From Thauera carbonicopians (lineage in GTDB: Bacteria; Pseudomonadota; Gammaproteobacteria; Burkholderiales; Rhodocyclaceae), in contig NZ_JANUXN010000003.1 in assembly GCF_025699485.1 (NCBI RefSeq), positions 310,001 to 374,000 of the forward strand: DNA of 64,000 nt, written 5' to 3'. The position numbers were made by a program, and so were the translations under genes. The notes under the pieces were generated by a model, which did not search any database, was not told the DNA's origin, and saw only the letters and a program-made list of their open reading frames with translations. How positions within the stretch are numbered: position 1 is the stretch's first letter; each line of letters starts with the position of its first letter. Positions 1 to 64,000 of the stretch are shown in pieces.

Positions 1-698
1 CGAGAACCTGGGGATACTTCTGCGCGAAGGGCCGCGCGGCGATGTAGAAGTTGTAGTTGTTGGCGATGCCGGTGCCGTCGGCCAGGATGCGGGCGTCGAC
101 CTGCGCTTCGGCGGCGGCGCCGAACGGATCCCAGATCGCCCAGGCGTCGAGCGAGCCGCGCTCGAAGGCGGCGCGGGCGTCGGCCGGCGGCAGGTAGGCG
201 ACCTCGACGTCGCTGTATTTCAGATTGGCCGACTCCAGCGCCCTGACCAGCAGGTAATGCACGTTGGAGCCGCGGTTCAATACCACGCGCTTGCCCTTCA
301 GATCGGCCAGCGTCCTGATCGGCGAATCCTTCGGCACCAGGATCTTCTCCGCCCGCGGCGCCGGCGGTTCGTTGCCGAAATACACCAGGTCGGCGCCGGC
401 CGCCTGCGCAAACACCGGCGGCGTTTCGCCGACCACGCCGATGTCGATGCTGCCGACGTTCAGGCCTTCGAGCATCTGCGGCCCGGCGGGGAACTCGGTC
501 CACGTCACCTTGACGCCTTCGGCTTTCAGGCGCGCTTCGAGATTGCCGCGCGCCTTCACGATCGACAGCGTGGAGCCTTTCTGCCAGCCGATGCGGATCG
601 CGGGCGAATCGGCAAGGGCGAGGGGGGATGACAGCGACAGGGGGATGGAGGCGGCGGCGAGCAGCCCCTTCAATGCGGAACGGCGAGTGACGATCATG
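1..698 (-). CDS. ssuA: Aliphatic sulfonate ABC transporter substrate-binding protein (partial, C-terminus missing)
   Basis: This gene is read from an ATG at 698 and stays open to the window edge, so about 232 N-terminal residues are visible and the C-terminus is lost. It starts with a basic N-terminus and an alanine/leucine-rich signal peptide, then a mature start resembling SsuA (IGWQKGS). Further SsuA-like blocks are EFPAGPQMLEGLNVGSIDIG, GADLVYFGNEPP, DLKGKRVVLNRGS and LDAWAIWDPF. The protein should capture alkanesulfonates in the periplasm for an SsuBC importer that presumably continues outside the window. A GAGG motif lies about 9 bases before the start. A second full SsuA-like gene is at 36990-38081, so the genome has at least two. 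Family assignment is firm; the exact substrate is inference. Confidence 0.9.
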
Positions 699-1085
699 GT
701 CGGATGCCTCGGAATGGAAACAGAGTGAGAGGACGGAAAAGCCGGCATTCGCCGCCGGCCGGTGGCGCAATGAGGCCACATCGCCGTCCGATCACGAACG
801 AAGAAAATCCGCGCTGTTTATTCGGGGCAGACTGGATTGCTTAGCGGAATTCGAGCTTTGCCGAGGCTGAAAGACGGGGCGCCGTTCGAGGGGTGTTTGC
901 TGGACAGCTCGCGGAGGCAGGGCACCGGCCTTGCGGTGGTTTCGGCCTTGGTTCGCCTTCTTGCCTGCGAATGCCATCTAGCTTCGGGCGGGCGGCGGCA
1001 GCTTCCGATGGAGGTTCGGAAGTGCTGGCTGCCCGCCGGGCACGGCCCAGAGGGTGGGGCCGTGCCCGGCGCTGCGTCGGCCGGC
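699..1085. other. Intergenic region between ssuA and maeB
   Basis: This stretch has no credible gene. It should hold the promoter of the minus-strand ssuA (start 698) and the 3' end of the maeB transcript. It contains a GCCGGC/GCCGGC hairpin at 741-759, a TTTATTC word at 817-823 that resembles the box upstream of other sulfur genes here, and the long perfect stem-loop at 1036-1069. Short open frames across it lack ribosome-binding sites and familiar protein features. Confidence 0.6.
1036..1069 (-). terminator. Perfect 13-bp stem-loop after maeB
   Basis: Bases 1036-1048 and 1057-1069 form a perfect 13-bp inverted repeat around an 8-base loop, 17 bases past the maeB stop. There is no U-tract on either strand. 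It could be a terminator of the aromatic operon or a 3'-end stabilising hairpin. Confidence 0.55.
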
Positions 1086-3365
1086 TCAGCGTCCCGGCTG
1101 CGAGCCGGCGTCGACCACGGCCAGCGCCGTCATGTTGACGATGCGGCGCACCGTCGCCGACGGCGTCAGCACGTGTGCGGCGCGCGCGGCGCCGAGCAGG
1201 ATGCCGCCGACCATGATGCCGTTGCCTGCAGCCATGCGCAGCAGGTTGTAGGAGATGTTGGCCGCGTCGATGTTCGGCATCACCAGGATGTTGGCCGGTC
1301 CGGCGAAGCCGGAGTCGGGCATCTCGTGGTCCAGGATCGACGGCGACAGCGCCGCGTCGCCGCGCATCTCGCCTTCCACCATCAGTTCGGGATCGCGCGC
1401 ATGCACCAGGCGGACGGCATCGCGCATCTTGCACGCCTCGGGGGCGTCGGAGCTGCCGAAGCTGGAATGCGACAGCATCGCCACCCGCGGCACCAGGCCG
1501 AAGCGGCGGACTTCCTCGGCCGCGAGCAGGGCGATTTCCGCCAGTTGCTCGGCGCTCGGGTCGCGGTTGACATGCGTGTCGCAGATGAAGAGCTGGTGCT
1601 CGGGCAGCATCAGCATCTGCATCATCGCCAGCGTCGTGGCACCGTCGCGCAGGCCGACGACCTCGCGCAGCGCCTGCAGGTGGTCCGAGGTGCGGCCGAA
1701 GGTGCCGCACAGCATCGCATCGGCGCTGCCCTTGTGCAGCAGCATTGACGCCAGCAGCGTATTGCGGCTGCGCATCTCGGCACGTGCCATGGTGCGCGAT
1801 ACGCCGGCGCGCTTGTGGGTCTCGTAGTAGGCGTCCGCCGCGTCGCCGTAGATTGCGGGATCGTGCATGTCCAGCAGTGTGCAGTTCTCGCCGGGGCGCA
1901 GCCGCAGGCCGTATTCGGCGATGCGCTTTTCGATGACCTCGGGGCGGCCCAGCAGCAGCGGGCGCGCGATGCCTTCGTCGATCACCACCTGGGCGGCGCG
2001 CAGCACGCGCTCGTCCTCGCCCTCGGCATAGACCACCGATTTCGGATTGCGCTTGGCGATGGCGAAGATCGGCTGCATCGTGTTGCCGGACTGGTACACG
2101 AAGTTGCCGAGGTGCTGCCGGTAGGCCTCCATGTCGGCGATCGGGCGCTGTGCGACGCCGCTGTCGGCGGCCGCCTTCGCCACCGCCGGCGCCACTGCTT
2201 CGATCAGGCGCGGATCGAAGGGCTTGGGGATCAGGTAGTGGCGGCCGAAGTGCAGCCCGCTGGCGCCGTAGGCCTGCGCCACCACTTCGGGGATCTCGGC
2301 ATGCGCCAGCGCGGCGATGGCGCGCACGGTGGCGAGCTTCATCTCCTCGTTGATCGTCGTCGCGCCGCAGTCCAGCGCGCCGCGGAAGATGAACGGGAAG
2401 CACAGCACGTTGTTGATCTGGTTCGGATAGTCCGAGCGCCCGGTGCCGATCACTGCGTCGGGCCGCACGGCCAGCGCCTCTTCGGGCAGGATTTCGGGCG
2501 TCGGGTTGGCCAGCGCGAAGATCAGCGGGTCGCGCGCCATGCCCTCGACCATGCCGGCTTTCAGCACGCCGCCCATCGACAGGCCGAGGAAGATGTCGGC
2601 GCCGGGCATTGCATCGGCCAGCGTGCGCGCCTCGGTCTCGACCGCGTAGCGTTCCTTGCTTTCGTCCATCGCCACGCTGCGGCCGGCGTAGATCACGCCC
2701 TTGCTGTCGGCGACGGTGATGTTGTGCCGTTTCAGCCCCAGGCTGACCAGCAGGTCGAGGCAGGCCAGCGCCGCCGCACCCGCGCCGGAAACGACCAGGC
2801 GGACGTCGCCGATGTCCTTGCCGACGTGCTGCAGGCCGTTCAGGATCGCCGCTGCGGCGACGATCGCGGTGCCGTGCTGGTCGTCGTGGAAGACCGGGAT
2901 CTTCATGCGCTCGCGCAGCTTCTTCTCGATGTAGAAGCACTCCGGTGCCTTGATGTCCTCGAGGTTGATGCCGCCGAAGGTCGGCTCCATGCGTGCGATG
3001 GTGTCGACCAGCGCGTCGGGATCGAGCTCGTCCAGTTTGATGTCGAACACGTCGATGCCGGCGAACTTCTTGAACAGGCAGCCCTTGCCTTCCATCACCG
3101 GCTTGCCGGCCAGCGCGCCGATGTTGCCCAGGCCCAGCACCGCGGTGCCGTTGGTGACCACCGCGACGAGGTTGGCGCGCGCGGTCAGCTCGCGGGCCTG
3201 CGCCGGATCGTCGACGATCGCCATGCAGGCTTCGGCCACCCCCGGCGAATAGGCCAGCGCGAGGTCGCGCTGCGTGATCATCGCCTTGGTCGGCGTCACC
3301 GAGATCTTGCCCGGTGTCGGCAGCCGGTGGTATTCGAGTGCGGCGTCTCTCAGGTTATCTGCCAT
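1086..3365 (-). CDS. maeB: NADP-dependent malic enzyme, MaeB type (malic enzyme-phosphotransacetylase fusion)
   Basis: It oxidatively decarboxylates malate to pyruvate and CO2 with NADP+, in the cytoplasm. The 759-residue length equals that of E. coli MaeB. Residues up to about 430 form the malic enzyme part ([11 protein letters not shown] near the N-terminus, [34 protein letters not shown], and a [13 protein letters not shown] nucleotide-binding loop). The rest is the phosphotransacetylase-like domain, which is regulatory in this family. The start has a TGGAG SD. It is the last gene of the homogentisate cluster, 48 bases after the CoA-transferase. That position fits turning fumarate-derived malate into pyruvate and NADPH. 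The family call is firm; co-transcription is inferred. Confidence 0.95.
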
Positions 3366-3413
3366 GATGCGTCTCCATTCGATTTTGTTATGCGCTTGTT
3401 GCTTGCCGCGGAT

Positions 3414-5405
3414 TCAGCGTTCCGCGCTCCCCAGCCTGTGCAGATGGGCCTGGGCTTCGTCCGCACTTTCGTAGATATGCGGGGCGACGGCGCGTTGCTC
3501 CAGTGCGTCGCCCAGCTTGCTGCGCAGAAAGGCGCTGGTGGTGTAGCGTGTCACGCTCGAATAGAAGCCCTGCATCAGGCCGCGCACCATGTCGGAATAG
3601 GCATCCAGCACATCGGGCGCGATGGTGAAGTTGTCATAGTTGATGATCGCGCGCACGCGCCGGCCGACCCCGGCCAGATGCTTCTCGACTTGGGCCTGGA
3701 TCGCCGCCACGTCGGCCGGGTTGTTGACCGCCAGGCCCTCGAAGTTGATGAAGAACAGGTTCTGCTGTGGGTCGTAGCTGAAGCGCCGCTCCAGCGGCAC
3801 GGCCAGCAACTGGCGGCGCAACTGCATCGGCTGGTCGCGGAAGATGCGCGCGTCCATCAGGCGCGGCTGGCGCACGATGGGCGCGAAATCCATCTTGTCC
3901 AGGATGTCGCGCTGGACGTCGACGCCGGGTGCCACTTCGCTCAGTTCCAGCCCTTCGAGCGTCAGCGTGAACACGCAGCGCTCGGTGATGTACAGCACCG
4001 GCTGGCCGCGCGCGGCCGCGACCGGGCCGCTGAAGGTGCGGTGCTCCACCTCGCGCACGAACTTGTGCACGGTGGCGTCCCTGCCGATCCGCACCTGGCC
4101 GTCGGCGACGCTCAACGCCATGCTGCCGGCCAGGAAGCTGCCGACGAAGACCACTTTCTTGGCGTTCTGGCTGATGTTGATGAAGCCGCCGGCGCCGGCC
4201 AGCTTGGGGCCGAACTTGCTGACGTTCAGGTTGCCCTGGGCGTCGGCCTGCGCCAGCCCGAGGAAGGTCACGTCGAGTCCGCCGCCATCGTAGAAATCGA
4301 ACTGATAGGGCTGGTCGATCACCGCCTGGGTGTTGACCGCGGCGCCGAAGTCCAGGCCGCCGGCCGGGATGCCGCCGATCACGCCGGGTTCGGCGGTCAG
4401 CGTGATCAGATCGATGACTTTCTCTTCGGCGGCCACGCTGGCGATGCCTTCCGGCATGCCGATGCCCAGGTTCACCACGCTGTTGGGCCGCAGCTCCAGC
4501 GCTGCGCGGCGGGCGATGATCTTGCGCGCGCTCAGCGCCATCGGCTCGATGGCGCTGGCCGGGACGCGGATCTCGGAGGCGAAGGCCGGGCTGTAGGGCT
4601 CGGCGAAAGTCTGCCAGTGGTTCTCCGGCCGGGCCTGCACGACGCAGTCCACCAGTACGCCCGGCACCTTGACCTGGCGCGGGTTCAGCGTGTTGCGCTC
4701 GGCGATGCGCTCGACCTGGGCCAGCACGATGCCGCCGGAGTTGCGCACCGCCATTGCGATCGCCAGCGCCTCCAGCGTCAGCGCCTCCTTCTCCATCGTC
4801 AGGTTGCCGTCGGGGTCGGCGGTGGTCGCGCGGATGATGCCGACGTGGATCGGGAAGGCCTTGTAGAACAGGTATTCCTGGCCGGCGATGGCGACGCGCT
4901 CGACCAGTTCTTCGGTGGTGCGTCCGTTGAGCTTGCCGCCGCCATGCTGCGGATCGACGAAAGTGCCCATGCCGACGCGCGACAGGTGGCCCGGCCGGCC
5001 CGCGGCGATGTCGCGGAAGAGCTGGCTGATCACCCCTTGCGGCAGGTTGTAGGCTTCGACCTCGCCGCCGACCGCCAGCCGCTGCAGCTTGGGCACCAGC
5101 CCCCAGTGGCCGCCGATGACGCGCTTGACGAGGCCGGCATGGCCGAAGTGGTTCAGGCCTTTTTCCTTGCCGTCGCCCTGGCCGGCGGCGTAGACCAGCG
5201 TCAGGCCTTTCGGCTGGCTCTCGGCCAGGAACCGCTGTTCCAGCGCGATGGCCAGTTCTTCGGCGAAGCCGATGCCGACGAAGCCGCTGGTGGCGATGGT
5301 GTCGCCGTCACGGACCAGGCGCACCGCCTCCTGCGCGGAGACGATCTTGCCGCGTTCGGAAGCCTGCAGCGGGGCCGCCGGGGTTTGAAGGGCGTGCGGT
5401 TCCAT
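3414..5405 (-). CDS. Acyl-CoA:acetate/3-ketoacid CoA-transferase (propionate/acetoacetate type)
   Basis: This 663-residue single-chain family I CoA-transferase moves CoA between acyl-CoAs and short carboxylic acids. The fused alpha-like half (residues 15-280, with [11 protein letters not shown]) is followed by the beta-like half carrying NLGIGMPEG, whose glutamate, about residue 319, is the expected catalytic nucleophile. The C-terminus has roughly 120 residues beyond the common YdiF/Pct core. The ATG lies only 2 bases after the stop of the 3-hydroxybutyrate dehydrogenase gene, so translation is probably coupled. In this cluster the likely job is activating acetoacetate, released by fumarylacetoacetase, to acetoacetyl-CoA. 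Acetate or propionate activation is the main alternative. Confidence 0.85.
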
Positions 5406-5407
5406 GC

Positions 5408-6202
5408 TCAACGCGCCGTCCAGCCGCCTTCGACCGGCAGCGAGATGCCGGTGATCGACGCGCCCGCCGGCGAGCTGAGGAAGACCACCAGCGCGCCGAG
5501 TTCCTCGACCTCGACGAAGCGCTTGTTGGGCTGCGAGGCCAGGATGACCTTGCGCACGACATCGTCCTCGGACATGCCGTGCGCCTTCGCCTGGTCGGCG
5601 ATCTGGCCTTCGATCAGCGGCGTCTTCACGTAGCCGGGGCAGACGGCGTTGCAGGTGATGCCGGTTTCGGCCACTTCCAGCGCCACCGCCTTGGTCAGCC
5701 CCAGCACGCCGTGCTTGGCGGCGACGTAGGCGGACTTGAACGGCGAGGCCACCAGTCCGTGGGCCGAGGCGATGTTGATGATGCGCCCGGCGTTGCGCGC
5801 CTTCATGCCCGGCAGCGCGGCCTTGATCGCGTGGAAGTTCGACGACAGGTTGATCGCCAGGATCTGCTCCCATTTCTCGGCCGGGAATTCGTCGACCGGC
5901 GACACGAACTGGATGCCGGCGTTGTTGACCAGCACGTCCAGGCGGCCGAAGCGCTCTTCGGCTTCGCGCACCAGGGCGGTGACCTGTTCCGGGCTGGACA
6001 TGTCGGCGCGGGCATACCGCACCTGCACGCCATGGCGCTCGGCCAGCGCGGCGCGGATGGGCTCGATGGCGGAGCCGTCGCGGCTGCCGTTGAGCATAAC
6101 GTCGGCGCCGGCTTCGGCAAGCGCCGCCGCGATGCCCAGCCCGATGCCGCTGGACGAGCCGGTGACCAGTGCGGACTGGCCTTTGAGCGAGATGGTCTTC
6201 AT
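5408..6202 (-). CDS. bdhA: 3-hydroxybutyrate dehydrogenase (short-chain dehydrogenase)
   Basis: The 264-residue short-chain dehydrogenase interconverts acetoacetate and D-3-hydroxybutyrate with NAD(H). It shows the Rossmann motif [10 protein letters not shown] near residue 14, [10 protein letters not shown], the catalytic serine in INIASAHG, and the YVAAK active-site tyrosine-lysine pair. The PVDEFP block is typical of hydroxybutyrate dehydrogenases. I chose the ATG at 6202 because a strong GGGAGGAG sits about 8 bases before it. It lies between maiA and the CoA-transferase gene, so it probably handles acetoacetate from homogentisate breakdown and may link it to polyhydroxybutyrate turnover. 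Confidence 0.9.
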
Positions 6203-6228
6203 TGTTCGGTCTCCTCCCGTTGTCGGGC

Positions 6229-6876
6229 TCATTCGGCGTCCGGCTGTGCCGGCGGCGCAGCAAGGCGGAATGGCTCCAGCGTCATGCAGTGTTCGGCGAT
6301 CGCCCGGATGGTCGGATAGGGGGCCATCGCCACGCCGAAGCGCTCGGCGTTGAAAACCTGCGGCACCAGGCAGCAGTCGGCGGTGCCGGGCGTGTCGCCG
6401 TGGCAGAAGCGGCCGGTCTGCGGCGATTCGGCCAGCATGCGTTCGAGGGCGGCGAAGCCGGTCTCGACCCAGTGCCGGTACCAGGCCTGGCGCGCTTCGG
6501 CATCCAGGCCGAGCTGCTGTTCCAGGTAGCGCAGCACGCGCAGGTTGTTCAGCGGATGGATGTCGCAGGCGATGTATTGGGCCAGCGCCCGCACGCGCGC
6601 CCGGCCGACGGCGTCGGTCGGCAGCAGCGCGGGCTGCGGGTGCCGTTCTTCCAGGTACTCGATGATCGCCAGCGACTGCGGCAGCGCCGCGTCGTCGTGC
6701 TGCAGCACCGGCACCAGCTCGCTCGGGTTCAGCGCGCTGAACCCGGCGGCGTGCTGCTGGCCGCCGTCGCGCACCAGATGCACCGGAATCGCCTCGTAGG
6801 CCAGGCCCTTGAGGTTCAGCGCGATGCGCACGCGATACGACGCCGAACTGCGGAAGTACGTGTAGAGCTTGAACAC
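6229..6876 (-). CDS. maiA: Maleylacetoacetate isomerase (zeta-class glutathione S-transferase)
   Basis: This enzyme isomerises maleylacetoacetate to fumarylacetoacetate with glutathione. The 215-residue protein has the N-terminal thioredoxin-like domain with [15 protein letters not shown], the zeta-class glutathione-binding segment (the usual SSC cysteine is alanine here), [10 protein letters not shown], and the C-terminal helical domain with [12 protein letters not shown]. It starts with GTG at 6876, preceded by GGAG at about 8 bases; no upstream ATG in frame is plausible. It follows fahA by 20 bases and so completes the lower homogentisate pathway. The substituted active-site cysteine is worth noting, because many family members conserve it. 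Confidence 0.92.
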
Positions 6877-6896
6877 TGGTGGGACTCCGCGGACGA

Positions 6897-8213
6897 TCAG
6901 GCCAGGGCCGGCAGCACGGTGCCGGCGCAGTCGCCGAAACCGATGCGCGCGGCGCCGGGCCTGCTGCACCAGGCGCGCATCACGACGGTGTCGCCGTCTT
7001 CCAGGAAGGTGCGCTGCTCGCCGTTGGGCAGCGTCAGCGGCTGCTTGCCGTTGAGGCTCAGTTCCAGCAGCGAGCCGGCCTGCTCGGGCTTCGGTCCGGA
7101 CTGCGTGCCGCTGCCGAACAGGTCGCCGGGGTTCAGCGCGCAGCCGTTGACGGTGTGGTGCGCCACCATCTGCGACACGCTCCAGTACGAATCGGCGAAA
7201 TTGCCCAGCGACAGCCGCGTGGCGGGTTGGCCGGCATCGCGCATGCGCTGCGTCTGCAGCAGCACTTCCAGCGCGATGTCGATCGCGCCCTGCTCGCGCA
7301 GCCTGGCGCCGTCCAGGTAGGGCAGGGGCTGGGGGTCCGAGGCCGGCCGCGTCCACGCGCTGCGGTAGGGCGCCAGCGCTTCCATCGTCACGATCCACGG
7401 CGCCAGCGTGCTGGCGAAGTTCTTCGACAGGAAAGGGCCGAGCGGCTGGTATTCCCAGGCCTGGAAATCGCGCGCCGACCAGTCGTTGAACAGCGCCAGG
7501 CCGAACACGTGCGATTCGGCCTCGCCGATCGGGATCGCTTGGCCGATGCCATTGCCGGTGCCGATGAAGATGCCCAGTTCCAGTTCGTAGTCCATGCGTT
7601 CGCAGGGGGCGAGCACCGGCGCCGCCGCGCCGGGGCGCATGAGCTGGCCGCGCGGGCGCGGGAAGGCCTGGCCCGACACGCCGAGCGTCGAGCCGCGGCC
7701 GTGGTAGCCGATCGGAATCCACTTGTAGTTGGGCAGCAGCGGGTTGTCGGGGCGGAACAGGCGGCCGACGTTGGTGGCGTGGTGGATCGAGGTGTAGAAG
7801 TCGGTGTAGTCGCCCACCGACGCCGGCACGGTGTATTCGGCATCGGCCTGCGCCACCAGGCAGCCGCGCAGCACGCCGGCCCGGGCCGAGCCCTCGCGCA
7901 GCGCGCGCGACAGCGCCAGGCGCAGGCCGGACCAGACCGCCGGGCCCATCGTCATGAAGCTGTTCAGCGAGGCTTCGCCGCAGGCCGCGGCGGCCGGGGC
8001 GATGGCGGCATCGAACACGCCGGCGGCATATGCCGCCGCCAGGTCGACGATTTGATCGCCGATGGCGACGCCGCCGCGCCAGGCTTCTGCGGTGCCGCGG
8101 CGGCGGAAAACGCCGAAGGGCAGGTTCTGGATCGGGAAGTCGCTGTCTTCCCGGTTGGCGGATTCGACCCAGCTCTTGAGCGAGGGGTCGTGGGTTTCGT
8201 TCAGTGTGCTCAT
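6897..8213 (-). CDS. fahA: Fumarylacetoacetase
   Basis: It hydrolyses fumarylacetoacetate to fumarate and acetoacetate, the final step of homogentisate degradation. The 438-residue protein contains FYTSIHHATNVGRLFRP (family DYTDFY...HATNVG region), the metal-site stretch ELELGIFIGTGN, NDWSARDFQAWEYQPLGPF and LFGSGTQSGP near the C-terminus. The ATG at 8213 has AAGGA about 8 bases before it. It lies between hmgA and maiA in pathway order on the same strand. Function and context agree fully. Confidence 0.95.
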   Translation of the reverse strand: MSTLNETHDPSLKSWVESANREDSDFPIQNLPFGVFRRRGTAEAWRGGVAIGDQIVDLAAAYAAGVFDAAIAPAAAACGEASLNSFMTMGPAVWSGLRLALSRALREGSARAGVLRGCLVAQADAEYTVPASVGDYTDFYTSIHHATNVGRLFRPDNPLLPNYKWIPIGYHGRGSTLGVSGQAFPRPRGQLMRPGAAAPVLAPCERMDYELELGIFIGTGNGIGQAIPIGEAESHVFGLALFNDWSARDFQAWEYQPLGPFLSKNFASTLAPWIVTMEALAPYRSAWTRPASDPQPLPYLDGARLREQGAIDIALEVLLQTQRMRDAGQPATRLSLGNFADSYWSVSQMVAHHTVNGCALNPGDLFGSGTQSGPKPEQAGSLLELSLNGKQPLTLPNGEQRTFLEDGDTVVMRAWCSRPGAARIGFGDCAGTVLPALA

Positions 8214-8231
8214 ATGATGTCCTTGCGGCAT

Positions 8232-8256
8232 GAGCCGGGCGGCGCCGGCCCGGCTC
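8232..8256 (-). promoter_or_regulatory. Hairpin between hmgA and fahA
   Basis: GAGCCGGGC at 8232-8240 pairs with GCCCGGCTC at 8248-8256 around a 7-base loop, in the 62-base hmgA-fahA gap. No U-tract follows. An RNA-stabilising or weak attenuating role is possible. Confidence 0.4.
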
Positions 8257-8275
8257 CGGGGCGCCCCGTGTGTTC

Positions 8276-9580
8276 TTACTTGCGGTTCGGGTTGAAGTTC
8301 TTCTTCAGGTTCTGCCAGCACTGCGCGTAGCCCTGCTGCAGTTGCGGCGATTCGAGCGCCTGGCGGGTGGCGACCAGCGCGTCCTTGGTCTCGAACATGA
8401 AGGCCATCGTATCGCGGATGTAATCCGGCTTGCTCGTGTCGGCGGTGGATGCCTTGTCGAAGGTGTCGCCATCGGGGCCGTGGCCGGTGAAGCTGTTGTG
8501 CAGGCTGCAGCCGCCCGGCGCGAAGCCTTCGGCCTTGGCGTCGTAGATGCCGTGGATCAGGCCCATGAACTCGGCCGCGATGTTGCGGTGGAACCAGGGC
8601 GGACGGAAGGTGTGCTCCATCGCCAGGATGCGCGGCGGGAAAATCACGAAGTCCAGCGAGTCCACGCCGGGCACCGCCGACGGCGACTGCAGCACCAGGA
8701 AGATGCAGGGATCGGGGTGGTCGTAGCTGATCGAGCCGATCGTGTTGTAGCGGCGCAGGTCGTACTTGCACGGCAGATGGTTGCCGTACCAGGCGACGAC
8801 GTCGAAGGGCGAATGGCCCATCTTCGCGCGCCACAGGTTGCCGCCGAACTTGGCCACCAGTTCGTGATCGCCGTCCACGTCCTCGTACCAGGCTACCGGA
8901 ATCTCGAAATGGCGTGCATTGGCCAGGCCGTTGGAACCGATCACGCCCATGTCGGGCAGGCGCAGCCCGGCGCCGAAGTTCTCGCATACGTAGCCGCGTG
9001 CGCTGCCGTCGGGCAGATCGACGCGGAAGCGGATGCCGCGCGGGATGATCACGATTTCCTGCGGCTCGGCGTCGATGAGGCCGAACTCGGTGGTGAAGCG
9101 CAGCCGTCCCTGCTGCGGCACGATCAGCATCTCGGCATCGGCGTTGTAGAACACGCGCCGGCCCATCGAGCGGCTGGCGGCGTACAGGTGGATGGCGACG
9201 TCGGCGTTGCCGGCCATCGTCACCAGGCCCTGGAGGAAATCGGTGGACTCGGCCGGAATCGGCATCGGGTTCCAGCGGAACTGGTTCGGCGAGGGCTCGA
9301 CGCCGCTGAAATCGCTGACCAGCCTGCCGTTGTCGATGCGCTCGAAGGGCTGGTGCAGCGAGGTGGGCCGGATGCGGTACAGCCACGAGCGCCGGTTGGC
9401 GTGCCGCGGCGCGGTGAACGCGGTGCCCGAGAATTGTTCGGCATACAGGCCGTAGGGGCATTGCTGGGGCGAGTTCTGTTCCGTCGGCAGCGCATCCGGC
9501 AGGGCCTCGCTGGAGCATTCGTTGCCCCAGCCGCTCAGGTAGCTCAGCTTGCCGAACTCGACTTCGGTCGTCACGGTCAT
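8276..9580 (-). CDS. hmgA: Homogentisate 1,2-dioxygenase
   Basis: This Fe(II) ring-cleavage dioxygenase converts homogentisate to maleylacetoacetate. The 434-residue protein has the typical N-terminus [15 protein letters not shown] followed by [15 protein letters not shown], the central [20 protein letters not shown], and the metal-ligand region [16 protein letters not shown] with its histidine and glutamate. The start at 9580 was chosen because AAGGAG lies 7 bases before that ATG; an upstream ATG at 9601 has no such site. It is the first catabolic gene after the transporter and defines the cluster as the tyrosine/phenylalanine (homogentisate) central pathway. Confidence 0.96.
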
Positions 9581-9608
9581 GTTCCAACTCCTTGTAGTCA
9601 ATGATGTT

Positions 9609-9628
9609 CCCCCGCCGACGGGCGGGGG
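9609..9628 (-). promoter_or_regulatory. GC-rich hairpin between the transporter gene and hmgA
   Basis: CCCCCGCC at 9609-9616 pairs with GGCGGGGG at 9621-9628 around a 4-base loop, between the transporter stop and the hmgA SD. It lacks a U-tract. It may modulate expression between the two genes. Confidence 0.4.
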
Positions 9629-9643
9629 CGTCCGGTTTGCCCG

Positions 9644-11002
9644 TCAGTGCGGGATATCGACGTCACCGCCGGGCCTGGACGAGGCGCCCCTGCTGGCGCC
9701 GGCGAAGAGAAGCAGCATCACGGCGGAGATCACCGCGGGAATGGCCATCGCGATGAAGATCGAAGCGTTGCTCCACTGGAGCTGGATCAGCGCGCCGCCC
9801 AGCACCGGGCCGACGATGGAGCCGAAGCGGCCGATGCCCAGGCTCCAGCCCACGCCGGTGGAGCGCAGCGTGGTCGGGTAGTAGGTTGCTGCGAGGGCAT
9901 TGACCGCCGGCTGGCCGCCCATGATGCAGAAACCCGTTATCGCCACGACGACGAACAACAGCGGCAGCGCGATCGTGGGCTGGCCGATCATCGCAATCGT
10001 GCCGCCGGCAACCACGAAGCAGGGAACGAGCACCTTGAAGAAGCCGATGCGGTCGATCACCGGGCCCATCAGCAGCGTTCCGAGCACGCCGCCGACCTGC
10101 AGCGCGGTACCCACCATCACGGCCGTGCGCGTGTCCAGGCCCGCGCTGGCGGCGATGGTCGGCAGCCAGCTCGACAGGAAATACAGGTTCAGCAGGTTCA
10201 TGAAATTCACCACCCACAGGAACAGCGTCGCCCTGGCCCGGCCGTCGCGGAACAGCTCCATCACCGGCGCGCCGCCCTGCTTGGTCTCGGGCACGACGAA
10301 GCGGGTGTCGTCGTCGATGCTGAGCGTCGGATCGATCTCGCGCACTGTCTTCCTGACCTTGTCGAGCTTCTTGCCCTTGAGCACTTGGAACTGCAGCGAC
10401 TCCGGGACGAAGAAGTACATCAGGATGGCCATGGCGATCGGGATGACGCCGCCGAGAATGAACACCGAGCGCCAGCCGAAGTGCGGAATCAGCCAGGCCG
10501 ACACCAGGCCGCCCAGCACCGCGCCCACGGTGAAGCCGCAGGAGACCAGCATCATCAGCGTCACCCGCTTGCGCTTGGGACTGAACTCGCCGACCAGCGC
10601 GATCGCGTTGGGCATGATGGCGCCGAGACCGAGGCCGGTGATGAAGCGGATGACCTGCAACTGGAAGATGGTGTTCACATAGGCCGTGATCAGCATGCAG
10701 ACGGCGAAGAACACGGTTGCCCAGATCAGCACCGGCCGGCGGCCGAGCTTGTCGGCCAGCATGCTGAGCGTCAGCGAACCCACCAGCATGCCGAACAGCC
10801 CGGCGCCGAACACCGGGCCGAGCTCCGCCCGGCTGATGCCCCAGTCGGCGATGATCGCCGGTGCCACATAACCGATGGATTGCACGTCGAAGCCGTCCAT
10901 GACCACGGTGATGCCCACCATGATCAGCACCCACAATTGGGTGCGGCTGAGCCTGTTGTTGTCGATGACCTCGGCGATGTTGATGGTGTTGGCGGCGCTC
11001 AT
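9644..11002 (-). CDS. MFS transporter, aromatic acid:H+ symporter (AAHS) family
   Basis: This 452-residue, 12-helix major facilitator protein is of the type that imports aromatic acids (PcaK/BenK/MhbT relatives). It shows the AAHS hallmark DGFDVQSIGY in helix 1, the loop 2-3 motif DKLGRRPVLI, and GWSLGIGRFGSIVGP in helix 11. The ATG at 11002 has GGAGGG about 8 bases before it. It heads the minus-strand homogentisate cluster, so homogentisate or a hydroxyphenylacetate-type precursor is the likely cargo. This is inferred from context; the family alone does not fix the substrate. Confidence 0.88.
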   Translation of the reverse strand: MSAANTINIAEVIDNNRLSRTQLWVLIMVGITVVMDGFDVQSIGYVAPAIIADWGISRAELGPVFGAGLFGMLVGSLTLSMLADKLGRRPVLIWATVFFAVCMLITAYVNTIFQLQVIRFITGLGLGAIMPNAIALVGEFSPKRKRVTLMMLVSCGFTVGAVLGGLVSAWLIPHFGWRSVFILGGVIPIAMAILMYFFVPESLQFQVLKGKKLDKVRKTVREIDPTLSIDDDTRFVVPETKQGGAPVMELFRDGRARATLFLWVVNFMNLLNLYFLSSWLPTIAASAGLDTRTAVMVGTALQVGGVLGTLLMGPVIDRIGFFKVLVPCFVVAGGTIAMIGQPTIALPLLFVVVAITGFCIMGGQPAVNALAATYYPTTLRSTGVGWSLGIGRFGSIVGPVLGGALIQLQWSNASIFIAMAIPAVISAVMLLLFAGASRGASSRPGGDVDIPH

Positions 11003-11105
11003 GACGCGAGCCCTCCAACGAGGCCGGATGCGGCGGCATCCGGGGACCGGCGGGAAAGGCGGCGGTGCGCTGCACGGACGGACGGCAACACACCCCGATG
11101 CGGGT

Positions 11106-11160
11106 GATCGAACATTCTTGTCTCCTGGTTTTTTTCTTGTGTGCAGGGGATTGAACATCC
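11106..11160. promoter_or_regulatory. Candidate LysR operator: imperfect 12-bp direct repeat, 43 bp apart
   Basis: GATCGAACATTC at 11106-11117 and GATTGAACATCC at 11149-11160 match at 10 of 12 positions and are offset by 43 bp, about four helical turns. They lie in the intergenic region between the AAHS gene and the divergent LysR gene. The second copy overlaps an ATTG-N6-CAAT dyad at 11150-11163. LysR proteins often bind such spaced sites next to their own gene. Confidence 0.4.
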
Positions 11161-11212
11161 AATACTCTTATCGTACAAACGGAATATTTCGATCAATTCA
11201 TGGGGGTTTCCG

Positions 11213-12127
11213 ATGAACGTGACCTTGCGCCAACTGCGAGCATTCGTTGCCCTTGCCCAGTCGGGCAGCTTCACCGACGCGGCGGCCGACCTGCACATCA
11301 CCCAATCGACGCTGAGCGGCCTGATCAAGGAACTGGAGCAGGCGCTGGGCGTGCAGATCGTCCACCGCACGACGCGCAAGGTGGAACTGTCCGGCGTGGG
11401 CAGGGAGTTCCTGCCGCTGACCGCGCGCATCCTGCAGGACCTGGACGAAGCTTTCCGCGCGATCGCCGATCTGAAGGCGTTGAAGTCCGGCGTGGTGCGG
11501 ATCGCGGTGCCGCAACTGATGGCGTGTACGCTGCTGCCCGAAGTCGTGGGCGCTTTCGCCGAGGAGTATCCGGGCGTCGAAGTCCGCTTGTCGGATTGCG
11601 TCGTGGAGGACGTGCTGCCCAAGGTGCATAGCGGCGAAGTCGACTTCGGCATCGGCCCGGAGCGCCCGGCGCAGCAGGACGTGGCCGCGCGGCTGCTGTT
11701 CGACATGCCCTTCATGGCGGTGCTGCCGTCGAAATACCCACTGGCGGGCGCCGGGCCGCTGGCCTGGTCGGAGCTCCTGCGCCATCCGCTCATTTCGCTG
11801 CAGGGCGAATACACGCAGATACTGCGCCGTGAGCTGCAGGCCGCGTCGGAGAACCTGCACTTCGCGCCGCAGAAGGAGGTGGCCTTCATGACGACGGCGC
11901 TGAGCATGGTCGGCGCCGGCCTCGGCGTGACGGTCTCGCTGCCGTATGCCCGCTCGCTGGTGGACCTCTACGGGCTCCGGATTCAGCCCTTGTGCGCGCC
12001 CGTGGTGCGGCGCAAGTTCCACCTGCTGTCCAGGCGGGACCGCGTGATCTCGCCTGCCGCGCAGGCCTTCGCCGAGTTCATTTCCGAATACGTGGCGCAG
12101 CGGAAATGGGGCGACATGCCGGGATGA
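11213..12127 (+). CDS. LysR-family transcriptional regulator, probable homogentisate-cluster regulator
   Basis: The 304-residue protein has the LysR winged helix-turn-helix at residues 1-62 (LRQLRAFVALAQSGSFTDAA, then HITQSTLSGLIKELEQ), and a periplasmic-binding-like effector domain from about residue 90. I chose the ATG at 11213; the domain would be preceded by unsupported residues if the ATG at 11141 were used. Its divergent arrangement with the AAHS-hmgA-fahA-maiA cluster, sharing a 210-bp control region, suggests it activates that cluster in response to an aromatic intermediate. The effector is not readable from sequence. Confidence 0.88.
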   Translation: MNVTLRQLRAFVALAQSGSFTDAAADLHITQSTLSGLIKELEQALGVQIVHRTTRKVELSGVGREFLPLTARILQDLDEAFRAIADLKALKSGVVRIAVPQLMACTLLPEVVGAFAEEYPGVEVRLSDCVVEDVLPKVHSGEVDFGIGPERPAQQDVAARLLFDMPFMAVLPSKYPLAGAGPLAWSELLRHPLISLQGEYTQILRRELQAASENLHFAPQKEVAFMTTALSMVGAGLGVTVSLPYARSLVDLYGLRIQPLCAPVVRRKFHLLSRRDRVISPAAQAFAEFISEYVAQRKWGDMPG

Positions 12128-12266
12128 ATCCGTGGCAGGGATGAATGGGGTGGAAACAGGCTAATTGTTCCATATCGAGCAACAATGATTTGCCGATGGA
12201 GGGCTGTTTCATCACGCCCGACACGCCTAAAGTGCGAATTCCGCGGCGAACAGATTCCGCTTCCGG

Positions 12267-12827
12267 ATGAATCCCGACATGGCTCCGAACATGAATACAC
12301 ATTACACCGCCACTGCCAAAGCCCTGCACTGGGGCATCGCCGTGCTGATCTTCGGCATGCTCGGTCTCGGCTTCTACATGACCGGCCTGTCGCTGTCGCC
12401 CACCAAGCTGCAAATCTATTCGTGGCACAAGTGGGCGGGCGTCACCATCTTCCTGCTGGTGTTGTTCCGCCTGGCCTGGCGTATCGGCCATCGCCCGCCG
12501 GAACTGCCGCAGCACATGGGCGCGATCGAACGTTTTGCCGCGCATGCCGGTCATCATCTGCTATACGTGCTGATGCTCGCGATTCCGCTGTCCGGCTGGC
12601 TGATGAGTTCGGCCAAGGGCATCCAGACGGTATGGTTCGGCGTGCTGCCGCTGCCCGACCTGCTGGACAAGGACAAGGCGCTGGGCGACCTGCTGCAGAC
12701 CATGCATCTGAGCCTGAACCTGATCCTGATCGCGGTGCTGCTCGGCCACATCGGGGCAGCGCTGAAGCACCATTTCTTCGACAAGGACGACGTGCTGACG
12801 CGCATGCTGCCGCGCAGTCGTCCGTGA
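12267..12827 (+). CDS. Cytochrome b561 family protein
   Basis: This is a 186-residue inner-membrane b-type cytochrome with four predicted helices. Candidate heme-ligand histidines lie in KALHWGIAVL (helix 1), IYSWHKWAGV (helix 2), HAGHHLLYVL (helix 3) and LLGHIGAALKHHF (helix 4). Such proteins pass electrons between membrane quinones and periplasmic partners. It is followed within 31 bases by two YceI genes, a common triplet. The start is uncertain: ATGs at 12267, 12279 and 12291 all lack a strong SD. Partner and function of the triplet are not firmly known. Confidence 0.9.
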   Translation: MNPDMAPNMNTHYTATAKALHWGIAVLIFGMLGLGFYMTGLSLSPTKLQIYSWHKWAGVTIFLLVLFRLAWRIGHRPPELPQHMGAIERFAAHAGHHLLYVLMLAIPLSGWLMSSAKGIQTVWFGVLPLPDLLDKDKALGDLLQTMHLSLNLILIAVLLGHIGAALKHHFFDKDDVLTRMLPRSRP

Positions 12828-12858
12828 TTCCCACCCCGACTCCAGAGGATTATCCATC

Positions 12859-13416
12859 ATGAAACGTTTCGCAGTCGCGCTGTTCTCGACCCTCGCCTTC
12901 GCCACCGCCGCCCATGCGGCCGAATACGGCAAGGTGCTGCTCGAGCAGAGCCGGATCGGCTTCGGCTACCAGCAGATGGGGGTGTCGATGGACGGCAGCT
13001 TCAAGCAGTTCGACGGCCAGCTCCGCTTCGACCCCGCCGCACCGGAAGCGGCCTCGGCCGTCGTCGAGGTCGAGCTCGCCAGCATCGACACCGGCAGCGA
13101 CGAAGGCGACGAGGAAGTCGCAGCCAAGACCTGGTTCAATACCGCGGCCTTCCCCAAGGCGCGCTTCGAATCCACCGGTGTCAAGGCGCTCGGCGGCAAC
13201 AGCTACGAAGTGGCGGGCAAGCTGACGATCAAGGGCACGACCCGTGACGTCGTCGTCCCCGCGACCTTTACCGAGCAAGGCGGCACCGGTGTGTTCGACG
13301 GTACGCTGACGATCAAGCGCGGCGACTTCTCGGTGGGCGAAGGCGCCTGGAAAGCCTTCGATATCGTTGCCAATGATGTCAGCATCAACTTCCGCATCGC
13401 TGCTGCCGCACAATGA
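12859..13416 (+). CDS. YceI family periplasmic lipid-binding-like protein (1)
   Basis: The 185-residue protein has a signal peptide ending at AHAA (about residue 21), then a YceI beta-barrel with the FxxxHxG-like opening altered to IGFGYQQMGVSMDGSF, and typical later blocks TWFNTAAFPKARFESTGV, GNSYEVAGKLTIKGTTRDV and WKAFDIVANDVSINF. YceI proteins resemble lipocalins and can bind isoprenoid quinones. An AGAGGA SD precedes the ATG. It sits between cytochrome b561 and a second YceI, so a redox or quinone-handling role in the periplasm is plausible but unproven. Confidence 0.88.
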   Translation: MKRFAVALFSTLAFATAAHAAEYGKVLLEQSRIGFGYQQMGVSMDGSFKQFDGQLRFDPAAPEAASAVVEVELASIDTGSDEGDEEVAAKTWFNTAAFPKARFESTGVKALGGNSYEVAGKLTIKGTTRDVVVPATFTEQGGTGVFDGTLTIKRGDFSVGEGAWKAFDIVANDVSINFRIAAAAQ

Positions 13417-13459
13417 GTTGCATGAGTTCCTGTACTTTCCAACCGAGGAGAACCAACCC

Positions 13460-14038
13460 ATGAAGCAAATCGCCAAGCTCGCCGCCGTCCTGGCCGTTTC
13501 CGCCGCTGCCGCCACCCCGGTGCTGGCCGCACCGCAGACCTATACCATCGACAGCACCCATACTTTCCCGAGCTTCTCGTACAGCCACTTCGGCATGTCG
13601 ACCCAGATCTCGAAGTTCGACAAGACCACCGGCACCGTCACGCTGGACAAGGAAGCCAAGACCGGCGCGGTCGACATCACCATCGACATGAAGTCGGTCA
13701 ACACCGGCTACGAGACCTTCAACGAGCACATCCAGGACACGGATTTCTTCGATACCGCCAACCATCCGACCGCCACCTTCAAGTCGACCAAGGTCAACTT
13801 CGAAGGCGACAAGCCGGTGAGCATCGAAGGCGACCTGACGATCAAGGGCGTGACCAAGCCGGTGACGCTGCAGGTGACGCACTTCGCCAACATGCCGCAC
13901 CCGATGATGAAGAAGGACGCGATCGGCGCCAACGCCACCACGGTGGTCAAGCGCAGCGAATTCAACGCCGGCAAGTACGCCCCGAACGTCGGCGACGAAG
14001 TGACGATCAGCATCAGCCTCGAAGCCATCCAGAACTGA
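13460..14038 (+). CDS. YceI family periplasmic protein (2)
   Basis: This 192-residue YceI protein has a signal peptide (MKQIAKLAAVLAVSAAAATPVLA) and the canonical YceI start YTIDSTHTFPSFSYSHFGMS, later DTADFF-like QDTDFFDTANHPTATFKST and the end segment VGDEVTISISLEA. The ATG at 13460 has a GAGGAG SD. It is more canonical than the first copy (12859), from which it differs strongly, so the pair is not a recent tandem duplication. It is likely co-transcribed with cytochrome b561. Confidence 0.92.
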   Translation: MKQIAKLAAVLAVSAAAATPVLAAPQTYTIDSTHTFPSFSYSHFGMSTQISKFDKTTGTVTLDKEAKTGAVDITIDMKSVNTGYETFNEHIQDTDFFDTANHPTATFKSTKVNFEGDKPVSIEGDLTIKGVTKPVTLQVTHFANMPHPMMKKDAIGANATTVVKRSEFNAGKYAPNVGDEVTISISLEAIQN

Positions 14039-14050
14039 GTTGAGTGTCGC

Positions 14051-14074
14051 GGGCGCCTCTCCGACGAGGCGTCC
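14051..14074 (+). terminator. Weak stem-loop after the YceI genes
   Basis: GGGCGCCTC at 14051-14059 pairs, with one G-T wobble, with GAGGCGTCC at 14066-14074, 12 bases after the YceI stop. No T-run follows, so it would be a weak or factor-assisted terminator. Confidence 0.35.
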
Positions 14075-14272
14075 GTGCCGTGATGGCGCTACGGCCGTTG
14101 GCCATGCCGGCATTGCGCCGCATGCATGAATGGGCGGATTGCCCGCACATCCCGCCTTAATCGCAGGCGATGGATTTCTAAGCAGTTTTTCTTCGTTCGT
14201 TTTCTGCTCCGGATGCATGAGCATCCGACACTCGGTTCCATTCGACCGGACCGGCAGAGGACGGAGAAGGAC

Positions 14273-15115
14273 ATGCCCCAGCAAAAACTTTCCCAGCGCC
14301 CGCTCGCCGAGCGGGCACGCGCGTTTCTCGACCGCCTGCCGCTCGAACGCGAGGGCGGCAAGCAATTGCGCCGTCTGGCGGAGGGCGGCGTGGTGGGGGA
14401 CTGGTTCGGCTGCGAACTGTCGAGCGTGTTCCAGCCGATCGTATCGCCGCCCGGCGGCATCGTCGGCTTCGAAGCCTTCCTGCGCATCCTGGGCAGCGGC
14501 GAGCGCGCGCTGTCGCCGTGGACACTGTTCTCGGCCAACGCTGACGACGGCCGCCTGGTCGCACTCGACCGCCTGGCGCGCACCGTCCATGCACTGAACT
14601 TCCTGTCCTCGGTCGAAGACGACAGCCTGCTGTTCCTCAACGTGCATGGCCGCCTGCTGGCAGCAGTCGCCGGCGACCACGGCGCGGCCTTTCGCAAGGT
14701 ACTCGACGCCCTCGGCCTGCCGCCCGAGCGCGTCGTCATCGAAACCCCGCTCGAAGCCAGCAGCCAGCCCGAACTGCTGGGCTTCGTGCTGCGCAATTAC
14801 CGCAACAACGGCTTCCAGGTCGCGATCAACGTCGACTCGCCGGCGCAGTGGCAATGGCTTGCCAGCCGGGTGCCGGCCCAGTTCGTCAAGATCGATAGCG
14901 CCAGGCTGCTGTTTGCCGACGACTGGCGCAGTCGCCTGGACTGGCTGGAAGGGTTGCGTGAAGGTGCCACGATCATCGCCACCCGGCTCGAACGCAAGCT
15001 GGAAGGCGAACTGCCCGATGGCTTGCTGCTGCAGGGCTACGCCTATGGCCTGCCGGTGCAGCGTGCTGCGATCCTGCGTGCCGAACGCTACGTGCTGGAC
15101 CGGTTCGCACGTTGA
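14273..15115 (+). CDS. Degenerate EAL-domain protein (probably catalytically inactive)
   Basis: The 280-residue soluble protein has the order of EAL-domain blocks but lost key residues. The EAL signature reads GFEAFLRI, the asparagine block is FLNVHGRLL, the acidic strand is VVIETPLE, and the metal-binding DDFG motif is replaced by INVDSPAQ. FVKIDSARL and LLQGYAYGLP remain recognisable. Known EAL phosphodiesterases need the paired aspartates, so this is likely a c-di-GMP receptor or a protein-interaction module rather than an enzyme. I chose the ATG at 14273 because AAGG/GGAG precede it; an ATG at 14213 is possible. A relative with the same style of decay lies at 21747-22658. Confidence 0.8.
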   Translation: MPQQKLSQRPLAERARAFLDRLPLEREGGKQLRRLAEGGVVGDWFGCELSSVFQPIVSPPGGIVGFEAFLRILGSGERALSPWTLFSANADDGRLVALDRLARTVHALNFLSSVEDDSLLFLNVHGRLLAAVAGDHGAAFRKVLDALGLPPERVVIETPLEASSQPELLGFVLRNYRNNGFQVAINVDSPAQWQWLASRVPAQFVKIDSARLLFADDWRSRLDWLEGLREGATIIATRLERKLEGELPDGLLLQGYAYGLPVQRAAILRAERYVLDRFAR

Positions 15116-15122
15116 ACCGGGT

Positions 15123-15839
15123 TCAGGTGTCACCCCATTCCCAATGCCGGATGCACGCCTGTGCCAGCGCCATGGCTGGATCGACGCTGATCGCCAGCAG
15201 TTGCGGTGCGGCATGCTGCAGACCAATGGGCACTTCGGTGCAGGCCAGAACCAGCCGTGTCGCGCCGCGATCCAGCAGCGCCTGCGCAGACCGCGCGAGC
15301 AGGCGGCCGCCTGTGGCGATGTCGTTGGCCTTGATGGCGTAGCAGCCGGGTGTGAACAGGGTGTCGAGGTCCTGCGGCGTCGGGATGAGGTAGTCCAGCC
15401 CGGCGGCTTCCAGTCGCGACTGGTAGAGACCTTGGTCGAGCGCACCCCGTGTAGCGATGAGGCCGATGTGCCCACCACCTCGATGGCCGGCGAGCAGAGT
15501 CTGCACCGTGGCATCCACGATATGGAGAATGGGCACACGGCTGCGCGCGCTCAGCGCACTGTGCCAGGCATGGGCGGTATTGCAGGGGATGGCGATGCAG
15601 GTGGCGCCCGCGGCATTGAGCCGTGCCACGCCCTCGGCCATCGCAGGCAGCGGGTCTTCGCCTCTGCCCGCCAGCGCCTGCTGCCGGTCCGGGATTTGCG
15701 GCACGTTCCAGGTCACCGTAGGTACGTGATCCTGGTCGCGTAGGGCAGCGCGTGCCTGCAGCAGCTTGTGAAGGAAATCCAGCGTCGCCAGTGGGCCCAT
15801 GCCACCCAGCACGCCGATCAAGCGGGGTGTACCGCCCAT
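15123..15839 (-). CDS. Aspartate/glutamate racemase family protein
   Basis: The 238-residue protein is a cofactor-independent amino-acid racemase. It opens with IGVLGGMGPLATLDF and keeps both catalytic cysteines, C86 in IPCNTAH and C200 in LACTEVP. It starts 2 bases after the stop of the CuyA-like sulfo-lyase gene and ends the sulfonate import operon. Aspartate is the usual substrate, but cysteate is its sulfonate analogue. In this setting interconversion of D- and L-cysteate is an attractive inference. Aspartate racemisation is the null alternative. Confidence 0.85.
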   Translation of the reverse strand: MGGTPRLIGVLGGMGPLATLDFLHKLLQARAALRDQDHVPTVTWNVPQIPDRQQALAGRGEDPLPAMAEGVARLNAAGATCIAIPCNTAHAWHSALSARSRVPILHIVDATVQTLLAGHRGGGHIGLIATRGALDQGLYQSRLEAAGLDYLIPTPQDLDTLFTPGCYAIKANDIATGGRLLARSAQALLDRGATRLVLACTEVPIGLQHAAPQLLAISVDPAMALAQACIRHWEWGDT

Positions 15840-15841
15840 GC

Positions 15842-16855
15842 TCAGAACGCGGGTGCAGGCGCGAAGGTGTCGCGGTAGGCGAACAGCCCCACGGCACCGC
15901 CGGTGTGCACGAAGACGATGTTCTGGCCCTTGCGGAAACGTCCCTTGCGCACCAGATCGACCAGCCCGGCAAAGCCCTTGCCGCTGTACACCGGGTCCAG
16001 CAGGATGCCTTCGGTACGAGCGAGCAGGTGCACGGCATCGACCATTGCTTCGGTAGGCACGCCGTAGCCGCCACCCACGTAGTCGGCGTTGGCCTGCACG
16101 GCGTCGTCGGGAAACTCGCCGCGTGCATGCAGCAGCGCCCAGGTCTCGCGCGCCAGCTTGCGCACGTTGGCTTCCTGCCGGTCGCGGGGCGCGCGCACGC
16201 TGATGCCCAGTACGGGGATATGGCTGTTGGCCGCTTCGAACCCCGCCACCAGCCCTGCTTGCGTGCCCGTGCTGCCGGTGGCGTGCACCACCTGATCGAT
16301 CCGCAGCCCAGCGGCATCGGCCTGTTCGATGATCTCGTGCGCGGCCACCACATAGCCCAGTGCGCCGATGGCGTTGGAACCGCCGCCGGGAATCAGGTAG
16401 GGCAGCTCTCCTGCTGCGCGCAGGCGCTCGCCGACGGTGAGCAGTTCGGCATTCATGTCGAGGCCGGCGGGCCGGGTCTCGATGGCGGCGGCGCCCAGGA
16501 TCTGGTCGAGCAGCACGTTGCCATTGCGGTAGTAGTCCTCGTGCGCGCCGCTCACGCGCTCCTCCAGCAGCACCGTGGTCCGGAGGCCGTGGCGGTTGGC
16601 GGCGGCAATGGTCTGGCGCACGTGATTGGACTGCGTGGCGCCCTGGGTGACGATGTGGGTGGCGCCTTTCTGCAGCGCGTCGCCGATCAGGAATTCCAGC
16701 TTGCGCGTCTTGTTGCCGCCCAGCGCCAGGCCGGTGTTGTCGTCACGCTTGATGTAGATGTCGGGCCCGCCCAGTTCCGCGCTCAGGCGGGGCAGCAGGT
16801 GCAGCGGAGTGGGCGCTTGCGTGAAGCGCACGCGGGCAAAGGAGGCGAGGCTCAT
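15842..16855 (-). CDS. cuyA: CuyA-like L-cysteate sulfo-lyase / D-cysteine desulfhydrase family
   Basis: This 337-residue PLP enzyme belongs to the ACC deaminase/D-cysteine desulfhydrase fold. The Schiff-base lysine is K49 in LGGNKTRKLEF, followed by TQGATQSNHVRQT and the phosphate-loop-like ATGSTGTQAG. Family members either release sulfide from D-cysteine or, as CuyA, split cysteate into pyruvate, ammonia and sulfite. Its place behind a taurine-type importer and near a TauE/SafE sulfite exporter favours CuyA, which is inference. I prefer the ATG at 16855, with AAAGGA 8 bases upstream and the expected N-terminus; an ATG at 16885 overlaps the tauB stop. Confidence 0.8.
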   Translation of the reverse strand: MSLASFARVRFTQAPTPLHLLPRLSAELGGPDIYIKRDDNTGLALGGNKTRKLEFLIGDALQKGATHIVTQGATQSNHVRQTIAAANRHGLRTTVLLEERVSGAHEDYYRNGNVLLDQILGAAAIETRPAGLDMNAELLTVGERLRAAGELPYLIPGGGSNAIGALGYVVAAHEIIEQADAAGLRIDQVVHATGSTGTQAGLVAGFEAANSHIPVLGISVRAPRDRQEANVRKLARETWALLHARGEFPDDAVQANADYVGGGYGVPTEAMVDAVHLLARTEGILLDPVYSGKGFAGLVDLVRKGRFRKGQNIVFVHTGGAVGLFAYRDTFAPAPAF

Positions 16856-16881
16856 CAGGATGTCCTTTGGAAAACCACGGT

Positions 16882-17685
16882 TCATGCAGCCGCGGCATGG
16901 AGGGATTTGGCGGCTTCCTCGCGCACCACATGCAGGATGTCGCGCTTGAGTTCGCCAAAGCGCGGATCGGCCACCAGGTCTTCGAAGCTGCGCGGGCGCT
17001 CGAAAGGAACGCGCAAGTCCTCGCGAACCCGACCGGGGCGCGAAGAAAGGATCACCACACGGTCGGCCAGGAACAGCGCCTCGTCCACATCATGGGTCAC
17101 GAACAGGATGGTGGTGCGCTTCTGCTGCCAGATGCCGGTCAGCAACTCCTGCATGGCCAGCCGTGTCTGCGCGTCCAGGGCACCGAAGGGCTCGTCCATC
17201 AGCAGGATTTCGGGTTCGGGCAGCCAGGCACGGGCCAGCGCCGCCCGCTGGCGCATGCCGCCGGAAAGCTGCCAGGGATGGTGGTCGGCAAAGTCGGCCA
17301 GCCCCACCAGGCGCAGGAACTCGTCGGCACGCCCGGCATAGTCCGCTTCACGCTGGCCCGCCATGCGGGGGCCGAAGCCGATGTTCTCCCGCACGGTGAG
17401 CCACGGAAACAGCGTGGGCTGCTGGAACACCATGCCCCGCTCCGGCCCCGGGCCGGTGATGGGGCGGCCATCGCACAGCAGATGGCCTTGGTCGGGCCGC
17501 TCGAAACCCGCCACCAGGTTGAGCAGGGTGGATTTGCCGCAGCCCGAGGCCCCCAGCAGGCAGACGAATTCGCTATGCCGGAGCTCCAGCGAGACATCGT
17601 TCAGCACCCGTTGCGAATCCGCCTCGCCCTGGCGGGCGAACTGCTTGCTCACGCCCGTGAGCTGGATGCGTGCATCGGAGTTCAT
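16882..17685 (-). CDS. tauB: Taurine/sulfonate-type ABC transporter ATPase
   Basis: The 267-residue ATPase powers import through the adjacent permease. It shows Walker A GASGCGKST at residues 45-53, the Q-loop VFQQPTLFPWLTV, the signature LSGGMRQRAALARAW, Walker B ILLMDEPFGALD and the H-loop FVTHDVDEA. These match the nitrate/sulfonate/taurine ATPase group. Its ATG overlaps the permease stop as ATGA, showing tight coupling. Substrate (taurine, cysteate or another sulfonate) is inferred from the operon, which ends in a cysteate-type lyase. Confidence 0.9.
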   Translation of the reverse strand: MNSDARIQLTGVSKQFARQGEADSQRVLNDVSLELRHSEFVCLLGASGCGKSTLLNLVAGFERPDQGHLLCDGRPITGPGPERGMVFQQPTLFPWLTVRENIGFGPRMAGQREADYAGRADEFLRLVGLADFADHHPWQLSGGMRQRAALARAWLPEPEILLMDEPFGALDAQTRLAMQELLTGIWQQKRTTILFVTHDVDEALFLADRVVILSSRPGRVREDLRVPFERPRSFEDLVADPRFGELKRDILHVVREEAAKSLHAAAA

Positions 17686-18548
17686 GCGTCTTTCCCCGCC
17701 CAGGGCGCATGGCGGCGCTGCAGCAGCACCAGGCCCCAGTCGAACAGGTAGCCGATCAGGCCCAGCAGCAGGATGCCCAGCATCACCACGTCCGTGCGCA
17801 GATAGCTGCCGGCATTGATGACCATCCAGCCCAGGCCGGAGGTGGCGGCCACCATCTCGGCCGCGATTAGCGAAGTCCAGCCGATGCCGATGGCCAGGCG
17901 CACGGTGGTGAACAGCTCGGGTACGGCACTGGGCAGTACCACGTGCGTGAATATCTGCCTGCGGCTGGCGCCCAGTGTCTGCGCCGCGCGCAGCCGGGCC
18001 TGGCTGACGTTGCCGACTGCCGCAGCGCCGCCGACGACGATGCTCAGCACCGTGGCGATGAAGATCAGGAAGAACTTGGCCCCTTCGCCGATGCCGAACC
18101 AGACGATCACCAGCGGCACCAGCGCAATCTTGGGCAGCGGCCGCAGGAATTGCACGAACGGATTGAGCGCCGCCGACAGCGTGGGAGACAGCCCCATGCC
18201 CAGCCCGAGCGGAACGCCGACGACGACGGCGCCCGCGAACGCCGCCAGCGCGCGCAAGGTGCTGGTGAGCACGTGCTGCCACAGCGGCGTCTGCCGATAG
18301 CCGTCCTCGGCCAGCTCCACCGCCGTGTGCCACAGATCGATGGGCGAGGGCAGCATCAGCGGATCCACCCAGCCGAGGCTGGCGCCGGCCTGCCACAGCA
18401 GCAGCACCCCCAGCACCGCGGCCGCGCTCACCAGTGACAGCCGGGCCGAAGTGAGGCTGCGCCGTGGCGCGGCCGCCACGGCGGCCGGCGCCTCGGTCGC
18501 GAGCGCGGCTGCCGGCTGCAGGCGAAGTCGTTGCGACTGTGCAGCCAT
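17682..18548 (-). CDS. tauC: Taurine/sulfonate-type ABC transporter permease
   Basis: The 288-residue inner-membrane protein has about six helices and the permease EAA loop region (QTLGASRRQIFTHVVLPSAVPE). It resembles TauC/SsuC: LGVLLLWQAG near the start, LMLPSPIDLWHT, FLRPLPKIALVPLVIVWFG. The N-terminus carries an alanine-rich cytoplasmic extension of about 35 residues. It lies 10 bases after tauA and overlaps tauB by ATGA, so tauA-tauC-tauB-cuyA-racemase form one operon. Confidence 0.9.
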   Translation of the reverse strand: MAAQSQRLRLQPAAALATEAPAAVAAAPRRSLTSARLSLVSAAAVLGVLLLWQAGASLGWVDPLMLPSPIDLWHTAVELAEDGYRQTPLWQHVLTSTLRALAAFAGAVVVGVPLGLGMGLSPTLSAALNPFVQFLRPLPKIALVPLVIVWFGIGEGAKFFLIFIATVLSIVVGGAAAVGNVSQARLRAAQTLGASRRQIFTHVVLPSAVPELFTTVRLAIGIGWTSLIAAEMVAATSGLGWMVINAGSYLRTDVVMLGILLLGLIGYLFDWGLVLLQRRHAPWAGKDA

Positions 18549-18558
18549 GGTGGTGCGC

Positions 18559-19575
18559 TTACTTGCCGGCCGCAGCGCGCTGCAGGTAGGTGGTGTTGAT
18601 ATGGGGGCCATAATTCGCCGGGATTTCCTGCTTGCGCAGCTCGCCGATCGAGGCCAGGAACTCGGCCGAGTCTTTGTAGGCCTTGGCGATCAGGCTGCTG
18701 TCCTTGGTCTTTTCATCACCGATGAAGGCAGGCGTGAGCTGCTCCTGCAGCGAGGGGTATTCCAGCCCGCCCAGTGTGCTGCGCACGGTATCCGCCGGGA
18801 TGTCCAGATGCTTGGCGATGGCCTGCACCGAGCCTTCCTCGTCGTTCTTGTACTGCTCCACCTTGTCCTGCACCACGCGCAGGAACCTGGCCACCAGCTC
18901 GGGGTGCTGCTCGGCGAACTCCTTGCGTACGACGAAGTTGTTGAATACCAGCACGTCGTGCTTCTGCAGATCCTTGGTGGCGTAGAGCTGCCTGCCGCCG
19001 TTGGCTTCCAGTTGCTGAGTGAAGGGGCCCCAGACATAGGCTGCGTCGATGTCGCCACGCTGCCAGGCGGCCACGATCTCCGCGGGCTTGAGGGTAAGGG
19101 CCTTGATCTTGCTGCGATCCACCTTGGCCTGCTTGATGGCCTGCTCGAAGGCATATTGCGCGGTGGAATTGGCCGGGTAGGCCACCGTCCTGCCTTCCAG
19201 CCCCTTGAGATCGTGGATGCCTTCGCGGGCGATCAGGCGTTCGGCGGTGGCGATGATCTCGGGAGTGCCGATGAGCTCGATCGGCAGCTTGCGCGCAATT
19301 CCCGCGGCTGCCGGACTGGAGCCGAAGCGGGCGATGTCGATTTCCTTTGCCGCGAACAGGCTCAGCACATCGGCGCCAGAGGCGAACTGGACCCATTTGG
19401 TCTCCGTGCCGAAGGCCTTGTCGAAGGAGCCGTCGATCTTGCCGAGAACCCATACGCGCGGACCACCGGCCCAGGCCAGGCGTACTTCGGGGGCGGAGGC
19501 CTGCGACCAGGCTGGCAGCGCGGACAGGCTGAGCAGGAGGGCTGCAGCGGCGTGCCGGAAGGAAAAACGGGACAT
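18559..19575 (-). CDS. tauA: Taurine-type ABC transporter substrate-binding protein
   Basis: This 338-residue periplasmic protein has a signal peptide cleaved near PAWSQA (residue 25) and a TauA-like mature part: VRLAWAGGPRVW, SGADVLSLFAAKEIDIARFGSSPAAAGIA, ELIGTPEIIATAERLIAREG and DAAYVWGPFTQQLE. It delivers taurine or related sulfonates to the TauBC permease. It is the promoter-proximal gene of the operon; the sulfite exporter upstream is separated from it by a terminator. The ligand is not proven by sequence, and cysteate is a good candidate given cuyA. Confidence 0.88.
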   Translation of the reverse strand: MSRFSFRHAAAALLLSLSALPAWSQASAPEVRLAWAGGPRVWVLGKIDGSFDKAFGTETKWVQFASGADVLSLFAAKEIDIARFGSSPAAAGIARKLPIELIGTPEIIATAERLIAREGIHDLKGLEGRTVAYPANSTAQYAFEQAIKQAKVDRSKIKALTLKPAEIVAAWQRGDIDAAYVWGPFTQQLEANGGRQLYATKDLQKHDVLVFNNFVVRKEFAEQHPELVARFLRVVQDKVEQYKNDEEGSVQAIAKHLDIPADTVRSTLGGLEYPSLQEQLTPAFIGDEKTKDSSLIAKAYKDSAEFLASIGELRKQEIPANYGPHINTTYLQRAAAGK

Positions 19576-19719
19576 GGAAATATCCTTGAAGCGGTTTCGG
19601 TTCGGGGAATTGTATGCACCAGGAAGATCCGGCCAAACGAAGCATTCTTCATTTGCTTAGCAGTGCTCATCCTGGAGTTGCCGGTGCCGAAAGCTCTCTG
19701 ACGCCCTGAAACGAGATCG

Positions 19720-19752
19720 AAAAAAAACAGCCCCCCGAGAAGCGGCGGGCCG
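19720..19752 (-). terminator. Intrinsic terminator of the sulfite exporter gene
   Basis: On the minus strand a GC-rich stem, with GCCC pairing to GGGC around an imperfect core, is followed directly by eight T residues (A-run at 19720-19727 on the plus strand). It lies about 75 bases past the exporter stop and separates that gene from the tauA operon. Confidence 0.6.
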
Positions 19753-19827
19753 TCAGCAATCCTGACATCAAGGAACTACGTTTTTTCCGGAAACATTCAC
19801 CGGAAATCGCAGGATCATTGTCCGGAA

Positions 19828-20751
19828 TCAGGCAAAAGCCGTGTACAGGTTGTATGTGCTGAGCAGGGTGATCAATGTCCCCACGATAGCCAGCAGGATT
19901 TTCGGCGGGGCGTATTTTGTCAGCACTGCCGCAAATGGTGCGGCGAACAGGCCGCCGAATACCAGACCGGCAATTACGGTCCAATGCGTGAATCCGCCCA
20001 GCAGCGTAAAGGAGATGCCGCCGGCAATGGCCAGGAAGAACTCGGCGGCATTGACCGACCCGATGGTGGTGCGCGGGTCTTGCCCACTGCCCAGCAGCGA
20101 TGTGGTGACAACCGGCCCCCAGCCGCCACCGCCGATGGCATCGACGAAACCGCCGGTCAAAGCCAGCGGAGCCACATAAGTGGGCGGCTCGGTCTTGACG
20201 CGCAATTGCCCCCAGATCTTCGACAGGATGTACAAGCCGATCAGCAGCAGATACGCCGAAATCCATGGCTTGAGTGTGTCGCCATCGATGGACGTGACGA
20301 TATAAGCGCCGGTCACGCCGCCGATGATGCCGGGAATAAGCAGCCGCTTGAACAATTGCTTGTTGACATTGCCCAGCTTCCAATGCGAAAGCCCGGAAAA
20401 GCCGGTGGTGAAAATCTCGGCAATATGCACGGACGCCGATGCCGCCGCAGGCGGAACGCCGGTCGAGAGCAAGAAGGTCGTGGATGTGACGCCATAAGCC
20501 ATGCCCAGTGCCCCATCGACGATCTGTGCCGCCAGGCCGACTGCCGCGGCTGTCCAGAATCCTTTGGAAGACAGGCCTTCACCGATTTCCACCCAGGCGC
20601 TGTCGGGTATTGTCCAATAGCTAATGCCTCCGCTCGCAGCCAATACTAGTGCCAGCCACGGCAGCCACCGAATCAAGCCATCACGAAAATCACGTCCTGG
20701 CTCTGCCAGGGCAACCGTTGCGGCAACGGTAGAAGAATCGGAATTGGACAT
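19828..20751 (-). CDS. TauE/SafE (TSUP) family sulfite/sulfonate exporter
   Basis: The 307-residue inner-membrane protein has about eight helices with the two family repeats: QIVDGALGMAYGVTSTTFLLSTGVPPAAASASVH and the matching FVDAIGGGGWGPVVTTSLLGSGQDPRTTIGSVNAAEFF. Several family members export sulfite or sulfoacetate during organosulfonate degradation (TauZ/CuyZ role). It sits next to the tauACB-cuyA operon, so removal of sulfite made by CuyA is the likely role. An AAGGAG lies 7 bases before the start. Base and codon use look more AT-rich than its neighbours, which hints at separate acquisition. Confidence 0.85.
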   Translation of the reverse strand: MSNSDSSTVAATVALAEPGRDFRDGLIRWLPWLALVLAASGGISYWTIPDSAWVEIGEGLSSKGFWTAAAVGLAAQIVDGALGMAYGVTSTTFLLSTGVPPAAASASVHIAEIFTTGFSGLSHWKLGNVNKQLFKRLLIPGIIGGVTGAYIVTSIDGDTLKPWISAYLLLIGLYILSKIWGQLRVKTEPPTYVAPLALTGGFVDAIGGGGWGPVVTTSLLGSGQDPRTTIGSVNAAEFFLAIAGGISFTLLGGFTHWTVIAGLVFGGLFAAPFAAVLTKYAPPKILLAIVGTLITLLSTYNLYTAFA

Positions 20752-20905
20752 GGAAATACTCCTTTTTTGAAATCCATGACCAATTCTAGGGCGGGGTGGT
20801 TTTTGCGATAACGAAGATATTCCTGCATCCTATGCTGAAGCGCATATAAGGCGCTGTCCAATGCAAAATTCTTTTTTTGGACTAAAACCTGATTCCCCTT
20901 GTTTA

Positions 20906-21709
20906 CTAAATGGCCAGATTAAGTCGCTGCTGCAGGCGGCCACCCGGTGCGAAGCTGCCGCCTCTGAAGTAGCGCAGCTCGCCCGCTTCGAAAGCGATCC
21001 AGCGCTCGTCGGTGGTCAGCGGCTTGGTCGCGACCACGCAGATGCTGTCGTCGAGATGGTTGAGGCGGCCGAAGTCGACACGCAGGTCGCAGTCGATCAG
21101 GCTGGCCTGTGCGAATGGGTAGGCGCGCTCGACGTGGTACAGCGAAGTCGAGCAGTGGGCGAACAGCCCCTGGCCGCATGACAGCAGATAGTTGAAGCTG
21201 CCCAGCGCGGCGATCTGCCGATTCAGTTCCTCGAGCGCTTCATGCAATGCCTCGATGTTCGGCTGGCGCATGCCGAAACGTCGCTCCAGCTCCTGCAGCA
21301 TGAAGCAGAAGGCATGTTCGCTGTCGGTCGTGCCGACCGGGCTGAAGCGGCCTTGGAGCGGTAGTTCGTGCGCCGCCAGGTTGCCGTTGTGTGCGAATAC
21401 CCAGCTCGAGCCCCACAGTTCGCGGACGAAGGGGTGGCAGTTGGCAAGTTCCACCGCGCCCTGGGTGGCCTTGCGGATGTGGGCGATGATGTTGCGCGAG
21501 CGGACCGGCAGCCGGCGCATGGTTTCGGCAAGAGGAGAGATCGAGGCCGGCAGGGGATCATGGAGCAACTGGTGTGCGTTGCCTTCGAAATAGGCAATGC
21601 CCCAGCCGTCCCGATGCTCGTCGGTTTCGCCGCCGCGGCGGATGAAGCCTTCGAGCGAGAACTGCACGCTCGCGAGCTTGTTGCTGTTCATGCCGAGTAG
21701 CTGGCACAT
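20906..21709 (-). CDS. Class II glutamine amidotransferase domain protein (YafJ-like)
   Basis: The 267-residue protein begins MCQLLGMNSN, leaving the catalytic Cys2 at the mature N-terminus as in Ntn-type class II amidotransferases. Further family blocks are FIRRGGETDEHRDGWGIAYF, IIAHIRKATQGAVELANCHPF, FAHNGNLAAHE and GTTDSEHAFC. It has only the glutaminase domain and no partner domain. YafJ relatives release ammonia from glutamine or an unknown amide. It lies just upstream, on the same strand, of a degenerate EAL gene that is 89 bases of reading frame downstream with no clear link in function. Confidence 0.88.
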   Translation of the reverse strand: MCQLLGMNSNKLASVQFSLEGFIRRGGETDEHRDGWGIAYFEGNAHQLLHDPLPASISPLAETMRRLPVRSRNIIAHIRKATQGAVELANCHPFVRELWGSSWVFAHNGNLAAHELPLQGRFSPVGTTDSEHAFCFMLQELERRFGMRQPNIEALHEALEELNRQIAALGSFNYLLSCGQGLFAHCSTSLYHVERAYPFAQASLIDCDLRVDFGRLNHLDDSICVVATKPLTTDERWIAFEAGELRYFRGGSFAPGGRLQQRLNLAI

Positions 21710-21746
21710 GCGCTGGAATCCCTCGCTTGCGGCTGTTCGGGCTTGC

Positions 21747-22658
21747 TCAGGCTGCGACCGGAAGCCTGCCGGGCCGCGCCAGGCCGGGCCTCGCCAGACC
21801 GGGTGCGGCGCGATCGAGGATGGCCCGGTCCGGCCTGTGGCTGCCTGGCCTGGCGATGGGTCGGCAATCCGGCGCAGGCTCGCCGGGCAGGGAGCCCTGC
21901 AGCCAGTCCACGCCGAGTTCCTTCGCGTGCCGAGCCTGCTCGGCGGTTTCGACGTGCTGGGCGACGACCCGGATGCTGCGGCGGCGCAACCCGGCGACGA
22001 GGTTCGCTGCTGCGGGGGCAGCCTGGGCGCGTCGGGACAGGCTGCGATCGAGCTTGACGATGTCGGGGCCGAGGGCGGCCAGACGGTCGAGATCGTTCGA
22101 ATGGCGGCCGAAGTTGTCGATCGCGATGCGGTAGTTTCTTTCCTTGTATTCAGTAATGGCTGCGGTCAGCGGCGCCGGATCGGCAAGGCCGTCGTCGGTG
22201 AGTTCGAGTACGACCCGCTCGGGCGTCAGGCCGCAGCGCGACAGCACGCTTTCGAAGATCTGCCCATGCTGTTCGGGCACGGCACGGATCAGGCGGGGAT
22301 GGACGTTGAGCCACAGCGTGCCGTCCGTCTGGTCGCGCTGCAGCAGGAAGTTCAGCGCATGCAGCGTGCGGGCCAGGCGATCGAGGCGCACCAGTTCCGT
22401 GTCGGTGCGCGCCTCGAGGAAGACGGCCTGCGCGGGTAGCTTCGGTGCGGCATCCGTGCAGATCCGCAGATGGGCTTCATGGCCGATCACGCGGCCGCCG
22501 GCACTGTCCTTCAGTGGCTGGAAAAGGCTATCCAGGACGTATCCGGCGAAGTGGGCGCGGGCACGCTTGCCGTCGAATTCGAGGCAGTCGGCATTGCTGT
22601 CGGCAAGTGCGAAGGGGCTGTGCTTGTTGAAATAGTGCACCAGTTCGGTCAGGGGCAC
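21747..22658 (-). CDS. Degenerate EAL-domain protein
   Basis: This protein of about 303 residues keeps the layout of an EAL domain with altered motifs: GHEAHLRI for the EAL signature, LWLNVHPRL, VVLELTDDG, IAIDNFGRH in place of DDFGTG, VKLDRSL, and VAQHVET in place of AEGVE. One of the two metal-ligand aspartates is asparagine, so activity is doubtful. The C-terminus ends in an arginine/proline/alanine-rich low-complexity tail. I favour a GTG start at 22658 because GGAG sits 6 bases upstream; in-frame ATGs at 22706 and 22742 lack SD sites. Note that this gene lies between yafJ and metC. Confidence 0.75.
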   Translation of the reverse strand: MPLTELVHYFNKHSPFALADSNADCLEFDGKRARAHFAGYVLDSLFQPLKDSAGGRVIGHEAHLRICTDAAPKLPAQAVFLEARTDTELVRLDRLARTLHALNFLLQRDQTDGTLWLNVHPRLIRAVPEQHGQIFESVLSRCGLTPERVVLELTDDGLADPAPLTAAITEYKERNYRIAIDNFGRHSNDLDRLAALGPDIVKLDRSLSRRAQAAPAAANLVAGLRRRSIRVVAQHVETAEQARHAKELGVDWLQGSLPGEPAPDCRPIARPGSHRPDRAILDRAAPGLARPGLARPGRLPVAA

Positions 22659-22849
22659 GGCAGTCTCCAGGTCATGCGGGGTCCAAAAGTTCGGCGTTGC
22701 CACCATAGCGGCGGGAGCTATTCCAGCAAACCAAGATTTCATGCATTCGATATGCACGGATGCGTTGCTGAACTTGGCGTGCGCCGGACGAAGCGCTAGC
22801 CTTCCGGGTTCGCGGCCGCGTGCCGCAGCCCTACCGACAGGAACCCGAC

Positions 22850-23980
22850 ATGCGCTCACTCGAAACGCTCACCGTGCATGGCCTCGGTCAGGTCGCCGAG
22901 CCTTACCGCGACATCGTGCCGCCCATCCACCTCGCCACCACCTTCGAGCGCGCGGCCGACGGCAGCTATCCGGGCGGGCGGCTGTACGCGCGTGACGGCA
23001 GCCCGGCTTACATCGAAGCGGAAGAGGTGCTGCGCCAGCTCGAAGGCGGTACGCAGGCGCTGCTGTTCGCGTCCGGCCATGCGGCGGCGACGGCGGTGCT
23101 GCAGGCGCTGGATGCGGGTGAGCGCGTGGTCGCGCCGCATTCGATGTACTGGGCACTGCGCAAGTGGCTGCTGGACCGGGCCGAGCACGGCTACATTCAG
23201 CTCGCCTTCTACGACAACACCGACCTGGATGGCCTGCGTGCCCAACTCGCCGCCGCGCCGACCCGCCTGCTGTGGATCGAGACGCCGGCCAACCCGACCT
23301 GGGAAGTCACCGACATTCGTGCGGCGGTGGCGCTCGCCCGTGAGCATGGGGCGATGACGGTGGTCGATTCGACCGTGGCGACGCCGGTGCTGTGCCAGCC
23401 GCTGGCGCTCGGTGCCGACATCGTCATGCACTCGGCGACCAAGTACCTCAACGGCCACTCCGACGTCGTCGCCGGTGCGCTGGCCACGCGCGAGGATTCG
23501 CCGCTGTGGCAGCGCATCCGCGCCATGCGCAACCTCGGCGGCGGCATCCTCGGGCCTTTCGAGGCCTGGCTGTTGCTGCGCGGCATGCGCACCCTGCATC
23601 TGCGTGTGCGCGCCGCCTGCGCCAATGCGCTGCGGCTCGCCACCGAGCTCGAAGCCCACCCAGCCATCTCGCAGGTGCTTTATCCCGGGCTGCCCTCGCA
23701 TCCGGGCCATGCGGTGGCCGCGGCGCAGATGAGCGGCGGCTTCGGCGGCATGCTGTCGATCCGCCTGAAGGACGGCGAGGCCAAGGCCCGCGACGTTGCC
23801 GCCCGTGTGCAAGTGTTCAAGCGCGCGACCTCGCTCGGTTCGGTGGAAAGCCTCATCGAGCACCGTGCCAGTGTCGAGGGCGAGGGCACGCGCTGCCCGT
23901 CCGATCTGCTGCGGCTGTCGGTGGGCATCGAGCCGGCAGACGACCTGCTGGCCGACCTGCGCCAGGCGCTGGCGGGCTGA
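22850..23980 (+). CDS. metC: Cystathionine beta-lyase-type PLP enzyme
   Basis: The 376-residue protein belongs to the Cys/Met metabolism PLP family. It has LFASGHAAATAVLQAL, ETPANPTWEVTDI, VVDSTVATPV and the PLP lysine K198 in HSATKYLNGHSDVVAGA. Family members split cystathionine to homocysteine or act as gamma-synthase or methionine gamma-lyase; the overall look is MetC-like. AGGA lies 8 bases before the ATG at 22850. It precedes an amino-acid ABC importer gene by 133 bases, hinting at use of an imported sulfur amino acid. Confidence 0.85.
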   Translation: MRSLETLTVHGLGQVAEPYRDIVPPIHLATTFERAADGSYPGGRLYARDGSPAYIEAEEVLRQLEGGTQALLFASGHAAATAVLQALDAGERVVAPHSMYWALRKWLLDRAEHGYIQLAFYDNTDLDGLRAQLAAAPTRLLWIETPANPTWEVTDIRAAVALAREHGAMTVVDSTVATPVLCQPLALGADIVMHSATKYLNGHSDVVAGALATREDSPLWQRIRAMRNLGGGILGPFEAWLLLRGMRTLHLRVRAACANALRLATELEAHPAISQVLYPGLPSHPGHAVAAAQMSGGFGGMLSIRLKDGEAKARDVAARVQVFKRATSLGSVESLIEHRASVEGEGTRCPSDLLRLSVGIEPADDLLADLRQALAG

Positions 23981-24032
23981 AAGCGTCGGCGCGCATATCC
24001 ATATCACTTCTTGTTCGTTGGATATCCGGAGT

Positions 24033-24052
24033 GCGCCGATTAATCTCGGCGC
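24033..24052 (+). terminator. Stem-loop between metC and the ABC transporter genes
   Basis: GCGCCGA at 24033-24039 pairs with TCGGCGC at 24046-24052 around TTAATC. There is no following T-run. It may be a weak metC terminator. A second small hairpin (CGGCC/GGCCG) follows at 24060-24075. Confidence 0.35.
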
Positions 24053-24113
24053 CTCTCCTCGGCCATGTACGGCCGACGGACCGAATGTTTCCACCGTATC
24101 CGGAGTCCCCGAC

Positions 24114-24917
24114 ATGAAGAAACTGCGCCTGGCGACCCTGCTCGCCCTGTCCCTGCTGTCCGGCCTCGCCCAGGCCGATCGCCTGGACGACATCAAGAAG
24201 AACGGCGTGCTGCGCGTGGCCGCCTTCGACAGCAACCCGCCCTTCGGCTTCATCGATCCGCAGACCCGCCAGATCGCCGGCCTGGACGTCGATTACGCCA
24301 AGGAATTGGCGGACCGCCTCGGCGTGAAGCTCGAACTGGTTCCGACCAATCCGGCCAACCGCATCCCGCTGCTGACCGCCAACAAGGTCGACGTCGTGCT
24401 GGCCAACTTCACCATCACCGAAGAGCGCGCCAAGCAGGTCAATTTCAGCATTCCCTATTTTGCTTCGGGCCAGCAGTTCATCGCCCGCAAGGGCACGCTG
24501 AGTTCGCCGGAGCAGCTCGGCAGCCTGCGCATCGGCGTGGACAAGGGCACGACCAACGAGATCGTGCTGCGAGAGAAGTACCCGAGCGCCAAGCTGGTCG
24601 CCTACGATGACACGCCGTTCGCCTTCACCGCGCTGCGCAACGGCAACGTGCAGGCGATCACCCAGGACGGGCCGAAGCTGGTCGGCCTGCTCGCCAACGT
24701 GCCGGATCGGGACAAGTACGAGATTCCGCCGTTCTCGATCTCCGACGACCTGATCGGCGCCGGCCTGCCCAAGGGCGAGCAGCGCCTGACCGAGTTCGTC
24801 AATGATTCGCTGCGCGAGCTGGAAGCCAGCGGCCGGGCGCAGGCGATCTACGACACCTGGTTCGGCCCCGATTCCAGGACGCCGCTGACGCGCATCTTCC
24901 GTATCGGTGACAGGTAA
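24114..24917 (+). CDS. Amino-acid ABC transporter substrate-binding protein (family 3)
   Basis: The 267-residue periplasmic protein has a signal peptide ending at GLAQA, then family 3 motifs LRVAAFDSNPPFGFIDPQT, IAGLDVDYAKELADRLGVK, ANFTITEERAKQVNFSIPYF and GVDKGTTNEIVL. Such proteins feed polar amino acids to permeases like those at 25010 and 25754. GGAG lies about 9 bases before the ATG. Because metC is adjacent, a sulfur amino acid such as cystine or cystathionine is a reasonable inference, but the ligand is not readable. Confidence 0.88.
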   Translation: MKKLRLATLLALSLLSGLAQADRLDDIKKNGVLRVAAFDSNPPFGFIDPQTRQIAGLDVDYAKELADRLGVKLELVPTNPANRIPLLTANKVDVVLANFTITEERAKQVNFSIPYFASGQQFIARKGTLSSPEQLGSLRIGVDKGTTNEIVLREKYPSAKLVAYDDTPFAFTALRNGNVQAITQDGPKLVGLLANVPDRDKYEIPPFSISDDLIGAGLPKGEQRLTEFVNDSLRELEASGRAQAIYDTWFGPDSRTPLTRIFRIGDR

Positions 24918-24938
24918 GCTGCTGCCGTTTCTGCTTCG

Positions 24939-24969
24939 GCCCCCGCCCGCCTCGCCGGCCGGCGGGGGC
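24939..24969 (+). promoter_or_regulatory. Strong hairpin between the binding-protein and permease genes
   Basis: GCCCCCGCC at 24939-24947 pairs with GGCGGGGGC at 24961-24969; ATTTCC follows. Hairpins after the binding-protein gene commonly stabilise its mRNA and lower downstream permease expression. Confidence 0.5.
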
Positions 24970-25009
24970 ATTTCCATTGTCCGTACCCGTTTCGCCATGA
25001 CTGCCGACC

Positions 25010-25738
25010 ATGCTCGATGAACTGCTCGCACCGAAATACCTGGGCTGGCTGATCGAAGGTTTCGGCGTCACGCTGCTGCTGTCGGCGCTGGTGTCGGTCG
25101 CCGCCACCGTGCTCGGCCTTGGCCTGTGCCTGGCCCGCGTCGCGCAGTCGCCGCTGTGGTCGTGGCCGGCGCGTGCCTGGCTGTCGGTGTTCCGCAACAC
25201 GCCGCTGCTGGTGCAGCTGTTCTTCTGGTATTTCGGCGCCAGTGCGCTGATGCCGGAGAAGCTGCTGATCTGGCTGAACACGCCGCACGTCTGGGACCTG
25301 AAGCTGTTCGGCGTGCGCTGGCCCTCGTTCGAATACATCGCCGGCTTCTTCGGCCTGACGCTGTACACCGCGGCCTTCATCGCCGAGGAATTCCGTTCCG
25401 GCGTGCGCGGCGTGCCCGCCGGCCAGATCGCCGCCGCGCAGGCGCTGGGCTTCACACCGCTGCAGGTGTGGCTGAACGTGGTGATGCCGCAGGCTTTCCG
25501 CATCTCGCTGCCGCCGCTGCTCGGCCAGTACATGAACGCGGTCAAGAACTCCTCGCTGACGATGGCGATCGGGCTGGCCGAACTGTCCTACGCCTCGCGC
25601 CAGGTCGAAACCGAAACCTTCAAGACCTTCCAGGCCTTCGGTATCGCCACCACGCTGTACATCCTCACCATCATCGTCATCGAACTCGCCGGGCAGTGGC
25701 TGCAGCGCAGGAAGCCCGCACCCGGCGCCAGTCACTGA
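25010..25738 (+). CDS. Amino-acid ABC transporter permease (HisM/GlnP type) 1
   Basis: The 242-residue membrane protein belongs to the polar amino-acid permease family: VFRNTPLLVQLFFWYFG early, FGLTLYTAAFIAEEFRSGVRGVPAGQIAAAQALGF (EAA loop), VMPQAFRISLPPLLGQYMNAVKNSSL, and five to six helices. It pairs with the second permease 15 bases downstream to form the heteromeric channel. No ATPase gene follows in this cluster, so an ATPase encoded elsewhere must serve it. Confidence 0.9.
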   Translation: MLDELLAPKYLGWLIEGFGVTLLLSALVSVAATVLGLGLCLARVAQSPLWSWPARAWLSVFRNTPLLVQLFFWYFGASALMPEKLLIWLNTPHVWDLKLFGVRWPSFEYIAGFFGLTLYTAAFIAEEFRSGVRGVPAGQIAAAQALGFTPLQVWLNVVMPQAFRISLPPLLGQYMNAVKNSSLTMAIGLAELSYASRQVETETFKTFQAFGIATTLYILTIIVIELAGQWLQRRKPAPGASH

Positions 25739-25753
25739 GAGCGGTTCCGCATC

Positions 25754-26440
25754 ATGGACTTCAGCGTCGTCGCCAACAATTTCAGCTATTTCATGCTGGG
25801 CGCCTGGCCCAACGGCCCGCTCGGCGGCGCCGCGCTGACGCTGGTGCTGAGCGTGGTGTCGGCGATTGCTTCGGGCGTGCTCGGGCTGGTGTTCGGCGTC
25901 GCGCTGGCGATGACGCGCGGCGCCGCGCACAGCGTGCTGTTGATGGGGCTGGGCTTCTTCCGCGCCATCCCGGTGATCATGCTGATCTTCTGGACCTATT
26001 TCCTGCTGCCGATCCTGTTCGGCATCGACGTACCGGGCACCGGCACCGTGGTGGTGGCGCTGTCGCTGATCGGCGGCAGCTATCTGGCGCATTCGGTGCA
26101 CGCCGGCATCGCCAGCCTGCCGCCGGGCCAGTGGCAGGCCGCCGCCGCGCTCGGCCTGAGCCGCGGCCAGGCGCTGCGCCTGGTGATCCTGCCGCAGGCG
26201 CTGCCGATCATGGTGCCGTCCTTCATCAACCAGTGGGTGGCGCTGATCAAGGACACCTCGCTCGCCTACGTCATCGGCGTCGGCGAACTGTCCTTCGTCG
26301 CCACCCAGGTCAGCAACCGCGAGATGGTCTACCCGACCGAAATCTTCCTGTTCGTCGCGCTGGTGTATTACGTCTTCTGCTCGACGCTGGAGCTGTGTGC
26401 CAATCGGGTGGCGAAGCGGTTCGGGACGGCTGCGGGCTGA
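25754..26440 (+). CDS. Amino-acid ABC transporter permease (HisQ/GlnP type) 2
   Basis: This 228-residue protein is the partner permease: FFRAIPVIMLIFWTYFLLP, SYLAHSVHAGIASLPPGQWQAAAALGLSRGQALRLVILPQALPIMVPSFINQWVALIKDTSL. The C-terminus is followed only 22 bases later by the stop codon of a convergent PIN toxin gene. The system thus comprises binding protein and two permeases, but its ATPase is missing from the locus. Confidence 0.9.
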   Translation: MDFSVVANNFSYFMLGAWPNGPLGGAALTLVLSVVSAIASGVLGLVFGVALAMTRGAAHSVLLMGLGFFRAIPVIMLIFWTYFLLPILFGIDVPGTGTVVVALSLIGGSYLAHSVHAGIASLPPGQWQAAAALGLSRGQALRLVILPQALPIMVPSFINQWVALIKDTSLAYVIGVGELSFVATQVSNREMVYPTEIFLFVALVYYVFCSTLELCANRVAKRFGTAAG

Positions 26441-26462
26441 GTGGCTGGGGTGCGCAGGGACG

Positions 26463-26900
26463 TCAGTCCGGCGTCCGCAGCATGTGAACCGCCACGCCGA
26501 CGGCGAGCCCCGTCCTGGCGAGGGTTTCGTCGGCTGTGCAGAGCAGGGCGTTTAGGCGGACGCATGCGGCAAGATGAAGCGCATCGCCCGCCCGCAGGCC
26601 GGAGCGGTAGTCGGCAAGCCATGCTCTGGCCCGATCGAAATCCGTGGTGTCGATTGCTTCCACGGCGAGTCGAGTGTCGATCAGACGGTCGAAGCGTGCG
26701 AGTCCGTCGCGATGAAGGCCGGCGGAAATGTCTCCCCTGCGCGCCATGATGCCCGCCGCACTGGCGAACTCGGTGCGCGTCCAGGGTGTGATCGCGATCG
26801 TTTCGCTACCCGCAGCTTCGAGCCAGGCCAGCGCGGCCTGACTACCCCGATCCTGAAAAAGAAGGGACAGCAGGACACAGGTGTCCGCATACCAGACCAT
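26463..26900 (-). CDS. PIN-domain toxin (VapC-like ribonuclease)
   Basis: The 145-residue PIN-domain protein has the acidic residues expected for a Mg2+-dependent RNase: D6 in MVWYADTCVLL, a glutamate in WTRTEFASAA, aspartates in RAGDALHLAAC and LLCTADETLA. Its ATG overlaps the stop of the upstream antitoxin gene by one base (TGATG), the classic toxin-antitoxin layout. It probably cleaves a specific RNA when the antitoxin is degraded. It is flanked by transporter genes, so the pair looks like a small insertion. Confidence 0.9.
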   Translation of the reverse strand: MVWYADTCVLLSLLFQDRGSQAALAWLEAAGSETIAITPWTRTEFASAAGIMARRGDISAGLHRDGLARFDRLIDTRLAVEAIDTTDFDRARAWLADYRSGLRAGDALHLAACVRLNALLCTADETLARTGLAVGVAVHMLRTPD

Positions 26901-27151
26901 CAGTAGCGCTCGCTGTCCCGTACTTCGCGCACCAGCTCCGTGGCCGGGCGGGATTGGGCAGGCTGGGCTGCGAGGAAGGCGCGCAACTCCTCGACGATCG
27001 CCGCCACTTCGGGCGGTGATTTCCTGCGCTCGGGGATGATGCGGGCGACAGGTTGGCCGCGGCGGGTGATGACGATTTCCTCGCCGGCGACGACCTGGTC
27101 GACGACGGCGGAGAAATGTGACTTCGTTTCCGCAAGTGTGAGCGTTCGCAT
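26900..27151 (-). CDS. Phd/YefM-type antitoxin
   Basis: The 83-residue protein has the Phd/YefM N-terminal DNA-binding fold, with TLAETKSHFSAVVDQVVAGEEIVITRRGQPVARIIP, and a C-terminal acidic/basic tail for toxin binding. It is the upstream gene of the PIN pair. A near-perfect 14-bp palindrome at 27165-27178, 14 bases before its ATG, is a likely autoregulatory operator. Confidence 0.9.
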   Translation of the reverse strand: MRTLTLAETKSHFSAVVDQVVAGEEIVITRRGQPVARIIPERRKSPPEVAAIVEELRAFLAAQPAQSRPATELVREVRDSERY

Positions 27152-27164
27152 GATTCTGCTCTCG

Positions 27165-27178
27165 TGACTAATTGGTCA
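27165..27178 (-). promoter_or_regulatory. Candidate toxin-antitoxin operator palindrome
   Basis: TGACTAATTGGTCA reads nearly the same on both strands, with TGAC/GTCA arms and an AATT core; only one base pair departs from symmetry. It lies just upstream of the antitoxin start. Confidence 0.5.
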
Positions 27179-27234
27179 GAAGGATAGCAGATGCGATGGC
27201 ACTTCGTGGCGCTCTACCGCTGGTGCGGCTACGC

Positions 27235-27984
27235 TCAACGCGCATGCAGCCACCGCTGGTACAGCCAGCGCGCAGCGTAATCGAGCAGGAATCCCAGCGC
27301 GCCGATGATGAGGATCGCGGCCATCAGCTCGGGGTAGGCGAGGCGGTCGCGGGCGTCGAGGATGAAATAGCCGAGTCCGGCGGATACGCCGAGCATCTCT
27401 GCCGGCACCAGGATGATCCAGATGATGCCGATCGCCAGCCGCACGCCGCTGAGGATGTGGGCGACGATGCCCGGCAGCACCACGCGCAGCAGGGTTTCGC
27501 CGCGCGTCGCCGACAGGCTGCGGGCGAGCATCAGCCAGTTGCGGTCGAGCTGGGTGACGCCGGCGGCGGTGTTGAGCAGGATCGGCCATACCGCGGCGAA
27601 GGCGAGCAGGAAATACACCGGGGCGTCGCCGACGCCGAGCACCATCACCGCGATCGGCATCCACGACAGCGGCGAAATCATGCGCAGGAACTGGAACAGC
27701 GGCGTCGTCGTCTGCGCAAACACGCGCGACACCCCGGTCAGCACGCCCGCCGGCACGCCGATCGCCAGCGCTGCGGCGAGGCCGACGGCCACCCGCTGCA
27801 GGCTGGTGCCGATGTGTTCCCACATCAACGGATCGACGGCCAGCCGCGACAGGGCGCGGAAGGCCTCGGCGGGCGCGAAGTTGGCCAGGATCGGCGTCTC
27901 GTGCGCCAGCAGCAGCGTGGCGACCGCCCACAGCGCGGCGGCCAGCCCGAGCCCGAGCGCGGGCAGGATGAGCTTGGCAGGCAC
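27235..27984 (-). CDS. ABC transporter permease of the nitrate/sulfonate/taurine family
   Basis: The 249-residue inner-membrane protein is the permease of the downstream half of the organosulfur island. It has about six helices and the loop LARSLSATRGETLLRVVLPGIVAHILSGVRLAIGI. I propose a GTG start at 27984, 5 bases after the stop of the binding-protein gene; no usable ATG lies near. It is the last gene of the operon. Together with the ATPase and the Tat-type binding protein it forms a full importer whose substrate is probably a sulfonate or another organosulfur compound. Confidence 0.85.
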   Translation of the reverse strand: MPAKLILPALGLGLAAALWAVATLLLAHETPILANFAPAEAFRALSRLAVDPLMWEHIGTSLQRVAVGLAAALAIGVPAGVLTGVSRVFAQTTTPLFQFLRMISPLSWMPIAVMVLGVGDAPVYFLLAFAAVWPILLNTAAGVTQLDRNWLMLARSLSATRGETLLRVVLPGIVAHILSGVRLAIGIIWIILVPAEMLGVSAGLGYFILDARDRLAYPELMAAILIIGALGFLLDYAARWLYQRWLHAR

Positions 27985-27989
27985 GGGTT

Positions 27990-29228
27990 TCAGACGACGA
28001 TGGTTTCCTGCCGCAGCAGATCGTCGGGCAGGCCGAAGACGCGCGGGCCGCCGAGCTTGGCGATCGCCTCGCGCACGAAGCGGTCGTCGACCAGGTCGCG
28101 GGCGACGAAGGCCGGATCGAGACTGGACAGGAAGGACGCGTCGCCTTCGACCTTGGTGGTGAGCAGGCTGCGCACCAGCTCCTCGGTGTAGGACGGGAAG
28201 GGATAGGGCTGGAAGTCGATGCGGCGCTGGTGCCAGCCCTTGTTGCGGGCCACGCCGCTCGCTTCGTAGCCGGCGTAGTCGGTGGCGGACAGCACCTTCG
28301 CCAGCACTTCGACCGAATGCGGCGTGTAGCGCTTGTCGCCGGTGGCGGCGAGCAGCTTGGCGGCGTCGAGCTGGTTGCCGCGCGTCCACAACTGGGCCTT
28401 GACGATGGCGTCGGTGACGCGCTGCGCCCATTGCGGCCGTTCGGCGATGTCGCGCTCGGCGAGGAAGGTCACGCAGCAGGCGTGGTCCTTCCACACGTCG
28501 CCGGAGAAGCGCAGGATCTTGCCGATGCCGTTGAGTTCGGCGGCGGCATTGAACGGGTCGGCGACGATGAAGCCGGCGATGCCCTTGCCGGCCAGTGCCG
28601 AGACCATTTCCGCCGGCGGCAGCACGATCAGGTTCACCTCGGTGGCGGCAATCGCCGTATTGCGCGGCCGGGTGACGGGCGTCAGGCCGCTGGCGACGAG
28701 CAGCTTCTGCAGCAGGATGTTGTGGATCGAGTACCAGAACGGCACCGCCACCGTCTTGCCGCCGAGATCGGCCACGCTGCCGATGTCGTGGGCGACGGTC
28801 AGCGCCGAGCCGTTCATGTGGTTCCAGGCCACGACCTTGGCCGGGAATTTCGTGCCGTAGCGCACCCACAGCGTGGTCGGCGACAGCAGGTGGATGACGT
28901 TCACCTGGCCGGCGACGAAGGCCTCGACGATCTGCGCCCAGCTGCGGAACAGGCGCGGTGCTTCGGTGCGCAGGCCCTCGGCCTCGAACAGCCCGCGCGC
29001 GTGGGCGATGAGCAGCGGCGTGGCGTCGGTGATCGGCAGGTAGCCGATCTTCACCGGCACGTCGTCGCCTCTGGCGCTCTGTGCCGCGGCGTCGCCGGCG
29101 CGCAGCATCGGCACCGCCAGGCTGGCGCCGGTCAGTGCGGACAGGCGCAGGAAGTCGCGGCGGTTCAGGCCGCAGCCGCAAGCGGGCGACTGGCAGATGT
29201 GCGGGCGGGAGACGGGTCTGGAATCCAT
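27990..29228 (-). CDS. ABC transporter substrate-binding protein, Tat-exported (NrtA/SsuA superfamily)
   Basis: The 412-residue protein begins with a long N-region that includes three cysteines (CQSPACGCG) and a twin-arginine motif LNRRDFLRLSALTG, so it is probably exported folded by Tat. The mature part is NrtA-like: VKIGYLPITDATPLLIAHARGLFEAEGL, VNVIHLLSPTTLWVRYG, GKTVAVPFWYSIHNILLQ and FIVADPFNAAAELNGIG. The family binds nitrate, bicarbonate, sulfonates or related ligands. Being in an operon with ssuD-like genes favours organosulfur. The N-terminal cysteine cluster before the Tat motif is uncommon. Confidence 0.85.
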   Translation of the reverse strand: MDSRPVSRPHICQSPACGCGLNRRDFLRLSALTGASLAVPMLRAGDAAAQSARGDDVPVKIGYLPITDATPLLIAHARGLFEAEGLRTEAPRLFRSWAQIVEAFVAGQVNVIHLLSPTTLWVRYGTKFPAKVVAWNHMNGSALTVAHDIGSVADLGGKTVAVPFWYSIHNILLQKLLVASGLTPVTRPRNTAIAATEVNLIVLPPAEMVSALAGKGIAGFIVADPFNAAAELNGIGKILRFSGDVWKDHACCVTFLAERDIAERPQWAQRVTDAIVKAQLWTRGNQLDAAKLLAATGDKRYTPHSVEVLAKVLSATDYAGYEASGVARNKGWHQRRIDFQPYPFPSYTEELVRSLLTTKVEGDASFLSSLDPAFVARDLVDDRFVREAIAKLGGPRVFGLPDDLLRQETIVV

Positions 29229-29240
29229 GCTTGCTCCTGT

Positions 29241-30050
29241 TCAGGAAGGGGATGTTGCAGCGGCGTCGGCACGCGTGTCGCGCAGCGCGGCCAGTATCTG
29301 CAGTCGTAGTGCGGTGACGGCTTCGGGGTGCTCTTCGCGCGGATGGGGGATTGCGACGTTCCACTCGCGCTGGATGCGGCCGGGCCTGCCGGCCATCAGC
29401 AGGATGCGGTCGGCGACCAGGATGGCTTCGTCGATGTCGTGGGTGACGAGCAGCACCGCGGTGTGCCAGCGATGCACCAGGTCCACCAGCAAGATCTGCA
29501 TCTCGGCACGGGTGATGGCGTCGAGGGCGGAAAACGGCTCGTCGGCGAACAGCAGTTCCGGCTCGCGCGCCAATGCCCGTGCGAGCGTCACCCGTTGCGC
29601 CTGTCCGCCGGACAGCTCGGCCGGCCAGGCGTGTTCGCGTCCGCCCAGGCCGACGGCTGCCAGTGCGTCTTCCACGCGGATCTTGCGTGCGTGCGCATCG
29701 ATCCGGGGCTGGTGCCTGAAATCGAGCCCGAAGCCGGCGTTGTCGAATACGTTCAGCCAGGGCAGCAGGCTCGCCTGCTGGAACACCAGCGCACTGCGCG
29801 GGTGGGGCCGGCCGAGCGGCTGGCCGAGGAAGCTCAGCGTGCCGCTGCTCGCCGGCTCGAGACCGGCGAGCACGCGCAGCAGGGTCGATTTGCCGCAGCC
29901 GCTGCCACCAAGCAGGCTGACGATCTCCCGCCGGCGGATGCCGAGCGAAACGCCGGAGAAGGTCGTGCCCGACGTCGCATAGGCGAAGGACAGGCCTTCG
30001 GCGCTGAGCACCATGTCGGGCGCGGCTGCGGCCGCCGGGCGGACGCTCAT
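29241..30050 (-). CDS. ABC transporter ATPase of the nitrate/sulfonate family
   Basis: The 269-residue ATPase carries Walker A GGSGCGKST at residues 48-56, Q-loop VFQQASLLPWLNV, signature LSGGQAQRVTLARAL, Walker B LLFADEPFSALD and LVTHDIDEAILVADR. Its ATG overlaps the stop of the preceding monooxygenase-like gene as ATGA, and the binding-protein gene follows 12 bases later. It energises the second importer of the island. Confidence 0.9.
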   Translation of the reverse strand: MSVRPAAAAAPDMVLSAEGLSFAYATSGTTFSGVSLGIRRREIVSLLGGSGCGKSTLLRVLAGLEPASSGTLSFLGQPLGRPHPRSALVFQQASLLPWLNVFDNAGFGLDFRHQPRIDAHARKIRVEDALAAVGLGGREHAWPAELSGGQAQRVTLARALAREPELLFADEPFSALDAITRAEMQILLVDLVHRWHTAVLLVTHDIDEAILVADRILLMAGRPGRIQREWNVAIPHPREEHPEAVTALRLQILAALRDTRADAAATSPS

Positions 30051-31129
30051 GCGGTGCAGGCTCCGACATGCCTGGCGAGTTCGCCCTGCAACTGGGTCAG
30101 GCTGGGTGTGATCACCGGAATGAATGCACCTTCCACCCAGCGGCGGGCAAAGCCGAGGCTCTTGTCGCGCAGGTAGGCGCTGCCGCCGCTGGCCTCGAGT
30201 TCCAGGCCGAGCGCGATCTGCACGATCTCGGCGAGGCGGATGCGGATGCGGAACAGCGCTGCCGGGTCGGTGGCGAAGCGGCGGTCCGCCAGGCCGCTGC
30301 GCAGGGCGCCGGCCAGATTTTCCAGTTCCCTCGAGATGCCGTCGATGCGCGGCAGCAGGATGCGGCGTGCGCCCTGACCCTGTGTGGAAGCAGAGCGCAG
30401 CGCAACGCGTGCAAGCCCGATCGACATGCCGAGTTGCAGCGACAGGAAGGCCGGCCGCAGCTCGGGGCAGAAAATGCGCGCATCTTCGTGCAGGATGTGT
30501 TCGGGGCCGATGTCGACGGCCTGGACGTCGATCGCGGCGGTGTTGCTGCCGCGCAGTGCGATCAGATCGAGATCGTCACCGCGGATGACGCCGGCCTGAT
30601 CGTCGGAGATGGCGACCACCATCGGCGAAGCGTCGCCGGCGTTCGCCACCGCGGCTGCGAAGACGAAGCCGGCCTTGCGCAGATTCGTGACCCAGGGCAG
30701 GTAACCGTCCAGCCACCAGCGGCCATCGCATGGCGTTGCGGTGATCTGCAGCGATTCGATGCCCGACAGGAATTTCATCGCATTCGACAGGCCGGTGGCG
30801 CCGGCGAATTCGCCCGCCAGCAGCGCGGGCAGCCAGCGCTCGCGCAGCGTCGTGTTGGCTGACTGCAGCAGGTATTCGATGAAGGTGCGCTGACCCCAGA
30901 AGACGAAGGCGGCGGTCAACGAGCGTTCGGCGATGGCGGCAATGGCTTCCACGCCGTCATAGGTGCCGCCGCCGGAACCTCCCTGGCTTTGCGGCACGCC
31001 GATGCGAAACAGGCCGCGTTCGCCAAGCGCGGTCAGCAGGCGATCGGCGTCGGTCGTGCCGCGATCATGGTCTTCGGCATCGTCCACGAGCCAGGAAGTG
31101 TCGATGTGCTTGCCGGTATCTGCACTCAT
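30047..31129 (-). CDS. Acyl-CoA dehydrogenase-like flavin protein (probable organosulfur monooxygenase)
   Basis: The 360-residue protein has the acyl-CoA dehydrogenase fold: N-terminal helices with LLTALGERGLFRIGVPQSQGGSGGG, a middle beta domain with GATGLSNAMKF and DGYLPWVTNLRKAGF, and a C-terminal helical bundle. It is diverged and lacks the normal catalytic-base context. Relatives such as SfnC/DszC-type enzymes use FMNH2 and oxygen on sulfur compounds. It overlaps both neighbours by ATGA, so it belongs to the transporter operon. A second protein of this type is at 33636-34805. The reaction is unknown; a monooxygenase is inferred from context. Confidence 0.7.
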   Translation of the reverse strand: MSADTGKHIDTSWLVDDAEDHDRGTTDADRLLTALGERGLFRIGVPQSQGGSGGGTYDGVEAIAAIAERSLTAAFVFWGQRTFIEYLLQSANTTLRERWLPALLAGEFAGATGLSNAMKFLSGIESLQITATPCDGRWWLDGYLPWVTNLRKAGFVFAAAVANAGDASPMVVAISDDQAGVIRGDDLDLIALRGSNTAAIDVQAVDIGPEHILHEDARIFCPELRPAFLSLQLGMSIGLARVALRSASTQGQGARRILLPRIDGISRELENLAGALRSGLADRRFATDPAALFRIRIRLAEIVQIALGLELEASGGSAYLRDKSLGFARRWVEGAFIPVITPSLTQLQGELARHVGACTA

Positions 31130-31686
31130 GGCTGCAGCACTCCGGGGCGGAAATCCAGAAGCTCCGGATTGATTTCGCTCCTGGCCAGGTTGTTGGCGAA
31201 GTTGCACAGCGTTGCCAGGCTGATGCCGAGCACGACGTCCAGCGCCTGCGCCGGGGTGAAGCCGGCGTCGACGAAAGCCTTCAGCTCACCATCGCCGACC
31301 GCGCCGCGGCTGGCGATGAGGGCACGGGTGAAGGCGACGAGGGCGTCGTAGCGCGCATTGCCGGTGGTGCCGCGCTGCTGCAGCGTGATGACGGTGCTGC
31401 GGTCCAGCCCGGCTTTCTTCAGCGCGAGCGCTGAATGGCCGCTGACGCAGAATTCGCAGCCATGCACGCTGGCGGCGGTGATCTGCACGACTTCGCGTTC
31501 GGCCAGCGTCAGGCTGCCGCGGCCGTTGATCTCGCCGACGGTGAAATAGGTTTCCACCGCGGCCGGGGCATTCGCCAGCACGCCGATCAGGTTCGGCACG
31601 AAGCCGTTGTTGGCGAGGGCTCGCTCGATGAACGGCTTGCTTGCTTCAGGGGCGGTTTCGAGCGTTTGCAGGGGCAGTCGTGACAT
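31126..31686 (-). CDS. Carboxymuconolactone decarboxylase/AhpD-like peroxidase-fold protein
   Basis: The 186-residue all-helical protein has the AhpD-type redox motif in HGCEFCVSGHSALALKKAG (CxxC followed by histidine), preceded by LTLAEREVVQITAASV. This family reduces peroxides via the CxxC pair. In a flavin-monooxygenase operon it may remove peroxide from uncoupled turnover. AAGGA lies about 8 bases before the ATG at 31686. A terminator-like hairpin lies between it and the upstream ssuD gene. Confidence 0.85.
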   Translation of the reverse strand: MSRLPLQTLETAPEASKPFIERALANNGFVPNLIGVLANAPAAVETYFTVGEINGRGSLTLAEREVVQITAASVHGCEFCVSGHSALALKKAGLDRSTVITLQQRGTTGNARYDALVAFTRALIASRGAVGDGELKAFVDAGFTPAQALDVVLGISLATLCNFANNLARSEINPELLDFRPGVLQP

Positions 31687-31718
31687 GGGGCTGTCCTTCG
31701 GGAGGGCCGTACCGGCAA

Positions 31719-31748
31719 GAAAATCCCCTCGTGCCGGGCACGAGGGGG
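31719..31748 (-). terminator. Intrinsic terminator-like hairpin between ssuD and the AhpD-like gene
   Basis: CCCCTCGTGC at 31725-31734 and GCACGAGGGG at 31738-31747 form a perfect 10-bp stem with a 3-base loop. On the minus strand it is followed by ATTTTCTT. It should end or attenuate transcription after ssuD. Confidence 0.65.
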
Positions 31749-31829
31749 AAGGCGGCAAAGCGAGGGGGAGGGTCGGAATTGCCGCGGGTGGAGACGAACG
31801 GTGATGCTGGCCAGGCGAGCCGGTGTCGC

Positions 31830-32972
31830 TCAAGCGGCTGCTTCAGCGGGTACTTTTATCGTGCTGGTGTCGAAGGGACCGCCGGTGATCACCTGGTCCT
31901 GGATCGTCACCGGCTTCTTGCCCGGCAGCAGCGGGAACACCAGCTCGGCGAAGCGCCAGGCTTCTTCCAGGTGCGGATAGCCCGACAGCACGAAGGTGTC
32001 GACGCCGAGGTCGGCGTATTCCTTCAGCCGCGCGGCGACGGTCTGCGGGTCGCCGACCAGCGCCGTGCCTGCGCCGCCGCGCACCAGGCCCACGCCCGCC
32101 CACAGGTTGGGGCTGACTTCGAGCTTGTCGCGGCTGCCACCGTGCAGCGCGGCCATGCGGCGCTGGCCTTCGGAGTCCATCGAGGCGAAGCGGGCCTGCA
32201 CCTTGGCGATGGTGTCGTCGTCCAGCCGGCTGATGAGCTTGTCGGCGGCGGCCCAGGCTTCCTCGTTGGTTTCGCGCACGATCACGTGCAGGCGCACGCC
32301 GAAGCGCAGCTTGCGCCCGCGCCGGGCGGCACGGGCGCGCACGTCGGCGATCTTCTCCGCCACCGCGGCGGGCGGTTCGCCCCAGGTCAGGTAGGCGTCG
32401 ACGTGCTCGGCAGCGAGCTCGTGGGCGGCGTCCGAGGAGCCGCCGAAGTACAGCGGCGGATAGGGCTTCTGCACCGCCGGGAACAGCAGCCGGGCGCCGT
32501 GCACGCGATGGTGCTCGCCTTCATGGTCGACCGTCTCGCCTTGCAGCAGGCGGCGCCAGATGGAGAGGAATTCGTCGGCTTCGTCGTAGCGCGCATCGTG
32601 GCCGAGGAAGATGCCGTCGCCGGCCAGTTCGGACGAGTCGCCGCCCGCCACCACGTTCAGCAGCAGGCGCCCGCCGGTGGCCTGGTCGAGCGTGGCTGCC
32701 ATGCGCGCGGCGGCGGCCGGCTTGGTCAGCGCGGTGCGCAGGGCCACCAGCAGCTTCAGCTTGCGCGTCGCCTGGGCGACGCTGCCCGCCACCACCCAGG
32801 GGTCGAGGCAGCCGCTGCCGGTCGGGATCAGCAGGCCGTCGTAGCCGAGATCGTCCGCCGCGGTGGCGATCTGGCGCAGGTAATCGATGGTGACCGGGCG
32901 GCCGGAGTCGGACTTGCCGAGGTAGCGGGTGTCGCCGGAAGTCGGCAGGAACCAGAAGATGTCCAGGCTCAT
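31830..32972 (-). CDS. ssuD: FMNH2-dependent alkanesulfonate monooxygenase
   Basis: The 380-residue TIM-barrel monooxygenase releases sulfite from alkanesulfonates using FMNH2 and oxygen. It is close to E. coli SsuD in length (381) and sequence: [99 protein letters not shown], and the flexible loop/arginine region [12 protein letters not shown]. It lies 13 bases after the flavin reductase gene that should supply FMNH2. The assignment is very firm. Confidence 0.96.
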
Positions 32973-32985
32973 GGTGTGTCCTCGC

Positions 32986-33570
32986 TCAGGCGGCGGCGCG
33001 CACGAATTTCGGCGCCTCCGCCAGGGGGGTGGCCCGCTTGCGCAGGAAGGGGCGGGCGCGCTCGGCAGCGAGCTCGATGCGGGCGCGCAGCGAGGGACTG
33101 TCGACCTTGTAGTCGCGGATCTCGGCTTCGTTGGCATAGACGCCGATCGGCAGTGTGTGGGCCTGGAAGAAGCTGAACAGCGGCCGCAACTGGTGTTCGA
33201 TGACCAGCGCATGGCGGTCGCTGCCGCCGGTGGCGGCCAGCAGCACCGGCACGTCGATCAGGGCGTGCTGGTCGACGAAGTCGAACAGGTGCTTGAACAG
33301 GCCGGTGAAGGAGGCGCGGTAGACCGGGCTCGCCACCACCAGGAAGTCGGCCGACTCGATGGCGGCGATGTCGGCCTTGATGTCGTCCGGCAGTTGCGAG
33401 GGATAGAGTGCGCCGGCCAGCCGCGGGCCGATGTTGCCGAGTTCGATCAGGCGGGTGTCGATCGGGGCCTGTTCGGCGAGTTCGTCGAGCAGTGCCTCGA
33501 CCACGCTCAGGGTGCGGGACGGGCGTTGCAGGCTGCCGGATACGGCGACGACCTTGATGGGGGTACTCAT
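32986..33570 (-). CDS. ssuE: NAD(P)H-dependent FMN reductase for the sulfonate monooxygenase
   Basis: The 194-residue flavodoxin-like reductase has the flavin/pyridine-binding start [23 protein letters not shown], the [25 protein letters not shown] block and [26 protein letters not shown], all typical of SsuE/MsuE. It supplies reduced FMN to SsuD and perhaps to the two acyl-CoA-dehydrogenase-like proteins. An AGGAG lies 5-6 bases before the ATG. It is directly upstream of ssuD on the same strand. Confidence 0.93.
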
Positions 33571-33635
33571 GGGGGCTCCTGTTGGATCTGGGCGTTCAGG
33601 CGGTGCCGCGGCAAGGCGGCAGGAATGAAATGGAT

Positions 33636-34805
33636 TCAGGCGTAGAGCTGCGGGTCGGGCAGGTCGCCCTTCAGCGTCCAGCGGCCGAGCATGTTGAGCT
33701 TGTAGTCGATGGGATCGTGCAGGGTGTGGGTGCGCACGTTGCGCCAGAAGCGGTCGAAGCCCAGGCTCGCCTTGGTGCCGCGTGCGCCGGTGACGTCGAA
33801 CAGTTCCTGGCTGACGAAGAGCCCGGCGCGGTGGGCGAGGATCTTCGATTCCGCGACGGCGACCGCGACGTCGGCCCGCTCGGCTGCGGTGAGCGCCTGG
33901 CCGCGGGAAAAGGCGCGGTCGACCCGTTCGGCGGCGCGTTCGGCAAGTGCGCGGGCGCCGGCGATGTGCACATGCATCTCGCCGAAACGGTTCTGGGTGA
34001 AGAGGTCGTCGACCGCGTGGGCGGCGTCCGAGGCCAGCCAGGGCTGGGCCTGCGTGTGTGCGTAGTGTCTGGCTTCGGCGAACGCCCCTTCGGCGATGCC
34101 CAGGTAGAGGTTGGTCAGCACCAGTTGGGCGAGGCAGTTGCGCAAGGTGTGGAAAGGCGTCGGCTCGCGCTCGGGCCACAGCAGCACGTTGCCTTCGGCG
34201 ACCGGCATCTGCTCGAACACGACCGAGTTGCTGTCGGTCTGGCGCTGGCCGATCGGCGCCCAGTCGTCCTGGATGCGGACGCCCGGATGAGCGGTGGACA
34301 CGACCGCCAGCAGCGGCCGCGGCGCATCGCCGAGCACGGCCGACAGCGTCATGAAATGCGATCCGACCGTGCCGGAGCAGAAGGACTTGATGCCGTTCAG
34401 CAGCAGGCCGTCGCCGGTACGCTGTGCCGCCAGCCGGCGGTCGCGCGGGTTCATGCCGTTGCCCCACCAGCACTGGTGGGCGATGGTGTGGCTCAGCAGG
34501 CGCTCGGCCTGTTCGGCGTCGCCGTAGATGAGCACGGTCGCCACTTGCAGGTGATGGAAGGCGAGCACGTGGCCGAGCGCGCTGTCGACCGCAGCGACCC
34601 GGCGCACGATCGCGTAGATTTCCTGCCAGCTGCGTTCCTCGCCGCCGAAGGCGCGCGGAATCGACAGCCGCAGCAGGCCGGCATCGCGCAGCAGGGCTTT
34701 TTCGGCTGCGGCATGGCCACCGCGGGCGTCGCGCTCGACGGCGGTGGCGTGCAGGCGGGCGAGGATGCCGTCCAGGGGGATGTCCATGGTTCCGGGGTTT
34801 TTCAT
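33636..34805 (-). CDS. Acyl-CoA dehydrogenase-like flavin monooxygenase (SfnC/DszC-like)
   Basis: The 389-residue protein has an acyl-CoA dehydrogenase fold: KALLRDAGLLRLSIPRAFGGEERSWQEIYAIVRRVAAVDSALGHVLAFHH, GIKSFCSGTVGSHFMTLSA, GVRIQDDWAPIGQRQTDSNSVVFEQMPV and RFWRNVRTHTLHDPIDYK. The C-terminal RNxRTHTLHDP stretch is typical of SfnC/DszC-type FMNH2-dependent oxygenases. With ssuE and ssuD next door, an organosulfur monooxygenase is likely. The ATG at 34805 overlaps the stop of the TPR gene; a second ATG at 34787 is possible. It is not a close copy of the protein at 30047. Confidence 0.8.
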   Translation of the reverse strand: MKNPGTMDIPLDGILARLHATAVERDARGGHAAAEKALLRDAGLLRLSIPRAFGGEERSWQEIYAIVRRVAAVDSALGHVLAFHHLQVATVLIYGDAEQAERLLSHTIAHQCWWGNGMNPRDRRLAAQRTGDGLLLNGIKSFCSGTVGSHFMTLSAVLGDAPRPLLAVVSTAHPGVRIQDDWAPIGQRQTDSNSVVFEQMPVAEGNVLLWPEREPTPFHTLRNCLAQLVLTNLYLGIAEGAFAEARHYAHTQAQPWLASDAAHAVDDLFTQNRFGEMHVHIAGARALAERAAERVDRAFSRGQALTAAERADVAVAVAESKILAHRAGLFVSQELFDVTGARGTKASLGFDRFWRNVRTHTLHDPIDYKLNMLGRWTLKGDLPDPQLYA

Positions 34806-35272
34806 TCAGGTGCATGGCCGGCCTGCGCCAGCGCGGCGAGCAGTTCGTCGCGTTCGAGGCAGGCGGGCGGGGCGCACAGCAGTTCCAGATAGCGCAGGTT
34901 CTTCTGCGCCGATTCGATGTCGCCGAGGGCGATGAAGAGCTCGCCCTGGTAGGCGAGCGCGGGGCGGTGGCCGGGGTCGAAGTGCAGGGCTTCGCGGTAC
35001 CAGCGGCCCGACTCCTCGTAGCGGCCGAGCTTGCGCAGGCTGAAGCCGAGCAGGTTGTAGACGTCGGCATGGCGGACGCTCGCGCTCAGCGCGAGCAGTG
35101 CGGCAGCCGCGTCGTCGAACTCGCCGGCGTAGATCCGGGCGCGGATGGGGGCGAGATCCGGCAGATCGGTCGCTGGCGGAATGTCGGCCGCCCCGGCGCT
35201 GCCGCTCGAGACAAGGCCGGCCAGCAGCGCAAGCGCGGCGATGCGCCGGCGGACGAAGACGGTGGCGATCAT
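34802..35272 (-). CDS. Secreted tetratricopeptide-repeat protein within the ssu operon
   Basis: The 156-residue protein has a signal peptide (hydrophobic segment at about residues 10-28, ending GAA) and two or three TPR-like helical hairpins, including ADVYNLLGFSLRKLGRYEESGRWYREALHFDPGHRPALAYQGELFIALGDIESAQKNLRYLELLCA. Two cysteines near the end (CAPPAC) could form a disulfide. ATGA overlaps join it to ssuB upstream and to the SfnC-like gene downstream, so it is translated as part of the sulfonate operon. I do not know a role for such a protein; a periplasmic helper of uptake is speculation. Confidence 0.8.
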   Translation of the reverse strand: MIATVFVRRRIAALALLAGLVSSGSAGAADIPPATDLPDLAPIRARIYAGEFDDAAAALLALSASVRHADVYNLLGFSLRKLGRYEESGRWYREALHFDPGHRPALAYQGELFIALGDIESAQKNLRYLELLCAPPACLERDELLAALAQAGHAPE

Positions 35273-36051
35273 GCAGCCAGCGCCTCGGCGTGGATGCTGT
35301 CGCCCATCGCGGCCAGGATCTCGCCTTTCAGTTGACCGAAGGCGTGGCTGCCGCGCTCGCGCGGGTGGGCGAGCCTCGGTTCGAATTCGCGCACGATGCG
35401 CCCCGGCCCGGCATTCATCACCACCACCTTGTCGCTGAGGAAGAGCGCCTCGTCCACATCGTGGGTGACGAGGATCATGCTGACGCCCTCGGCCCGCCAG
35501 ATGCGTTGCAGTTCTTCCTGCAGGCGCAGCCGGGTGAGGGCGTCGAGTGCGCCCAGCGGTTCGTCCAGCAACAGGATTTCGGGCTGGCCGACGAGGCCGC
35601 GGGCGATCGCGCCGCGCTGTGCCATGCCGCCCGACAACTGGTGCGGATAGGCTTTCTCGAAGCCGCCGAGGCCGACCAGGGTGATGTGCGAGCGCACCGC
35701 CTCGGTTCGCCTGGCCTTGCTCCAGCCCGAGTTCTCCAGGCTGAGAGCGATGTTTTCTTCCAGAGTCAGCCAGGGCAGCAGGCGGTGATCCTGGAACACG
35801 ATGCCGCGCGACAGGCTGGTGCCGGAAACGCGCTTGCCGTGCAGCAGGATGTCGCCGCGGTAGTCGGTGTCCAGGCCCGCGATCAGGCGCAGCAGGGTCG
35901 ATTTGCCGCAGCCGCTCGGGCCGACGATGGAGACGAAGGAGCCGGGCTCGACGATGAGCTCGATGCCGGCCAGCACATCCAGCCGCCGCTTGCCATTGAC
36001 GTCGTAGTGCTTGGAGACATTGCGGATCTCCAGGCGCGAAGGTTCTGCCAT
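35269..36051 (-). CDS. ssuB: Sulfonate ABC transporter ATPase
   Basis: The 260-residue ATPase has Walker A GPSGCGKST at residues 44-52, Q-loop VFQDHRLLPWLTLEENI, signature LSGGMAQRGAIARGL, Walker B ILLLDEPLGALDALTR and LVTHDVDEALFLSD. These blocks closely follow SsuB. It follows ssuC by 48 bases and overlaps the TPR gene by ATGA. With the adjacent binding protein and permease it forms the first importer of the island. Confidence 0.93.
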   Translation of the reverse strand: MAEPSRLEIRNVSKHYDVNGKRRLDVLAGIELIVEPGSFVSIVGPSGCGKSTLLRLIAGLDTDYRGDILLHGKRVSGTSLSRGIVFQDHRLLPWLTLEENIALSLENSGWSKARRTEAVRSHITLVGLGGFEKAYPHQLSGGMAQRGAIARGLVGQPEILLLDEPLGALDALTRLRLQEELQRIWRAEGVSMILVTHDVDEALFLSDKVVVMNAGPGRIVREFEPRLAHPRERGSHAFGQLKGEILAAMGDSIHAEALAA

Positions 36052-36099
36052 TGGGTTTTCTCCGGAATGAGGGTGATGCTTGGTGGGGAAGAGGCGGGT

Positions 36100-36939
36100 T
36101 CAGCCCTCGAAACCCTGCTTCCAGCGCAGCACGCGGCGTTGCAGCAGGTACATGCTGCGGTCGATCAGAAAGCCGACCACGCCGATGACGACCATGCACA
36201 CCAGCAACTGATCGGTCAGCAGCAGGCCCTGGGCGCGGAAGATCAGGAATCCCAGGCCTTCCAGGCCGCTCAGTCCTTCGGCCACCACCACCAGCGCCCA
36301 CGCCAGCCCGGCGGCATAGCGCAGCGACACCATGACGTTCGGAATGGCCGACGGAATGATGATCCTGCGCACCAGTTGCCAGCGCGTCAGGGTCAGCGCC
36401 TGCGCCAGTTCGATGTGGGCCTTGTCCACGTTGCGGATGCCTTGCAGGGTGTTGAGGAACACCGGGAAGAACACCGATTTGGCGATCACCAGGATCTTGG
36501 CCGGCGCACCCAGGCCGAGCCACAGCACGATCAGCGGCAGCCAGGCGATGCCGGGAATGTGGCGAATGGTGTCGAAGGTCGGGCCGAGGAAGCGCTCCAC
36601 CCGCCGGGACAGGCCGGCGGCGATGCCGAGCACGACCGCGGCGAGCGAACCGTAGATGAAGGCCTGGCCGACGATGGTCACGCTGGCGAGAAAGTCCAGC
36701 GCGAGATCCTGCTCCGTCAGCATCTTCCAGAAGGCGCTGGCCACCGTGCGCGGTTCGGGCAGGAAGACCGGGTCGACCCAGCCGCGCGAGGACGATAGCT
36801 GCCACAAGGCCAGGATCAGCACCGGCAGGATCAGGCCGATGGGGTCGAGGCGGGCCAGAAAGGACTGGATGCGCGACAGGCGCGAAGGGCCGGCGCTGCC
36901 GGCGGCCAGCCTGCCGTCGACGACTTCTGCTGTACTCAT
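36100..36939 (-). CDS. ssuC: Sulfonate ABC transporter permease
   Basis: The 279-residue inner-membrane protein has about six helices, with SsuC-like blocks IGLILPVLILALWQLSSSRGWV, DPVFLPEPRTVASAFW, TFDTIRHIPGIAWLPLIVLWLGLGAPAKI and the loop ALTLTRWQLVRRIIIPSAIPNVMVSLRYAAGLAW. The N-terminal 25 residues are cytoplasmic and variable. It lies between the binding-protein gene (50 bases upstream) and ssuB. Confidence 0.92.
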   Translation of the reverse strand: MSTAEVVDGRLAAGSAGPSRLSRIQSFLARLDPIGLILPVLILALWQLSSSRGWVDPVFLPEPRTVASAFWKMLTEQDLALDFLASVTIVGQAFIYGSLAAVVLGIAAGLSRRVERFLGPTFDTIRHIPGIAWLPLIVLWLGLGAPAKILVIAKSVFFPVFLNTLQGIRNVDKAHIELAQALTLTRWQLVRRIIIPSAIPNVMVSLRYAAGLAWALVVVAEGLSGLEGLGFLIFRAQGLLLTDQLLVCMVVIGVVGFLIDRSMYLLQRRVLRWKQGFEG

Positions 36940-36989
36940 GGGGATTACCTGTGCTCGGTTGGGGCGGGCGCGATGGCCCGCCACGCGGG

Positions 36990-38081
36990 TCATTGATAGA
37001 TCGAGTACTGGCCGCCGACGAAGAAGCGCTCGTCGATGAAGGCGTGGATCTGCGCATCGCTCAACTGGCGTTCGGACAGGATGTCGTCGCCGTTGGCGAT
37101 GTGCCATTCCTGGAAGGTCCTGATCGCGTTGCGGGCGCGCTCGGCATTCGGCTCGCCGGCCATGAACTCCCACTGGCCTGCATGGGTGATCTGGAACTTG
37201 GCGACTTCAACCGGCACCCGGGTGTCGCGGGCGACGATCTTTGCGGCCTCATCGACGTTGTCCAGCGTCCATGCCAGCGTGCGCTCGCGTGCGGCGAGGA
37301 AGGCCTTGACCACTTCGGGGTACTTGTCGACGAAGTCGCGGCGGGCGAAGTAGGTGACACGGCCGGCATGATTGACGTACACGCCGTCGTCGGGCGAATG
37401 GCCGACGACCTTCAGCTTGCCCGACAGCCATGCGCCGGTGAATTGGGTCGCCGCCAGGTGCGCGGTGGTGGCGTCGGTGGCGCCCGACAGCACGGCCGAG
37501 ATCGCCACCACGCCGTTGTCGATCGATTCGTAGCGGACACGGCCGCGCTCGGCGCGCGAATCGAGCGGCAGGCCGGCCTTGTGCAGTTGCTCGAAAGGCG
37601 AGGACCAGTAGCAACTGATGCGGCTGCTGCCGAACTTGCGCCCGTCCAGATCCGCCACCGTCTTGATGCTGTCGTCGTCGGCGCGGGTCAGGATCGGCGC
37701 GCGGTAGCGGTTGGACGGCTCGGAGGCCCAGACGACGACGCCGTCCAGTCCGTTGGCGCGGTGCACCGTCGCAGGATAGATCATGCGCTGTGCGATGGCG
37801 ATCGCGCCGTTGCCGACCGCAGCGGCCTCGGCGCCGAGCAGGTCGGCGGCGCCGGAAGCGATCAGGTTCACCTGCCTGGTGCCGATGCGCTCGAATTCTT
37901 CCTTGAAGAAGCCTTTTTCCCGCGCGATCACGGTCCAGGGCGAGAGCTGGAGATTGATCGCGGGCAGGGTCTCGGCGGCGGCCGTGGCCGGAATGGCCGG
38001 CAGCAGCATTGCGCCGGCCAGCGCCGCGAGGGCCAGCAGATGCCGGCGGACCGGTGTTTTGCGTTTACTGGACGTTTTCAT
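36990..38081 (-). CDS. ssuA: Sulfonate ABC transporter substrate-binding protein
   Basis: The 363-residue periplasmic protein has a basic N-terminus and signal peptide ending near ATAAAETLP (residue 35). The mature domain has PWTVIAREKGFFKEEFERIGTRQVNLIASGAADLLGAEAAAVGNGAIAIAQR and GRKFGSSRISCYWSSPF. It is more diverged from classic SsuA than the partial gene at 1-698, so its ligand may differ. The ATG at 38081 has GGAG about 7 bases before it. It is the promoter-proximal gene of the 13-gene organosulfur run that ends at 27235. Confidence 0.85.
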   Translation of the reverse strand: MKTSSKRKTPVRRHLLALAALAGAMLLPAIPATAAAETLPAINLQLSPWTVIAREKGFFKEEFERIGTRQVNLIASGAADLLGAEAAAVGNGAIAIAQRMIYPATVHRANGLDGVVVWASEPSNRYRAPILTRADDDSIKTVADLDGRKFGSSRISCYWSSPFEQLHKAGLPLDSRAERGRVRYESIDNGVVAISAVLSGATDATTAHLAATQFTGAWLSGKLKVVGHSPDDGVYVNHAGRVTYFARRDFVDKYPEVVKAFLAARERTLAWTLDNVDEAAKIVARDTRVPVEVAKFQITHAGQWEFMAGEPNAERARNAIRTFQEWHIANGDDILSERQLSDAQIHAFIDERFFVGGQYSIYQ

Positions 38082-38365
38082 TCTCGATCTCCGTGGGGAA
38101 TGGGGAAAAGCGGCCCTGGAACGGATTTCATCCATTCGGATTCAGGTGGGTTTTTTTTGCGGCCTGCATCGATTCATGACCGGCAATGCCGATTTGTTTC
38201 CGGCTGCCGTGTCGATCGGGCTGGGGAAAGTCTAGGGATGGGCCTGGCGGCGGGGAACGAATATTTGCAGATAAGTATTCCCGTATTTCTTATTCCACAG
38301 GCCGCGCACGGAGATGCTAATTTCGGCATGCCATGAAATGAATAGGCCTTATTCTCTGGAGTGCA
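38082..38365. promoter_or_regulatory. Divergent control region of the ssu island and the binding-protein/peroxidase pair
   Basis: This 284-bp AT-richer region separates the minus-strand ssuA from a plus-strand gene. It holds a T8 run near 38150, a GGGAA/TTCCC dyad near 38251-38282, and a CTTATTCC word at 38289-38296 that also occurs upstream of the sulfate-binding protein gene. No gene is visible. Sulfur-responsive LysR-type regulation (CysB/Cbl/SsuR-like) is plausible but inferred. Confidence 0.5.
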
Positions 38366-39277
38366 ATGCTATTGAATTCAAATTCCGAGCAGGATGATCC
38401 CGTATTGTCGCCGCCTTCCGGTGGAAGGCCGCCGGATCGTGGCGACCTCATTTCAGGAAAGCAGCTTACCTGGCAGCCGATTCTCGTCATGGCCCTGCTC
38501 GCCATTGCGGCCATGGCGGTGGTGATTCCTGGCGGGATACCCCGGGAGGCCAGCGCCGAGCGCCTGCCTGCCGATACCGTCCTGAGGATCGGCCTTGTCG
38601 ATATCGCCCAGCCGCGCAGCGATAGCCGCGACTACACCGCGGATGGCCTCCAACCCGTGTTCGCGGAGGAGATCGGGCGCCACCTGGACGTGGTGGTCGA
38701 ACTGGTGCCGCTGCCTGCAGGACAGGCACAGGCGGCGCTCGGTAGCGGCGAGGTCGATGCGCTGCTCGTGCGCGGCACGCCGGCTGAGTTGCCACCGGGT
38801 GCGAGGCTGGTCGACACCGGATTTACCTCCGGCCTCGATGTGCTGATGCGCTCCGACACCACGATCAGGCGCTGGGATCAGCTTGCCGGGCGTAGGCTGT
38901 GCGTGACCAGCGCGCACGCCGAGGCGCAGGCGCTGGCCCATGTCCTTGGCGCGCAAACGCTTTCGTTCGAAGCGCCCGCGCAGGCCCTGGTGGCGATGCG
39001 AACCGGGCAGTGCGACGCCTCGCTGCACGATGCCGTGCTATTGGACGCGTTGCGCGGAAAGGACGAATGGCGCAAGTTTTCGGCGAGCTTGGGGGCGCGC
39101 CAGCCAGCGGTGCTGCGGCTGGTGCTGCCGCCGGAAAACCCTACCGTCGAAGCCGCGCTGCGCCGGGCATTGAAGGCGCTGGACGGTTCCGCGCACTGGC
39201 AGCGACGGGCCGACCAATGGGCTTCCAATGTTGCTTTCGAAGTCTTTTTCGACCAGATCGGCCCCGATTGCCATTGA
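38366..39277 (+). CDS. Membrane-anchored periplasmic solute-binding-like protein (family 3 fold)
   Basis: The 303-residue protein has an N-terminal cytoplasmic stretch of about 35 residues, one transmembrane helix (PILVMALLAIAAMAVVIPGG), then a periplasmic domain resembling amino-acid-type binding proteins: VLRIGLVDIAQP, VFAEEIGRHLDVVVELVPLPAGQAQAALGSGEVDALLVRG, LDVLMRSDTTIRRWDQLAGRRLCVTSAHAEAQ and ALVAMRTGQCDASLHD. No permease is adjacent, so it is more likely a sensor or a donor to a partner than an importer part. Its stop overlaps the start of the di-heme peroxidase gene by one base. Confidence 0.75.
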   Translation: MLLNSNSEQDDPVLSPPSGGRPPDRGDLISGKQLTWQPILVMALLAIAAMAVVIPGGIPREASAERLPADTVLRIGLVDIAQPRSDSRDYTADGLQPVFAEEIGRHLDVVVELVPLPAGQAQAALGSGEVDALLVRGTPAELPPGARLVDTGFTSGLDVLMRSDTTIRRWDQLAGRRLCVTSAHAEAQALAHVLGAQTLSFEAPAQALVAMRTGQCDASLHDAVLLDALRGKDEWRKFSASLGARQPAVLRLVLPPENPTVEAALRRALKALDGSAHWQRRADQWASNVAFEVFFDQIGPDCH

Positions 39278-40347
39278 TGGAGCGTGTTCTTGCTGCCGCA
39301 TTGCTGGTGGCGTTGCTGCTGTCGTCCCTGGCCACTGCTGGCAGCTCGGACACGTCGTCTGCACTGCGCGCTGCCTATCAGCAGCCGCCCGAGCGCTGGC
39401 CGGCGCCGTGGATCGATGCCGAGGTCGATTACGTCGAGCTTGGCGCGCTGGCGCTGCCGGTTGCAGGCACCAAGGCAGAACTGGGCAGGCGCCTGTTCCA
39501 TGATGGCCGCCTTGCTGCGGATGGCGCGCCTGCCTGCGCCGGCTGCCACCAGCCGCAGCATGGCTGGAGCATTCCCGCGGCGGTGGCGCGGGGACATGGG
39601 GGGAGGCTCGGCAGGCGCAATCCGCCGTCGTTATATGCCGCAGCCTGGCAAGCCCGGCTTGGCTGGGACGGTGCAGGCGCCGGCCTGGCGGCCCAGACGC
39701 TCCTGCCGCTGACGCTGGCGCACGAGATGGGCAACGACAGCCTCGAGCAGGTACTGGCGCGCATCCGCAGTGATACCACTCTCGTGGCCTCGTTCCGTGA
39801 GCATTTCGGCGATGGCGGCATCGGCGCGGCCGAGCTCGGCGACGCGCTCGCCGCCTTTCTGCGCTCGCTGGAAAAGCCAAGCCGTTTCGATCGTTTTGCC
39901 GCCGGCGACTTCCGGCAGTTGTCCGATCCCGAAATCGAAGGCTTGCATCTGTTCCGTACCAAGGCCCGCTGTGCCAACTGCCACTTCGGCCCTTTGCTGA
40001 CCGATGGTGGTTTCCACAATCTGGGCATTGCCTTCTTCGGCGAACCGTCGGCCGATCTCGGCCGCTACCTCGTCACCGGCCGCAGGGCGGATGCCGGTGC
40101 TTTCCGCACCGCGAGCCTGCGCCATGTTGCCGAGAGCGCACCGTACATGCACAACGGCCTGTTCCGTACCCTGGAAGGCGTCATCAACCTGTATGACCGG
40201 GGCGGCGGCGAGACGTGGGCACGCAATCCGGCTGAAGCTGCCCATCCGCTGTATATGGCTATTGCGCGTAAATCATCCCATTTACGCCCGCTGGGGCTGA
40301 CCGATGCGGAAAAGGCCGCGCTGCTGGCCTTTCTGAGCGCTTTGTGA
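39277..40347 (+). CDS. Di-heme cytochrome c peroxidase / MauG family protein
   Basis: The 356-residue periplasmic protein has a signal peptide (residues 1-22) and two c-type heme sites, CAGCH and CANCH, in the usual two-domain order. Other family blocks are ELGRRLFHDGRLAADG, RNPPSLYAAAWQARLGWDG, LPLTLAHEMGN, and FRTASLRHVAESAPYMHNGLFRTLEGVINLYDRGG. It either reduces hydrogen peroxide or, like MauG, oxidises a protein partner. Translation is coupled (TGATG) to the preceding membrane-anchored binding-like protein, which suggests a direct functional pair. The substrate is unknown. Confidence 0.9.
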   Translation: MERVLAAALLVALLLSSLATAGSSDTSSALRAAYQQPPERWPAPWIDAEVDYVELGALALPVAGTKAELGRRLFHDGRLAADGAPACAGCHQPQHGWSIPAAVARGHGGRLGRRNPPSLYAAAWQARLGWDGAGAGLAAQTLLPLTLAHEMGNDSLEQVLARIRSDTTLVASFREHFGDGGIGAAELGDALAAFLRSLEKPSRFDRFAAGDFRQLSDPEIEGLHLFRTKARCANCHFGPLLTDGGFHNLGIAFFGEPSADLGRYLVTGRRADAGAFRTASLRHVAESAPYMHNGLFRTLEGVINLYDRGGGETWARNPAEAAHPLYMAIARKSSHLRPLGLTDAEKAALLAFLSAL

Positions 40348-40517
40348 AAAGCAGGCCGCTCCGGAATCTGGAAATGAAAATCAGATTAACTTGGTTCGTT
40401 GCCCGGCGCTTCTTGCTTATCTTTTCTCCACGGCATTCATGAATGTCCCTGCCAATTCCGGAATGGAAATGCACATGGACAGGTATGGATCGAAGTCCAG
40501 TATCGGCGGAGAAGAAA

Positions 40518-40817
40518 ATGAGAGCACTCGTGGTAGGCGCGGACCGGGTGGACGCGATCAGGAACGAACTCATCCGCTCGGCGCATCTCGGCATCACCTG
40601 CGCCGAGCATTGGTCGGGACGGCACGTGCATCAGAACCGCAAGCCGATCCCCATCGACACCCGTGTCGTCGTCGTGCTGTGCAACCGGGTCAGCCACGAC
40701 CTGCTGTACAGCATCAAGCGCCAGGCGGCGAGCCGCGATCTGGTGCTGGTGTTCTGCCGGCATTCGGTGGTGGAACTGCGCGACAAGCTGTCGCGGGTAG
40801 CTGCTCGCGTCCATTGA
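40518..40817 (+). CDS. DUF2325 domain protein
   Basis: The 99-residue protein matches the DUF2325 pattern: MRALVVGADRVDAIRNEL at the start, ITCAEHWSGRHVHQNRKPIP, VVVVLCNRVSHDLLYSIKRQA and VFCRHSVVELRDKL. The family has a small alpha/beta fold and no established function. GGAG lies 6 bases before the ATG at 40518, which is why I reject the longer upstream frame. It lies 170 bases after the peroxidase gene. Confidence 0.85.
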   Translation: MRALVVGADRVDAIRNELIRSAHLGITCAEHWSGRHVHQNRKPIPIDTRVVVVLCNRVSHDLLYSIKRQAASRDLVLVFCRHSVVELRDKLSRVAARVH

Positions 40818-40940
40818 CAGGCTCCTTCGACGGAATGCCGCTTTGCCGCCTGGACTACGTTTGGCGTTGTTCTATGATTGCCTGGTAGAGGCGGCGCGGG
40901 CTCGGGTGAGTGAGCGCTTCGACCACCGGGAGAGCAGATC

Positions 40941-41462
40941 ATGACTACGCAGTCCGACGAACCTGTTTCTGGCACCGTACATTCCGAAGCACTGGCGCTC
41001 GAGAAGATACTGGCGGTGATCGAAGTTTCGCTCCATGTTCCGGGCGAGGATTTCAGCGATGCGCAGGTCGCCGCAAGGGGTTTTCAGTATCTGCTGGTGC
41101 GGGAATTCAGGCGGCAGCAGCCCGCGCTGGCACTGCTCTACGATCTCGAGTTCGTGGGAACCGGCCTGCGGCGCGGAAGCTACATCTTCGATTGGAAAGT
41201 TCTGGTCAAGGCGAAGCAGCGCGTGGTCTCTGCGCTGGCCGACCAAGCGACGGTCGCCATGCTGACGGCGGTCCTGGCGCTGCCGGGCGCGATCGAGAAC
41301 TCCTTTGAGCTATGGGAGCGATTGTTCCCACCGGTGCAGCAGCACTTGAAGGATGATTTCCCTCATGCTCCGCCGGCCGTGACCATCATCGTGATTCGCA
41401 AGCCGGATGATCGGGATATATTCACGGGCCGTGACGGAGAGTTTGATCTCGGTGATGCATGA
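40941..41462 (+). CDS. Hypothetical protein, 173 residues
   Basis: I do not recognise this protein. It has no signal peptide or membrane helix. An acidic N-terminus is followed by a mixed alpha/beta region (EKILAVIEVSLHVP, FQYLLVREFRRQQPALALLYDLEF, GSYIFDWKVLVKAKQRVVSALADQATVAMLTAVLALPGAIENS) and an acidic C-terminus. GGGAG precedes the ATG. Its stop is 5 bases from the convergent stop of the HsdR_N-type nuclease gene. It marks the border where base composition turns AT-rich. Confidence 0.7.
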   Translation: MTTQSDEPVSGTVHSEALALEKILAVIEVSLHVPGEDFSDAQVAARGFQYLLVREFRRQQPALALLYDLEFVGTGLRRGSYIFDWKVLVKAKQRVVSALADQATVAMLTAVLALPGAIENSFELWERLFPPVQQHLKDDFPHAPPAVTIIVIRKPDDRDIFTGRDGEFDLGDA

Positions 41463-41466
41463 CGCG

Positions 41467-42546
41467 CTATAGATAATAAGCGGCTGTTTCTCGAAGTTTG
41501 TCTGAAAAATTGTATATATCGTCTACGGATTCAATCGGGTGCCGGGTTTCATTTTTCTCTTGGTCGAATAATCCAAGATATTTTTTGCTGCGATTGAAGT
41601 GAAGTCGGCAAATGGGTTTCCGGTTGTTGTCATCAAGCAGGATGCCGCAGTAGCTCTGTGTGTCTCGAATTGAAATACGCTTCACGTCAATAATTGAGCG
41701 AACAATCGCCTTGACGATATGAAAGCCTTCCATCTCCTCGAGTGTCGTAACGATCTTGTCTTCCTCCTCGTTATTCTCTGTTGGCTCGGCGATATCTTCC
41801 GGAGCGGGAGTCGGGGCGGGGATGTGGACGGTTCCGCTCATGGCTGATTTCAAACGTTCGTTTATCTGATCGCTTAGAAATTGAGAGGCGGCTTTCTTGG
41901 TGAGCTCGCTGAATTGCTCGCGCACTTTCTGTGTGATCATGCCATCGTATACACGGGAGGCAATGAATCTTATGAAATCATCATCGGGTGTGCTCAGCTG
42001 AGCGGCTATGATTTTCTTGATTTGACTGACGTACTTCAGTTCACCTGCCGCACTAATAATTGATTCGACGTCGAAAGCTGTCTTGGTGAGCTTCAATAGC
42101 TCGGGTACGACGTGCTCGTCAATATCGAGAAGATCAAGTTCGAGGAATGGTTTTTCATCCATTTTATTGGGCGAATCGAGGTCCGTGAAGAATTTGTAGA
42201 CCTGCCCGTTTGTAAGGATCGAGATGCGAGCGTTTGTTACATGGAAGTAGCGGAAAAGCTGGCCTGCATGGTTAATGCTCAAAGGCTCGCCCACCTTTTT
42301 GCACTCGACTAGAATCTGAACATCGCCGTTCTTTAGAATTGCATAGTCGATTTTTTCTCCCTTTTTTGTTCCAATGTCGCATACATACTCAGGGATGACT
42401 TCCGTGGGATCGAAGACGTCGTAGCCGAGCACAGAATGGATGAAAGGCATCACAAAGGCAGTTTTCGTTGCCTCTTCAGTTTGAATTGCTCCGCCCTGTT
42501 GCCGGATCTTTGCTGCAAGGCCGGTCAGCCTGTCGATGAACTCCAT
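41467..42546 (-). CDS. Stand-alone type I restriction HsdR N-terminal-domain nuclease-like protein
   Basis: The 359-residue protein resembles the N-terminal nuclease domain of type I restriction R subunits without helicase domains. A PD-(D/E)xK core is readable: D67 in GEKIDYAI and E81-x-K83 in ILVECKK, preceded by TEEATKTAFVMPFIHSVLGYDVFDP. The second half has a linker rich in proline and acid residues (about 235-265) and a C-terminal beta-rich domain with SYCGILLDDNNRKPICRLHFN. No hsdM or hsdS genes are near. Its base composition is clearly more AT-rich than its surroundings, suggesting transfer. Function as a defence nuclease is possible but unshown. Confidence 0.8.
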   Translation of the reverse strand: MEFIDRLTGLAAKIRQQGGAIQTEEATKTAFVMPFIHSVLGYDVFDPTEVIPEYVCDIGTKKGEKIDYAILKNGDVQILVECKKVGEPLSINHAGQLFRYFHVTNARISILTNGQVYKFFTDLDSPNKMDEKPFLELDLLDIDEHVVPELLKLTKTAFDVESIISAAGELKYVSQIKKIIAAQLSTPDDDFIRFIASRVYDGMITQKVREQFSELTKKAASQFLSDQINERLKSAMSGTVHIPAPTPAPEDIAEPTENNEEEDKIVTTLEEMEGFHIVKAIVRSIIDVKRISIRDTQSYCGILLDDNNRKPICRLHFNRSKKYLGLFDQEKNETRHPIESVDDIYNFSDKLRETAAYYL

Positions 42547-42725
42547 GACACCTCCCCTTATGCAATTTAAGCCATGATGCTATTTTCGGGGTTGTATCTG
42601 TAGCAACAAGTATTTGCGCCCCGATGGGACATGTTTCACATCTTCAATGATGGAGACGATCTTGCGCTTCTTACTAGAGGTGATGCAGAGAGGCGAAGTG
42701 GATTCAATGACACGGACCCGGCGTG

Positions 42726-43157
42726 TCAACGTGTCGTATGTAGCATGTCATCATTGTCCGGTTCCAGCCAGTTCTCGATGCTCACGCCAGGATATTTGGA
42801 GAAATCCTTGACCTTGTTGGTGACGATGGCCATGCCGAGCGAGGCCGCGTGGGCTGCGATCAGCTTGTCGAGCTGGTCTTTCCTGCTTTCCCGTGTGGCG
42901 AAGCGGATCGGACCAGAGGCGCTTCCGGCCTCGGCGCCAAATGGCACTACGGGGATGTCTTCGATGAGTGCAGCCAGCTTGGCTTGCTCTCGTTCCGGGT
43001 CGGCACAGACGGCGACACCGTAGCTCAGTTCGGCATAGGTGATGGCCGACATCACCACATCGCCCACGTAGCAGCGTGCAAACCTGCGCGCCACTGCAGG
43101 CGGCTGGTTCTTCATCAAGTAGATGCACATGTTGGTGTCGAGCATGTAGCGCGGCAT
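42726..43157 (-). CDS. vapC: VapC family PIN-domain toxin
   Basis: The 143-residue PIN-domain RNase has D6 in MPRYMLDTNMCIYLM, a glutamate in ITYAELSYGV, and the acidic region DQLDKLIAAHAASLGMAIVTNKVKDF, as in VapC/FitB toxins. Its ATG at 43157 shares one base with the antitoxin stop (TGATG); a GTG at 43160 is an alternative. It forms a VapBC pair with the next gene and borders the AT-rich nuclease patch. Confidence 0.93.
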   Translation of the reverse strand: MPRYMLDTNMCIYLMKNQPPAVARRFARCYVGDVVMSAITYAELSYGVAVCADPEREQAKLAALIEDIPVVPFGAEAGSASGPIRFATRESRKDQLDKLIAAHAASLGMAIVTNKVKDFSKYPGVSIENWLEPDNDDMLHTTR

Positions 43158-43393
43158 CACAGTGCGTCCCGTTCTGCCTGCTCGTGCTCGCCGCGGCTTT
43201 CCGCCATGAAATCGGGAGAGAAGCGGGCAAATTTCGACATCACGCCAGCCAGCGAGCGGCGAGCCGGGCGGATGCGGATTTCGTCACCTTTGCGCTCGAT
43301 CTCCAGCTCGATGTCGGTGCGTTCGTAGGCCAGATCGGCCGGAATCCGGACGGCCTGTGAGTTTCCGTTCTTGAAGACGCGAGTGGTGTGCAT
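43157..43393 (-). CDS. vapB: VapB-type antitoxin (AbrB/SpoVT-like)
   Basis: The 78-residue protein has an AbrB-like swapped-hairpin DNA-binding domain (RVFKNGNSQAVRIPADLAY, ELEIERKGDEIRIRP) and a C-terminal segment to bind the toxin (FARFSPDFMAESRGEH). GAGG lies about 7 bases before the ATG. A TGTAC-N6-GTACA inverted repeat 18 bases upstream is a likely autoregulatory operator. Confidence 0.93.
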   Translation of the reverse strand: MHTTRVFKNGNSQAVRIPADLAYERTDIELEIERKGDEIRIRPARRSLAGVMSKFARFSPDFMAESRGEHEQAERDAL

Positions 43394-43410
43394 GTCGGCC
43401 TCGAGATGAG

Positions 43411-43426
43411 TGTACGTGTATGTACA
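43411..43426 (-). promoter_or_regulatory. Candidate VapB operator
   Basis: TGTAC at 43411-43415 and GTACA at 43422-43426 form a perfect inverted repeat with a 6-base spacer, just upstream of vapB. VapBC complexes typically bind such repeats. Confidence 0.45.
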
Positions 43427-43484
43427 TTAGCCCAGGGCCGTCGAATAGTAAACGGCAGCACGAAGCTCGCGCGCGTACATGTGA

Positions 43485-43514
43485 AAAGAGCCACGGCTTG
43501 CGCCATGGCTCTTT
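43485..43514 (-). terminator. Intrinsic terminator of the encapsulin operon
   Basis: AAAGAGCCA-C-GGC pairs with GCC-A-TGGCTCTTT (43485-43514) around a TTGC loop, with one mismatch. On the minus strand the stem runs into TTTTC. It lies 25 bases after the cysteine desulfurase stop. T-rich sequence also follows on the plus strand, but there is no plus-strand gene to terminate. Confidence 0.75.
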
Positions 43515-43538
43515 CCTTTCGCTGCCGGCTTGCGTAAC

Positions 43539-45464
43539 TCAGCGCAACGACCGCCTGCCCGACGCCAGCCGCTTCAGCACTGCGACCAGGGTGTCGACTT
43601 CCTCGCAGGTGTTGTAGAAGGCCAGCGAAGGCCGCACCGTCGCTTCGAGGCCGAAGCGGCGCAGGATGGGTTGGGCGCAGTGGTGGCCGGAGCGCACCGC
43701 GATGCCTTCCTCGTTGAGCGCGCGGCCGACTTCCTCGGTGGTGTAGCCGTTCAGCACGAAGGACAGCACGCTGGCCTTGTCCGCGGCGGTGCCGATCAGC
43801 CGCAGGCCGGGCACGCCGAGCAGGCCGTGCGTGGCATACACCAGCAGGTCGTGCTCGTAGCGGGCGATGTTGTCGATGCCGATGCGCTCGACGTAGTCGA
43901 TCGCCGCGCCCAGGCCGACGGCGTCGGCGATGTTGCCGGTGCCGGCTTCGAAGCGGGTCGGCGGGCCGTGGTAGATCGTCTTCTCGAAAGTGACGTCGGC
44001 GATCATGTTGCCGCCGCCTTGCCAGGGCGGCATGTCCTCGAGCACTTCGCGCTTGCCATAGACCGCGCCGATGCCGGTCGGCGCGAACACCTTGTGGCCG
44101 GAAAAGACGAAGAAGTCGGCGTCGATGTCGCGCACATCGACCCGCATGTGCGACACCGACTGCGCGCCGTCGACCAGCGCCCTGGCGCCGGCGGCGTGCG
44201 CCATGGCGACGATCTGCTTGACCGGCACCACGGTGCCGAGCGCGTTCGATACCTGCGTCACCGAGACGATGCGGGTGCGCGGGTTGAGCAGCCTGGCGTA
44301 TTCATCGAGCTTCACCTGGCCGCTGTCATCGACCGGAATCACCCGCAGCTTCGCGCCCTTGGCGGCGGCGAGCTGCTGCCAGGGCACGATGTTGGCGTGG
44401 TGTTCGAGGTGGGAAACGATGATCTCGTCGCCTTCGCCGACGTTCTGTACGCCCCAGGTCTTGGCGATCAGGTTGATGCCTTCGGTGGTGCCGCGCACGA
44501 AGACGATCTCCTCCGGCGACGCGGCGCCGATGAAGCGCGCCACCTTGCTGCGCGCGCCTTCGTAGGCGTCGGTCGCGCGCGCGGCCAGTTCGTGCGCCGC
44601 GCGGTGGATGTTGGAGTTCTCGTGCTCGTAGAAGTACGCCAGCCGGTCGATGACCGCGCGCGGCTTGTGCGTGGTGGCGGCGTTGTCGAACCAGATCAGC
44701 TGCTTGCCATTGACGCGCTCCTGCAGGATGGGGAAATCCTTGCGCACCGCATGGACGTCGAAGGGCGCACGGGCGGCCGGCACGGCCGGGACCTGCTGCT
44801 CCACCGCCGGATCGAGGAAGTAGAAGCCCGGGCCGGAGTTGCTTGCCGGCGAAGGGCTGCGCTGGCCGCGGTCGAGATCGCCGAGCAGGCGTGCCAGCTC
44901 CGCCTCGCCCGGCAGGCCGAAGGAGCGCGCGGTGATGCGGTCCTCTTGCGCCGGATTGGCGTGTGCCAAGGTGCCGGGCGCCGGGCTGGCGTGCCCCGGG
45001 CCGATGTGCTCCGGAGCGCCGGGATCAGCCTGCGACGGCCAGGCACTGGCTTCGCCCAGGAAGTAGTAGGGCGTCGAGGGTGCGCCCGGCACGGTCGCCG
45101 CCGGTGGCGGCGCGAGCGGCGGCAGCGCCGCGGCATGGGCTTCGGGCACGCCGAGCACCGGATTGGCCGCCCGGCCCGCAAGCGGCGCGGCATCGACGGC
45201 TTCGTCCGGCGCCGCGTGGGGCGTGCCCGGCAGCGGCGCCAGCGCAGGCGCACGGTTGCCGAGCGCGATCTCGGTCTGTGGCGGCTGCGGCGGCTGGCCG
45301 AAGGGCAGCTGCGCGTCCGGCGCGCCGCTCGGCAGCAGGGCGAAGAACTCGCCCGCGAGCCGGCTCAGCAGCGCTTCCTCGGGCAGGCCGGCAGGCAAGC
45401 CGGGCGGTGGACCGCCGATGGCGGCCAGCCCCTCACTTGTAGGTATCGAGTGCGGAATAGTCAT
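43539..45464 (-). CDS. Encapsulin (family 2A) cargo cysteine desulfurase with N-terminal loading domain
   Basis: This 641-residue protein joins a proline/alanine/glycine-rich, probably disordered N-terminal domain (residues 1-235) to a SufS-type group II cysteine desulfurase (236-641). The enzyme part has DNAATTHKPRAVID, LEHHANIVPWQ, the PLP lysine K458 in FSGHKVFAPTG, and the catalytic C596 in RSGHHCAQP. It removes sulfur from cysteine as persulfide. In family 2A encapsulins this enzyme is the cargo and the disordered domain targets it to the shell. Two repeated short motifs occur in that domain: LPxEA near 27 and 184, and (Y/F)YFL at 133 and 214. The gene starts inside the 3' end of the shell gene (32-base overlap). 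No sufBCD genes are nearby, arguing against housekeeping SufS. Confidence 0.93.
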   Translation of the reverse strand: MTIPHSIPTSEGLAAIGGPPPGLPAGLPEEALLSRLAGEFFALLPSGAPDAQLPFGQPPQPPQTEIALGNRAPALAPLPGTPHAAPDEAVDAAPLAGRAANPVLGVPEAHAAALPPLAPPPAATVPGAPSTPYYFLGEASAWPSQADPGAPEHIGPGHASPAPGTLAHANPAQEDRITARSFGLPGEAELARLLGDLDRGQRSPSPASNSGPGFYFLDPAVEQQVPAVPAARAPFDVHAVRKDFPILQERVNGKQLIWFDNAATTHKPRAVIDRLAYFYEHENSNIHRAAHELAARATDAYEGARSKVARFIGAASPEEIVFVRGTTEGINLIAKTWGVQNVGEGDEIIVSHLEHHANIVPWQQLAAAKGAKLRVIPVDDSGQVKLDEYARLLNPRTRIVSVTQVSNALGTVVPVKQIVAMAHAAGARALVDGAQSVSHMRVDVRDIDADFFVFSGHKVFAPTGIGAVYGKREVLEDMPPWQGGGNMIADVTFEKTIYHGPPTRFEAGTGNIADAVGLGAAIDYVERIGIDNIARYEHDLLVYATHGLLGVPGLRLIGTAADKASVLSFVLNGYTTEEVGRALNEEGIAVRSGHHCAQPILRRFGLEATVRPSLAFYNTCEEVDTLVAVLKRLASGRRSLR

Positions 45465-46371
45465 GGTACTTGCCCACTTCAACGTCATCGAGCACGGCCA
45501 GCGCGTCGTCGGAATGAACCACCAGCGAGCAGTAGAGCGAGATCAGGTAGGAGGCGATCGCGTTGCGGCTGATGCCCATGAAGCGCACCGACAGGCCCGG
45601 CCCTTGCTCGCCGGCGACGCCGGGCTGGAACAGGCCCGACACGCCCTGGCGCTTGTGGCCGACACGCAGCAGCAGGATCTTGGTCTTGCCGTCCTCGACC
45701 GGCACCTTGTCCGAAGGCACCAGCGGAATGCCGCGCCAGGTCAGGAACTGCGAGCCGAACAGCGACACGGTGGGGGGCGGCACGCCGCGGCGGGTGCATT
45801 CGCGGCCGAAGGCGGCGATGCCGAGCGGGTGGGTCAGGAAGAAGGCCGGTTCCTTCCACACGCGGGTCAGCAGGTCGTCGAGGTCGTCCGGCGTCGGCGC
45901 GCCGGTCAGCGTCGAGATGCGCTGCTCGTCGGCGACGTTGGCCAGCAGGCCGTAGTCCGGGTTGCTGATCAGTTCGGACTCCTGGCGCTCCTTGACCGTC
46001 TCGATGGTCAGGCGCAGCTGTTCCTTGATCTGGTCGTGCGGGCTGCTGTAGAGATCGGAAATGCGGGTATGGACGTCCAGCACCGTGGTGACGGCGTTGA
46101 GGAAGTATTCGCGCGGCTGGTCCTCGTAGTCGACGAAGATCTCCGGCAGATCGCCTTCGTCCTCGCGCTGCGAGCACGACACACGCACGTCCTGCGGGTT
46201 CTTGACCTTGTTCAGGCGGTAGATGCCGGCCTCGACCGGCAGCCACTCGAGGAAATGCACCAGCCAGCGCGGCGTGATGGTGGCGAGTTGGGGGACGGTC
46301 TTGGTGGCGTTGGCGAGCTGGCGGGCTGCCGTGTCGCCGAGCGCGTGATGCACCTTCTCTGTTGCTGCCAT
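45433..46371 (-). CDS. srpI: Family 2A encapsulin shell protein (SrpI-like)
   Basis: The 312-residue HK97-fold shell protein should self-assemble into a protein nanocompartment. Recognisable family 2A blocks are HHALGDTAARQLANATKT near the N-terminus, TPRWLVHFLEWLPVEAGIYRLN, QREDEGDLPEIFVDYEDQPREYFLNAVTTVLDVHTRISDLYSSPHDQ, NPDYGLLANV, KEPAFFLTHPLGIAAFGRECTRRGVPPPTV, and SQFLTWRGIPLVPSDK. The C-terminus has YHDYSALDTYK. It was chosen to start at 46371, where AAAGGAG precedes the ATG. The cargo gene overlaps its end. Known relatives are SrpI of Synechococcus and mycobacterial major membrane protein I. No cyclic-nucleotide-binding domain is present, which excludes family 2B. Confidence 0.95.
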   Translation of the reverse strand: MAATEKVHHALGDTAARQLANATKTVPQLATITPRWLVHFLEWLPVEAGIYRLNKVKNPQDVRVSCSQREDEGDLPEIFVDYEDQPREYFLNAVTTVLDVHTRISDLYSSPHDQIKEQLRLTIETVKERQESELISNPDYGLLANVADEQRISTLTGAPTPDDLDDLLTRVWKEPAFFLTHPLGIAAFGRECTRRGVPPPTVSLFGSQFLTWRGIPLVPSDKVPVEDGKTKILLLRVGHKRQGVSGLFQPGVAGEQGPGLSVRFMGISRNAIASYLISLYCSLVVHSDDALAVLDDVEVGKYHDYSALDTYK

Positions 46372-46381
46372 GGTCGACTCC

Positions 46382-46394
46382 TTTCTGTCAGAAA
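46382..46394 (-). promoter_or_regulatory. Perfect 13-bp palindrome at the encapsulin ribosome-binding site
   Basis: TTTCTG-T-CAGAAA is a perfect inverted repeat that runs into the AAAGGAG SD of the shell gene; CCATATGG lies directly beside it. It is a candidate operator for the XRE regulator encoded about 80 bases upstream. Confidence 0.45.
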
Positions 46395-46473
46395 CCATAT
46401 GGAATGGAAAAGCGGGACGCAGCAAGTGTCCTGCCCCGGACGGGGCCGTCTCAACCGGCTATCGCCATCAAAT

Positions 46474-46713
46474 TCAGGAGTGGAGTGCGCTGGAGGCGTC
46501 GTGCTCGCAGCACGCGATCAGCGCCGACAGCGGGGTCTGCAGAGCGGTCGCGAGCTTCTGCGCGGTGAGCAGCGAAGGTGTGACGTCGCCGCGCTCGATC
46601 TCGCCGATATAGGTGCGGTCGAGGTCCGCCAGCTCGGCCAGGCGTTCCTGCGACCATCGCTGGCGCCGGCGCAGGCTGCGGACGACGGGGCCGAAGTTAG
46701 CTGTCGGCCCCAT
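46474..46713 (-). CDS. Small XRE-family regulator inside the encapsulin operon
   Basis: The 79-residue protein is essentially one helix-turn-helix domain: FGPVVRSLRRRQRWSQERLAELADLDRTYIGEIERGDVTPSLLTAQKLATALQTPLSAL, with two cysteines in IACCEHD near the end. GGAGG lies about 7 bases before the ATG. Its start overlaps the end of the serine acetyltransferase gene by 17 bases, and 102 bases separate it from the shell gene. The position suggests local control of the shell-cargo pair. The adjacent cysteines could sense thiol or sulfur state, which is speculation. Confidence 0.88.
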   Translation of the reverse strand: MGPTANFGPVVRSLRRRQRWSQERLAELADLDRTYIGEIERGDVTPSLLTAQKLATALQTPLSALIACCEHDASSALHS

Positions 46714-47677
46714 CCCGTTCCTCCAGCCGTTCGTGGTGCAGGCCAGCCTGGGTGACGTTGCTGCCCGGCGGCACGCTGCGCGTCAGCCAGACGTTGCCGC
46801 CGATGCTCGAACCGCGTCCGATCGTGATGCGGCCGAGCACGGTGGCGCCGGCGTAGATGACGACGTCGTCCTCGACGATCGGGTGGCGCGCGCCGCCCTT
46901 GGCGAGATGGCCGTCGCTGTCGACTTCGAAGCGCCGGGCGCCGAGCGTGACGGCCTGGTACAGGCGGACGCGCTGGCCGATCACCGCGGTCTCGCCGATG
47001 ACCACACCGGTGCCGTGGTCGATGAAGAAGCCGGGGCCGATCTGCGCGCCCGGGTGGATGTCGATGCCGGTGTCCGAATGCGCGAGCTCGGCCAGGATGC
47101 GCGCCACCAGCGGCACGCCGAGTTCGTACAGTGCATGGGCGAGGCGGTGGTGGATGACCGCCAGTACGCCGGGGTAGCACAGCAGCACTTCGTCCACGCT
47201 GCGTGCCGCGGGGTCGCCGTCGAAGGCGGCGAGCACGTCGGTGTCGAGCAGCGCGCGCAGCGCCGGCAGGCCGGCGGCGAAGCTGCGCACGATGCCGGCG
47301 GCGCGCTCATCGACCTGGGGCGCGAGCGTTTCGTCGTGGCGCGCCTGGCAGGCCAGCTCGAGCCGCACCTGGGCCAGCAGGCCGGTGAGGGCACGGTCCA
47401 GGGTATGGCCGACATAGAAATCCTCGCCTTCGACGTGCAGGTCCGGCGGTCCGAGCCGCATCGGAAACAGCGCGCCGCACAAGTCGGTGGCGATGCTGCG
47501 CAGGGCGTCGCGCGACGGAAACTCGCGCGCGCCGCCTTCGCCGCCGCGTTTGCGTTGCGCACGCCAACGGTCCCGCGCCTCGTGCAGGCCGGCGACGATG
47601 CCCCGCAAATCGAGATGGGGTATCGACGAAGGCGCCACCGCCGCCAGCGGCGCGAGGCTCACGGGACGGTCGCTCAT
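46697..47677 (-). CDS. epsC: Serine O-acetyltransferase (EpsC type)
   Basis: The 326-residue enzyme makes O-acetylserine from serine and acetyl-CoA. The N-terminal helical domain has [27 protein letters not shown] and [27 protein letters not shown], and the C-terminal hexapeptide beta-helix has [35 protein letters not shown] with the catalytic histidine, plus [21 protein letters not shown]. The extended N-terminus is typical of EpsC rather than enteric CysE. Its ATG overlaps the cysK stop (ATGA), so O-acetylserine supply and use are co-expressed. The operon places this step ahead of the encapsulated desulfurase. Confidence 0.93.
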
Positions 47678-48651
47678 GCCGGCAGTCCTGCTTCGTTGAA
47701 CAGGCCTTCGAACAGCACCGAGCTGAGGTAGCGTTCGCCCGAGTCGGGCAGGACCACGACGATGGTCTTGCCGGCGTTCTCCGGCTTCTTCGCCAGGCGG
47801 ACGGCCGCGGCCACTGCCGCACCGCTGGAGATGCCGGACAGGATGCCTTCCTCGCGCGCCAGGCGGCGGGCGTAATCGACCGCGTCCTCGTTGCTGACCT
47901 GCTCGACGCTGTCGACCAGTTCCAGCTCCAGCACTTTCGGCACGAAGCCGGCGCCGATACCCTGGATCTTGTGCGGGCCGGGCTTCAGCGGCTCGCCGCT
48001 GCGGGCCTGCGTCAGCACCGGGCTGGCAGTGGGCTCGACCGCGACGGCCTGGATGGCCTTGCCCTTGGCCTGCTTGATGAAGCGCGACACGCCGGTGATG
48101 GTGCCGCCGGTGCCGACGCCCGAGACCAGGATGTCGATCGCGCCGTCGGTGTCGTCCCAGATCTCCGGGCCGGTGGTGGCCTCGTGGATGGCGGGGTTGG
48201 CCGGGTTGTTGAATTGCTGCAGCAGCACGTACTTGTCCGGCTCGGCGGCGGCGATCTCCTCGGCCTTGGCGATTGCGCCGGGCATGCCCTTGGCGCCTTC
48301 GGTCAGCACCAGTTTGGCGCCGAAGGTCGCCAGCAGCTTGCGCCGCTCGATGCTCATGGTCTCGGGCATCGTCAGCGTCAGTGGAATGCCCTTGGCGGCG
48401 GCGACGAAGGCCAGCGCGATGCCGGTGTTGCCGCTGGTGGGTTCGACCAGCTCCTTGCCGGGGCCGAGCAGGCCGCGCTTCTCGGCATCCTCGACCATCG
48501 CCGCGCCGATCCGGCACTTGACCGAGTAGGCCGGGTTGCGGCCTTCGATCTTGGCCAGCACGGTCGCCGGGGCGCCGTCGATGATCCGGTTCAGGCGCAC
48601 CAGCGGCGTATGGCCGATGGACTGCGCGTTGTCGGTGTACCAGTGCGACAT
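47674..48651 (-). CDS. cysK: Cysteine synthase A (O-acetylserine sulfhydrylase)
   Basis: The 325-residue PLP enzyme forms cysteine from O-acetylserine and sulfide. It shows [10 protein letters not shown], the PLP lysine K45 in [11 protein letters not shown], the substrate loop [12 protein letters not shown], the phosphate-binding [12 protein letters not shown] and the C-terminal [10 protein letters not shown]. It fits the CysK rather than CysM branch. It starts 24 bases after the rhodanese stop and overlaps epsC. In this operon it would feed cysteine to the encapsulated desulfurase. Confidence 0.95.
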
Positions 48652-48675
48652 GATGTGACTCCTGTTTCCGTGTGA

Positions 48676-49185
48676 TTAGTCCTGGACCCAGGGCAGGCCG
48701 GCGTGTCGCCAGCCGTTGAAGGAGCCACGGCGCTGCTGGTCGTCCAGATCGCCTTCGAAGCCTTCGCGGATGTTGAACACATGCTTGAAGCCTGCCCTTG
48801 CGGCGGCCTCGGCCGCCAGGGCCGAGCGCTTGCCGCTGCGACACAGTAGCAGCACGACCGCGTCCTTGCCGGTCTTGCTTTCCAGGTCGCGGACGAAGCG
48901 CGGGTTGCGTGTCAGCGAGGTGCCGGTGGCCCAGGGCACGAAGATGGATTCCGGTACGTGGCCGACGAACTTGCGTTCCTCGCCGCTGCGCACGTCCACC
49001 AGTACGGCTTCGCCGGCCGAGACAAGTTCCCAGGCCTCGGCCGGGGTCACGCCGCCCGCATAAGGCAGACCTTCGTCGGCCGCATGGACCAGGGCGCGCT
49101 CGAGAATGGGGTGGAGCGGCCCGGCCTGCGCCGGCTGCGAGGCGACGGGGCTGGTGGGGGCTGCGGTGCTTGCACTGATGGCCAT
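48676..49185 (-). CDS. Rhodanese-domain sulfurtransferase of the encapsulin operon
   Basis: The 169-residue protein has an unstructured N-terminus (residues 1-30) and one rhodanese domain: GGVTPAEAWELVSAGEAVLVDVRSGEERKFVGHVPESIFVPW, and the active-site loop LLLCRSGKRS with C115. It can carry persulfide sulfur. It is the first gene of the operon that continues through cysK, epsC, the XRE gene and the encapsulin pair, and a strong AGGAGGAAGG precedes its ATG. It may move sulfur to or from the compartment. A free-standing paralogue type is at 63554. Confidence 0.9.
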   Translation of the reverse strand: MAISASTAAPTSPVASQPAQAGPLHPILERALVHAADEGLPYAGGVTPAEAWELVSAGEAVLVDVRSGEERKFVGHVPESIFVPWATGTSLTRNPRFVRDLESKTGKDAVVLLLCRSGKRSALAAEAAARAGFKHVFNIREGFEGDLDDQQRRGSFNGWRHAGLPWVQD

Positions 49186-49364
49186 CTTCCTTCCTCCTGT
49201 GTCTTCGGGCGTTTTGCCCTGTGTCGATATACGCAAACCTTACGCTTGCCCCGTCCGCATCCGAACCAACAAAAATTCCAATGGATTCCCGTGCGGTGAA
49301 TAAGAATCCGGCGTTCCCGGCAACCGGACGGCCGGCCCCCGGATGGCCGGTTCGTGGCCGAGTT
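49186..49364 (-). promoter_or_regulatory. Upstream region of the encapsulin/cysteine operon
   Basis: This 179-bp gap before the rhodanese gene should hold the operon promoter. On the minus strand it contains CTTATTC (49298-49304), a word shared with the upstream regions of the ssu and sulfate-binding genes, and an AT-rich GGAATTTTTGTTGG stretch. No convincing sigma70 pair was assigned. Confidence 0.45.
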
Positions 49365-50048
49365 CTATGGCCGGCTCGGTACGCGGGCTTCGCCGTTGAT
49401 CAGGCGCCGGGTCTGGTGGCGCAGCCGGGCCAGTGCGCCCATGCGTCCGCGCCGGGCCTGCTTGCGCGACGCGATCGCGCCGAGCGGGGTGTCGGCGGCC
49501 GCGCGCAACTGCGCCAGCAGCTCGAGCGCCTGCGGCCACGGCCCGTAGCCGGAGTCGGTATTGATGTGGCCGGCGTCGCCGACGTCGATCAGTCGGCTGC
49601 CCCAGCGCTCGGCCCAGGTACGGGCGGCAGGCATCTTCAGCCAGGGGTCGCTGCGGCTGGCGACCAGGATGCTGGGACAGTCGAACGCGGTCTGCGGCAG
49701 GTAGTCGGCGAGGCTCAGGCCTTGTCCGGCATCGGCACGCAGGCCGAGCGGGTCGAAGCGTTCCGGGTCGGCGGGCGCCACCAGCAGCAGGCCGGCCACT
49801 TTCTGCGGCCGGTCCGCCGCGGCGACGACGCTGGCGAGGCAGCCGAAGCTGTGCGCGACGATCCACACCGCGCCGGGCGCTTCGTCGATCTCGCGCCGGA
49901 CCTCGCCGGCCCAGCGCGCGAGCAGCGGGTCTTCCCAGTCGATGCCGCCGACCCGGCGCGCTTCCGGCAGTTCACCTTCGAGCCAGGTCTGCCAGTGCCC
50001 GGCGCCGCTGCCGTGGTAGCCGGGCACGGTCAGTATCGTGTGGCGCAC
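49365..50048 (-). CDS. Alpha/beta hydrolase, RBBP9/YdeN family
   Basis: The 227-residue serine hydrolase has the family start TILTVPGYHGSGAGHWQTWLE, the nucleophile in VAHSFGCLASVVAA (S-F-G, a variant of GxSxG), a candidate acid in SRSDPW and the histidine in GDAGHINTDSGYG. A lysine/arginine-rich tail follows. The GTG start at 50048 lies 8 bases after the upstream Mop gene stop, so translation may be coupled. RBBP9-like hydrolases have no defined bacterial substrate. Confidence 0.85.
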   Translation of the reverse strand: MRHTILTVPGYHGSGAGHWQTWLEGELPEARRVGGIDWEDPLLARWAGEVRREIDEAPGAVWIVAHSFGCLASVVAAADRPQKVAGLLLVAPADPERFDPLGLRADAGQGLSLADYLPQTAFDCPSILVASRSDPWLKMPAARTWAERWGSRLIDVGDAGHINTDSGYGPWPQALELLAQLRAAADTPLGAIASRKQARRGRMGALARLRHQTRRLINGEARVPSRP

Positions 50049-50055
50049 GGCGGGC

Positions 50056-50271
50056 TCAGAGCGTCGCGATCGACACTTCGGTGGATTTCACCAGCGCGAC
50101 GACTTCGGAGCCGGGCTTCAGCCCCAGCTCGTCCACCGAGCGCGTGGTGATCACCGAAGTGACGATGCCCGAAGGCGTCTCGACATCGACTTCGCTGACG
50201 ACGTCGCCGCGGATGATTTCCTTCACCCGTCCGCGGAACTGGTTGCGGACGTTGATTGCCTGGATTGCCAT
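50056..50271 (-). CDS. TOBE/Mop domain molybdate-binding protein
   Basis: The 71-residue protein is a single Mop/TOBE domain: INVRNQFRGRVKEIIRGDVVSEVDVETPSGIVTSVITTRSVDELGLKPGSEVVALVKSTEVSIA. Such molbindins bind molybdate or related oxyanions in the cytoplasm. GGGAG lies about 8 bases before the ATG at 50271, 14 bases after the sulfate-binding gene stop. Being next to a sulfate-binding protein, it might buffer sulfate-like oxyanions or molybdate taken up by the same route. Confidence 0.92.
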   Translation of the reverse strand: MAIQAINVRNQFRGRVKEIIRGDVVSEVDVETPSGIVTSVITTRSVDELGLKPGSEVVALVKSTEVSIATL

Positions 50272-50285
50272 CGTCAATCTCCCGT

Positions 50286-51302
50286 TTACTTGGCGTAGAG
50301 CTGGTCGAACACGCCGCCGTCGGCGAAGTGCTTCTTCTGTGCCGCCTGCCAGCCGCCGAGGTCGTCGATGGTGACCAGCTTGACTTCGGGGAAGCGGGCG
50401 ACGTCGGCCGGATCGGCATGTTCCGGTGCGGACGGCCGGTAGTAGTGCTTGGCGGCGATCTTCTGGCCGACCGGCGAATACAGGTATTCCAGGTAGGCCT
50501 GGGCGACCTTGGTGGTGCCGCGCTTGTCGGCGACGCCATCGACCACGGTGACCGGCGGTTCGGCGAGGATCGAGATCGAGGGCACGACGATCTCGAACTT
50601 GTCCGGGCCGAGCTCGTTGATCGACAGGAAGGCTTCGTTCTCCCAGGCCAGCAGCACGTCGCCGATGCCGCGCTGGACGAAGGTGTTGGTCGAACCGCGT
50701 GCGCCCGAATCCAGCACCGGCACGTGCTTCAGCAACTGGCCGACGAATTCCTTGGCGCTGTCTTCGTTGCCGCCCGGCTGCTGCAGCGCGTAGGCCCAGG
50801 CGGCGAGGTAGTTCCAGCGCGCGCCGCCCGAGGTCTTCGGGTTGGGCGTGACGACTTCGATGCCGGGCTTCACCAGGTCGCCCCAGTCCTTGATGCCTTT
50901 CGGATTGCCCTTGCGCACCAGGAAGACGATGGTCGAGGTATAGGGCGAGCTGTTGTGCGCCAGGCGCTTCTGCCAGTCGGCGGGGATCTTGGCGGTCTGT
51001 TCGGCGATGGCGTCGATGTCGTAGGCCAGCGCCAGCGTGACGACGTCTGCTTCCAGGCCGTCGATGACCGCGCGCGCCTGCTTGCCGGCGCCGCCGTGCG
51101 ACTGCTTGATGGTGACGGTTTCGCCGGTCTGTTCCTTCCAGTGCTTGGCGAATTCGGGGTTGAACTCCTGGTAGAGCTCGCGCGTCGGGTCGTAGGAGAC
51201 GTTGAGCAGCGTGGTCTGGGCCTGGGCTGCGCCGGCGAAGCTGGCGGCGACCGCCAGGGCGAGCAGGCCGCGGCGAGTGGACCGAAGGGGGTTGAAGGCC
51301 AT
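50286..51302 (-). CDS. sbp: Sulfate (thiosulfate) ABC transporter substrate-binding protein
   Basis: The 338-residue periplasmic protein has a signal peptide ending at GAAQA (about residue 28) and sulfate-binding family blocks: [77 protein letters not shown] and [21 protein letters not shown]. It captures sulfate for a CysTWA importer that is not in the window. It heads a minus-strand run with the Mop and hydrolase genes. Confidence 0.94.
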
Positions 51303-51386
51303 CGAGGTTTCTCCATGTAGTGTCGATTGCGATGGCGGAAATCTAGCCTTCCTGCTTCATAACCTGAACGTAGAAAAAACGGATTG

Positions 51387-51394
51387 CTTATTCC
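51387..51394 (+). promoter_or_regulatory. CTTATTCC box upstream of the sulfate-binding gene
   Basis: This octamer lies 85 bases upstream of the sulfate-binding gene start, in an AT-rich patch. The same octamer is 208 bases upstream of ssuA (38289-38296), and its first seven bases occur upstream of the encapsulin operon. A sulfur-regulator half-site is a guess from this coincidence. Confidence 0.35.
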
Positions 51395-51525
51395 ATTTCT
51401 GGCAGGGGCACTTCGAATCGCCGTGCCCGGCTCTGTGGCGCTTCTGTAACAGTGTCATTTTCTTGCGTCGAAAAACGCATAATCGTGGCGATGCAATATC
51501 GATTCGTCCTGCCCTGCACCCTGAT

Positions 51526-54500
51526 GTGAATTCCGAAGCCGAAGCACCCGCCGCGCAAGAAGCCGATGCTCCCTCTGTCCGGCACCGCCTGCGTCCCTGG
51601 CGTCTGTTCGGTGCCGGGCTGTTCATCCTGGTATTGGTCGTACTGGTGGCAGGCGCCGTGCTGCTCGTCCACGAACTGCACAGCTCGCGCCTGCAGGCGC
51701 GCGAGATCTCGCGTTTCGCGGCGAAGCTCGACTACCAGCGCGTCGCCGGCCGCAGCGATGCGCTGCGCTACCCGACGCACGGCCCCTTCGACCAGCGCCT
51801 CGGCTACACTGAACTGCCGGATTTCATCGAACGGCTGCAGGCGCGCGGCTTCGACCTGGTGGCGCAGACCCGCTTCAGCCCCGAACTCATCGACTACGTC
51901 GATCGCGGCCTGTTTCCACCTTACCGCGAGAAGACCCGCGCCGGCCTCGACGTGCTCGACTGCCGCGGCGGACCGCTGTACGACTTCCGCTATCCGTATC
52001 GCGGTTATGCCGACTTCGCCGCCGTGCCGCCGGTGGTGGCGCAGGCCCTGCTGTTCATCGAGAACCGCGACTTGCTCGACGACAGCCGGCCGACGCTGAA
52101 CCCGGCGGTCGACTGGGTGCGCTTCGCGCGCGCGGCGGCGGCGCAACTGGGGCGCATGGTCAAGGAAGACCTCGACGCCCCCGGCGGCAGCACGCTGGCG
52201 ACGCAGATCGAGAAGTACCGCCACTCGCCCGATGGCATCACCGTCGATGCGCGCGAAAAGCTGCGCCAGATGGTGTCGGCCAGCGTGCGCGCCTACCGCG
52301 AAGGCGAACGGACCCTGCCGCTGCGGCAGCGGCTGGTGCTCGACTACCTGAACACCGTGCCCTTGTCGGCGGCGCCGGGGCATGGCGAAGTCAATGGCCT
52401 GGGCGACGGCCTGTGGGTGTGGTTCGGCGCCGATTTCGACCGCGTCAATGCGCTGCTGTCGGCGCCGTCGGGGCAGGGCGAGATCCTGCGTGAGCAAGGG
52501 CTGGCGCTGCGCCAGGTGGTGGCGCTGATGATCGCCCACCGCCGGCCGTCGTGGTACCTGGCGCGCGGCCGCGACGAACTGGTGCGCAGCACCGATGCCT
52601 ACCTGCGCCTGCTCGCCGAGGCCGGCACCATCGGCGCCGCGCTGCGCGATGCCGCGCTGTCGCAGCGACCGGTTTTCCGCGACCTGGCAGCCGATCCGGC
52701 GGTGCTGCCGGCCCGTCCGGGCAAGGGCACGACCGCGGTGCGCACGCGGCTGGCGGGCATGCTGGGTATTTCGCTGTACCGCCTGGACCGGCTCGATGCC
52801 GAAGTCGGCACGAGCTTGCACGGCGGCCTGCAGCAGGCGGTCGGCGACTATCTGGGCCGCCTGGCCGATGCGGATTTCGCCCGCAGCCAGGGGCTGGTCG
52901 GCGATCGCATGCTGAACCCGGCGACGCTCGGCGCCGTGCGCTACAGCTTCACCCTGGTCGAGCGCACGCCGGGCGGCAACCGCGTGCGGGTGCAGACCGA
53001 CACCTCCGACCAGTTGTTCGACATCAACGAAGGCAGCAAGCTCGAACTCGGCTCCACCGCCAAATTGCGCGTGCTGGCGACCTACCTGGAAATCGTCGCC
53101 GAACTGCACGGGCAACTGGCCGAGCTGGACATGCCGGCGCTGCGCCGGGTCGACGTCGCCCGCCAGGACAACCTGACGCGCTGGGCCATCGACCACCTCG
53201 CCACCGCCAGCGACCGCAGCCTGCCGGCGATGCTGGACGCGGCGCTGGAGCGGCGCTTCTCCGCCAGCCCGGGCGAAGGCTTCTTCACCGGCGGCGGGCT
53301 GCACAGCTTCGGCAACTTCAACCGCAGCGACGATGTGCGCATGCCGACACTGCGCGAAGCGCTGCAGGCGTCGATCAACCTGCCCTTCGTGCGGCTGATG
53401 CGCGAGATCGTGCGCCACACCATGTACCAGGTGCCGGGCAGCACCGCGCAACTGCTGGAGGACGCCCAGGATCCGCGTCGAGCCGAATACCTGGCGCGCT
53501 TCGCCGACCGCGAGGGCCAGGTCTTCCTGCGCCGCTTCTGGCGCAAGTACCAGGGCCTGGGCGCGGAAGACATGCGCGCGCTGTTGCTCGACGGCCTGCG
53601 TCCCGGCGCCGAACGCCTGGCCGCGGTGTTCCGCTATCTCGAACCCGATGCGCCGCCCGAGGCGCTCGCCGCCTTCCTCGGCCAGCGCCTGGGCGAGGCG
53701 CTGCCGACCGAATCGCGCATCGCCCGGCTCTACGGCCGCTACGCGCCGGAGGCTTTCGACCTGCCCGACCGCGGCTACGTCGCGCGCCTGCATCCGCTGG
53801 AGCTGTGGCTGGTCGGCTACCGCATGCGCAATCCGCAGGCGAGCCTGGGCGAAGCGATCGCCGCCAGCGAGGGCGAGCGCCAGGCGGTGTACCGCTGGCT
53901 GTTCCGCACCCGCTCGCGCAATGCGCAGGATTCGCGCATCTTCACGATGCTGGAAGTCGAAGCCTTCCTCGAGATCCACCGCCGCTGGGCGCGGCTGGGT
54001 TATCCCTTCGGCCATCTCGTGCCTTCGCTGGCCACCGCGCTCGGCAGTTCGGGCGACCGGCCGGCGGCGCTGGCCGAACTGATGGGCATCATCGTCAACG
54101 ACGGCCTGCGCCTGCCGATGCAGCGCATCGAGCGGATCGATTTTGCCGTCGATACGCCGTACGAAACCGCTTTCACGCTGCGCGCCGAGGACGGTGAGCG
54201 GGTGATGGCGCCGGAAGTGGCGGCGGCGCTGCGCAACGCGCTGTCCGACGTGGTCGAGAGCGGTACCGCGCGCCGGCTGGCGGGCAGCTTCCGCCTGGCC
54301 GACGGCAGCGAGCTGGCGTTGGGCGGCAAGACCGGCACCGGCGACAACCGCATCGTCATCGGCGGCCGCGCCGGCACCGCGCTGAATCGCACCGCGACTT
54401 TCGTCTTCTATCTCGGCCCGCGCCATTTCGGCACCTTGACCGCCTACGTCACCGGTCCCGGCGCCGCCGCCTATCGCTTCACCTCGGCGCTGCCGGTGCA

Positions 54501-54606
54501 GATCCTGAAGTCGATGGCGCCGGTGCTGGTGCCGCACTTGACGCCGGAGGCCGATGCAGGCTGCCTCCGTCCGCCGGCTTCGTCCATACCGGCTCCGCCC
54601 GCATGA
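51526..54606 (+). CDS. Class A penicillin-binding-protein-like peptidoglycan synthase (GT51 plus transpeptidase)
   Basis: The protein of about 1026 residues is anchored by one N-terminal helix (about 27-48) and has a GT51 glycosyltransferase domain with a catalytic-type glutamate in FIENRD (about 179) and GGSTLATQIEK (220-230). A transpeptidase domain follows with SxxK in GSTAKL (about 509), a SxN in SINLPF, and KTG in GGKTGTGDN (about 934). The sequence departs from classic PBP1A/1C, with long insertions between the SxN and KTG motifs. It would polymerise and cross-link murein in the periplasm. No ATG fits; I propose GTG at 51526. TTG at about 51464 is possible. It is divergent from the sulfate-binding gene. 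Confidence 0.82.
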   Translation: MNSEAEAPAAQEADAPSVRHRLRPWRLFGAGLFILVLVVLVAGAVLLVHELHSSRLQAREISRFAAKLDYQRVAGRSDALRYPTHGPFDQRLGYTELPDFIERLQARGFDLVAQTRFSPELIDYVDRGLFPPYREKTRAGLDVLDCRGGPLYDFRYPYRGYADFAAVPPVVAQALLFIENRDLLDDSRPTLNPAVDWVRFARAAAAQLGRMVKEDLDAPGGSTLATQIEKYRHSPDGITVDAREKLRQMVSASVRAYREGERTLPLRQRLVLDYLNTVPLSAAPGHGEVNGLGDGLWVWFGADFDRVNALLSAPSGQGEILREQGLALRQVVALMIAHRRPSWYLARGRDELVRSTDAYLRLLAEAGTIGAALRDAALSQRPVFRDLAADPAVLPARPGKGTTAVRTRLAGMLGISLYRLDRLDAEVGTSLHGGLQQAVGDYLGRLADADFARSQGLVGDRMLNPATLGAVRYSFTLVERTPGGNRVRVQTDTSDQLFDINEGSKLELGSTAKLRVLATYLEIVAELHGQLAELDMPALRRVDVARQDNLTRWAIDHLATASDRSLPAMLDAALERRFSASPGEGFFTGGGLHSFGNFNRSDDVRMPTLREALQASINLPFVRLMREIVRHTMYQVPGSTAQLLEDAQDPRRAEYLARFADREGQVFLRRFWRKYQGLGAEDMRALLLDGLRPGAERLAAVFRYLEPDAPPEALAAFLGQRLGEALPTESRIARLYGRYAPEAFDLPDRGYVARLHPLELWLVGYRMRNPQASLGEAIAASEGERQAVYRWLFRTRSRNAQDSRIFTMLEVEAFLEIHRRWARLGYPFGHLVPSLATALGSSGDRPAALAELMGIIVNDGLRLPMQRIERIDFAVDTPYETAFTLRAEDGERVMAPEVAAALRNALSDVVESGTARRLAGSFRLADGSELALGGKTGTGDNRIVIGGRAGTALNRTATFVFYLGPRHFGTLTAYVTGPGAAAYRFTSALPVQILKSMAPVLVPHLTPEADAGCLRPPASSIPAPPA

Positions 54607-54637
54607 GCGGGTAGTTTCTCGTCGTGTCCCCAAGTTG

Positions 54638-54668
54638 GGTACATCAGTCTGTGCCGATAAAAGGTACA
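54638..54668 (+). promoter_or_regulatory. Two GGTACA half-sites before the XRE gene
   Basis: GGTACAT at 54638-54644 and GGTACA at 54663-54668 lie directly upstream of the XRE gene, 25 bp apart; the second abuts its GTG start. The same half-site forms a palindrome upstream of the chemoreceptor gene. Confidence 0.4.
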
Positions 54669-54669
54669 G

Positions 54670-54936
54670 GTGACGAAAAGTATCCACACCCCGGAAATGT
54701 CGTGTCTGAACCGCTGGCTGCGCGAGAGGCGCAAGAGCCGGGGCCTGACCATGCGCGAACTCGGCGAGCGCCTGGGCGTCGCGCATTCCTACGTGCAGAA
54801 GGTCGAGTCCGGCGAGCGCCGGCTGGATGTGGTCGAATACATCTGGTACTGCAGGGCGCTCGACGCCGAGCCCGGCGAAGGCCTGGGCCTGGTGCTGAAG
54901 TGCGCCGAGAACATGCCGGAGTGGGGCAAGGAGTGA
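54670..54936 (+). CDS. XRE-family helix-turn-helix regulator
   Basis: The 88-residue protein is a single HTH domain: LNRWLRERRKSRGLTMRELGERLGVAHSYVQKVESGERRLDVVEYIWYCRALDAEPGEGL. I use the GTG at 54670 because AAAGG precedes it; an ATG at 54697 would also keep the domain. It lies between the PBP gene and the Aer-like receptor gene, all on the plus strand. GGTACA sites near its own start and before the receptor gene suggest autoregulation and control of the receptor, which is inferred. Confidence 0.85.
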   Translation: MTKSIHTPEMSCLNRWLRERRKSRGLTMRELGERLGVAHSYVQKVESGERRLDVVEYIWYCRALDAEPGEGLGLVLKCAENMPEWGKE

Positions 54937-55326
54937 GCTCCGCCCCGCCGGGGATGCACCGGACGGCAATTGAAGCCGTCGTTTTCTGCATGTCATGCGG
55001 GCCGCGTTGCCGTCGCCGACGGTTCCGCCCCGAAATGGGCAACTCCAAATGCCCGACAGGCGGTCCATCCCTTGTCACACGGGTAGCATCCATCCCGCAA
55101 ATCACTTGATCGACTCGATCGTGCGGTTTGTCACCGTGCCGGGCCTTTGGCACTGTTAATGTACCTGTTATGGGTACATTTTTTCAGTCCACGCAGGATC
55201 GTGTATCCGATCCGGCCAAAACAAGAATGAGGGAGGAGATGTCATGTGTGCAACGCATGTCCGTGCGGAAACGCCGTACGGTCCGGGAAGCAGGGAGGCC
55301 GTCGCGTATCGCGGCGGGGCGCTGGC
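54937..55326 (+). promoter_or_regulatory. Intergenic control region before the Aer-like receptor gene
   Basis: This 390-bp stretch has no supported gene. A perfect AATGTACC-N7-GGTACATT palindrome sits at 55158-55180, followed by a run of six T residues. It probably carries the promoter of the chemoreceptor gene and its operator. Confidence 0.5.
55158..55180. promoter_or_regulatory. Perfect GGTACA-type palindrome (candidate XRE operator)
   Basis: AATGTACC (55158-55165) and GGTACATT (55173-55180) are exact inverted repeats with a 7-base spacer. The half-site matches those before the XRE gene at 54638 and 54663. Confidence 0.5.
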
Positions 55327-56904
55327 ATGAGAACCAATCTGCCGGTGACCGACAGGGAGGTCAGCTATCCGCATGACGCCCACCTGATCACGACCACCGA
55401 CCTGCAAGGCGTGATCACCTTCGTCAATGATGATTTCATCGCGGTGTCGGGATTCAGCCGCGAGGAGCTGGTCGGCCAGCATCACAACGTCATCCGTCAT
55501 CCGGACATGCCGCCGGGCGCGTTCGCCGACCTGTGGGCGAGCATCAAATCCGGTCGTTCGTGGAAGGGCCTGGTCAAGAATCGCTGCAAGAACGGCGATT
55601 ACTACTGGGTGGATGCCTACGTGACGCCGATCGTGAAGGATGGTGTCGTCGTCGAGTACCAGTCGGTACGGACCCTGCCGTCGCCGGCGGCGAAGGCGCG
55701 TGCCGAGCGCGAGTATCGGCGCTGGCGAGCCGGCGGTACGCCAGCCGGTTCGCGGCCGCCGCTGTTGTCGCTGGCGACGAAGCTGGTGTCGGTGGCTGCC
55801 CTGCCGGGCCTGGCGGTGGCGGCGTTTGCGCTGTGGCGCGGCGAGTCGGTGCTGGCTGCCGCCGCGCTGCTGATGGCCGTGGCGGCGGGCGCATCCGCCG
55901 CGATGCTGCTGCAGCCCTTCCGCGCCATGGTGCGCGGCTTCCGCGGCGCGACCGGCCATCCGGCGCTCGCCTATCTGTACAGCGGCCGCAAGGACGAACT
56001 GGGCACGATCATGCAGTTGTTGCAGAGCCGGGCTTCCGAGATGCGCGCGATCGTCGCCCGTCTGAACAACTCCTGCCAGCTCATTTCGCATTCCAAGCAG
56101 AACGCCGACGCCTGCGTGGATGAGGCCAACCAGGCCGTTCAGGGGCAGGGCCAGGAAGTGGCGGAAATATCCCAGGCCATGACGCGCATGCTGGACAGCC
56201 AGCGCCAGGTCGCGGAAGCCTCGACACACACGGCGGAGGCGGCCGAGCAGTCGCGGCGTGCGACCGCGCAGGGGCGGGAGCAACTGGCGCAGATGATGGG
56301 GGCCATCGATCGCCTGGCATCCGGGCTGGAGGAAACGCGCAATACCGTCGGTGCGCTGGCCGAGCGCAGCAGCGACATCTCCAGGGTCATCGACGTCATC
56401 ACCGCGATCGCCGACCAGACGAATCTGCTGGCGCTCAATGCGGCGATCGAGGCTGCCCGTGCCGGCGAGGCGGGTCGCGGCTTCGCGGTCGTCGCCGACG
56501 AAGTGCGCAACCTGGCGCAGCGTACCCAGGATGCGACACGCGACATTCGCGAGATCATCTCGGGGTTGGTGGACGGCACCCAGGCGTGCGTGAGCGCGAT
56601 CGGCAGCGGCGTGGCGGTTTCACAGCAGACCGTGGATGTCGCCGGGCAGACCGACCGGGCTTTCGGCGTGATTCTGGAGTCGGTCGACAACATCAACCAA
56701 CTGGCGGGCAACGTCGATGCCGGGATGCGGGAGCAGTCCCTGATCAGCGAGCAGACCGGCCGGCAGATGGAAGTGCTGCGCAGCAGTGCGAACCAGGCGA
56801 TCGAGTCCAGCGCGACGTTCAGCGCACACACCGCCAGGTTGGGCGAGCACATCGCCAATCTGCGGGTGCTCGCCAGCCATTTCGCCAGCAGCCTGAGCCG
56901 CTGA
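55327..56904 (+). CDS. aer: Aer-like PAS-domain methyl-accepting chemotaxis protein
   Basis: The 525-residue receptor has an Aer-type PAS domain at residues 10-125 ([67 protein letters not shown]). Two hydrophobic segments at about 165-210 and a cytoplasmic signalling domain follow, with the conserved hairpin tip [44 protein letters not shown]. Aer senses redox state through FAD in PAS and directs energy taxis. It has no periplasmic domain, as expected. It precedes the DosP-like and cyclase genes by 30 bases, so energy taxis and c-di-GMP control are probably linked. Confidence 0.9.
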
Positions 56905-56934
56905 GCCGGTGCGCATGGCCGGAGAGAGCAGGGA

Positions 56935-59526
56935 ATGAGCGTGCCGGATGCGAGTGTGTACGGGATGCTGCTCCCGGCGCTCGAGCAGTCGATCATGGCG
57001 GCGGTGCTGGTCGATGAGAACAACTGCGTGCGCTATTTCAACCCCGCTGCCGAACGGCTGTGGGGTTATGCGCGCGAGGAAATCATCGACCGGGACATGC
57101 AGCCGCTGCTGCCGAAGGCGCTGCAGGCCGTTCATGGCAACTACATGCGCAGCAACCGGGAGGGCGGCAAGCCCCGGGCCGTCGGCATGAACCGCGACCT
57201 GCTGGTGGAGCGCAAGGATGGCCGGCGGCTGTGGGTGTCGTTCTCGCTGTCGAAGATCGACCTGTCGGGCCGCATCCACTACCTGGCCTTCGCGCGCGAC
57301 GTGTCGGACGAAGTGTCCCGGCGCGAGCAGAATCGCCTGCTGCTGCTGGCGGTCAACCATACCGAGCGTCCCTTGTTCGTCGTCGATGGCGAGCGCCGCA
57401 TCGTGCAGATCAACCGTGCTTTCAGCGATCTGTTCGGCTATGCCGCCGACGAGGCGATCGGCTGCTTGCCGAGTGAACTGCTGGCCAGCCCGCACACCGA
57501 TGCCGAGACGCTGGAGCGAGTACGCAGCAAGGCCCGGGAGGGCACGGAAGGATTCAACGAGGAGATCCTGGTCAGGAGCAAGGACGGCCGGGACATGTGG
57601 GTGAAGATTTCGGTCAACCCCGTCCTCGACGACGACAGCGGACAATTGCGCAACCAGGTCATTGCCATCTCCGACATCACCGAAGCACGGCGGATCAGGG
57701 ATCTCGAGCGCGACGTGCTGGAGGCCTTGACCAGCAACCTGTCCTTCACGGGGCTGGGCAACTTCATCTGCCAGCGCATCGAAGCCATTGCGCCGGGCGT
57801 GCTGGTCTCCGTGTTCAGGGTCGTCGGGCGCAGGCTGCGGCACTGGGCCGCGCCGAGCTTCCAGGCCTCGTACGCGGCCGGCTGGGATGACGTGGAGATC
57901 GGCGAAGGTGTGGCGGGCTACGGTAGCTGCGCCCATCGTGGCGAGCCGGTGATGCTGGCCGACATCAAGGCCGAACCGCTGCGCTCGGCCTACTGCGGGC
58001 GGATGCCGCCGGTCGGTTGCCGGGCGTGCATGGTCTATCCGGTCAAGCGGCGCGACGGCAGCGTGATCGGTATTTTCGCCCTCCATCTCCGCCAGGATTC
58101 CCCGCAGGACGCCTATCTGAGGCGGATTGCGGACGTCAGCATGTACCTGTGCGCGCTGGCGATCGAGCGCGAGGAAAGCCGGCAGCAGCTCGACCAGCTG
58201 GTCCACTACGACGCCCTGACCGGATTGCCGAACCGCAACAATCTATATCGCTACACCGACGATCTGCTGGCTTCCGGTGTGGAGCAGGAGGTTGCCTTCT
58301 TCTGCGTCGGGCTGGTCCGCTTCAAGGACATCAACAACTCCCTGGGCCATCGGGTGGGCGACCAGATGCTGGTCGAGATCGCCAATCGCCTGCGATCCCG
58401 CCTGAGCGGCGGTGCCTTCCTGGCGCGGCTCGAAGGCTGCACCTTTGTGCTGGTCGTTTCCGACTGCAGCCCATCCCGCGCCGCGCAGGTGGCTTCGCAG
58501 ATCCAGCAGGTCATCGGCGAACCGGTCGACATCGCCGGCGTGCTGCTGGATTTGTCGGCCTGCATCGGTGTCAGCCATTATCCCGACGAAGGCTGCCGCG
58601 ACCGCGATGGACTGCTGCAGAGTGCCAAGAGTGCGATGGACGAGGTCAAGGCGTCGAACGGTGGCGGCATCCTGTTCTTCGATACCGGCATGAACGAACT
58701 CGCGCGCGAGCGCCTGCTGCTCGGGACGGCGCTGCGCCGGGCCGTCGCCGGGGCCGGCCTGCGCCTGGTGTACCAGCCGCAGGTGCGTGCGGAGGACGGC
58801 GAACTGTACGGCGTGGAGGCGCTGGCGCGCTGGCACGACGACAATTTCGGCGAGATCCCGCCCGGCAGGATGATCGCGCTGGCCGAGGAGATCGGCGAGA
58901 TCGAGGCCATCGGGCACTGGGCCCTGCGCGAAGCCTGTCGGCAGATGGCGGCGTGGCGCGACCAGGGCGTGAACGTGCCCGTGGTGTCGGTCAATCTGTC
59001 GCCGCGCAGCTTCCGCAGCCGCGCGCTGCCGGATTTCGTCGCCGGGCTGCTGCAGGAATACGCGTTGATTGGCGAAAGCCTGACCATCGAGATCACCGAG
59101 AGCGCGGCGATGGTGCTGACCCCGGAAATGCTGGAGATCGTGCATGGCATCCGCGCGCTGGGCGTGGGCCTGTCGGTGGATGATTTCGGCACCGGCTTCT
59201 CCAGCCTGTCCAATCTGGCCAGCCTGCCGGTGACGGAGGTCAAGATCGACCGCAGCTTCATCGACAGATGCCTGCAGGAGAGCCGCCTGCAGGCGCTGGT
59301 GACGGCGGTCATCGGCATCGGCCGCAGCCTGAACCTGACGGTCGTTGCCGAAGGCGTGGAAACCGTGGGGCAATGCGAACTGCTCAGGCGGCAGTGCTGC
59401 CCGGTCGTCCAGGGCTACCTGTTCTCCCGCCCGCTCAGCCCCCAGGACATTCCCTCGTGGCTCGAACGCTTCCGGGCCGCCGCGGCGTCGGGCGTCGTGG
59501 AGGCTTGCCCGGGGATGGGCGGATGA
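56935..59526 (+). CDS. dosP: DosP-like heme-PAS c-di-GMP phosphodiesterase (PAS-PAS-GAF-GGDEF-EAL)
   Basis: The 863-residue protein is closely similar along its whole length to E. coli DosP, the direct oxygen sensor. PAS1 (about 10-125) has PALEQSIMAAVLVDENN, FNPAAERLWGYAREEI, and both heme ligands: H67 in AVHGNYMRSNREGG and M85 in VGMNRDL. PAS2 follows (about 135-260), then a GAF-like part and a GGDEF domain whose motif is degenerate (EGCTF, about 500), as in DosP. The EAL domain is intact: VEALARW, SVNLSPRSF, EITES, VDDFGTGFSSL, VKIDRSF, VAEGVET and VQGYLFSRPL. Oxygen or CO binding to heme should raise hydrolysis of c-di-GMP. Confidence 0.93.
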   Translation: MSVPDASVYGMLLPALEQSIMAAVLVDENNCVRYFNPAAERLWGYAREEIIDRDMQPLLPKALQAVHGNYMRSNREGGKPRAVGMNRDLLVERKDGRRLWVSFSLSKIDLSGRIHYLAFARDVSDEVSRREQNRLLLLAVNHTERPLFVVDGERRIVQINRAFSDLFGYAADEAIGCLPSELLASPHTDAETLERVRSKAREGTEGFNEEILVRSKDGRDMWVKISVNPVLDDDSGQLRNQVIAISDITEARRIRDLERDVLEALTSNLSFTGLGNFICQRIEAIAPGVLVSVFRVVGRRLRHWAAPSFQASYAAGWDDVEIGEGVAGYGSCAHRGEPVMLADIKAEPLRSAYCGRMPPVGCRACMVYPVKRRDGSVIGIFALHLRQDSPQDAYLRRIADVSMYLCALAIEREESRQQLDQLVHYDALTGLPNRNNLYRYTDDLLASGVEQEVAFFCVGLVRFKDINNSLGHRVGDQMLVEIANRLRSRLSGGAFLARLEGCTFVLVVSDCSPSRAAQVASQIQQVIGEPVDIAGVLLDLSACIGVSHYPDEGCRDRDGLLQSAKSAMDEVKASNGGGILFFDTGMNELARERLLLGTALRRAVAGAGLRLVYQPQVRAEDGELYGVEALARWHDDNFGEIPPGRMIALAEEIGEIEAIGHWALREACRQMAAWRDQGVNVPVVSVNLSPRSFRSRALPDFVAGLLQEYALIGESLTIEITESAAMVLTPEMLEIVHGIRALGVGLSVDDFGTGFSSLSNLASLPVTEVKIDRSFIDRCLQESRLQALVTAVIGIGRSLNLTVVAEGVETVGQCELLRRQCCPVVQGYLFSRPLSPQDIPSWLERFRAAAASGVVEACPGMGG

Positions 59527-60518
59527 AATTTCTGCCGGATGCGCTGTTCACCCGCATTCTCGAAGCGCTGCCCGTCGCCGTCGTGGTGGCGACCATGCCC
59601 GATGCCCGGATCCGCTACAGCAACCATGCTTTCGACAGCCTGCTGGGTCACCCGTCCGGCCACTTCAGGTCAGCGCGGCAACTGATCGCGAGCGCCTGCG
59701 TCCATGAGCGGCAGAAGGCCTTGCTGCGGCAGCACTGGGATATGTCCCTGTGGCGCCGGGATGCCGAGGGCGTGAGCGTCGTGCCGGACATCGAGATCGA
59801 CATCCGCGGTGGCGATGGCCAGGTTCGCACGGCGCTGCATTGCGGCCTGATCCTGCACGAGCAGAGGCTGGCCGTCGCCATCTGCAAGGACATCACGAGG
59901 CTGAAGCGCGACAGCCTGCTGTTCAAGGAATTCGCCTTTCTCGACCCGCTCACCGGCATCGCCAACCGGCGGGGCCTGGAGGAGCACTGGCGCGACGCGA
60001 CCTCCGGTCCGCAGCAGCGGCGCCTGGCTTTCCTGATGCTGGATCTGGATGGCTTCAAGCCGATCAACGACACCCACGGCCACTTGGTGGGCGATGCCGT
60101 GCTGTGCACGGTGGCGAAGCGCCTGAAGCGGGTGGTGCGCGGTTCCGACCTGGTGTGCAGGCTCGGCGGGGACGAATTCGGCCTGCTGCTCGATGTGCCG
60201 GGAAAGCTCGAGCGGATGGACGACATCTGTCAGCGCATCGTCGACCTGGTCGGCGAACCCATCGTCCTGGCGGACCGGACGGTCCATGTCACCACGAGCA
60301 TGGGCGCCTGCATTTATCCCGAGCAGGCGGCGGATTTGCATCAACTGCTGCAGCGGGCCGATCTCGCGCTGTACGCGATCAAGAAATCGCGCAAGGGGCA
60401 GTGGCGGTGGTGGGCGCCCACCCACGAAGGGGCGGCGGAGTGGCTGTTGTCCAAGGACGACGCTCCGCTCCGCCTGCCCGGCGTCGGCCTCAGTGCCCGC
60501 CCAGTGCCAGGGGATTGA
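59523..60518 (+). CDS. PAS-GGDEF diguanylate cyclase
   Basis: The 331-residue protein has an N-terminal PAS-like domain (residues 10-125, ending VAICKDITRLKRD) and a GGDEF domain with FLDPLTGIANRRGLEEHW, LMLDLDGFKPINDTHGHLVGDAVL and the intact LGGDEF motif at about 215-219. An RGSD inhibitory-site motif lies five residues before GGDEF, so product feedback is expected. Its ATG overlaps the dosP stop as ATGA, so cyclase and phosphodiesterase are made together, as in the E. coli dosCP pair, but with a PAS sensor instead of a globin and in reverse order. Its last 29 bases overlap the opposite-strand gene. Confidence 0.92.
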   Translation: MKFLPDALFTRILEALPVAVVVATMPDARIRYSNHAFDSLLGHPSGHFRSARQLIASACVHERQKALLRQHWDMSLWRRDAEGVSVVPDIEIDIRGGDGQVRTALHCGLILHEQRLAVAICKDITRLKRDSLLFKEFAFLDPLTGIANRRGLEEHWRDATSGPQQRRLAFLMLDLDGFKPINDTHGHLVGDAVLCTVAKRLKRVVRGSDLVCRLGGDEFGLLLDVPGKLERMDDICQRIVDLVGEPIVLADRTVHVTTSMGACIYPEQAADLHQLLQRADLALYAIKKSRKGQWRWWAPTHEGAAEWLLSKDDAPLRLPGVGLSARPVPGD

Positions 60519-61902
60519 AGGGCTTGCCGTTGACCGTCAACTGGCCCTGGCGGAAGGCCGCCTGGGTCTTGACGATGCCGCCGTTGCGCTGCAGATAGCC
60601 TTGCGCTTCCAGCGCGCCGAGCTGGGCGTCGAGTTGTGCCGCCGCGAATGCCGCTTCGTCCTCGTTTTCGGCCTGGCTGGTGCCGAAGGCCAGCAACAGG
60701 GCCTGCGGCACCGACAGGTCGGCCGCCGCCTGCAGCCTGGCGATCAGCATCATCGGATTGGCCAGTTCTTCGGGCTGCAGGCCGTCGAGCCTGACTTGTG
60801 CCGACAGGTCGGTCTTGCCGTGCGGGCTGGTGAAGCTGATACGGTCGATGCTGAACGCCGGGTTGTGGCCCAGCAAGGCCATGGCGGGCTCGGCCAGCGG
60901 AGCGAAGATTGCCGTGGGGTCTTCGGCCTGGGCTGCAAGTGCCGTGGGGTCGGAGCCGATCTCGACCAGCTTGCGCCAGAGCTCGACCAGGGTGCGTCCG
61001 TGCAGGTGCGTGAGCGAAAAGTCATAGTGCGCGGGGCCGTAGTCGGCATCGCCGATGCGCAACACTTCCGTGCCGATCAGTGCCTTGACGTCGACGTAGT
61101 CGCCCTCGGCTGGAGCGTCGATGTCGTAGCTCATGCGCTCGAGCTGGAAGGCCATGCCGTCGAGCTCGCTGTCTTCCTTGCCGCTGACGTCCATCGACGC
61201 CACTGTCGCGCGCTGCCTGCCGACATGCAGCCAGGGCTCGTCGTCGAACAGGCGGCGCTGGTCGCCGTCGAAGCTCAGCCCGGACAGCGTGATGCGCATG
61301 TTGGGGTCTTCCATCGACATGCTTTCCGCCGTGCCCTTGGTGGTGTAGCTGCGCAGGCCGGCGCTGAAGGCGACGTCCGCCTTCAGCCCGCCGAGGCTGA
61401 TGCGCAGTTCGTTGCCGGTGCCGTCGGGCATGCCGAATTCCAGTGCGGGGCTGTCGACCGCCGAGCGGCCGCTGCCGTCGAACTGGAACACCGTGCGGGC
61501 CGTCAGCGGTGCCCTGCCATTCAGCGCCGCTGCCAGCCTCTCGCCCTGTTCGCCGTCGATCACGAGCTCGGTGTCCATCGTCGCTGCGGCCAGCGTCGAC
61601 AAGCCCGGCAGCGGGCCGTGCTCGATCCGGTTGATGGCATGCATGCGGAACGGCTCGCCCGCCTGCAGCGTGCCGTCTTCGGCGACGAGCGGCATCGCCA
61701 TCTCGAAGCTGACTTTCTCGGTGCTGGAGAACAGGCCGCGCTCGTAGCTGCGTTCGGCGATCTTCAGCGTGGGGTGCGACTGCATCTCGGCGTACTGCTC
61801 ATCCAGGATGGTCTGGATCTTCTGGCCGGCAAACCATGCGGCGGCGGGGTAGCTCAGGGCGATCACGGCCAGCGCGGCTGCGATCTTGGTGGGGCGGTTC
61901 AT
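60490..61902 (-). CDS. DUF945/YdgA family protein
   Basis: The 470-residue protein has a short cytoplasmic end, one N-terminal membrane or signal segment (IAAALAVIALSYPAAAWFAG), and a long periplasmic beta-rich domain typical of YdgA/DUF945: QTILDEQYAEMQSHPTLKIAERSYERGLFSSTEKVSFEM, INRIEHGPLPG, LTHLHGRTLVELWRK and the C-terminal LTVNGKPFNPLAL. The family has no clear function. Its 3' end overlaps that of the cyclase gene by 29 bases in convergent orientation. Confidence 0.85.
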   Translation of the reverse strand: MNRPTKIAAALAVIALSYPAAAWFAGQKIQTILDEQYAEMQSHPTLKIAERSYERGLFSSTEKVSFEMAMPLVAEDGTLQAGEPFRMHAINRIEHGPLPGLSTLAAATMDTELVIDGEQGERLAAALNGRAPLTARTVFQFDGSGRSAVDSPALEFGMPDGTGNELRISLGGLKADVAFSAGLRSYTTKGTAESMSMEDPNMRITLSGLSFDGDQRRLFDDEPWLHVGRQRATVASMDVSGKEDSELDGMAFQLERMSYDIDAPAEGDYVDVKALIGTEVLRIGDADYGPAHYDFSLTHLHGRTLVELWRKLVEIGSDPTALAAQAEDPTAIFAPLAEPAMALLGHNPAFSIDRISFTSPHGKTDLSAQVRLDGLQPEELANPMMLIARLQAAADLSVPQALLLAFGTSQAENEDEAAFAAAQLDAQLGALEAQGYLQRNGGIVKTQAAFRQGQLTVNGKPFNPLALGGH

Positions 61903-62038
61903 CCGGGGGTTTCCTTTTTCCGGTCAAGAGGTCGTGGCGGGCCGCAGTCGGGCGCCGCCGCATGTACAGGCCATCGCGTCCATGTCATTGATGCGTCGCA
62001 AAACGGCGCACAGTATATGTGAATGGGGTGATGGCCGG

Positions 62039-62062
62039 GAGCAGCCGTCCGGCCGGCTGCTC
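62039..62062 (-). terminator. Hairpin overlapping the MFS gene stop
   Basis: GAGCAGCCG at 62039-62047 pairs perfectly with CGGCTGCTC at 62054-62062 around a 6-base loop and reaches into the MFS stop codon. There is no U-tract. It may end the transcript or protect it. Confidence 0.45.
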
Positions 62063-63440
62063 AGGAATTCGGCGTGGGGGCAGTCCTGGGAGCGCCGACC
62101 GTTTCGACCAAGGGTTCGGCAGCGGTGTCCGTGGTGCCGTCCGCGGACGCGTCGAGGGAGGCGCTGGCGGATTGGTCGCCGGCGTCGGGTTGCGTCTTCG
62201 TGCTTGCTTCCGCATCCGGTGCCACCATGTCCAGCGCCGTGGGCGAGGTGCGCAGCATCGGCGAGAAGTGTGCGGCCTCGTCGACGATCTCGTCGCTGCC
62301 GCGGCGGGCCTGCAGCAGCGCGAAGACTGCCAGCGGCGCGAAGGCGATGGCGAAGTGCAGCGGCAGGCCGGCAGGGCCGGCGAAGCCGAGCAAGGCACCG
62401 GCGATCATCGGGCCGATGGCGGCGCCGACGCCATGCAGGAACAGAATGCCGGTGTTGCCGGCGAGGATGTCCTGCTGGTGCACATGGTCGATCAGGTGGG
62501 CGACGGTGACCGGATAGATGGTGAACGCGGCGCCGCCGAAGATGAAGAAGCCGGCCAGCGCGACGGCTTCGATACTGCCGGTGACGTCGCCCAGCGCCGC
62601 CATCACGGCGCCGGTGATGGCGGCCGCGGCTGCGACCAGGCCGAGTGCGCGGCGGCGGTCGCCGCTGTCAGACAGGCGGCCGATCGGCCATTGCAGCAGC
62701 GCACCGCCCAGGATGGCGCTGCTCATCAGCATCGCGATGCCGGTCGGGTCGAGGCCGATGCGCTGGCCGTAGATCGGCCCCAGGCTCCAGAACGCACCCA
62801 TGCCGATGCCCGACGACAGCGCACCGACGAAGGCTGCCGGCGCCGCGCGCCACACCATGCGCAAGTCGAGTTTGGGCGTGTGCCCGAGCTGCGGCTGGGG
62901 CAGGCGGGTCATGGTCACCGGCAGCAGCGACAGACAGGCGAAGATGGCGGCGACCGCGAACAGGGTGAAGTTCCCTGGCCCGTCGAGCCGCAGCAACTGC
63001 TGGGCGCCGGCCAGCGCCAGCAGGTTGACCACCATGTACACTGCGAATACCTGGCCGCGCCGCTCGGACGTCGTCTGCTCGTTGAGCCAGCTTTCGATCA
63101 CGGTGTAGAAACCGACCAGCGCCACGCCGGTGATCACGCGCAGCACCATCCAGAATGCCGCGTGCACGACGAGCACGTGCAGCAGCATGCAGGCGGCCAC
63201 CGCGGCGCCGAAGAAGGCGAAGGCGCGGATGTGGCCCATGCGCCGGATCAGGCGCGGGGCGACGAAGGCGCCGAGGAAGAAGCCGAGGAAGTAGGTCGAG
63301 CCGATCAGGCCAAGCGTGGTGTCGGAAAAACCTTCCAGGCCGCCGCGCAGGGCGACGATGGTGTTGAGCAGGCCGGAGCCGAGCAGCAGCAGGGCGATGC
63401 CGGTGAGCAGGGAGCCGATCGGCAGCAGGGTAGGGAGCAT
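62061..63440 (-). CDS. MFS transporter (YcaD-like) with a variable C-terminal tail
   Basis: The 459-residue protein has about 12 membrane helices and resembles the YcaD-type major facilitator group: GLIGSTYFLGFFLGAFVAPRLIRRMGHIRAFAF, VGFYTVIESWLNEQTTSERRGQVFAVYMVVNLLALAGAQQLL, LLQWPIGRLSDSGDRRRALG. A cytoplasmic tail of about 65 residues, rich in Ala, Ser, Thr and Asp, follows the last helix. I use the ATG at 63440, though no strong SD is present; a GTG at 63479 is possible. The substrate is unknown. Confidence 0.85.
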   Translation of the reverse strand: MLPTLLPIGSLLTGIALLLLGSGLLNTIVALRGGLEGFSDTTLGLIGSTYFLGFFLGAFVAPRLIRRMGHIRAFAFFGAAVAACMLLHVLVVHAAFWMVLRVITGVALVGFYTVIESWLNEQTTSERRGQVFAVYMVVNLLALAGAQQLLRLDGPGNFTLFAVAAIFACLSLLPVTMTRLPQPQLGHTPKLDLRMVWRAAPAAFVGALSSGIGMGAFWSLGPIYGQRIGLDPTGIAMLMSSAILGGALLQWPIGRLSDSGDRRRALGLVAAAAAITGAVMAALGDVTGSIEAVALAGFFIFGGAAFTIYPVTVAHLIDHVHQQDILAGNTGILFLHGVGAAIGPMIAGALLGFAGPAGLPLHFAIAFAPLAVFALLQARRGSDEIVDEAAHFSPMLRTSPTALDMVAPDAEASTKTQPDAGDQSASASLDASADGTTDTAAEPLVETVGAPRTAPTPNS

Positions 63441-63553
63441 GGGCGGAATCTCGAAGACCGGCGGTGCCGGCACAAGCACGTCTTGACGACTATTCGGGCA
63501 AATAGTTTAGCCGGCGTGCGTTGTGGAACGGGAACCGCCCATGTGGCGCTTTG

Positions 63554-63934
63554 TTACTCGAAGGATGGCAGGCTCGGCTGCTCGACCGGCTTGCCGGCTG
63601 CCGCCCACGCATCGAAGCCGCCGGCGATGGAGCGCACCCGGGTGTAGCCCATGTCCTGCATCGCGCAGGCGGCCAGCGCGGCGCGGCCGCTGGTCTTGCA
63701 GTAGAGCACCACGTCGAGATCGCGTGCGCCCAGCTCCGGTGCGCCGCTGAGCTTGAACTCGAGCAGGCCGCGCGGAATGTGGGTGGCGCCCGGAATGTGG
63801 CCGGCGGCGAACTCGTCGGCTTCGCGCACGTCGATGACGAAATCGGCGCCGCGGACGGCGGCTTCGGCTTCATCGACGGTGATTTCGGCGACGCGGGCCT
63901 TGGCGGTGACGACGAGGTCATGAGCGGTTTTCAT
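63554..63934 (-). CDS. Single-domain rhodanese
   Basis: The 126-residue cytoplasmic protein is one rhodanese domain: ITVDEAEAAVRGADFVIDVREADEFAAGHIPGATHIPRGLLEF and the active-site loop LYCKTSGRAALAA with C79. It can carry sulfur as a persulfide from thiosulfate or another donor. GGAG lies about 9 bases before the ATG at 63934. It stands apart from the encapsulin rhodanese (48676) and differs from it in the active-site loop (CKTSGRA against CRSGKRS). Confidence 0.93.
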   Translation of the reverse strand: MKTAHDLVVTAKARVAEITVDEAEAAVRGADFVIDVREADEFAAGHIPGATHIPRGLLEFKLSGAPELGARDLDVVLYCKTSGRAALAACAMQDMGYTRVRSIAGGFDAWAAAGKPVEQPSLPSFE

Positions 63935-64000
63935 GGCGGTGCTCCTTCTCTGTGCGGGGCGGGGTCAGAATCAGTGATGGCTTATATTTTAGCAGCGTGA

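Follow-up and report, generated by a model that had tools for sequence, protein, structure and literature searches.

A predicted heme-PAS phosphodiesterase gene of the DosP type overlapping a PAS-GGDEF cyclase gene behind an Aer-like receptor gene in Thauera carbonicopians

Which signal might a cyclase bring to a DosP oxygen sensor when it lacks the globin domain of its E. coli counterpart? The question arises at a locus in a 64,000-nucleotide stretch of Thauera carbonicopians DNA (the window), where a gene for a DosP-type phosphodiesterase runs into the gene for a PAS-GGDEF cyclase through an ATGA start/stop overlap, and an Aer-like receptor gene ends 30 bases upstream (Table 1). We consider it probable that this aer-dosP-dgc unit sets a heme-PAS DosP against a self-limited PAS-GGDEF cyclase.

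The phosphodiesterase matched the NCBIfam DosP equivalog NF008467 with 1142.2 bits over aa 8-847 (curated cut-off 857 bits) and the full-length DosP in the PDB, 9cdr, at E=1.4e-231. It aligned end to end with E. coli DosP at 46% identity over 795 aligned residues; the alignment was not gap-free, because the Thauera GAF stretch has 56 residues where two enterobacterial DosPs have 13 each. PAS1 shared 50% identity with E. coli DosP PAS1 across 129 residues and matched 1v9y in phmmer at 1.3e-42. In the alignment H67, M85 and R87 paired with the E. coli heme ligands H77 and M95 and the O2-binding Arg R97 (E. coli numbering being the annotated position plus 8). Ten of 12 positions of the E. coli heme pocket were identical. 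E. coli D40 corresponded to N30 in the window DosP; T. butanivorans likewise has N there, and T. linaloolentis has D. At position 65, E. coli has Ile and all three Thauera DosPs have Met. A degenerate GGDEF motif, EGCTF, and an intact EAL motif were both seen in the alignment. An end-to-end homologue with both heme ligands, an inactive GGDEF and an intact EAL is what a preliminary description of this DNA had proposed, and each of these points was borne out; judged by its sequence, the gene encodes a genuine DosP ortholog with the predicted heme-ligand set.

We then placed the protein among 32 aligned relatives. EAL was kept in all 32; Met at the ligand position occurred in five, the degenerate GGDEF was confined to the same five, and these formed one clade with a support of 1.000. 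The other 27, with an intact GGDEF-type motif and no Met ligand, were rejected as equivalents. The 32 sequences suggest an order of change toward E. coli DosP in which the Met ligand and GGDEF loss came first and GAF erosion later. Among plasmids, the matches at E up to 1e-80 were five records from Escherichia, one of them with a dosP annotation, and 14 from rhizobia, the latter at 32-35% identity. In the order to which the enterobacterial DosP carrier belongs, 197 genomes were searched, and only that carrier matched at E up to 1e-230. Recent transfer of the Thauera gene from enterobacteria is unlikely, because the identity is only 46% and the GAF differs.

The cyclase matched Pfam GGDEF with 149.9 bits and carries a predicted inhibitory RxxD site ahead of its active-site motif. 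Its PAS domain fell below the Pfam cut-offs (PAS_8, 20.6 bits against 21.8; PAS, 19.7 bits against 22.6), and these sub-threshold matches were the only PAS matches, with none to PAS_3 at E up to 0.001. No globin family was among the Pfam matches of the cyclase at E up to 0.001, and the protoglobin family PF11563 had no match in the window genome at E up to 0.01, a search in which 10 of 14 control genomes matched, eight above cut-off. The two suggestions that an ATGA-coupled PAS-GGDEF protein with an RxxD site is the partner, and that it takes the place of a globin cyclase, thus stand, with a PAS that is sub-threshold in Pfam. Searched against solved structures, the PAS profile gave nothing significant, and no ligand or cofactor could be read from the sequence; the best, non-significant match was the nitrogen fixation regulatory protein 2gj3, the FAD-binding PAS of NifL. 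An AlphaFold model of the cyclase from a two-sequence alignment had a mean pLDDT of 33 and was discarded.

Table 1. Features of the locus, in window positions
Feature	Position	Strand	Evidence
Terminator-like hairpin upstream of the unit	55158..55180	+	pattern match only
Aer-like PAS methyl-accepting chemotaxis protein, 525 aa	55327..56904	+	Pfam PAS_3 and MCPsignal; PDB Aer matches
dosP, PAS-PAS-GAF-GGDEF(degenerate)-EAL phosphodiesterase, 863 aa	56935..59526	+	NF008467; PDB 9cdr
DosP PAS1, predicted heme domain, aa 1-130	56935..57324	+	E. coli DosP PAS1 identity; phmmer to 1v9y
H67 codon, predicted proximal heme ligand (E. coli H77)	57133..57135	+	alignment
M85 codon, predicted distal heme ligand (E. 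coli M95)	57187..57189	+	alignment
R87 codon, predicted O2-binding Arg (E. coli R97)	57193..57195	+	alignment
DosP PAS2, about aa 140-253	57352..57693	+	Pfam PAS and PAS_4
DosP GAF domain, aa 270-411	57742..58167	+	Pfam GAF_2, 35.9 bits
DosP EGCTF, degenerate GGDEF motif, aa 500-504	58432..58446	+	alignment
DosP EAL motif, intact, aa 628-630	58816..58824	+	alignment
ATGA start/stop overlap of dosP and cyclase gene	59523..59526	+	sequence; also in T. butanivorans
PAS-GGDEF diguanylate cyclase, 331 aa	59523..60518	+	Pfam GGDEF, 149.9 bits; PAS sub-cut-off
RGSD, predicted inhibitory site (RxxD), cyclase residues 206-209	60138..60149	+	sequence
Cyclase GGDEF active-site motif, residues 215-219	60165..60179	+	sequence

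The upstream gene encodes an Aer-like PAS joined to an MCP signalling domain (Pfam PAS_3 and MCPsignal), with PDB matches to Aer (31cj, 5e-59 over aa 27-499) and to an Aer PAS (8dik, 1e-36); its start was set by comparison at the ATG matching the T. linaloolentis start. This receptor, the full GAF and the published operons with a phosphodiesterase gene before a cyclase gene go beyond the preliminary description. A single transcription unit with the receptor gene first is probable. The terminator-like hairpin was one of five pattern matches in 54500-60700, where 2.8 were expected by chance. FNR-like sites (at most 2 mismatches) numbered 17 in the whole window against 7.4 expected, a count reached by none of 100 shuffles. 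None lay between 54093 and 58320, and thus none just upstream of the unit; one was in dosP and two were in the cyclase gene. Nothing resembling a sigma-70 promoter was found in 54500-60700, and Rfam gave no match in 54500-61000.

Within Thauera the trio was rare: the same three of 29 genomes contained a DosP over cut-off, the cyclase N-terminus and the receptor (at least 78% identity), and in all three the trio was flanked by PBP-like and DUF945 genes. T. butanivorans has kept the ATGA overlap, which is absent from T. linaloolentis. In the draft assembly of the latter, the cyclase gene has an out-of-frame internal deletion and the receptor gene an internal deletion too, beside an intact dosP; coupling is therefore not obligatory. 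Relative to T. butanivorans, dN/dS was 0.18 for dosP, 0.30 for the cyclase and 0.17 for the receptor, and within the cyclase 0.21 for GGDEF and 0.43 for PAS, the least constrained domain; the dosP value relative to T. linaloolentis was 0.26.

By analogy with E. coli DosP, PAS1 most likely binds heme via H67, with M85 filling the sixth position while the iron is Fe(II) and free of gas; O2 would displace M85 and be held by R87, raising EAL activity and lowering c-di-GMP. The overlapping cyclase would be the opposing c-di-GMP source, self-limited at its RxxD site, and its PAS may read another cue (flavin redox, heme or temperature) or serve mainly as a dimerisation part. The phosphodiesterase would then dominate in the presence of oxygen, favouring motile cells, and the cyclase in its absence, favouring sessile ones. 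The same unit would also provide redox-guided swimming through the Aer-like receptor, which probably relies on FAD. The preliminary description saw in this pair the same on/off logic as in E. coli, which we do not uphold: no cyclase cofactor is readable from the sequence, the cyclase is disrupted in one of three species, and both E. coli enzymes are described as O2-activated in the available part of PMC8846402, so that the reference logic is itself not a simple on/off opposition.

The locus was compared with known enzyme pairs. With E. coli DosC-DosP (YddV-YddU, DgcO-PdeO) it shares the His/Met ligands, the Arg at R97, the degenerate GGDEF, the EAL and an adjacent cyclase gene; it differs in a cyclase with PAS and without a globin domain, in a full GAF, and in the Aer-like receptor gene upstream. 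The reverse gene order noted earlier was confirmed, E. coli having dosC upstream of dosP and Thauera the cyclase gene downstream. In Komagataeibacter (Acetobacter) xylinus, the available text of the review PMC6559022 places pdeA 'above' dgc in each cdg operon, which we took to mean upstream; the Thauera phosphodiesterase gene likewise directly precedes its cyclase gene, with the ATGA overlap, a likeness of gene order alone. That organism has both a heme-PAS AxPDEA1 and a FAD-PAS AxDGC2 (PMC6559022; PMC8846402, both in part), which by their numbering belong to separate operons, whereas the Thauera pair adjoins, in a comparison made by description only; AxPDEA1 is inhibited by O2 and DosP activated (PMC8846402, same part). 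In Kosakonia, the accessible portion of PMC13141831 describes the PAS-GGDEF cyclases KoBdcA and KoBdcB near KoBpdA, a PAS-GGDEF(degenerate)-EAL phosphodiesterase, an arrangement that resembles the Thauera one by description only; there the genes adjoin a cellulose operon and the phosphodiesterase is more active at low O2. Operons with the phosphodiesterase gene first, and heme-PAS phosphodiesterases beside PAS cyclases, are thus already published for Komagataeibacter and Kosakonia. A DosP ortholog with a PAS cyclase is a new pairing and a modest variation on known enzyme pairs. We found no paper on the Thauera aer-dosP-dgc locus in the part of the open-licence literature searched by title and abstract opening.

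The cue of the cyclase PAS admits other readings. It is possible, though we hold this with reserve, that the domain, too, senses oxygen or redox, with heme or FAD, and that both halves respond to oxygen, as in KoBdcA/KoBpdA, which bind hemin and respond oppositely to oxygen, or in AxPDEA1/AxDGC2 (PMC13141831; PMC6559022; PMC8846402, all in part). Linkage of the cyclase to the Aer-like and DosP sensors fits this, as does 2gj3 being the best structure match; however, that match had E=0.022 over only 44 profile positions, the PAS is weakly constrained, and KoBdcB, the cyclase numbered next to the Kosakonia phosphodiesterase, did not bind hemin (PMC13141831, same portion). Rather unlikely, in our judgement, is a PAS that either responds to temperature, as a thermoPAS like that of TdcA, or is purely structural and senses nothing, which would leave oxygen-controlled breakdown beside oxygen-independent synthesis. 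The available part of PMC8012707 describes Pseudomonas aeruginosa TdcA as a protein of 342 aa that consists of a PAS and a GGDEF domain, has an I-site and shows neither a heme nor a flavin spectrum; a homolog from the Gallionellales has the same behaviour. The window cyclase resembles TdcA in its N-terminal PAS, C-terminal GGDEF, lack of a third domain, I-site and similar length, a likeness of layout alone with the window PAS below cut-off, and its closest two PAS relatives outside Thauera (L093 and L123) showed no dosP in the part of their ORF neighbourhood that was covered. TdcA, however, belongs to the PAS_3 class, which the window cyclase did not match, and works in heat sensing in the context of a locus of heat resistance (PMC8012707, same part).

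We regard it as quite improbable that the cyclase is a dispensable hitchhiker and that DosP works on the c-di-GMP pool of other genomic GGDEF proteins. The broken cyclase gene beside an intact dosP in T. linaloolentis would agree with this, as would the 35 matches to the DosP query in the window genome (itself included), many of them to its GGDEF and EAL part and some to PAS alone. Against it, the overlap and the catalytic motifs of the cyclase are intact in both the window and T. butanivorans, and its GGDEF domain has a dN/dS of 0.21.

Thauera species are denitrifiers of low-oxygen habitats. It is a doubtful, somewhat unlikely conjecture that a few of them inherit aer, dosP and dgc together as an oxygen/redox decision cassette in a single operon, in which a flavin guides swimming, heme guides the breakdown of c-di-GMP and the PAS cyclase answers to another cue, possibly not a gas; if true, both the place to which a cell swims and the time at which it settles would be set by one transcript. 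Thauera offers a DosP outside the enterobacteria whose predicted heme-ligand set is full, whose GAF is complete and which lacks a globin partner, and can therefore separate features intrinsic to DosP from those that depend on DosC. For the genus itself, the locus offers a way to test whether oxygen, swimming and surface growth are linked.

Apart from dosP, the three-gene unit in the genome of T. carbonicopians (4.5 Mb in 48 contigs) encodes an Aer-like receptor and a PAS-GGDEF cyclase. A 30-base gap separates the receptor gene from dosP, and dosP and the cyclase gene share an ATGA overlap. A PBP-like gene lies upstream; downstream, genes for a DUF945 protein, an MFS transporter, and a rhodanese face the trio (Pfam). 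The receptor resembles Aer structures in the PDB (Aer 31cj, 5e-59; Aer PAS 8dik, 1e-36). The named relatives at the locus are Thauera butanivorans and T. linaloolentis, with best-segment identities of 92% and 87%, respectively. A search of the whole window for FNR-like palindromes with up to two mismatches found none just upstream of the trio. The window contained 17 such palindromes at scattered places, compared with 7.4 in shuffles.

Genes of the unit, in window coordinates
Gene	Position	Strand	Remark
Aer-like PAS chemoreceptor	55327-56904	+	Start codon set by comparison with T. linaloolentis
dosP	56935-59526	+	Head to tail with the receptor gene and the cyclase gene
PAS-GGDEF cyclase	59523-60518	+	Third gene of the trio

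The preliminary description, in which the phosphodiesterase (PDE) was a DosP with heme-ligand residues, a degenerate GGDEF, and an intact EAL, proved right overall. The protein scored 1142 bits against the NCBIfam DosP equivalog (NF008467; cut-off 857 bits), matched the solved full-length E. coli DosP structure, and shared 46% identity with E. coli DosP over 795 aligned residues (50% in PAS1). H67, M85, and R87 align with E. coli H77, M95, and R97, and 10 of the 12 pocket positions compared are identical to E. coli. E. coli D40 is retained in T. linaloolentis, with Asn in its place in the window and in T. butanivorans; at position 65, all three Thauera have Met where E. coli has Ile. Apart from M95, R97, and F113, the 12 positions are those that we take to form the E. 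coli heme pocket; positions 65 and 68 carry little weight, as the residues expected there do not fit the E. coli sequence. M95, R97, and F113 are named in titles cited by PMC4263535.

Profile searches at E ≤ 1e-150 returned 4 places in 29 genomes of the genus, 18 in 399 of the order, 14 in 398 of the phylum, and 15 in 199 of the family, overlapping samples that together give 44 distinct places. At most the best 23 (genus), 2 (order), 2 (phylum), and 4 (family) candidates per genome were scored, so weaker second DosP-like copies may be missed; among the candidates scored, only those of the window, the two named Thauera relatives, and one enterobacterial genome (G767), plus the E. coli control, exceeded the DosP cut-off. 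The alignment of 32 sequences comprised 30 of the 44 places, E. coli DosP, and one neighbouring paralog; the 14 places omitted (eight from the order, six from the family) were all under the cut-off. His and Arg occurred together in 11 sequences, and EAL was kept in all 32. Met at position 85 was found in five (window, two Thauera, E. coli, and G767), which form a single clade (support 1.000). Within the alignment, the degenerate GGDEF is likewise confined to these same five sequences. The window protein is therefore best named a DosP ortholog, more than merely DosP-like, and its orthology is solid. Positions 313-368, in the GAF domain, span 56 residues in the three Thauera, versus 13 in the two enterobacterial DosPs; of the other 27 aligned sequences, 26 have 55 or 56 residues and one has 49. 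On the simplest reading, the Met ligand and GGDEF loss would have preceded GAF erosion in enterobacteria.

The partner had been described as an ATGA-coupled, non-globin PAS-GGDEF protein with an RxxD site, and the analysis agreed: a strong GGDEF domain (149.9 bits, Pfam) carries the GGDEF and RxxD motifs, and Pfam gave no globin match in the cyclase, with the PAS under both Pfam cut-offs. Protoglobin had no match in the window genome and matched in 10 of 14 control genomes. Searched against 29 Thauera genomes, the first 167 residues of the cyclase matched T. butanivorans (85%) and T. linaloolentis (51%, partial), with six weak matches (E 2e-7 to 1e-6) within larger proteins in five other genomes; 300 genomes of the order gave one further match at E ≤ 1e-8. 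Within the class, a PAS profile (E ≤ 1e-5) had matches in 16 of the 369 genomes searched, the window's own counted. The best relatives outside Thauera (L093:7670-8590 and L123:7142-8083) are PAS-GGDEF proteins whose neighbouring ORFs, as far as seen, include no dosP. The PAS region also matched 11 plasmid records from Agrobacterium or Allorhizobium (32-37% identity), and conjugative plasmids of Agrobacterium carry relatives of the window cyclase.

The same three Thauera genomes out of 29 have DosP above the cut-off, the cyclase N-terminus, and the receptor (at least 78% identity), with the unit at the same place between the PBP-like and DUF945 genes. Ten more Thauera genomes carry more distant receptors (35-58% identity), as do the three trio genomes at other places. 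In three other Thauera the DUF945 gene is present and orthologs of the trio are lacking; two of these have other chemoreceptor or GGDEF genes close by. Between the window and T. butanivorans, dN/dS was 0.18 for dosP, 0.17 for the receptor, and 0.30 for the cyclase (PAS 0.43, GGDEF 0.21); for dosP it was 0.26 between the window and T. linaloolentis. In the draft assembly of T. linaloolentis, dosP is intact, the cyclase gene (L009:8558-9055) has lost its GGDEF motif through an out-of-frame internal deletion, the receptor lacks ~100 residues through an in-frame internal deletion, and the ATGA overlap is absent. The cyclase and receptor deletions beside an intact dosP are evidence against the dosP-cyclase pairing. 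In T. linaloolentis (L009:9045-11090) and the other Thauera relative (L010:9555-11639), an opposite-strand chemoreceptor gene, missing at the corresponding place in the window, lies between the cyclase and DUF945 genes; the L010 copy has HAMP and PDC/Cache domains (Pfam).

Among the ORFs matched in the analysed flanks of DosP-like loci, a DosC-type globin cyclase is present only in E. coli and G767. At L052 and L053, the gene immediately upstream of the DosP-like PDE encodes a GGDEF protein (Pfam evidence from L052); at L062, L100, and L101, a MASE2-GGDEF protein is encoded downstream (Pfam evidence from L062 and L100). The DosP-like proteins of L100:4395-8643 and L101:4392-8640 have His and Arg with Ser at the Met position, each gene being followed after 55 bases by that of the GGDEF protein (MASE2-GGDEF-PAS_7 in L100, Pfam). 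L057:5962-11443 contains a tandem pair of DosP-like genes, the first of which encodes His at the distal Met position. In Komagataeibacter, a review places pdeA 'above' dgc in every cdg operon (PMC6559022), and a heme-PAS AxPDEA1 and an FAD-PAS AxDGC2 are listed (PMC6559022, PMC8846402), which by their numbering come from different operons; conservation of these operons is described as patchy (PMC6528568). According to PMC13141831, the hemin-binding PAS cyclase KoBdcA of Kosakonia opposes the hemin-binding PAS PDE KoBpdA, both adjoining a cellulose operon, and the second cyclase, KoBdcB, shows no hemin binding. Given these systems and the non-globin cyclases at DosP-like loci, the parts and the gene order already have precedents. 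Our literature search found no published case of DosP paired with such a PAS-GGDEF cyclase; this pairing is new, although the kind of system to which it belongs is known.

PMC8846402 describes O2 as an activator of both DosP and DosC in E. coli. The on/off logic shared with E. coli that the preliminary description suggested is a hypothesis. By homology, O2 would displace M85 of the window DosP and be held by R87, activating the EAL domain. With oxygen present, c-di-GMP breakdown would dominate; with oxygen absent, the cyclase would raise c-di-GMP up to the limit set by RxxD. The cue of the cyclase PAS may be flavin or heme, temperature as in TdcA, a temperature-sensing precedent (PMC8012707), or none. 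The Aer-like receptor encoded in the same unit would link swimming to redox.
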